DNA of 25,269 nt from a virus. The stretch is from positions 1-25,269 of the IMG/VR virus record IMGVR_UViG_3300032241_002667; one strand, 5' to 3'. A model generated the notes under the pieces. It saw nothing but the letters and a program-made list of their open reading frames with translations, searched no databases and was not told the DNA's origin. Positions 1 to 25,269 of the stretch are shown here, piece by piece. A program made the translations under genes and the position numbers. Position 1 is the stretch's first letter, and each line of letters starts with the position of its first letter.

Positions 1-278
1 ATGAGATCGTCGCCAATCTCACAGAAATAATTAGTGGTTGTTAGAGTTATATCATTCTCAGGATTCATATAGCAAAGTGGACCCCACTGATGCTCATAAA
101 GGTTCTTTTCTGAATGGTAAATCGTAACTTGACAATGTCTCATATTCATTAACAATTTGCCATTGTCATTGAATATTGAGGGATTAAATGTTCCTGTTCC
201 ATTAGTCTGGTCAGCTGGTATGATTAGCGGTGTTATGCTGCCACCAGCATCTAGAACTTTTTTAACAAAATTATCCAT
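1..278 (-). CDS. Unidentified protein, N-terminal part only (runs off left edge)
   Basis: An ATG at 278 opens a frame that stays open to base 1, giving about 92 residues with no stop in the window. It begins MDNFVKKVLDAGGSITPL and contains a stretch NPSIFNDNGKLLMNMR followed by a WGPLCYMNPEND segment. The pattern of 'NPSI..(N)G' followed by a strand with N-x-R loosely recalls beta-propeller glycoside hydrolase or glycosyltransferase-associated proteins, but I do not recognise the family and make no functional claim. It starts 10 bases after the stop of the DUF6445-like gene and continues the same right-to-left operon. Confidence 0.7.
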   Translation of the reverse strand, partial: MDNFVKKVLDAGGSITPLIIPADQTNGTGTFNPSIFNDNGKLLMNMRHCQVTIYHSEKNLYEHQWGPLCYMNPENDITLTTTNYFCEIGDDL

Positions 279-288
279 AGTAAACCCT

Positions 289-906
289 TCAATCAAAGAA
301 AAATATCTGCCAAAGGCGGCAGTTGTTTAGCTCCCATCCGAAATAATCCATTGCTGAGTGAATGCTGTGTGCATCAAAAAGAACTAGACGATTAAATACA
401 TTTCCTGCAACATCAACTGGTTCGTATGGCGTAGCATCTAAAGTAGTTTGCCATCTGAATGTCGACATAATATCTGGGTGAGAACTATTTCTGATCTTAG
501 TTGCTTTATGTGCATATAAAGCTGTGCCAGTTTCAAATGGTGCATCTGGAGTTAGATATAACATTCCAGCCCACGTTTGCTCATCGCAGTGAAATACTTG
601 AGGATCACCTGCGATTCCCATCTGAAATCTTCCATTCATTCCATACTCTTCCCAACGAACAATCTTTCTATTCATAATCTGTTCAAACTTTTCTCTCAGA
701 CCAGGAAATAAGTATTGCTCACGAGTTCTTTTTCCAATAAACCCACCATCATTATTATTTTTATCAAAGTATTCTAGGCTGAGGGCAAAATTCCTCACAG
801 CATATGGATCTTTATAGAAATCATCAACTATCCATAATTTGGTATTCGATTGTTCATTAATTTCAAATGTGGTGGGTTCACTTTCAGTTAAAATAATACG
901 ATTCAC
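289..906 (-). CDS. DUF6445-like putative 2OG-Fe(II) oxygenase
   Basis: A 205-residue protein of the type I recall as DUF6445, small proteins with the double-stranded beta-helix core of 2-oxoglutarate/Fe(II) oxygenases. A likely metal site is visible: H106-x-D108 in 'VFHCDEQTW', a distal histidine in 'LFDAHSIHSAM' (H180 or H183) and a downstream arginine R197 that could bind the 2OG carboxylate. The family link is from memory and the substrate is unknown. The start is a GTG at 906, supported by a GAGGTG ribosome-binding site inside the last codons of the upstream thioredoxin gene, three bases away. It sits downstream of SOD and thioredoxin in a redox-flavoured gene group. Confidence 0.75.
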   Translation of the reverse strand: MNRIILTESEPTTFEINEQSNTKLWIVDDFYKDPYAVRNFALSLEYFDKNNNDGGFIGKRTREQYLFPGLREKFEQIMNRKIVRWEEYGMNGRFQMGIAGDPQVFHCDEQTWAGMLYLTPDAPFETGTALYAHKATKIRNSSHPDIMSTFRWQTTLDATPYEPVDVAGNVFNRLVLFDAHSIHSAMDYFGWELNNCRLWQIFFFD

Positions 907-909
907 AAA

Positions 910-1161
910 TCACACCTCAAGAAATTTAAGAAGATCTTCTTTGCTCATGTTACCAGTTTTGCGATTAATCTCTTTCCCATCATCATCAACAATCACCAGA
1001 GTAGGAATTCCTCTAATCCCATACTTAGTTGCTGTTTCTCTATCATGATCTACATTTATTTCTTCAATCTTTGTTTTAATTTGATCACCAAGATTATCAA
1101 TCAAAACTGACATCGCTTTGCATGGTCCACACCACTCTGCATAAAATTTTAATACTTTCAT
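910..1161 (-). CDS. trx: Thioredoxin (WCGPC), short form
   Basis: An 83-residue thioredoxin. The active site W10-C-G-P-C14 follows the first strand, and the cis-proline loop 'GIRGIPTLVIVDDDGK' is intact, so it should be redox-active. It is shorter than host thioredoxins (about 105 residues) because it lacks the N-terminal strand and helix, as is common for phage thioredoxin/glutaredoxin-like proteins. I place the start at the ATG at 1161, which overlaps the stop of the SOD gene by one base (TAATG) and has an AGGTG ribosome-binding site; an upstream in-frame GTG at 1170 is less likely. The class II ribonucleotide reductase two genes upstream has the C-terminal cysteine pair that thioredoxin normally re-reduces, so it is the obvious partner. 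Confidence 0.93.
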   Translation of the reverse strand: MKVLKFYAEWCGPCKAMSVLIDNLGDQIKTKIEEINVDHDRETATKYGIRGIPTLVIVDDDGKEINRKTGNMSKEDLLKFLEV

Positions 1162-1700
1162 TACATGCACCTGTCGCTAATTATACCCCAATCAATTATT
1201 CCATAGATGTTATTGAGATAACTCTTTTTATCTGCTTGGTAATCCAAAGCCCAAGCATGCTCCCACCAATCAATAAGCAATACGATTTCCATTTCATCGT
1301 TATATTCATGATTATGTATTGTATGTATATTCATTTTATAGTCAAGATAAACCCAACCACTACCCTGAATAGCCATTGCTTCTTTTTCAATAGCTTCCTT
1401 CATTCGAGCTAAAGTGCCAAATTTGCGTTCAATTTTTATCTTAGCCATCCCACCAAATTGGGTTTTATCTTTTTCACAAAACTGAGCAAAGTATATATTA
1501 TGGAGCATTGCGCCGCCATAATTAAAAGCTAGATCACCATCGCCATTATTATAGCGATTGAAATATTTGGATGCTAAACCATTATAATGGTAATCTAGCG
1601 CTGCCTCACTTAAAACTGGCTCGAGGTCTGTTTTTTTATACAGTAATGGTTTCTGTATAATCTTTTCTCTATTTTCATTTAAGAATTGCGTGAATCTCAT
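1161..1700 (-). CDS. Fe/Mn-family superoxide dismutase with capsid-targeting-like N-terminus
   Basis: A 179-residue Fe/Mn superoxide dismutase converting superoxide to O2 and H2O2. The four metal ligands are recognisable: H38 in 'DYHYN', H67 in 'MLHNIYF', and D144 and H148 in 'DWWEHAWALDY'. The gateway tyrosine is Y46; the usual second-shell histidine four residues after the first ligand is a leucine here (L42). 'GSGWVYLDY' is the typical core segment. The residue four before H67 is Gly, and a His (129 or 131) lies where Mn enzymes have Gln, so metal preference cannot be read off. The N-terminus MRFTQFLNEN is an extra segment before the SOD fold and resembles the T4 internal-protein capsid-targeting peptide, suggesting packaging in the head. 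A GGAG ribosome-binding site lies about 10 bases before the ATG. Confidence 0.92.
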   Translation of the reverse strand: MRFTQFLNENREKIIQKPLLYKKTDLEPVLSEAALDYHYNGLASKYFNRYNNGDGDLAFNYGGAMLHNIYFAQFCEKDKTQFGGMAKIKIERKFGTLARMKEAIEKEAMAIQGSGWVYLDYKMNIHTIHNHEYNDEMEIVLLIDWWEHAWALDYQADKKSYLNNIYGIIDWGIISDRCM

Positions 1701-1720
1701 ATTTCAAAAACTCCTAGTTA

Positions 1721-3610
1721 TCAAAGGATCTCGCAGGTTCCACTCGAACACGCCAAATCACGAGTCCCAGTTGTTTGATCATCCTCTTCCATGAAGAGTG
1801 TCCAATCAATTCCTGGAGGAAGAGAAGCAACCATCTCTTTATACTTAGCTTCATCAATTTCCTCATAAGGTGCTTGACGATATGTTCCAGTATCACGAGG
1901 AAGGAATGAAACGCCAGATAGAGTTGCCATATTCTTATAAACCCACGCACCAACTTCCATCCACTCATCATCACCCACAAAGATAGTTACAGATGGTTTG
2001 TGTTCACACCAATGATCCTGATAAATCTGCCAAAGTTCAAGCTGCTTAATTGCTGAGACATCTTTAGTCAATAAAGCATTTTCTGGTGCCTTCATTGGGA
2101 AGGAGAACACCCAGTTGCTCTTTGCATAGAAATCTTCTTCAGCTTGATATCCATTTTTGATCATGAAGTCAGCCAAGGGATCTTTCTTATCGGCACGAAC
2201 TCGACGAATATAATATTGAGCATAACGAGGATGAATACCAGAAGCAGAATCAACCAATTGTGAAACTGTGCCAGAAGGTTTCACACATGTAACTGCAGCT
2301 GATTCTTCCACACCAAGAATCTTAGCAAATTCTTTATTAGTTTTCACGCAGTTCTCACGAATCATTGCAAGCGCATCTGGCAATTCTTCAGAAGGAGTAT
2401 TGAGAAGTTTGTGATCACAAATGCCTGTTAATGAGACGCCCAATAGACGCTCTTCTTCAGTGTTGTTTTTCCAACGCTTGTTGATATAACGAAAGTCTGA
2501 AAGTGTTGATTGAAGTGTTCCAAGAATCGTAGCAATACGAGCCTTGCGAACGAGATCAGCAACCGTGTCTTCAGCACGAACTACTACTTCTGAAAGATTG
2601 CAGAACTGATATGGGCGCAAAATAATCTCAGAACATGGATTTGTGCCATAGTCATGTTTCGGATCACGGCGACCATATTTAGCAGCAGCATTCTGTGACG
2701 CTGCGCGAGAGAACATCCCACGCTCACCTGAACGTGACTTGTACAGTGCAATCCATTCACTCATGAATGTGTCCATGTCAGGCTTTTGCTCATAAACTGC
2801 ACTATTATTTGCCAAAGCTCGCTGCCCGTTAGCTGTCCACCACTCACCAGACTTAGCATTCCTAATATGATCATCGTTAAGATCGGAAAGGGAAATAAGA
2901 GCAGAGCGACGAACACCGCCACAAACCACGATATCAGCGATCTTACATACGATGTCATGACACTCTAACGTCGTAAGCTTACGCCCACGCGCCTTGTTGA
3001 AAATGTTAAGAGTAAATTTTAGAAGATCAATTAGTGGTTCTGGACCAGAAGCGCGACCTCCAAAAGTTTTGAGTCGTACTCCTGCTGGACGAATCTTTGT
3101 CACATCCCACTTAGCAATCTTACCAGAATAAAGCAAAGATATGAACTCACGATAACCAGTTGCCCAACCAATCTTACTATCCTTAAAGTGGATTGTTGTT
3201 TCTGTGTCATGAAGTTCATCTGGAACTTCTGGAAGTTTATTTGTATATCGTGACTCAACAGAGAAACCAACACCAGTGCCGCACATAAGAATATACATGA
3301 TTTCATCAAATGCTTTTTGATTATCGATAGCAATATATGAGCAGTTATATCCAGCAACTTGGTCTTTATCGAGAGCTTCTCCAGCAGTCATAAGGCAACG
3401 CATTGAGGGCATCACCTCAAGATTTAAAATAGCGTTACGAATTTCCTCCCAAGGTACTTTCTTATTATTATTTGTGCGATTCTGAAAATACTTGATATAA
3501 CGATCTACCGTCTCGTCCCAACTTTCTCGACGCTTCAGCTCATCACTATAGCGAGCATAACGAGAAATATGAATGAAATCTTGGTAAATTGTTGGGAGTC
3601 TAGTTGGCAT
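1721..3610 (-). CDS. nrdJ: Adenosylcobalamin-dependent (class II) ribonucleoside triphosphate reductase, monomeric type
   Basis: A 629-residue class II ribonucleotide reductase making dNTPs for phage replication. Its layout follows the monomeric Lactobacillus leichmannii RTPR: C90 in 'GYNCSYIA', the loop 'MCGTGVGFSVESRY', 'VVCGGVRRSAL', the active-site N324-P-C326-S-E328 and its partner C337 in 'QFCNLSEV'. The C326/C337 spacing of 11 equals that of RTPR C408/C419. 'PSGTVSQL' (445-452) is the phosphate-binding loop, and the C-terminus ends with C621-x4-C626 three residues from the end, matching RTPR C731/C736. No intein or ATP-cone is seen, and it is shorter than the 739-residue RTPR. Cobalamin must come from the host. 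The ATG at 3610 has an AAGGA ribosome-binding site; a possible promoter precedes it. The neighbouring thioredoxin is the likely reductant. Confidence 0.95.
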   Translation of the reverse strand: MPTRLPTIYQDFIHISRYARYSDELKRRESWDETVDRYIKYFQNRTNNNKKVPWEEIRNAILNLEVMPSMRCLMTAGEALDKDQVAGYNCSYIAIDNQKAFDEIMYILMCGTGVGFSVESRYTNKLPEVPDELHDTETTIHFKDSKIGWATGYREFISLLYSGKIAKWDVTKIRPAGVRLKTFGGRASGPEPLIDLLKFTLNIFNKARGRKLTTLECHDIVCKIADIVVCGGVRRSALISLSDLNDDHIRNAKSGEWWTANGQRALANNSAVYEQKPDMDTFMSEWIALYKSRSGERGMFSRAASQNAAAKYGRRDPKHDYGTNPCSEIILRPYQFCNLSEVVVRAEDTVADLVRKARIATILGTLQSTLSDFRYINKRWKNNTEEERLLGVSLTGICDHKLLNTPSEELPDALAMIRENCVKTNKEFAKILGVEESAAVTCVKPSGTVSQLVDSASGIHPRYAQYYIRRVRADKKDPLADFMIKNGYQAEEDFYAKSNWVFSFPMKAPENALLTKDVSAIKQLELWQIYQDHWCEHKPSVTIFVGDDEWMEVGAWVYKNMATLSGVSFLPRDTGTYRQAPYEEIDEAKYKEMVASLPPGIDWTLFMEEDDQTTGTRDLACSSGTCEIL

Positions 3611-3641
3611 AATTATTTCCTTTATTTTTATTAGGTTGGTT

Positions 3642-3671
3642 ATTATATAGTATCCATGAAAGCCTTGACAG
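3642..3671 (-). promoter_or_regulatory. Possible sigma70-type promoter before nrdJ
   Basis: A perfect minus-strand TATAAT lies at 3642-3647. An 18-base spacer separates it from CTGTCA (3666-3671), which matches four of six bases of TTGACA. It overlaps the end of thyX and would give a leader of roughly 25 bases containing the AAGGA ribosome-binding site of nrdJ. AT-rich DNA produces such matches by chance, so this is tentative. Confidence 0.3.
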
Positions 3672-4314
3672 CCACAGGAACAATGGGGTTAATTGAAGTT
3701 AATATAGCTTCAGCATACACGCGAATCTCATACTGAGAATGCTCATGTAAACGAAGTTTTAGAAAATGAAGTAGATTGTGCAAATCAACTGTCGCGAACA
3801 TACGCGAATAAGCGCCAACTGGTAGAACTGAGCGAGCAAGTTCTCTCGGGCAACCATCAATTAATAACTGTCTATACATCTCAAAAGCGAGCATATTCGA
3901 CTGATCAATTGCTCTGGCAATATCTTCAGCAAATGGATGTTGTTCATCTGTGCGCATTTGCTTATTTGATTTTGATTGTGTTGTTATTTTTTCTATCGCA
4001 GGAACATAGTATCCCTCATCCAACTCAGTATATCGTGCACTAATTTCGTTGAATGACCAAGTGCGATGTCGGTGCCACTGACGAAAAACGAAAATAGGTG
4101 CCTTCACCTCAAAGGTGAAAACAACAGATTCAAAAGGAGAGGTGTGCTTATTCTTCCAAAGATATTTGATGAGCTTTTCGTCTTTACCTTCTTCATCTCC
4201 AGAACGCCAATCAGCATTATATGAAACTCTGGCTGATCTAACAATAGAAAGATCATCACCCATATGATCAACTAGTCTAACAAAACCATGATCGAGCACA
4301 TCAACTTTATCCAT
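3643..4314 (-). CDS. thyX: Flavin-dependent thymidylate synthase ThyX
   Basis: A 223-residue ThyX that methylates dUMP to dTMP using FAD, NADPH and methylene-tetrahydrofolate. The diagnostic RHR-x7-S signature is intact: R82-H-R84 and S92 within 'RHRTWSFNEISARY'. The C-terminal part carries 'GCPRELARSVLP', the conserved substrate-binding region, and length is normal for the family. The ATG at 4314 has a strong AAGGAG ribosome-binding site. The gene lies directly upstream of the class II ribonucleotide reductase, so the two form a DNA-precursor module. ThyX/NrdJ pairs are common in marine T4-like phages, whereas T4 itself uses ThyA (td). Confidence 0.97.
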   Translation of the reverse strand: MDKVDVLDHGFVRLVDHMGDDLSIVRSARVSYNADWRSGDEEGKDEKLIKYLWKNKHTSPFESVVFTFEVKAPIFVFRQWHRHRTWSFNEISARYTELDEGYYVPAIEKITTQSKSNKQMRTDEQHPFAEDIARAIDQSNMLAFEMYRQLLIDGCPRELARSVLPVGAYSRMFATVDLHNLLHFLKLRLHEHSQYEIRVYAEAILTSINPIVPVAVKAFMDTI

Positions 4315-4323
4315 AATAACTCC

Positions 4324-4623
4324 TTAATGTATATTTTCGTCAGCGTCATCATCCTGTTCAATGGGATCTGTGCTATCTCCAGTCTTTAATTCATTACCTT
4401 CACACATAATAGAATTGGGACCAGTATATGTCCACCAAACGTTATGGGTGTGTGTTGAAGCTTCTTCTGTGTGATACTCTGCCCAACCCAAATCTCTAAG
4501 ATCCCCAAAATTATATCCAGTGTGCGATAATGCAACGGGTAAAATTTCTGGCTTATTGTTAGCCATTATGTCATTAGATAATTCAGTCAAATATTGCGCT
4601 CTTCCGATATTTGGATGTGGCAT
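4324..4623 (-). CDS. Unknown small acidic protein
   Basis: A 99-residue protein that I do not recognise. It contains a histidine- and tryptophan-bearing middle (roughly 'YHTEEASTHTHNVWWTYTG') and an acidic tail rich in Asp and Glu. There is no membrane segment or known motif. I choose the ATG at 4623, one base after the stop of the glycosyltransferase gene, because GGAG in the end of that gene sits six bases upstream; the longer in-frame TTG at 4635 would place the ribosome-binding site inside the protein. Tight coupling suggests co-translation with the upstream gene. Confidence 0.75.
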   Translation of the reverse strand: MPHPNIGRAQYLTELSNDIMANNKPEILPVALSHTGYNFGDLRDLGWAEYHTEEASTHTHNVWWTYTGPNSIMCEGNELKTGDSTDPIEQDDDADENIH

Positions 4624-4624
4624 A

Positions 4625-5629
4625 TTATTCTCCAATATATTTTATAAATTGTTTTGCTGATCTTTGCCAAGTTTTGCCAATAACACTATTATATACTGTT
4701 TTTCTTTCAATACCTAAACATTTATTGACTGCAACTGTCAAATTATCATCTACATAACCATTATCATTATTAGTTATTAAATCTATTGGTCCAGTCACAG
4801 GATAAGCTGCAACTGGTGTTCCGCAAGCCATGGCTTCCAACATCACTATTCCAAATGTGTCGGTTTTACTTGGGAAAACGAAAACATCAGCATTTTGATA
4901 ATATGAGACGAGCTCTTCACCAAATTTATAACCAACAAAATGCACATCGTCATATTGATTCTGTAATCGTTTTCTATCTGGACCATCGCCGACTACAATT
5001 TTTGTATATTTCCAAGAATCAACACCAATCTCGCAAAAGTCTTCTATGTTCTTTTCTTTACTGACTCTCCCAACATATAATAAAATTGGACGTCTTGATA
5101 CTTGTTTTTCTTTAAATTCAAAGAAGTTTGAGTGCCCACTATCCCAAACTCTAGTGTTCCACTTTGGATTCTCTTTAGCAACAGATTTAGAAGGAACCAA
5201 TACTAGCTTGGATTTTTTATGGAACCAATTAAAATACCATCTAGTGAGTATAGCTGGAATTTTATAAATTGATTGTATGTATTCTGGAAACTTCGTATGA
5301 TACGCAGTTGTATATCTCATACCATATTGATCCAATAATCTTTTCATTTGCAACCCCAATGGTCCTTCGGTTGCAATATGAATTTTAAATATGTAATAAT
5401 TTCCCACAGAATCCCAAAAAACATCTAGAAGTTTTTCTTTAGGAACCAACGCCATTTCTATATTTTTATACAATCCAAATTTGAACGTTTTGAACATGCT
5501 GGGCTCAATGATAGTGACTTCCCAATCTTCTGGGAGATTATCTATCAAATTGCTGTACATAGTGACCACACCATTGACTTGTGGATACCATGCATCAGTT
5601 ACGATTACTAATTTTTTCTTCAAAAACAT
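4625..5629 (-). CDS. GT4-type glycosyltransferase, Agt-like
   Basis: A 334-residue GT-B fold glycosyltransferase of the GT4 family. The N-terminal half has 'DAWYPQVNGVV' (12-22), the acceptor-side glycine-rich loop of this family. The C-terminal half has 'YVGRVSKEKN' (185-194), 'VVGDGPDRKRL' and the donor-site D/E-x7-E region 'TDTFGIVMLEAMACGTP' (D257, E265). The protein resembles bacterial lipid glycosyltransferases of the SqdX/Agt/MgtA type more than capsule enzymes. It overlaps the PlcP-like phosphoesterase gene by 10 bases, and a GGGAG site precedes its ATG. In marine and rhizobial Alphaproteobacteria the plcP-agt pair replaces phospholipids with glycolipids during phosphate starvation, which is the basis for my proposal. 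Alternatives are glycosylation of a host surface polymer or of virion proteins. Confidence 0.9.
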   Translation of the reverse strand: MFLKKKLVIVTDAWYPQVNGVVTMYSNLIDNLPEDWEVTIIEPSMFKTFKFGLYKNIEMALVPKEKLLDVFWDSVGNYYIFKIHIATEGPLGLQMKRLLDQYGMRYTTAYHTKFPEYIQSIYKIPAILTRWYFNWFHKKSKLVLVPSKSVAKENPKWNTRVWDSGHSNFFEFKEKQVSRRPILLYVGRVSKEKNIEDFCEIGVDSWKYTKIVVGDGPDRKRLQNQYDDVHFVGYKFGEELVSYYQNADVFVFPSKTDTFGIVMLEAMACGTPVAAYPVTGPIDLITNNDNGYVDDNLTVAVNKCLGIERKTVYNSVIGKTWQRSAKQFIKYIGE

Positions 5630-6375
5630 TCAATAATCTCCCATCTTCCGTCATGGTGTTCAACTAATGCTGTGCAGCTTTCTACCCAATCTCCATCGTT
5701 CATATAGATAATTCCGTTGAAATCAGTTATTTCTGCCTTATGTATATGTCCGCATATAATTCCATCTGCGCCTTTCTTTTTGCAGTAATCGACAATCAGT
5801 TCTTGGAAATCTGACATAAAAGCAACAGCTTCTTTAGTTTTGCTTTTTAAATATGCACTTAAACTCCAATATGATAGTCCAAACTTAGATCTAAACCAAG
5901 CAACCAAACGATTGATTTCTAGCAGAATATCATAAATTGCATCACCAAGATGATATAAAAACTTCAACTTATTGCGGATTGCAGTATCAAACATATCGCC
6001 ATGGACAACTAAGTACGTTTTACCATCTACTGCTTGATACTTATAAAAATTTTCAAGTTTAATTTGTCCAACTGTTATATTATAACGCAATAATTTTCTC
6101 AATTCTTCATCATGATTACCTGGGATATAAATGACATTAGTTCCAGAATTTGAAATTGATAAAATCTCACATATAACTTCCATGTGAGATTTTGGCCAAT
6201 ATATTTTTCTCTCCAGTCTCCAGAAATCAATAATATCACCAACGAGAAATAAATTCTCTGATGAATTTTTCTTTAGGAATTTGCAAAGTAATTCTGCTTT
6301 GCTTCCTTTTGTGCCCAAATGTATATCTGAAATGAATATTGATTTATACTTCTTTTTCTTTAGCATTTTTTCCAT
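5620..6375 (-). CDS. PlcP/LpxH-like metallophosphoesterase
   Basis: A 251-residue calcineurin-like phosphoesterase. All dinuclear-metal motifs are present in order: D17-x-H19 in 'SDIHLG', 'GDIIDFW' (D47), 'GNHDE' (86-90), 'VHGD' (H125) and 'CGHIHKA' (H210, H212). The general type is usually annotated UDP-2,3-diacylglucosamine diphosphatase. However, the ending 'NDGDWVESCTALVEH' recalls the alphaproteobacterial PlcP group, a phospholipase C that releases the headgroup of phosphatidylethanolamine/phosphatidylglycerol under phosphate limitation. The directly coupled GT4 gene downstream strengthens PlcP over LpxH, and lipid A work would make little sense for a phage. The ATG at 6375 overlaps the primase stop; ATG 6366 is an alternative start. 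The enzyme class is sure, the substrate is inferred. Confidence 0.9.
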   Translation of the reverse strand: MEKMLKKKKYKSIFISDIHLGTKGSKAELLCKFLKKNSSENLFLVGDIIDFWRLERKIYWPKSHMEVICEILSISNSGTNVIYIPGNHDEELRKLLRYNITVGQIKLENFYKYQAVDGKTYLVVHGDMFDTAIRNKLKFLYHLGDAIYDILLEINRLVAWFRSKFGLSYWSLSAYLKSKTKEAVAFMSDFQELIVDYCKKKGADGIICGHIHKAEITDFNGIIYMNDGDWVESCTALVEHHDGRWEIIECF

Positions 6376-7394
6376 TGGATGAACCTTAATTTTGCCTCTA
6401 AACCTTGGAACGTATTATCATCTATAACATTCTTAAGCTCATCAGCAGTCATTCCACCCAAAATCATTTCATTAATATCTTTATAAGGAATATTATCAGG
6501 AAATAAACAAATAGTATATCCTTTTTCTATTGATCTACTAATCTGTTTAACAATCTCTTTATTTCTTGGCTCATTATCATAAACGAGCACAGTATCACTT
6601 AAAAGCTCTGCCACGCTGCCCAAATTACTATCGCCACTGGCAACGCTATTAGGAATAAAGAACGAATCAAATTGACCTTCGAAGATGTATACCCGATCAT
6701 TGGTCCACACTCGATGCAATCCGAACAACTTTTTTTCTTCTGAGATTTTGACTGTGCAATAACGTATCGGATCATTGCCAAGTGCTCTACCTGAAACATT
6801 CGTTATTTCTCCTTGCTCATTTGTATAGAACAAAACGATTCTTGCATCATTTGGAACTCTTTCGTTTCCATGATTTGGGAATGTTTCGTCTAAAAAGTCT
6901 TTATAATTTTCAGTGAAAAAGATTTCACTCCAGAATTCATCTGGGATACTTCTCTTTCTTATGTATTTTTTTGCTGCGTGATCATCACTCAGAGTATTTA
7001 TGTTAGATATCTTCTCTCCGATATTTTTAATCGTTAATCTTTTATTACTAAAAATGTCGGAAGGTTTTGGTCCTTCCAATTCAAACTTTGGTTTTTCAAA
7101 ATTTGAATTTTTAGAGTCACCATTAGTATATCGATCTAATGAATATTGACGATGCGATTCGGGATCAGTATGCTTTAGAAATTTAGAAAATGTCGTGCTG
7201 ATGCTGCAGTTATGACAGGTATAATAATAATCATTATTCTTTCTATAAATGTATCCTCTCGCCTTCAGCTTGTTTCTCTGTGAATCTCCACAGAAAGGGC
7301 AAGAAAAGTTAAAAAGGTCTTCTTTCTTTTGTTTAAAATTTCTTAGTCCAGATGAGACTAATAAGAGATACTTTCTATCAAGAAAAACTGCCAT
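6360..7394 (-). CDS. 61: T4 gp61-like DNA primase
   Basis: A 344-residue primase, close to the 342 residues of T4 gp61, which makes RNA primers for lagging-strand synthesis together with the gp41 helicase. The N-terminal zinc ribbon has C32-PF-C35 and C60-HN-C63. The Toprim core has 'RVYIFEGQFDSFF' with catalytic E239, followed by 'VYDNEPRN' (271-278), the typical acidic strand in this group. I place the start at the ATG at 7394; an in-frame TTG four codons earlier has no better ribosome-binding site. The 65-base gap upstream is one of the few here and contains TATACT at 7430-7435 with TTGTTT 15 bases further upstream, a weak promoter candidate. The gene is separated from gp41 by about 14 kb of virion and lysis genes. 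Confidence 0.95.
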   Translation of the reverse strand: MAVFLDRKYLLLVSSGLRNFKQKKEDLFNFSCPFCGDSQRNKLKARGYIYRKNNDYYYTCHNCSISTTFSKFLKHTDPESHRQYSLDRYTNGDSKNSNFEKPKFELEGPKPSDIFSNKRLTIKNIGEKISNINTLSDDHAAKKYIRKRSIPDEFWSEIFFTENYKDFLDETFPNHGNERVPNDARIVLFYTNEQGEITNVSGRALGNDPIRYCTVKISEEKKLFGLHRVWTNDRVYIFEGQFDSFFIPNSVASGDSNLGSVAELLSDTVLVYDNEPRNKEIVKQISRSIEKGYTICLFPDNIPYKDINEMILGGMTADELKNVIDDNTFQGLEAKLRFIQWKKC

Positions 7395-7459
7395 AATAAA
7401 GCTCAAACCGTGAGTGACTATTACTCCATAGTATACATGATTAATTCATAAAACAAAAA

Positions 7460-7831
7460 TTATTTGTATGCCATACCGAGAAATGTGACTAGTTTAGAAA
7501 TTAACCAACCAATGACAGCTGATCCACCTAAAACCAACCAACGCCATTTGTCTAGATCTTGAATCTTTTTGGCTTCTATTTCATGTTGACGTTGCATGTC
7601 TTGTCTTAAAGCATGAATTTCAGTCATGATCTTAGTCTCGGTGTCTGCGATTTTCTTGTAGACATCTCTTAGATCATCATTAGCGTCGTTTCTTCTTTCT
7701 TCCATCATCTCTTGCAACTTCTGCAACGTATTGTCGAATTTGTCATAAATGATGGTGAAGAAGGAAACCTTCTCTTTCATTGCGCCGACTTCTATTTGTA
7801 ACTGATTTACTTTAGTTTCCAGATCCATCAT
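7460..7831 (-). CDS. Coiled-coil protein with C-terminal membrane anchor
   Basis: A 123-residue protein whose first 95 residues form a long heptad-rich helix and whose C-terminus 'WRWLVLGGSAVIGWLISK' is a single membrane span preceded by basic/aromatic residues. This layout recalls small haemolysin XhlA-like or phage accessory lysis proteins, but the assignment is by architecture only. I start it at ATG 7831 (MMDLETKVNQ), where an AGGAT ribosome-binding site sits a few bases upstream. The open frame extends to a GTG at 7885 directly after the stop of the previous gene, but that extension lacks a ribosome-binding site. Its position in the lysis cluster after holin-like and spanin-like genes suggests a role at the membrane late in infection. 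Confidence 0.75.
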   Translation of the reverse strand: MMDLETKVNQLQIEVGAMKEKVSFFTIIYDKFDNTLQKLQEMMEERRNDANDDLRDVYKKIADTETKIMTEIHALRQDMQRQHEIEAKKIQDLDKWRWLVLGGSAVIGWLISKLVTFLGMAYK

Positions 7832-7885
7832 TTTATCCTGAGTGGCTATTGGTATTTTATGATGAACACAACCAGTCACATACAC

Positions 7886-8404
7886 TTATTTATTCAAATT
7901 CATATTTAAGTTATTATTTGCATTTTGCGATTTCACAAGAAAATCTTGTAATGCTTTCAATTTTTCTGCATTTTCATGGCATATTCCATAATTTTCGACT
8001 ACTACTGCGAGTCCTTGATTGTCTTTAATTCCTGAGGAGGCTCCATTAGAACTGAGGGTGGAGTTGGCATTACCACCTGTGGCTGCAACGTCGTGCAAGT
8101 ACACCCAACCTGAAGACAGATTAAACTCAGCAGGAACATCATTCGTAGCTTGGTAAACATATTCTTTTTCCTTTTTCACAATTGTTTTAATTTTTGTTTT
8201 ATATTCAGTTACTATGACTTCTTTGACATTATTTTGCGCTATTGTTAAATCGCTCTGTAAAGAATGAATTTTCTCTATGTAAGAATTAATAATCTCTTGA
8301 GATTTTTCTTCACCAAGTTTATATCCAATGTCATATGATAATTTGATTGACCCTATTGCTGCAGCAACTAATACAGCAGTTAATTTTCTATTAAACCAAT
8401 TCAT
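7886..8404 (-). CDS. Rz-like inner-membrane spanin candidate
   Basis: A 172-residue protein with an N-terminal membrane span (about residues 7-24, after a basic MNWFNRK start), then a charged helical region (30-85) and a Cys-bearing segment 'VENYGICHENAEKLKALQDF'. This type II topology with a periplasmic helix matches the inner-membrane spanin (Rz) class that disrupts the outer membrane during lysis. The start overlaps the holin-like gene by four bases (ATGA). I searched the surrounding frames for an embedded outer-membrane Rz1 lipoprotein and found no convincing one. The name is by topology and neighbourhood (endolysin and holin-like genes nearby), not by close homology. Confidence 0.75.
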   Translation of the reverse strand: MNWFNRKLTAVLVAAAIGSIKLSYDIGYKLGEEKSQEIINSYIEKIHSLQSDLTIAQNNVKEVIVTEYKTKIKTIVKKEKEYVYQATNDVPAEFNLSSGWVYLHDVAATGGNANSTLSSNGASSGIKDNQGLAVVVENYGICHENAEKLKALQDFLVKSQNANNNLNMNLNK

Positions 8405-8631
8405 TCTGGTTCCGTCCCTTTTTTTAGACCAATGGCTGCGCCACCACCAGCGAGTAATGCTCCAAATCCTGTTCCAAATGCAACTGCATCCCAGGTTTGT
8501 CCTTTATATAGTGCGTAAAATGCACAAGCTAGGAAAGATAAACAGCCTAATGCCCAAAGCACTCTCCCAACATCTAAAGTTTGATTATCCTTCCCTGTGA
8601 ATGATTGTTTGAGAATTTCTGAGAATTTCAT
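8401..8631 (-). CDS. Holin-like two-span membrane protein
   Basis: A 76-residue protein with two hydrophobic segments, roughly residues 24-42 ('VLWALGCLSFLACAFYALY') and 48-69, the second very glycine/alanine-rich ('GALLAGGGAAIGLKKG'), and a charged tail. Size and topology fit a small class II holin that releases or activates the endolysin. It lies in the same cluster as the GH19 endolysin and the spanin candidate. The ATG at 8631 directly follows the previous stop and has an AGAGGA ribosome-binding site. Its N-terminus MKFSEILKQSF is similar to the MK-x-x-x-x-[IL] starts around it, so a membrane-associated virion role is an alternative. Confidence 0.75.
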   Translation of the reverse strand: MKFSEILKQSFTGKDNQTLDVGRVLWALGCLSFLACAFYALYKGQTWDAVAFGTGFGALLAGGGAAIGLKKGTEPE

Positions 8632-9276
8632 TTATCCTCTTGGAGGTCTGGCTGTTAGATAATTTTTCAAAGTTCCAGAACCAGTTGCAGTCTTCTTAAT
8701 GCTTTTTGGAGTTTCTGGTTTCTTCTCTGCACCAACTCCTAATCTTTTGTTGCGTTGATCGATTGTTTGTTGTACTGCCCAAGTTTCTCTGCCACTTTTG
8801 CCTTCTCTTCCTCCTGTTGGTGGAACCCATGCTCTATATTTGTCAGGAACCATCTGTCCAGTTTCTGGATCTTTTTTATGAGTGATATTAGCAGCAAATC
8901 TTCCCTTTGGGCGAGTTAAACCTATTAATTCTTCGCGAAATTGTTTAAATGGATTTCTATTATATGGATCCTGCCCCCTTGATTCTGGTTCATCTGGGAC
9001 TAACTCTAATCCTTTGTGGTGAAGTTTGTTAGAAGCTTTCTCTTTGTCTGGGTTATGTTTTTTTGGAACTTGACGTTGCAATTCCCAATCGCCACGATCA
9101 ATTTCGTTAATCTGTTCTTCGCCCATATGTTTAAAATATTGAACTTGGCGCTCGCGTTTTTCAGCACCAGCCTTAGATGGGTAAGTTCCAAGATTTTTTC
9201 CAGTTTTTCTGGAAACTAGACGATACTTACTGTCGACTTTTACGATGTGTTCTTTTAGTTCTTTTATTGTTTTCAT
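8632..9276 (-). CDS. Basic virion-interior candidate protein
   Basis: A 214-residue, strongly basic protein rich in Lys, Arg, Gly and Pro. The N-terminus MKTIKELKEHIVK is followed by a compact segment 'SRKTGKNLGTYPSKAGAEKR' (22-41) and then RERQVQYFK. I recall this small module from other marine phage proteins, where it occurs at the ends of unrelated ORFs. An 'EEQINEI' motif (53-59) resembles the EE-x-E-x-[LVI]-D-E motif of neighbouring proteins and may be a prohead-protease linker. The C-terminal half has no recognised fold and looks partly disordered. No enzyme motif is visible. The gene begins four bases after the preceding stop. A DNA-binding or internal capsid role is inferred from composition and neighbours. 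Confidence 0.8.
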   Translation of the reverse strand: MKTIKELKEHIVKVDSKYRLVSRKTGKNLGTYPSKAGAEKRERQVQYFKHMGEEQINEIDRGDWELQRQVPKKHNPDKEKASNKLHHKGLELVPDEPESRGQDPYNRNPFKQFREELIGLTRPKGRFAANITHKKDPETGQMVPDKYRAWVPPTGGREGKSGRETWAVQQTIDQRNKRLGVGAEKKPETPKSIKKTATGSGTLKNYLTARPPRG

Positions 9277-9280
9277 TTTT

Positions 9281-9784
9281 TTACTCTTCGCAGTGCCATC
9301 TTCTCAATGACATTGCCTTTCTTGTTGGACGACCTTTCTCATCTTTCATTGGACCTTTCATTCCGCTCATGCGAGCACAGAATGACTTACGACGATTCCA
9401 TGCTTTTGAACCGTGTTTTAATTTTGAAGGTTCTGTAGTGACAGCTGTTGACAATTTTGATCCTGGATGTTCGCGACGATGTTTCATAACACCAGCACGA
9501 GTTAACCCAGCACCTGATTCTGTTGAACGCTTGTACTTGTTTGCGCCACGTTCATCTAGCTGCTCGACTTCTTCATTTTTTGGTTTCTTTCCAGCTTTTT
9601 TCATAGCAATAGCAATGGCTGCTTGTTGTGCAGCGTTGGCAGCTTCTTTAACAGGAACGCAGTTAGGAACCTTTCTGCCGTTCTTCATTTTCATGCCAAC
9701 AGCAGTATAACCTTTCCAACATGCTTTTTTTAGATCGCCTGTTGGTTCTACAACTTCTGAGATAAAACCTTTAAAACTTTTCAT
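9281..9784 (-). CDS. Basic protein with capsid-targeting-like N-terminus and cysteine modules
   Basis: A 167-residue basic protein starting MKSFKGFISE, a near match to the capsid-targeting peptide of T4 internal protein III; cleavage would follow E10. Residues 17-45 ('ACWKGYTAVGMKMKNGRK' and NCVP) and the C-terminus 'RRKSFCARMSGMKGPMKDEK' to RRWHC are two conserved modules that I recall as small DUFs in marine phages (DUF5872-like and DUF6321-like, from memory). The four cysteines (22, 42, 136, 165) could bind metal. 'EEVEQLDE' (71-78) is the motif shared with neighbouring proteins. I choose ATG 9784 because it overlaps the upstream stop in an ATGA junction and yields the shared N-terminus; the frame runs further upstream to 9811 without support. 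Confidence 0.85.
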   Translation of the reverse strand: MKSFKGFISEVVEPTGDLKKACWKGYTAVGMKMKNGRKVPNCVPVKEAANAAQQAAIAIAMKKAGKKPKNEEVEQLDERGANKYKRSTESGAGLTRAGVMKHRREHPGSKLSTAVTTEPSKLKHGSKAWNRRKSFCARMSGMKGPMKDEKGRPTRKAMSLRRWHCEE

Positions 9785-10044
9785 TTGTTTTCCTTCTGAT
9801 GCATTATCCATGTATCTGGAATCTCTTTATATTTATTTACCCACATATCGTGTAATTTTTGTCCACTCAGTCCATGGGAATTAGCAATACGAGTCATAAT
9901 CTTATCAATAATCCCATAAACTGCATTTTCGTCGGCATTTTTAATTTTATCAGCTTGAGCTAATAAAGCTGCCTTAAGTTCAGGAACAGCCTGTGAATCT
10001 TTATCATGATCCATGTTTTCTAAAAATAGCTTAAAAGTTTTCAT
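9781..10044 (-). CDS. Small protein with capsid-targeting-like N-terminus
   Basis: An 87-residue protein beginning MKTFKLFLEN, again the common N-terminal pattern of this cluster, followed by an acidic linker and a helical domain containing 'GLSGQKLHDMWVNKYKEIPD'. The last part resembles a short conserved module I have seen in T4-like marine phages, but I cannot name it. It overlaps the endolysin gene upstream by four bases and the basic protein gene downstream by four bases (ATGA). A packaged internal protein is the simplest inference; there is no catalytic motif. Confidence 0.8.
   Translation of the reverse strand: MKTFKLFLENMDHDKDSQAVPELKAALLAQADKIKNADENAVYGIIDKIMTRIANSHGLSGQKLHDMWVNKYKEIPDTWIMHQKENK
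9830..9837 (-). promoter_or_regulatory. Possible T4-type late promoter box
   Basis: The minus strand reads AATAAATA here, seven of eight bases of the T4 late promoter consensus TATAAATA, 46 bases before the ATG of the basic protein at 9784. It is inside the coding region of the preceding small gene. In such AT-rich DNA the match can be chance, and no late sigma factor gene is in the window to support it. Confidence 0.2.
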
Positions 10045-10682
10045 TGTACGTGTGTTAAAACCTCTAATGCTGTTTTGTAGTATTGTTCACGAGCATCTAG
10101 TGCCATTAATCCTGGATTAATTTGTTTCGTTAATCCTACAAAATTGTCTTTATCAATATAAGCATTTAATCCTTTAAAGTTCCAGAACCAGATCGCGCTC
10201 ACTACTGCACCTTCAATGCTTTCTAGATATTCTGGATGAGCTGATAAATTAAATCCTATTGCTGTTCCGCAATGATCATATGACCATTTTCCAGTAAGCT
10301 GAATCAATCCACGACCTTTATATTTCCATCCATCTCCAGAAGATTCTGGACCATTGCCCAGTTTGCTACTATAAACGAAATTAGCAATTTTTTCTGGTTG
10401 GTTTGCATATAGGTTAGCTAAAGTTTCATCAGGGAAATATTCTGGAAATACGGATCTCAGACCTGCTGCGCTATAATTTAAATTTTCCACTAGTCTTTGA
10501 AAATGTTGAGACTCCACTGCACATTGGGCAAGAAATGCTGCTTGACGTTTTGGTGTAGAAAATCCGCTCTCATCTGTCAATTTACCAAAGTGATCGTTTA
10601 AAGATGCAACAAGATCATCCAAATCTAATTGACTTTTTGATGCTGCTGGGTCAATTGAAAGTAGAGTCTGTTTGGTTATCAT
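10041..10682 (-). CDS. GH19 chitinase-like endolysin
   Basis: A 213-residue glycoside hydrolase family 19 protein, expected to cleave the peptidoglycan glycan strand during lysis. The signature 'FLAQCAVESQHFQRL' (50-64) carries the proposed catalytic E57 in the family's 'A-x-E-S' position. 'YKGRGLIQLTGKWSY' (121-135) is the second hallmark, and the rest follows the family (Trp-rich 'AIWFWNFKGLNAYID'). There is no signal peptide or cell-wall-binding domain, so it should need the holin-like protein to reach the wall. It sits among virion-interior genes, so a virion-associated lysin is possible, but it lacks the shared capsid-targeting N-terminus. It overlaps both neighbours by 1-4 bases. Confidence 0.93.
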   Translation of the reverse strand: MITKQTLLSIDPAASKSQLDLDDLVASLNDHFGKLTDESGFSTPKRQAAFLAQCAVESQHFQRLVENLNYSAAGLRSVFPEYFPDETLANLYANQPEKIANFVYSSKLGNGPESSGDGWKYKGRGLIQLTGKWSYDHCGTAIGFNLSAHPEYLESIEGAVVSAIWFWNFKGLNAYIDKDNFVGLTKQINPGLMALDAREQYYKTALEVLTHVQ

Positions 10683-11086
10683 TAAACTGGTTTCTTTCTT
10701 CTAAACAAATTTTTGAAAAGATTCTTTCTATAATTTTGAGAACTCATGACAGCAGAAGCAGTGGGATCAGCTTGAGCTCCAGATATTGGAGAAACTGATC
10801 CACCACCAACACTCATTCCTGAAGCGACAGCACCACCATCTTCATGGATTGTTTCTTCATCCCAACGACCTGATGGTCCAGTTGTATGTGATGGTGGAAC
10901 TCGATTCATTCTGTATTTTCCCTGCTCGCGGGTCACGCCTGGATTCTTCATGAATTTCTGAGGATCAGGTTTTGGTCTTACGATATTTGTTGGTGGTTTT
11001 GTTGGAGTGCTTTTCTGTGGAGCAGATCCAGTAACTGGATTCATTCTAGAAGTTGCTTTATCTCTGATCTGTCCTAATGTCTTCAT
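10682..11086 (-). CDS. Low-complexity Pro/Gly/Ser protein
   Basis: A 134-residue, mostly disordered protein: an N-terminus MKTLGQIRDKATSR, a proline- and lysine-rich middle (about 25-65), a short acidic segment 'RWDEETIHEDGG', a Gly/Ser stretch and a strongly basic tail ending in RRKKPV. No fold or catalytic motif is recognisable. The basic tail could bind DNA. It overlaps the upstream gene by four bases (ATGA) and shares its stop/start base with the endolysin gene, so it is part of the same translationally coupled run. Probably a minor virion or scaffold component, by context only. Confidence 0.75.
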   Translation of the reverse strand: MKTLGQIRDKATSRMNPVTGSAPQKSTPTKPPTNIVRPKPDPQKFMKNPGVTREQGKYRMNRVPPSHTTGPSGRWDEETIHEDGGAVASGMSVGGGSVSPISGAQADPTASAVMSSQNYRKNLFKNLFRRKKPV

Positions 11087-11475
11087 TTCCGTATTTCCCT
11101 TAATTTTTCCACCACATTTATATCTAATTGTATTATGCTAGTTATGATGTTTTTTCCATTTATCCCTTTGATCTCATTTGGAAGAAAATTCAAAAGAATT
11201 AAAAATGGCTTTATCACTTCATAATCTTTTTCTTCCAATTTAAAAAACAATAATCTAGAAGCAGCTTCAATTCCAAATACATTATACAAAACAATCAAAT
11301 GATTTAAAATTAATCTTTCTTTTAAAACACCATTTGCATAATATTTGGTTAATAGTCTTTTAATATACAAGATTCTGTTTAAATCTTCTTCAAATTCACT
11401 CATTACTGCATTTGGTTTTTCATATTCCTTTGCTGCATAGAGTATATAATTATTGTCATTTAAATCTTGGAACAT
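11083..11475 (-). CDS. Conserved small helical protein of T4-like marine phages
   Basis: A 130-residue, mostly alpha-helical protein. The stretch 'LNHLIVLYNVFGIEAASRLL' (58-77) is the kind of strongly conserved core I remember from a family of about 130-residue proteins in cyanomyoviruses and relatives, of unknown function. There is no membrane signal or catalytic motif. Unlike its neighbours it lacks the MK-x-F start, is not Lys/His-rich and looks like a compact globular protein, so it is probably not a packaged internal protein. It sits 3 bases after the previous stop and overlaps the next gene by four bases. Confidence 0.8.
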   Translation of the reverse strand: MFQDLNDNNYILYAAKEYEKPNAVMSEFEEDLNRILYIKRLLTKYYANGVLKERLILNHLIVLYNVFGIEAASRLLFFKLEEKDYEVIKPFLILLNFLPNEIKGINGKNIITSIIQLDINVVEKLREIRK

Positions 11476-11478
11476 ATA

Positions 11479-12237
11479 TTAGTCGTCAGCAGAATGTCTC
11501 GCTTGCAAAATAAAGTGTGATGGATATTCTGGAATCTCTTCATTTTCATCAGAAAAATGATGTCCCATATTCACCAAGAGAGAAAGCTCATGTTCATCTA
11601 CACACTGTGCATAACCCTCATAATATCCCTGATGGTCACGATTAATTGTTAAATACAAATAGCAATCTTCGCCATGTAAATTTGTGATATGGAATGCAAC
11701 ATGATTATCCACAACTTCACTAGCATGAATTGGTGGAAGATTAATGCTGAATCTTTCAACTATTGCTCTTAATGCATCAATTATTAATTCTGCATTCTTA
11801 AATTTATTTGCTAGAACTGCATCTAGATGATGATTCATTTTATCAACAGAAGTGTCTCCAAAATCATCATGAGCTTCATCAACCCGCTCGACTTCTTCAG
11901 CAACAGCATAATGAGCTTTGAATTTTTCTGCTTTTTCTGGATTAGTTTTTAATAGTTTTTTATAAAGCTTCGCGTGGTTGGCTTTAACAATATCTGATGT
12001 TCTTGAGCGAAAATCAAGACGACTTACTTTATCTCCAGCAACACTGGCTCTACGTTGTTTGGTTTCTTCGTCCATCTCGACTTCCTCTCTAGTTGTAGAA
12101 ATTCCATTGTAATTCTTGCCACCACGTCCACCAATATTGGCTGGTTTTGCGACCTGAGCCATCTTTGGTGGATCAATAACTTCATAATTACTGATGGTAT
12201 CTTTGACAGTTCCTTTGATTTCGCTTAATTTTTTCAT
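11479..12237 (-). CDS. Virion-interior candidate with duplicated EEVE motif and unknown C-terminal domain
   Basis: A 252-residue protein in two parts. Residues 1-125 are basic and flexible, starting MKKLSEIKGTVKDTI and holding two copies of the cluster's acidic motif ('EEVEMDEE' at 51-58 and 'EEVERVDE' at 114-121). Residues 130-252 form a separate, acidic globular domain ('GEDCYLYLTINRDHQGYYEG', then VDEHELSLLVNMGHHFSDE) that I do not recognise. The two motifs look like protease-sensitive linkers bracketing a basic segment of about 60 residues. I choose ATG 12237 over the frame's upper limit at 12321 because it forms an ATGA overlap with the HAD gene stop. Confidence 0.8.
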   Translation of the reverse strand: MKKLSEIKGTVKDTISNYEVIDPPKMAQVAKPANIGGRGGKNYNGISTTREEVEMDEETKQRRASVAGDKVSRLDFRSRTSDIVKANHAKLYKKLLKTNPEKAEKFKAHYAVAEEVERVDEAHDDFGDTSVDKMNHHLDAVLANKFKNAELIIDALRAIVERFSINLPPIHASEVVDNHVAFHITNLHGEDCYLYLTINRDHQGYYEGYAQCVDEHELSLLVNMGHHFSDENEEIPEYPSHFILQARHSADD

Positions 12238-12737
12238 CTTTGGAATCCCAAATTTAAAAGTTTCATTATGGTATGAGAAGCGTCCGTGTGCATAATTCCA
12301 ATTCCACCAGCAGCTTTCCATTCTTGTATATTTAGTCTATAATCATCTATGAGAACATTAGGTTTCCCTTCTGGGCTCATAGCAAATAATTGTTTTTCTT
12401 TTCGAGCAACACAATAGAATTGACTTCTTGGAACTTTTGTATATTTCGTATTCCAAATCCATTTTTCTCTAATACTATCAGCCTTGTCCCATTCTGCATA
12501 TGCAGTCAGAATGCAGGGATTAAATACCTTAATAAAATTCCATAATTCATAGAAATCTTTCTCAGGAGGAAGATTTTCCCAGAAATTAGGATGATCCCTA
12601 ATTATCTTTCTTTTATCCTCTCCTGATTCGTGCCAATGGGGAGAATCATAGGATCTCCCCAAACAGTCTCTCATACCTTTCACCAAGTTTATTAAAACTC
12701 CATCGTAGTCACAGTAAATATCATAAGGCTTTATCAT
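12234..12737 (-). CDS. HAD-family 5'-nucleotidase-like phosphatase
   Basis: A 167-residue HAD-superfamily hydrolase. Motif I is 'YCDYDGVLINL' (D10 nucleophile, D12 acid/base), motif II is the Thr of 'CILTAYAEWD' and motif IV is 'NVLIDDYRLNIQEWKAAGG'. Size and motif I resemble the 5'(3')-deoxyribonucleotidase (NT5C) group, whose phage members may trim nucleotide pools; phosphatase activity is sure at family level, the substrate is not. It overlaps both neighbours in ATGA junctions (12734-12737 and 12234-12237). It is not His-rich and has no capsid-targeting N-terminus, so it probably acts in the cytoplasm. Confidence 0.88.
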   Translation of the reverse strand: MIKPYDIYCDYDGVLINLVKGMRDCLGRSYDSPHWHESGEDKRKIIRDHPNFWENLPPEKDFYELWNFIKVFNPCILTAYAEWDKADSIREKWIWNTKYTKVPRSQFYCVARKEKQLFAMSPEGKPNVLIDDYRLNIQEWKAAGGIGIMHTDASHTIMKLLNLGFQR

Positions 12738-15013
12738 GTCTTAATATCATCAATTGTTGGATCTTTAGTGATAATCTTATTAGCAGGTTTTCCAGTTGCA
12801 GTGCGACCAATTTTCTTGCCCAAATACTTTCTCTTGAGTTTCTTTGCGCTTCCTGCTGGTGCACCACTTTCTTTCTTTCCGCCAGATACTTTCTTAAGTT
12901 CAACATTATCTGGTTGATTTACATCTTTCTTTTCATAAAGACTTCCCAAACCAGCAGATTTGACATATTGACCTGCTCGAGCCTGAGCAACATAACCTGC
13001 CTCAGTTCCTGCTCTTGGAGCACTGCTTCCTGCTCTCAATTTCTTGAGATGTTCAGGATCAGCTACTTTCTTTTCGCCTTTCTTCTGAGCAAGATAAGCA
13101 GCAGTTACTCCATAGTGCGCTTGCTGTCTTTTATTGTTTTCTGCTCTTCTTTCAGCAGCAGACATCTCACTCCACTTCTTAGGATGAGCAGCATCAGAAG
13201 CAGCACTTATTGCTGTTGCTGGATGTGGGTGCTCTCCTGGGGTTGGTTTATGTGTGGCTTTCTTGGCTTGTGCTGCTGAAGTTCCACTAACTGCCCCAAC
13301 CCGTCTCTGAAGCTTTGTGCTCATTTTGTGATGAAGAGCAGCAGCATGACCAGACATGCGAGCATTTCTTGCTGCTCTTCTGGCTTCCTTTTCTGCCTTC
13401 AATTGCTCACGAGTTTTAGCCTCATTTAGAAAAGAATCTTCTATGATTGCACTTAGATCTTCATAATTTGAAATGACTTCTTCATTCATATGAGCAATGC
13501 AGGTATGACCTTCAGGGTGCTTATATTGTACTTTAGTCTCAGCGTGCTTTTTATTGAGTGCTTTAACACCCTTATGCACCTTAACTTCCTTACCATTTTG
13601 ATCATGCACAATAACGTCAAAGCTGTGCGGCATTTCAACACTTCTATTAGTGCCAACACTTTCAACCTGCTCGAGTTCTTCTTTCATTCCACGTTTTGCT
13701 GAATAATATGCAGCCAAAGCTTGTTTGATTCGTTCTTTCTTCGATTTACCTTCAAATTTAGGATTTTCTGAATGAACAAAATCATGAATATAAGCGGCTG
13801 CTCCCATCGAAGGTTTTAGAACTTCATCAACCTGTTCTTCTTTGAAGATCTTTCCAGGATTCTTATTTTTTTCAATCTGGTCGTCTTCAGTTTCTGGTGC
13901 ATATGTGGTTTTCCAAGAAGAAACTTCTCTCTGCTTTAAGTTCTTAGGTGTTTCTTTGTGAAGGTGACCACCTGGCACATATTCCATAGTAGGATCATCT
14001 TGCTGAAGAGGATTTTCCATCGCATGTGCCTTCATTTTGCCTTCTGCTACTGGAACATGTTTTTCTACGCTATCTAGTTGAAAATCTTTCCACTTATCGC
14101 CAGCTGAAATCTGATGAGCTTTCTTGACTGCATCTTCATCATCTTTGGCATCAATTAGAGCCATTCCTGCCCATTCACCTTTGCTATTCTTAAAGTGGGC
14201 AGCATGAGTATGGCTATCATTGTTTTCCTTCATTGGCTTTTTATCTTGGACATTTTTCATTGCTTGACGAGCAAGATGTCTAGCCAAATTCTTTTGTTTA
14301 ATAATATTACCAAATTTATCTTTATGTTGAATTCTCTTATGTCCACCTTCAAATGGTGGCTCTTCTTCTTCCTCTAAGCTGTCCTTATGTTTTGGCATCT
14401 TTGCTGGACCACCATGCGCTGGTGCTGGCCACTTGACTGGGTTTAGTGGCATTTTATTTGTAAAGCCGCCACCTTTACCTGGACCTTTGTCTGCTTCGTC
14501 ATCATTCATGCCATCCACATCTGTACGACCACACTCATCCATTTTCTTTACAGTCACTGGGTGAGTCTCACCACCGATCGTAAATGATTTTTTACCTGCT
14601 TCTGCGGATTTTCTTGCTTTGTGAGCAAAATCGGCTGCGTCTTCATCTCTCATCTTCTTAAGAGCTTCAGCAACATGAGCTTTTACTGAAAGTGGTGAGA
14701 GAAACTTATGTGCAACAGGAGCTCCTGGCATCTTAGTATTAACATACCAAGCATTGTCATGATTGTTTTCTTTTAGAAAATCAACAATCTCCTGGGAGGT
14801 AAATAATACTGATTCTTTTTTCTGACGGTAGTTCATATATGACATTTTCGGTGCCTTCTGTTTTGGTGTTGTTACGCCTTGTCTGTCGGGATTTCCTCCA
14901 ACAAACTGATCTAGTGTCCATTCTGCAATTTTGGATCCTCCATCTTCAGCTGACGCTGGATGGGTTTTTAATTCTTCTGGTGTTTTTTGAGGTTTAGTTA
15001 TAAATCTTTTCAT
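12734..15013 (-). CDS. Large Lys/Ala-rich modular virion-interior candidate
   Basis: A 759-residue protein with no recognised catalytic motif. It is rich in Lys, Ala, His and Glu and built from modules joined by acidic linkers: a small domain at about 70-125 ('QEIVDFLKENNHDNAWYVN'), a Gly/Pro/Lys region, an acidic 'EEEEEPPFEGG', a segment with 'EWAGMALIDAKDDEDAVKKA', 'KEEQVDEVLKPS' (391-402), then a compact module with 'YIHDFVHSENPKFEGKSKK' (408-426) and a helix AAYYSAKRG that I recall from other marine phages. Residues 530-759 are Ala/Arg/Lys-rich and histone-like. It may be a prohead core or internal DNA-binding protein processed by the prohead protease. ATG 15013 overlaps the 55-residue gene's stop (ATGA). 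Confidence 0.85.
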   Translation of the reverse strand: MKRFITKPQKTPEELKTHPASAEDGGSKIAEWTLDQFVGGNPDRQGVTTPKQKAPKMSYMNYRQKKESVLFTSQEIVDFLKENNHDNAWYVNTKMPGAPVAHKFLSPLSVKAHVAEALKKMRDEDAADFAHKARKSAEAGKKSFTIGGETHPVTVKKMDECGRTDVDGMNDDEADKGPGKGGGFTNKMPLNPVKWPAPAHGGPAKMPKHKDSLEEEEEPPFEGGHKRIQHKDKFGNIIKQKNLARHLARQAMKNVQDKKPMKENNDSHTHAAHFKNSKGEWAGMALIDAKDDEDAVKKAHQISAGDKWKDFQLDSVEKHVPVAEGKMKAHAMENPLQQDDPTMEYVPGGHLHKETPKNLKQREVSSWKTTYAPETEDDQIEKNKNPGKIFKEEQVDEVLKPSMGAAAYIHDFVHSENPKFEGKSKKERIKQALAAYYSAKRGMKEELEQVESVGTNRSVEMPHSFDVIVHDQNGKEVKVHKGVKALNKKHAETKVQYKHPEGHTCIAHMNEEVISNYEDLSAIIEDSFLNEAKTREQLKAEKEARRAARNARMSGHAAALHHKMSTKLQRRVGAVSGTSAAQAKKATHKPTPGEHPHPATAISAASDAAHPKKWSEMSAAERRAENNKRQQAHYGVTAAYLAQKKGEKKVADPEHLKKLRAGSSAPRAGTEAGYVAQARAGQYVKSAGLGSLYEKKDVNQPDNVELKKVSGGKKESGAPAGSAKKLKRKYLGKKIGRTATGKPANKIITKDPTIDDIKT

Positions 15014-15177
15014 TTTTTCTTAAGATCAAATCTTCCTCTGGCTGCATTTTCTGCCACTTTATTTATCAATGTCTGATCTAATTGCTCTAACGGTTTAGGT
15101 TCAGGCTTTGGAGTTTCTGCCATAATCTTGGCTGCAGCATCAGCAATTGATCTGTTTGTTTTACTAAAAATATTCAT
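15010..15177 (-). CDS. 55-residue protein of unknown function
   Basis: A short gene between dps and the 759-residue protein. It encodes 55 residues beginning MNIFSKTNRSIADAAAKIMA, followed by a Pro/Glu/Lys linker and ending in a basic 'ENAARGRFDLKKK'. The ATG at 15177 comes one base after the dps stop with an AAGGG ribosome-binding site; the TGA at 15010-15012 overlaps the next ATG in an ATGA junction. This exact fit between two genes is the main reason to call it real. The N-terminal amphipathic helix 'RSIADAAAKIMAE' resembles the starts of small virion proteins in T4-like marine phages. Function unknown. Confidence 0.75.
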   Translation of the reverse strand: MNIFSKTNRSIADAAAKIMAETPKPEPKPLEQLDQTLINKVAENAARGRFDLKKK

Positions 15178-15178
15178 A

Positions 15179-15712
15179 TTATTCGCCCTTAATTGTTGCT
15201 GAAATCATCCAGCCTAGTTTCTTTTGTTTATCAGTTAGATCTTGTAGATAATTAGACATTCCAATTTCATGAGAAGTTTCAGCAATTCTATAAGCAATAT
15301 CAATTGAAGCGATAAATTTATCATTCATAGCATGTAACACCATCAACATTTCTTTTGGATCATATACTCTAGAAGCTTCTGCGATAGTCGTCATTGATAA
15401 TAGATCTTTCAATGATACTGGAGCATATGCATTAATAGTTCTCATTTGTTCTGCAATCTTATCCAGTTCTTCGTAAACTTCAGAATAGATTTTCTCAAAG
15501 AAAGTGTGATATTGCGGAAAGTTAGAGCCTTCCACATTCCAATGTGAAGAGTGAGCAGCATAATACAGAACATATCCATCAGCTAAAACTTTTCTCATTG
15601 CATTTGCTAATTGAGCTTTAGCTATTCCATCTGATGTCGCTGCTTCTTGTTCTGAAATAACTTTTCTTACGGAATCAACAAGAGATTGTGTGGTGGGTGT
15701 AGATAGTTTCAT
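15179..15712 (-). CDS. dps: Dps-family ferritin with intact ferroxidase centre
   Basis: A 177-residue Dps-type mini-ferritin, which oxidises Fe(II) with H2O2, stores the iron in a 12-subunit shell and so prevents hydroxyl-radical damage to DNA. All four intersubunit ferroxidase ligands are present with canonical spacing: H57 ('SHWNVEG'), H69, D84 and E88 ('ELDKIAE'), equivalent to E. coli H51, H63, D78 and E82. The N-terminal extension 'LVDSVRKVISEQEAATSDG' (11-29) is longer than the usual Dps tail start; 'VISE' could be a prohead-protease site. I place the start at ATG 15712, one base after the kinase stop and preceded by AAGGAT, rather than at the frame's upper limit 15736. Another iron/peroxide-linked gene (SOD) lies elsewhere in the window. 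Confidence 0.93.
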   Translation of the reverse strand: MKLSTPTTQSLVDSVRKVISEQEAATSDGIAKAQLANAMRKVLADGYVLYYAAHSSHWNVEGSNFPQYHTFFEKIYSEVYEELDKIAEQMRTINAYAPVSLKDLLSMTTIAEASRVYDPKEMLMVLHAMNDKFIASIDIAYRIAETSHEIGMSNYLQDLTDKQKKLGWMISATIKGE

Positions 15713-15713
15713 T

Positions 15714-17120
15714 TTATCCTTCCAATTCTTTATCAACGTTATTTGTAGTAGAGGAAATTCTTTCTCTTACCTGATTGAATGATTTCTTTTCAGTTACAAC
15801 ATTCGTTAAGCATGAGCCAGAATCACCAGTTCCAAAATTTTGAGCACTTCCAATATTTGGTGGTTGGACTGCTTCAGGTTTTTTGAATTTCTTTTTCTTA
15901 GCTTCATTGAATGTGCTATATGTACCATTGGAATATGATGGAGCAGATCCTGGGGATCCACCACAAGCATCAGGATTTCCTAGATCTTTGATTTTGCCGA
16001 ATGCTGAAGATAATCTTCCTGGTTTATATTTCTTTTCGGATTTCTTGGCTTCAGCAACTCCACAGACTCCAGTGGATGATGCATCAAAAGAACCACTACC
16101 ACCATAACCATTAGTGCGAGCTGCACTTTCTGGTGGAATTCTAGGAAGAACTTTAGGCATTTTCTTCTTTTCTTCATTCTGTCCAGAATATCCAGTTCCA
16201 CCAGCAGGTCCAGAAACAGCTGGACCAATTGAACCATAAGCTGTATTAGTTATACTAGGGTAATTCAAGCTTTTGGTTTGTTTTTTGACTTTGCTGATTT
16301 CTTTTTTGCTGTTTTTTTCTTCGTAGACGCCTTTTGCTGCGTAGTCTTCAGTGCCTTCGCCACTTCTGTCTGTTCTTTTGGCATCAGCGGAAGCGACTCC
16401 ACCTTTGTTTGTGTCTCCGCACTCGCATTTATCTTTGCATCTACAAATGCTTTTAGTTTTTGAGTCAGCTTCTTTATATGTGTTAACATGGTTGGATCCT
16501 TGTCCTGGGGTTAGTGCTTTAATAAAATCTGCGGTTGACTTTGTACCAATTTCCATAACTCTTTCTTTAATCCAATCAACAGCAGAATCATTAGTTGGTT
16601 CTTTTATCAAAAATCCAGAAACGATTTGAGATAATTCTAATAACCAATTTGTTATTTCTTGTTTTGTGCTTTCATTGACATTAGAAAAACTATTTGAATT
16701 GTCAAATAATAAGAAAGAATCAAACATGTTTGAATATTCACTTAGGTTTGATACTGATTTTTCATATTTAATCTTTCTTAAACTTTCATTAAAAGTTTTT
16801 GCGCCACGGGCAATTCTAGAATCATTTCTTGACTTTGATGATTCATCAGAAGTGTAAACATAAATCATTGCAGTATCATAACCCATTTCTTCTAAAATAG
16901 CTTTAGTGACAACAATCTTATCTTTATTGTCTGCGTTACCATTCACGATAATTGATGGGAAATTTTCCAATTCTTCAATATTTGTTTCTTTCACTATCGC
17001 ATTAAACATACGTTCCATTGAAACTTCTTTGAGTGTAAATTCATTTAATGTTGAATGAATTAGAAAGTCTTTTCCACTTCCAGGACCGCCAACTAAAAAT
17101 ATTGCTTTAAAGTGATTCAT
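15714..17120 (-). CDS. P-loop kinase-like protein with repetitive Lys/Gly/Ser tail
   Basis: A 468-residue two-part protein. Residues 1-170 are a P-loop NTPase with Walker A 'GGPGSGKD' (11-18) and the layout of small nucleotide or zeta-toxin-like kinases ('IVVTKAILEEMGYDTAMIYV', then a lid-like basic 'SRIARGAKTFNES'). Residues 205-468 are low-complexity: a cysteine knuckle 'CRCKDKCEC' (226-234), then Gly/Ser/Pro spacers punctuated by five charged 'E-[AK]-K-K'-type blocks near 267, 316, 357, 406 and 444. The blocks resemble the EAKK that follows processed capsid-targeting peptides. The kinase substrate is unknown. It overlaps its upstream neighbour by four bases (ATGA). The unusual tail suggests a packaged or scaffold-associated enzyme. 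Confidence 0.85.
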   Translation of the reverse strand: MNHFKAIFLVGGPGSGKDFLIHSTLNEFTLKEVSMERMFNAIVKETNIEELENFPSIIVNGNADNKDKIVVTKAILEEMGYDTAMIYVYTSDESSKSRNDSRIARGAKTFNESLRKIKYEKSVSNLSEYSNMFDSFLLFDNSNSFSNVNESTKQEITNWLLELSQIVSGFLIKEPTNDSAVDWIKERVMEIGTKSTADFIKALTPGQGSNHVNTYKEADSKTKSICRCKDKCECGDTNKGGVASADAKRTDRSGEGTEDYAAKGVYEEKNSKKEISKVKKQTKSLNYPSITNTAYGSIGPAVSGPAGGTGYSGQNEEKKKMPKVLPRIPPESAARTNGYGGSGSFDASSTGVCGVAEAKKSEKKYKPGRLSSAFGKIKDLGNPDACGGSPGSAPSYSNGTYSTFNEAKKKKFKKPEAVQPPNIGSAQNFGTGDSGSCLTNVVTEKKSFNQVRERISSTTNNVDKELEG

Positions 17121-18595
17121 TTTCTCTTAACCGATAGTTTGCCAGCTTCTATTGCTTTTTTAATTTTTGTCATATGTTCTTGTGCTTCTTTTCTGGAAAA
17201 AGCTGATCCTAAATGCTTATGAAAAGTATTTAGATCACCTGCTGCTGCCGCTGCTCGCATTTTAGTTCCTGACAATCCATGACTTCTTTCCGAGTCTTCA
17301 GGAGTATGGATGTGGATCTCGTCAAAATGTTTGCCTTCCATCTCTTTGATCTTTCCAGCTTCAAGAGATTTCTTTAATCCATGAGCAAAATCTTTTCTGT
17401 CTGCTCCAACTAATAGATGCAGGACTTTCTTTCCTTTATTTGGGAGAGAAGCGTGGGCTCTTGCAATTGTTTCACCTGCTGATTTAACAACATGAGTATT
17501 TAAATCTTTGTGACCCCATTGTTTATGAAGAACGCTTGCTCTTTCTTCTGGTGAATATATGTCAGACTTAGATGAAATTCCAATATGTTTCGTTCCTGGG
17601 AGTTTCTTCATTGCGCCACCAAGATCATGAGCGTGTCCCATGTGCGAAATAGGTGAAAATCCAGTTAATGGTACTACTGTTGTGTGGTGTACTTCTTCAG
17701 ATTCTCTGATCAAATCTTTGGTGCCCAATGTTTTCTTTAAATGCTCAAGAGCAGCAGTATGGTTGCCCTTCTTAGTAGCAAGATCATCTCTAAATTTATC
17801 ATAAATTTCTTGATGGCGTCTAGGGTCTATATGTTTCTTGATTAATTCTGCGACACCACGAAAAGAATGTATTTTCTTATGATTTGCATCTTTGCCAAAT
17901 AGGGTATGAGAAATCTCTTCAGGATCTTTAGTTCCTGGTTTTGATTCATCAGTTTTTGATTCAAGAACAGTTCTTGATCGTAATCCATGAGTAATTGAAA
18001 ACTTATGAACATTTCCACCTACCGCATTTAAAAGAATCTTATGGTGCATTCCTTTAATGCCATGTATTGTATCTTCCCAACTTGAACTGTGTGCGAACTG
18101 CTCACCTTTAGTTGGCTCGTCTTTATGGTAATCAGCAGCTTCAAAATCAAACTGGTGGTGTGTGCCATTTTTATGGCGCATCACTGCTGATACTTCATTA
18201 CCGTGTTTCTTTGTACCAACTACAGTATAATTACCAAACTTTCTGCCAGGTGATAGGTGTTTTGACAATTTATCTTTATGTTCTTTTGGAATTTGAACAT
18301 CAATGTCACCAGTATTTGGTTTATGGTGCGCATATTCTGCATCAGATATATTATGATTCATTAAATGCTTAGTTGAACCAGCATAAGCCGATCCTGTGAT
18401 TAATGCTTTTTTACCTTTACCAAAAAGGTGCCCACCATGTTCTTTATGGAAAGAATCATGTATTGCGCTTAGTGTGTTGTGTATTTCTGCGGAGGTGCTA
18501 TTTCTATTCTTTTCAGTGACGTGCACTGGTTGTGCTCCAACTTCACCAATCTTTATGTTGCCACCTTCTCTTAAAAATTGTTTAAATGTTTGCAT
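17117..18595 (-). CDS. Double nucleotidyltransferase: pol-beta-like plus HxGH adenylyl/cytidylyltransferase-like
   Basis: A 492-residue fusion. It begins MQTFKQFLRE|GG, the cluster's capsid-targeting-like start. The first domain (about 60-200) has 'ALITGSAYAGSTKH' and 'GDIDVQIP' (D97-x-D99), the GS and DxD pattern of pol-beta-type nucleotidyltransferases. The last domain (305-492) has 'TGFSPISHMGH' (H318-x-G-H321) and 'SGTKMR' (442-447), the HxGH and ISTxxR-like motifs of NMN adenylyltransferase/cytidylyltransferase enzymes. About 49 histidines (10%) is extraordinary. Substrates are unknown; NMN or a nucleotide-end modification are possibilities. The ATG overlaps the previous stop by one base (TAATG). 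Motif assignments are by eye; the second domain is surer than the first. Confidence 0.85.
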   Translation of the reverse strand: MQTFKQFLREGGNIKIGEVGAQPVHVTEKNRNSTSAEIHNTLSAIHDSFHKEHGGHLFGKGKKALITGSAYAGSTKHLMNHNISDAEYAHHKPNTGDIDVQIPKEHKDKLSKHLSPGRKFGNYTVVGTKKHGNEVSAVMRHKNGTHHQFDFEAADYHKDEPTKGEQFAHSSSWEDTIHGIKGMHHKILLNAVGGNVHKFSITHGLRSRTVLESKTDESKPGTKDPEEISHTLFGKDANHKKIHSFRGVAELIKKHIDPRRHQEIYDKFRDDLATKKGNHTAALEHLKKTLGTKDLIRESEEVHHTTVVPLTGFSPISHMGHAHDLGGAMKKLPGTKHIGISSKSDIYSPEERASVLHKQWGHKDLNTHVVKSAGETIARAHASLPNKGKKVLHLLVGADRKDFAHGLKKSLEAGKIKEMEGKHFDEIHIHTPEDSERSHGLSGTKMRAAAAAGDLNTFHKHLGSAFSRKEAQEHMTKIKKAIEAGKLSVKRK

Positions 18596-19560
18596 TATTT
18601 ATTTCTCGACTTGAACTTTTCTTTATTTGTTGGATCAGCTTTATATTCTCTGAAAGATTGAGAGGTGACTTTAAATCTTGGAGCATTTGGATTCTTTTCA
18701 GAAGGATGAACTACGAGTCCTTCTGTTCCTGATCCCCATTTTGGTTTAATATTTTTAGATGAAATATGTTCATCAACTTTCTTAGAAACGACATGTTTGA
18801 TTTTGTCAAACTTTTCCATTTCTTTCATTTTGGCTTCTTTATTGGACTTAGTTGTTCTTGATTTTAATAAATCATGATTTAATTTTTTAAACTTTTCATG
18901 TTCATCTCTAACGTCAACATGAGATGGTTTATGATCAATTCTATCATCGTCGAAATTCATTTCACTATTTGATAAATGTTTCTTAAAATGTTCGATATCA
19001 TGACCGTGATTTTCAGGTAACTTTGAATGAATTACATATTTGCCCACTGAGCCCATATGTCCTGGGTGATAGGAAGTACCAACAAATTTAATTTCACCCT
19101 CATGCTCTTCAGATGGGCGACCAAATGGTTTGTAAAATGCTTCACCCTTAACCTTAACTTCTTTGCCAGTTCTGTGGTATTCAGCTTTTAAGTGGTGTTG
19201 TAGTGCTGCATTTTTGGCTAAAGTTTTATGAATATGCGCAAAAGCATTAGCGGCAGTTGGATCGTATGGCTTGCCTGTTTCTTTAGCTCTTTTTTTTGCT
19301 CTCTTAATAAAATCTTCTGGATTTCTCATTTTCTCTGAACCAGAGCCTGAGCTTTGAGTATAAAATCCATGTTCATCATGACCGAACTGATGAGTCATTC
19401 CATCAGTCTTTTCGGTGACATCATGAATGTGAACCTTTCCACCTTTAATAAGGTTTCCAAATTGCTCATGAGTCATTGAGTGGATGTGAGGTAAACCTTG
19501 TCTGATCGACTCAGTAATTAAATTAAAACTTTCGTTTATAAACGTTTTAAATCTTAACAT
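18595..19560 (-). CDS. DNA/RNA ligase-fold nucleotidyltransferase
   Basis: A 321-residue protein with the ordered motifs of the covalent nucleotidyltransferase (DNA/RNA ligase, capping enzyme) superfamily: motif I 'EKTDGM' with K51 as the adenylation lysine, a central 'VKGEAFYKP' (E140), motif IV 'GTEGLVVHP' (E280) and motif V 'RFKVTS' (K297). No OB-fold or other accessory domain is obvious, so polynucleotide joining is plausible but not proven. It starts MLRFKTFINE|S, the shared capsid-targeting-like N-terminus, and is His-rich (about 28 of 321 residues). A possible CTAAATA promoter box lies in the 46-base gap upstream. It could seal nicks in the injected genome or act on host nucleic acid. 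Confidence 0.85.
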   Translation of the reverse strand: MLRFKTFINESFNLITESIRQGLPHIHSMTHEQFGNLIKGGKVHIHDVTEKTDGMTHQFGHDEHGFYTQSSGSGSEKMRNPEDFIKRAKKRAKETGKPYDPTAANAFAHIHKTLAKNAALQHHLKAEYHRTGKEVKVKGEAFYKPFGRPSEEHEGEIKFVGTSYHPGHMGSVGKYVIHSKLPENHGHDIEHFKKHLSNSEMNFDDDRIDHKPSHVDVRDEHEKFKKLNHDLLKSRTTKSNKEAKMKEMEKFDKIKHVVSKKVDEHISSKNIKPKWGSGTEGLVVHPSEKNPNAPRFKVTSQSFREYKADPTNKEKFKSRNK

Positions 19561-19593
19561 TTAAACATCCACACTTTGGGATAATAGTTAATA

Positions 19594-19600
19594 TATTTAG
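19594..19600 (-). promoter_or_regulatory. Possible late-type promoter box CTAAATA
   Basis: CTAAATA on the minus strand, seven bases beyond the stop of the metalloprotease-HAD gene and 34 bases before the ATG of the ligase-fold gene. It resembles the T4 late promoter box (TATAAATA). It occupies one of only three intergenic gaps above 40 bases. A second copy occurs at 20781-20787, but that one lies only about 6 bases before a start codon. No expression evidence. Confidence 0.3.
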
Positions 19601-19606
19601 TAATTA

Positions 19607-20584
19607 TTAATCGTCATGATTCTCATATTTCTTACTGGTACCATCAGGTTGCACATGATGCGCATGGAATGTCGTGTGGGGAAATTCCTTTCTCAACTTA
19701 AGAAAATGGTCGAGATTTTTGCTATCATCATCGTATAAATGAGCTTCTCTGTAATTTCCGCTCTTGAGATGATGTCTGATTACTTCCGCTTTCTTTTCAG
19801 CGACTGGCTGGTGAGTTTCTATATTCCCAGCTCTTTCTACGCGGATATTGTCAATATCCACTCCATGTTTGCGCCAATGATGCAAGAACTTCTTTTTGTC
19901 GTCAAAGTTTGATCGCGCAGTTGCCATTATCACTTTACTTTTTGGGTGCGACTTTACATTCTTATGGATCGCTTTCAGTTTAGCCAACATGGGTTTAATT
20001 GGCTTTTCTTTATTGAATTGGTCAGATGATCTGAACTCACTAAAATCGTAGTGGTGTCCGTGTTGAAGTTTATGTTTGTTGTATTCATCATGGGAAAGTG
20101 ACTGAATAATCTTCCCATGGTGGTCTTTTACATGAACCTTAGCGGTTGTATGCATAAGAGTACCATCTATGTCAAATGCATGTAATGTGCCACGATGATC
20201 TGTGTTTTCAAATATTGCAGGATTAATCTTACCATAATTGCGCATAATAATGCCAGCTTTAGCATTGGCTTCATTTTCAATATCGCTTCCAGTTTCACCA
20301 GAATTATGTGTAATTCTGTTTTCTAGATCTTGTTTGTGATGAGCCAATTCATGCGCAAGTGTGCGCATAACATCAACAGGATGACGTCCTGCTGTATTCA
20401 CTTTAATTGATTTATCGTTTGGACTATATCCACCAAAGCTTTTGTGTTCTGAAGCTTCTTTTTTATTATCTATTAGGTGAATTTTAGGTGGTTGTTCTAT
20501 GCCAAGATGATCGCAGGCATAATTAATGAAATGGCTAATATGATCGTGGTTCGATTCTTTGATGTATTGTTTGAAGCTCTTCAT
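19607..20584 (-). CDS. Fusion of HExxH metalloprotease and HAD phosphatase domains
   Basis: A 325-residue, two-domain protein. It starts MKSFKQYIKE|S, the best match in the window to the T4 capsid-targeting peptide. Residues 15-120 form a small zinc metalloprotease: 'LAHELAHHKQD' holds H78-E79-x-x-H82, and E103 or E105 in 'DIENEANAKAG' is a likely third ligand. Residues 133-310 are a HAD hydrolase: 'AFDIDGTL' (D138, D140), 'IMATARS' (motif II) and 'HLYDDDSKN' (motif IV). About 37 histidines (11%), far above average. Both active sites look complete. The ATG overlaps the upstream stop (ATGA). Joining a peptidase and a phosphatase behind one targeting peptide suggests a delivered effector, which is inference. 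Confidence 0.88.
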   Translation of the reverse strand: MKSFKQYIKESNHDHISHFINYACDHLGIEQPPKIHLIDNKKEASEHKSFGGYSPNDKSIKVNTAGRHPVDVMRTLAHELAHHKQDLENRITHNSGETGSDIENEANAKAGIIMRNYGKINPAIFENTDHRGTLHAFDIDGTLMHTTAKVHVKDHHGKIIQSLSHDEYNKHKLQHGHHYDFSEFRSSDQFNKEKPIKPMLAKLKAIHKNVKSHPKSKVIMATARSNFDDKKKFLHHWRKHGVDIDNIRVERAGNIETHQPVAEKKAEVIRHHLKSGNYREAHLYDDDSKNLDHFLKLRKEFPHTTFHAHHVQPDGTSKKYENHDD

Positions 20585-20775
20585 TTTTTTATTTCTTCTA
20601 TAGCCTCTTTCTCGATCATCTTTAAGATTGTATTGGTTAAATCGATCTCCTTTTTAATCCAAAACAATTTTCTCTCAAGTTCATCTTTCTTTTCAAGATA
20701 GAACCTAAGTTCTTGTTCTTTTTTCTTTTTGTGTTCAATAATCTCATCAAGAAGGATTATTTTAGAGTCGCTCAT
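20581..20775 (-). CDS. Small coiled-coil protein
   Basis: A 64-residue protein that is a single charged helix (LDEIIEHKKKKEQELRFYLE and following heptads) ending in EEIKK. The pattern is like a short conserved T4-like marine phage protein I have seen near this position, function unknown. The start is the ATG at 20775; the TTG just before it is unlikely. No clear ribosome-binding site is visible, and a CTAAATA box at 20781-20787 sits so close that a transcript from it would be nearly leaderless. The stop overlaps the next ATG (ATGA). Confidence 0.75.
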   Translation of the reverse strand: MSDSKIILLDEIIEHKKKKEQELRFYLEKKDELERKLFWIKKEIDLTNTILKMIEKEAIEEIKK

Positions 20776-20802
20776 CAACTTATTTAGGTATTTTTAATAT
20801 TA

Positions 20803-21582
20803 TTACAATACTTGCATTAATGTGTCTGCGATTAATGCTTTTTTATCAATATTTGATTTAGAACCTTTTAATATTGGGGCTATATTGAAGGGTGATGGTG
20901 ATATTGAGCTGAATTGTAGGGTGAATACAATTTGATAGTCGCCGCCACCTTTTGGTTGGACTCTTAATCTTATTTTGGTAGTTGCGGCATCGCCGAAATC
21001 TGGAATACCACTTGCCCCAATTTTTCTCAATTTAGAATTGAGCCCAAGTTTATCTCTATTGAGAGTATAAAATCCTCTAGTTCCAACATTTAAATAGTAG
21101 CTGCCTTTCTTGTTGTAATAATCACATACAGCTTTAGATGGAACATCAATATATCTAGCACTTAAAGGCAATTTACCGAATGATTCTAAATCTTTTCTAT
21201 ATGCTATATTTTTTTCTGCACCGACATAAATTTTCTTACCATTATTGTCGTATTGTAGTATTGGGGTTTTCCATTTAGAATTTAAAATATCCAAAACTCC
21301 AGCTGCAGTACCAAGTTGTTTAAGAAACTCTTTTTCTTCCTTACCGTCAGTTGGACCAAAATTCCAGCTACCTTTATGGAATTGGAGAACTAGGCTACCA
21401 GCAGCTGTTGGTTGATTCTTGAGTTCAACTCCGCTAGTTGAATTTCCAGATTTTATCGTGATATCAGGTTTATTTGAAGAAGCACCAGCTATTTGCCCAA
21501 CAGCTATATCTTTATGTAAATTAGGCTTTTTCAATGCTTTATATGCATTCTGCTCATATAAAAACCCTTCCTGAACAGCCAT
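20803..21582 (-). CDS. PD-(D/E)XK nuclease-like protein
   Basis: A 259-residue protein with the PD-(D/E)XK nuclease signature in canonical order: an N-terminal helix glutamate E10 ('FLYEQNAYKAL'), P39-D40 ('SNKPDITI'), E53-L-K55 ('GVELKNQ') and a downstream glutamine Q67 ('LVLQFHKG'), as in RecB/Cas4-like nucleases. The remainder (100-259) is a beta-rich domain with no recognised function. It follows the gp41 helicase by three bases with an AAGG ribosome-binding site, so a role in recombination or end processing is likely, but a structure-specific or restriction-type activity cannot be excluded. It lacks the capsid-targeting N-terminus. Confidence 0.8.
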   Translation of the reverse strand: MAVQEGFLYEQNAYKALKKPNLHKDIAVGQIAGASSNKPDITIKSGNSTSGVELKNQPTAAGSLVLQFHKGSWNFGPTDGKEEKEFLKQLGTAAGVLDILNSKWKTPILQYDNNGKKIYVGAEKNIAYRKDLESFGKLPLSARYIDVPSKAVCDYYNKKGSYYLNVGTRGFYTLNRDKLGLNSKLRKIGASGIPDFGDAATTKIRLRVQPKGGGDYQIVFTLQFSSISPSPFNIAPILKGSKSNIDKKALIADTLMQVL

Positions 21583-21585
21583 TTA

Positions 21586-22968
21586 TTATACCTTAAGTTT
21601 ATTGAATTTAGACTTATTATCGCTCATTTTGGGTTGTTCAAATTCTTGACCAGAATCAGCAATACTCTTTTGTGCGCTTTGCTCAATATCATATAGCTTC
21701 ATCTTAGCTCGATCAATACCAATAGCGAACCTCTTATTTAGCGTTGGATCATTATAGCGATTTTTCAACTGTTTGACCATAATCTGATTTAGAGATTCTA
21801 GTTCCTCACTAGTAACTAGTGCAAACATAAGATCGGCAGTCGCAGGTAGACCAAATGATTCAGATGTATCTTCTAGTCCAGGATCAGTATTAGTAAATCC
21901 AGAACGGGTTGTTTGAGTTGCTGACACCACTGGGAGTTTAAATTCCACAGCAAGACCCCGAAGCTCTTCAGCAATCGCTTTGATGTAGGAATATGAGTTA
22001 ACATTGGCTCCATGCTTCAAACGAGAGGAGGCACAGATATTAAGATAGTCAATGAAAAGAATATCTGGCTTAAAATGCTTCTTAAGAGCCAATTCATTCA
22101 TCAGATTACGAAAATGTACAGCTGATGCTGTCGCAGTTGGATATTCTTTAATGATTAATTTACCTTTGATGTTTTCTTTTAGGCGACCAATCTTTCTATC
22201 ATAAGAATCTTTTGGGAGATTTGCGAGATCATCAAGTTTGACATTCAATAGATTCGCATCAATACGCTCAGCAATCTTTTCTTCAGACATCTCAAGAGTT
22301 ATGTACAGAACATTTAGATTTTGGGAAAGACAAGAGGCTGCGACGTGACACATAAACAAAGATTTGCCAACACCCGTACCAGCTAAAGCGATATTCAAAG
22401 TCTTTTGTGGCAATCCACCTTTTGTGATCCGATTAAAATAATCTAGATCAAATGGAATACGCTTCTCAGTCTTATGGTAAAACTCATATCGCTGATCAGA
22501 GTTCTCAATATAATCGTGTCCAATATTTGGATCAAATGAAATCGACAAAGCATCTGATAATATTTGGGGGATTGAACCCTTAGACTTATCAGTCTTTGTC
22601 TTTCCATCTAGAATCTGGATTGATTCTAGAATTGCGTTATGTAACGCTTTCTCTTGACAGAACTTTTCTGTTTGTTCAACAAGCCACTCAGATTTGCTTA
22701 CCTCAGTATCTTTCCTGAGTTCGTCAATTAATTCTGAACACTTCTTATAATCTTCTTCAAATAGATTTTCTCTGTCATTTAGTGCAACATTAATTGCTTC
22801 AAATGTCGGTATCTCGTTGAATTGGAGGACGTACTTTTGAACTTCCTCGTACAGAGTTTTTTCGCTTCGATCCTGAAGATACTCGCTTTTTAGATATGGC
22901 AGAATCTTTCGCACGTACTGTTCGTTGTGGAACAGGTTCTTCAATATAATCTTCTCCAATTTCTTCAT
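21586..22968 (-). CDS. 41: T4 gp41-like replicative DNA helicase (DnaB family)
   Basis: A 460-residue DnaB-family hexameric helicase (T4 gp41: 475 residues). Walker A is 'AGTGVGKS' (196-203), Walker B is 'PDILFIDYLN' (301-310), and 'ITLEMSEEKIAERIDAN' is the characteristic 'EM' region after the P-loop. The N-terminal domain ('IILKNLFHNEQY', 'IPTFEAINVALND') aligns well with T4 gp41, which fixes the start at 22968 despite a weak ribosome-binding site. It drives the fork and pairs with the gp61 primase. The gene upstream runs 170 bases into its 5' end in another frame. Confidence 0.97.
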   Translation of the reverse strand: MKKLEKIILKNLFHNEQYVRKILPYLKSEYLQDRSEKTLYEEVQKYVLQFNEIPTFEAINVALNDRENLFEEDYKKCSELIDELRKDTEVSKSEWLVEQTEKFCQEKALHNAILESIQILDGKTKTDKSKGSIPQILSDALSISFDPNIGHDYIENSDQRYEFYHKTEKRIPFDLDYFNRITKGGLPQKTLNIALAGTGVGKSLFMCHVAASCLSQNLNVLYITLEMSEEKIAERIDANLLNVKLDDLANLPKDSYDRKIGRLKENIKGKLIIKEYPTATASAVHFRNLMNELALKKHFKPDILFIDYLNICASSRLKHGANVNSYSYIKAIAEELRGLAVEFKLPVVSATQTTRSGFTNTDPGLEDTSESFGLPATADLMFALVTSEELESLNQIMVKQLKNRYNDPTLNKRFAIGIDRAKMKLYDIEQSAQKSIADSGQEFEQPKMSDNKSKFNKLKV

Positions 22969-23326
22969 CTTCTGTATTCCCGCCTATAAATTTTTCAGCT
23001 TGAGTCATTATTGCTTTATCTAACATCAACAAAAGAATATCACCAGCTATTTTGCAAAATTTAGGATCAGCAATAATATTCTCAAACCCCCTAATAATTT
23101 CAATATCAAAAGAAGCTTTAGCACCCATGTGCCCAAGATCCTCTCCTATGTTAATGGTTCCATAGGAGTATATTATACCTGCAAATGGACCTTTAAGCAA
23201 CTCTATTGGTAGAATGCCATTTGATGTTACACCAACAGCAACCTTAAAGTATTTGTCTTGCTTGTACTTTCGTTTTCTATTCCAAGATTGAATCTTATCA
23301 ATATGAGGTTGTAATAACTTACGCAT
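22799..23326 (-). CDS. Unknown protein between uvsX and 41 (overlaps helicase gene)
   Basis: A 175-residue protein whose first 120 residues look globular: 'YKQDKYFKVAVGVTSNGILP', then a beta-rich 'GTINIGEDLGHMGAKASFDI' and a hydrophobic helix. The last 57 residues lie inside the helicase gene and are basic, Ser/Lys/Arg-rich. I do not recognise the fold. In T4 this position between uvsX and 41 holds gene 40, a head-vertex assembly factor, but similarity is positional only. I place the start at ATG 23326, which overlaps the uvsX end by 8 bases and is preceded by AGGAGGAAGAAG; the frame extends to 23419 but that part merely shadows uvsX. Confidence 0.75.
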   Translation of the reverse strand: MRKLLQPHIDKIQSWNRKRKYKQDKYFKVAVGVTSNGILPIELLKGPFAGIIYSYGTINIGEDLGHMGAKASFDIEIIRGFENIIADPKFCKIAGDILLLMLDKAIMTQAEKFIGGNTEDEEIGEDYIEEPVPQRTVRAKDSAISKKRVSSGSKRKNSVRGSSKVRPPIQRDTDI

Positions 23327-24392
23327 CTTCTTCCTCCTCTTCTTCAATAGAAGCTTCCTCATCATAACTAGAATAGATTGAATTTGCACCATATGAATAG
23401 TTTTTCTTAATCCATTCAAGGAAAGTTTTATCCTTTAGAATTTTACTCCAGAATTCTTTAGTATCTGTATCCTTAATGCGGAACTTCTTATCCTCAACTT
23501 CTCCAGTCTCAGTATTGACTCGAGCATACCAACCGTTAGATGGTTTAACGACATGACCCGATTCAAGAGCAATTTCAAGTAATCCAGAATACTTGCTGAT
23601 ACCACCTTCAAACATTACAGTAATGGGAATCTTTGCTTTTTCTTTAACATAGCGAGACTTCTCAACGTTGATGATAAAGTTGTAACCGAGAAGTTCAGAA
23701 CCATCTTTCTCTTGTTGTCGACCAAGGATAAAGATATTGTCTGCCGAATAATAACTTCCTGTGCCACCACCAACAATTGCCTTTGGGAACATACCAATTT
23801 CCATGTAAGTATGATTGACAACAACCATTGGAATATCTTTCAACGTCAAATGTGGAGTGACCATGCGGAATAATGATTTAATTTGCTTAGCACGAGTCAT
23901 ATCACCAACTGACTTCTGTTCAAGAGCATCTTCAACTTCTTTCTTAGAAGCTAGATTACCAATAGAGTCAACAATAATCATCAAATGATCGCCACGAGTC
24001 ACTTCCTTCAACTGATTCATAATATCAAATTTTAGCTGCTCAACATCAGTGAGTGGGGTATGAATAACCCTTTCTTGATCAATTTGAAAAGTCTCAAAGT
24101 AACTCTTTGGTGTACCAAACTCTGAGTCATAAAACAGAATTACAGCATCATCATACTTATCAAGATACGCTTTCGCCATCAATAGACTGAATGCAGTTTT
24201 AAAGTGCTTTGATGGTCCAGCCCACATTGTTAGACCAGGTGTAAATCCTCCATCAATATCACCAGAAAGAGCAATGTTTAAGGCAGGAATGCTTGTTTGA
24301 ATCATATCCTTTGCCTGGAAGAACTTCGACTTAGAAAGGACAGCTGAATCCTTGATGGTGGAATTCTTTTTAATTTTATCTAATAAACTCAT
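23319..24392 (-). CDS. uvsX: UvsX, RecA-like recombinase
   Basis: A 357-residue RecA-family recombinase (T4 UvsX: 391), which coats ssDNA and starts recombination-dependent replication. Walker A is 'GPSKHFKT' (59-66), the phage variant of G-x4-GK[ST] that T4 UvsX also uses; Walker B is 'LMIIVDSIG' (137-145). The C-terminus is a short acidic tail of Glu residues, as in T4 UvsX and RecA. AAGGAG precedes the ATG at 24392, overlapping the stop of the polymerase gene region. It lies directly after gp43 and before gp41, a recombination/replication gene order. Confidence 0.97.
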   Translation of the reverse strand: MSLLDKIKKNSTIKDSAVLSKSKFFQAKDMIQTSIPALNIALSGDIDGGFTPGLTMWAGPSKHFKTAFSLLMAKAYLDKYDDAVILFYDSEFGTPKSYFETFQIDQERVIHTPLTDVEQLKFDIMNQLKEVTRGDHLMIIVDSIGNLASKKEVEDALEQKSVGDMTRAKQIKSLFRMVTPHLTLKDIPMVVVNHTYMEIGMFPKAIVGGGTGSYYSADNIFILGRQQEKDGSELLGYNFIINVEKSRYVKEKAKIPITVMFEGGISKYSGLLEIALESGHVVKPSNGWYARVNTETGEVEDKKFRIKDTDTKEFWSKILKDKTFLEWIKKNYSYGANSIYSSYDEEASIEEEEEEDA

Positions 24393-24401
24393 GATTTCTC
24401 C

Positions 24402-25269
24402 TTAAGAAAATAAACCTTCAAGACTATTTCTTTTTTCAACGTCCCAGTTGATAACATCTAAAACGATCTTCAGAGGTTCAAGAAAAGACTTCTCAAATTG
24501 AGTATTATAATCTATATAACCCTCCAAGTCAAATTCTTTAGGAATTGTACTTAGAAAAGATATGATTGGAGTCTGGATCGGATTAGGTTCTTTTAGATAA
24601 ATGAACTTAATCTTCTCACCTTCCTTGATTGTTTGATATTTCTTTTCCAATCTTTTCTCATTCAAAAGATGATTAAAGATCAATGATCCCTTAACGTGGA
24701 TTGGTGTTTTGGAAGCATAGATTGATTTTGAATCACCATATTTCTCTAGACCAGTAACACCCCTTGGGAATGCGATATTTTCAGGAGGAAGTTTCTTAAA
24801 TTCTATTCTGAATTCTTCAATAAACTTGATCAATGCATTCTGATCTTTTTCAATAATAACTTCAAAGGCTTCCTTAATTTTATCACGGCATGCTGCTGGT
24901 GTTGATGACTTAATTGCTTCAAGTCCCATAATCTTCATCTTTGGTTTTTTATACTCAACACCCTCATTATTATACACATTAATCAAATAACGTTTTTTTG
25001 CAGTCCAGATAGCTTTATCAGCAAGAGCCTCGCGCTTCATTACCATCTTCTGAGCATAAGCATTGAGATAATCTTTAAGTTCTTTATAAGAAATATCGAT
25101 GAATGGTTGAATCTTATCCTCACAGAAACGATCAAGCATGCGAATGACTTTCTTCTTTTCAGTGTCTGTGGGAATCATTTTCTTAACTAAAGTCCCAAGA
25201 TTTACATAAATTGAATCAGTATCTGATGCAATGATATAATCAATCCCCTTGGTCTTCAATAGTCCATTC
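24402..25269 (-). CDS. 43: T4 gp43-like family B DNA polymerase, C-terminal part (5' end outside window)
   Basis: About 289 residues of a family B DNA polymerase, cut by the right edge. The in-frame reading continues upstream without a stop, so the apparent start at TTG 25259 is not real. The Motif C active-site aspartates are in 'IIASDTDSIYVNLG', the palm domain. 'KKRYLINVYNNEGVEYKKPK' and 'IMGLEAIKSSTPAACRDKI' are the thumb-linked KKRY/GLE segments of T4-type polymerases. The C-terminus ends in 'NSLEGLFS', resembling the clamp-binding tail (hydrophobic ending) of T4 gp43. uvsX follows nine bases later. Confidence 0.96.
   Translation of the reverse strand, partial: NGLLKTKGIDYIIASDTDSIYVNLGTLVKKMIPTDTEKKKVIRMLDRFCEDKIQPFIDISYKELKDYLNAYAQKMVMKREALADKAIWTAKKRYLINVYNNEGVEYKKPKMKIMGLEAIKSSTPAACRDKIKEAFEVIIEKDQNALIKFIEEFRIEFKKLPPENIAFPRGVTGLEKYGDSKSIYASKTPIHVKGSLIFNHLLNEKRLEKKYQTIKEGEKIKFIYLKEPNPIQTPIISFLSTIPKEFDLEGYIDYNTQFEKSFLEPLKIVLDVINWDVEKRNSLEGLFS

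Follow-up and report, generated by a model that had tools for sequence, protein, structure and literature searches.

A phage-borne plcP-agt gene pair with a probable role in lipid remodelling and phosphate supply

The window, i.e. the whole stretch of DNA analysed here, is a 25,269-base IMG/VR viral record. Its minus strand bears T4-like genes for replication, namely those for DNA polymerase, UvsX, a DnaB-like helicase and primase as well as thyX. Judged by their sequences, two genes in the window almost certainly encode a PlcP-type metallophosphoesterase and a glycosyltransferase of the Agt/GTcp clade. This pair is probably a phage-borne plcP-agt lipid-remodelling module whose freed phosphate may feed DNA synthesis. 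Phosphate salvage would be the benefit for which plcP-agt was selected, a view to which we lean with some reserve. Bacterial gene order, trees, conserved GTcp positions, viral linkage and gene company together make it very probable that plcP-agt phages remodel lipids in connection with phosphate supply. Family identity, coupling, catalytic residues, purifying selection and gene linkage were obtained in the analysis; from there, we infer which substrates are used, at what time, and what becomes of the phosphate.

Both genes are located on the minus strand. The plcP-like gene (5620..6375, 251 aa) encodes a binuclear metallophosphoesterase predicted to act as phospholipase C on PG and PE, and the agt-like gene (4625..5629, 334 aa) a predicted GT4 (GT-B) diacylglycerol glycosyltransferase. 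The first-pass annotation had described two ORFs overlapping by 10 bases. This is exact: the 3' end of plcP and the 5' end of agt share 5620..5629 on the minus strand. The agt ATG lies slightly upstream of the plcP stop codon and is preceded by a GGGAG-like ribosome binding site. The overlap suggests that translation of the two genes may be coupled. Directly upstream, the DNA primase gene (6360..7406, minus strand) overlaps plcP by 16 bp, which places plcP-agt within the replication gene run. Downstream of the pair follows thyX (3643..4314, minus strand), encoding a flavin-dependent thymidylate synthase. It is also found after plcP-agt in L004-L007 and directly after plcP in L003. Between agt and thyX, a 103-aa ORF (4324-4635, minus strand) is present that shows 78% identity in L006 and L007 and has no PHROG match.

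The window UvsX is nearest to UvsX of Stenotrophomonas/Xanthomonas T4-like phages rather than to that of pelagiphages, so that Pelagibacter is unsupported as host of this contig. A promoter/terminator scan yielded promoter-like sites no more numerous than in shuffled sequences. In two other regions of the window, 8632-11086 and 17117-20584, several minus-strand ORFs resemble one another at their start, where they follow the pattern M-x-x-F-K-x-[FY]-[IL]-x-E, with MKTFKLFLEN, MKSFKQYIKES, MLRFKTFINES and MQTFKQFLREGG as N-terminal examples. This pattern resembles the N-terminal capsid-targeting sequence found on internal head proteins of T4. The ORFs with an M-x-x-F-K start may represent a set of packaged internal proteins.

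The phosphoesterase contains a Metallophos domain (59 bits, cut-off 21.5). Its metal ligands D17, H19, D47, N87, H125, H210 and H212 are invariant across 65 relatives. The C-terminal block GDWVESCTALVE (residues 228-239; codons at 5659..5694, minus strand, coordinates reckoned from the ORF) is typical of PlcP and invariant or nearly so in the alignment of 65 phage and bacterial sequences. The resemblance to PlcP previously noticed in the GDWVESCTAL block is, therefore, genuine. In the window's phage clade, plcP is under purifying selection (median dN/dS about 0.03). Against two NCBIfam LpxH models, the window protein obtained 54 bits (cut-off 134) and 46 bits (cut-off 190). The plcP-type genes of 15 out of 16 bacterial genomes holding close relatives reached 37-56 bits on the LpxH model, and the true LpxH genes found in four of the same genomes ~280 bits (cut-off 134). 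Furthermore, the window PlcP has GNHDE where LpxH has GNRDF. In a quick PlcP tree comprising two LpxH rows only and leaving out experimentally characterised PlcP sequences, LpxH is found on a long separate branch (split SH-aLRT 100). The window PlcP is part of a viral clade with L003, L004, L084 and L085 (SH-aLRT 99), which is located beside or outside the 40-row bacterial PlcP clade. Sub-cut-off scores, motif and branching led us to reject LpxH, and the proposed PlcP identity stands.

An AlphaFold2 model of the window PlcP (pLDDT 88.5) displays a calcineurin-like fold, and the nearest solved structures in the PDB are those of LpxH. No structure of a PlcP turned up in the PDB searches, so that LpxH offers the closest fold for comparison. 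The plcP homologs of phages Mosig and S-SRM01 are annotated as UDP-2,3-diacylglucosamine hydrolase/diphosphatase. In the isolated phage Mosig (EXVC030M; L001 4888-6723), plcP adjoins a divergent pstS, and its lipid A-type annotation is probably a misannotation. The present analysis revises the lipid A-type annotation given to phage PlcP. Two plcP genes on MAG contigs, L093 228-1049 (Hyphomonas) and L094 3986-4843 (Hellea), are placed among the viral clades. No agt was found on either contig, and both genes may be phage sequences binned with the host.

The glycosyltransferase has a Glycos_transf_1 domain (98 bits, cut-off 26.4). In ten bacterial genomes, Agt orthologs scored 202-252 bits over their full length, and the highest value among the remaining GT4 paralogs was 48. 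In the Agt tree, which took in bacterial GT4 paralogs and left out experimentally known capsule or DNA-glucosylating enzymes, viral Agt proteins are nested among their bacterial counterparts, close to those of Pelagibacteraceae and OCS116 and at a long distance from the remaining GT4s. This agrees with the initial proposal of a lipid-type GT4, as the window enzyme is found inside the bacterial Agt clade and apart from the paralogous GT4 enzymes that these bacteria encode. A capsule/LPS-type GT4 was rejected on the basis of score gap and tree position, and a DNA-glucosylating enzyme because no such family was among the domain or profile matches.

GTcp of Pelagibacter HTCC7211 is a characterised diacylglycerol glycosyltransferase of 334 aa with a His104-Asp256 dyad (PMC8231724). 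Twelve of the 14 functional GTcp positions defined in that study, including the dyad, are identical in the window Agt (H111, D257, R188, K193, T258, F259, G260, E265, G20, G89, G92 and Trp321). The GTcp donor-site motif FPSXTDTFG is present as FPSKTDTFG (residues 252-260; codons at 4850..4876, minus strand, reckoned from the ORF) and comprises the catalytic Asp257, which corresponds to GTcp Asp256 (PMC8231724). In the window's phage clade, agt is under purifying selection (median dN/dS about 0.09). Within the viral Agt set (L003-L091, L218-L291), 34 of 134 proteins carry Glu at the position of the catalytic Asp256. In GTcp, this replacement cost >90% of the activity (PMC8231724), and the chemistry of the 34 Glu-bearing viral enzymes may differ. 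In a Pelagibacteraceae agt (L150 4784-5791), the catalytic His is replaced by Cys; the adjoining plcP is apparently intact.

Bacterial plcP commonly adjoins a gene for the synthesis of a non-phosphorus lipid (PMC4796936), and plcP-agt has been linked to the replacement of phospholipid by glycolipid under phosphate starvation (PMC4796936, PMC8231724, PMC9239053). Adjacency of plcP to a lipid glycosyltransferase gene was found in both bacterial and viral relatives of the window. When the 80 bacterial sequences closest to phage plcP, mostly from Alphaproteobacteria, were examined, agt followed plcP immediately in 62. Among 80 viral loci found by agt alone, 77 contain plcP directly upstream on the same strand. 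These are 77 of 77 evaluable cases: the contigs of the remaining three begin at or near agt, and the plcP side is cut. The pairing, earlier rated as the strongest argument, is far above chance, and the idea of chance neighbours was rejected. IMG/VR contains 369 plcP-bearing stretches. When viral loci were found with plcP, 51 of 80 had agt within about 1 kb. L003, Mosig and S-SRM01 have plcP without an adjoining agt. A GT2-type glycosyltransferase gene adjoins plcP in 22 of the 29 agt-less viral plcP loci; a GT2 of ~237 aa follows plcP in L027-L033, L040, L045-L047, L055, L058, L062, L064, L067, L071-L073, L075, L077 and L082. Such a GT2 might provide a second route to glycolipid. T4 gp23 is encoded on 15 of 42 plcP/agt-bearing contigs, which identifies these as phage. 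For them, cellular contamination of IMG/VR was rejected, a verdict that does not cover all of the short contigs.

The link to phosphate is independently backed by pstS, which adjoins the pair in several phages. Nine of 25 long plcP-bearing phage contigs, not all of them independent, contain pstS, and in eight of the nine, pstS and plcP share a strand and are no more than ~3 kb apart. Of five pstS copies tested, three exceeded the curated PstS cut-offs, and two matched a PstS subfamily model with sub-cut-off scores. The order pstS-plcP-agt-ugd is found in L013 (5036-8504) and L038 (5036-8504), located on T4 gp23-encoding phage contigs that are 45 and 218 kb long. The UDP-glucose dehydrogenase-like protein encoded by ugd is a source of UDP-glucuronic acid, a usable donor for Agt; UDP-glucose dehydrogenase occurs in seven plcP loci. 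In L085, a member of the window's PlcP clade, pstS is found 1.4 kb upstream, and the contig, 188 kb in length, also encodes gp23. In the window itself, no pstS was found within the 25-kb fragment. No Pho box with up to three mismatches was detected in the window or beside Mosig plcP, and the phage may use its own promoters. Genes for DesA-type desaturases are located near plcP in nine loci, e.g. beside plcP and GT2 or beside plcP-agt in L058 (5995-8163), L027 (5472-7790) and L261 (3278-6969). This suggests that phages may edit membrane lipids more broadly. In one locus (L084), a PAP2 phosphatase gene is inserted between plcP and agt.

Based on these data, the following mechanism can be proposed. 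PlcP would cut the phosphate-bearing head group from host PG and PE to yield diacylglycerol, to which Agt would transfer glucose, galactose or glucuronic acid, with a UDP-sugar as donor. By this sugar capping, the bulk of the membrane would be kept as glycolipid. During infection, the freed phosphate would be available for making dNTPs and DNA. This fits the location of plcP-agt, flanked by the genes for primase and thymidylate synthase, as well as the presence of pstS beside related pairs. The occurrence of the pair in many uncultured phages, often beside a phosphate-uptake gene, suggests that the host membrane is used as a phosphate store. On balance, we favour, albeit cautiously, a generalization to T4-like phages of multiple lineages: They would share a modular lipid-exchange island composed of plcP and a gene for Agt or a GT2 enzyme with optional pstS, UDP-glucose dehydrogenase, DesA and PAP2 genes, and host phospholipid would be the phosphate store for viral DNA.

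One part of the window Agt deviates from GTcp. The two non-matching positions are adjacent in the predicted diacylglycerol site, where Thr162 is replaced by Asp and Arg163 by Ser. GTcp Arg163 is essential: the mutant is inactive, and a contact to diacylglycerol is predicted (PMC8231724). At its position, the window has Ser164 (codon at 5138..5140, minus strand, reckoned from the ORF), and Lys is found in 31 of 31 closest phage relatives, Arg in 62 of 62 bacterial and 103 other viral Agts, with some viral loci sharing one contig. In addition, the loop at this position is shortened in the window's Agt clade. Another residue of the predicted diacylglycerol site, Trp321 (GTcp Trp320), is kept. Since Arg163 is replaced and the GTcp Arg163 mutant is inactive, acceptor or activity of the window-clade Agt may have changed. 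The earlier claim of full catalytic motifs in both genes holds for the metal ligands, the His-Asp dyad and the donor site but not for the Arg163 equivalent, which is absent.

Hence, it is conceivable, though unlikely, that PlcP works and frees phosphate, and that the window-clade Agt has shifted its acceptor or, in this copy, is weakened. Apart from Ser in the window, Lys in the 31 relatives and the shortened loop, this explanation could draw on L003, the closest plcP relative, which lacks agt, and on L008, where a window-like plcP (69%) is combined with an agt from another clade. It is countered by the purifying selection on agt in the clade and by the intact dyad, donor site and Trp321. Alternatively, the same chemistry might serve to alter host surface or membrane charge, be it to exclude superinfection, to resist envelope stress or to time lysis, with phosphate as a by-product. 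Pelagimyophage glycosyltransferases and UDP-glucose dehydrogenase have been read as LPS/surface modifiers (PMC7029224), the desaturase genes adjoining the pair point to membrane properties, and membrane lipids reportedly affect phage attachment in a roseobacter (PMC9938194). However, pstS next to the pair and the setting among replication and nucleotide-synthesis genes indicate phosphate, and the pair resembles the bacterial phosphate-starvation operon and not an O-antigen locus. We consider such a primary envelope function quite improbable.

Least credible, with a negligible chance of being correct, is an LpxH-type lipid A enzyme accompanied by an unrelated LPS glycosyltransferase. The annotations in Mosig and S-SRM01 and the best PDB folds would be in its favour, but scores, motif and tree position of the phosphoesterase contradict it, the fold is the nearest one available, and the linkage to Agt is nearly absolute. 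The lipid-remodelling module that supplies phosphate is the explanation we prefer. Points that weigh against it are the altered Arg163 position, the Glu-bearing viral Agt proteins, the missing Pho box, the phages with plcP but no adjoining agt, and the absence of pstS from the 25-kb window.

Enzymes and operon are already known in bacteria. For viral plcP or plcP-agt, the literature searches, which did not extend to preprints and most subscription papers, brought no report to light, and the announcement of the Mosig genome is silent on genes for lipid or phosphate functions. In a pelagimyophage survey, glycosyltransferases and UDP-glucose dehydrogenase are interpreted as LPS-related, and a desaturase is also mentioned (PMC7029224). 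Phage DNA synthesis demands much phosphate, a need that also arises in phosphate-poor cells. If our proposal is correct, phages mine the host membrane for phosphate and keep this membrane intact by a glycolipid swap. This would link infection to membrane chemistry and phosphorus cycling.

The closest known system is the plcP-agt operon of Alphaproteobacteria such as Candidatus Pelagibacter HTCC7211, Erythrobacter NAP1 and Methylosinus OB3b, which matches the phage pair in families, order, near-overlap and catalytic residues. By contrast, the phage pair is carried by T4-like phages, viral PlcP proteins form their own clades, Arg163 is altered in the window clade, and no Pho box was found in the window. 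With GTcp (PMC8231724), the window Agt has the length of 334 aa, the His-Asp dyad, the FPSXTDTFG motif and the Trp320 equivalent in common; it differs by Asp-Ser instead of Thr162-Arg163 and, as in the rest of its clade, by the shortened loop. LpxH, the UDP-2,3-diacylglucosamine diphosphatase, shares the calcineurin-like fold and overall architecture with the window PlcP, which, however, stays at 54 bits vs. the 134-bit cut-off, is devoid of the GNRD motif and belongs to a different branch. Cyanophages carry pstS/phoA-type genes for phosphate supply during infection that act on external phosphate. The module proposed here would share this role in phage phosphate supply but, in contrast to the cyanophage genes, would tap the host's own membrane.
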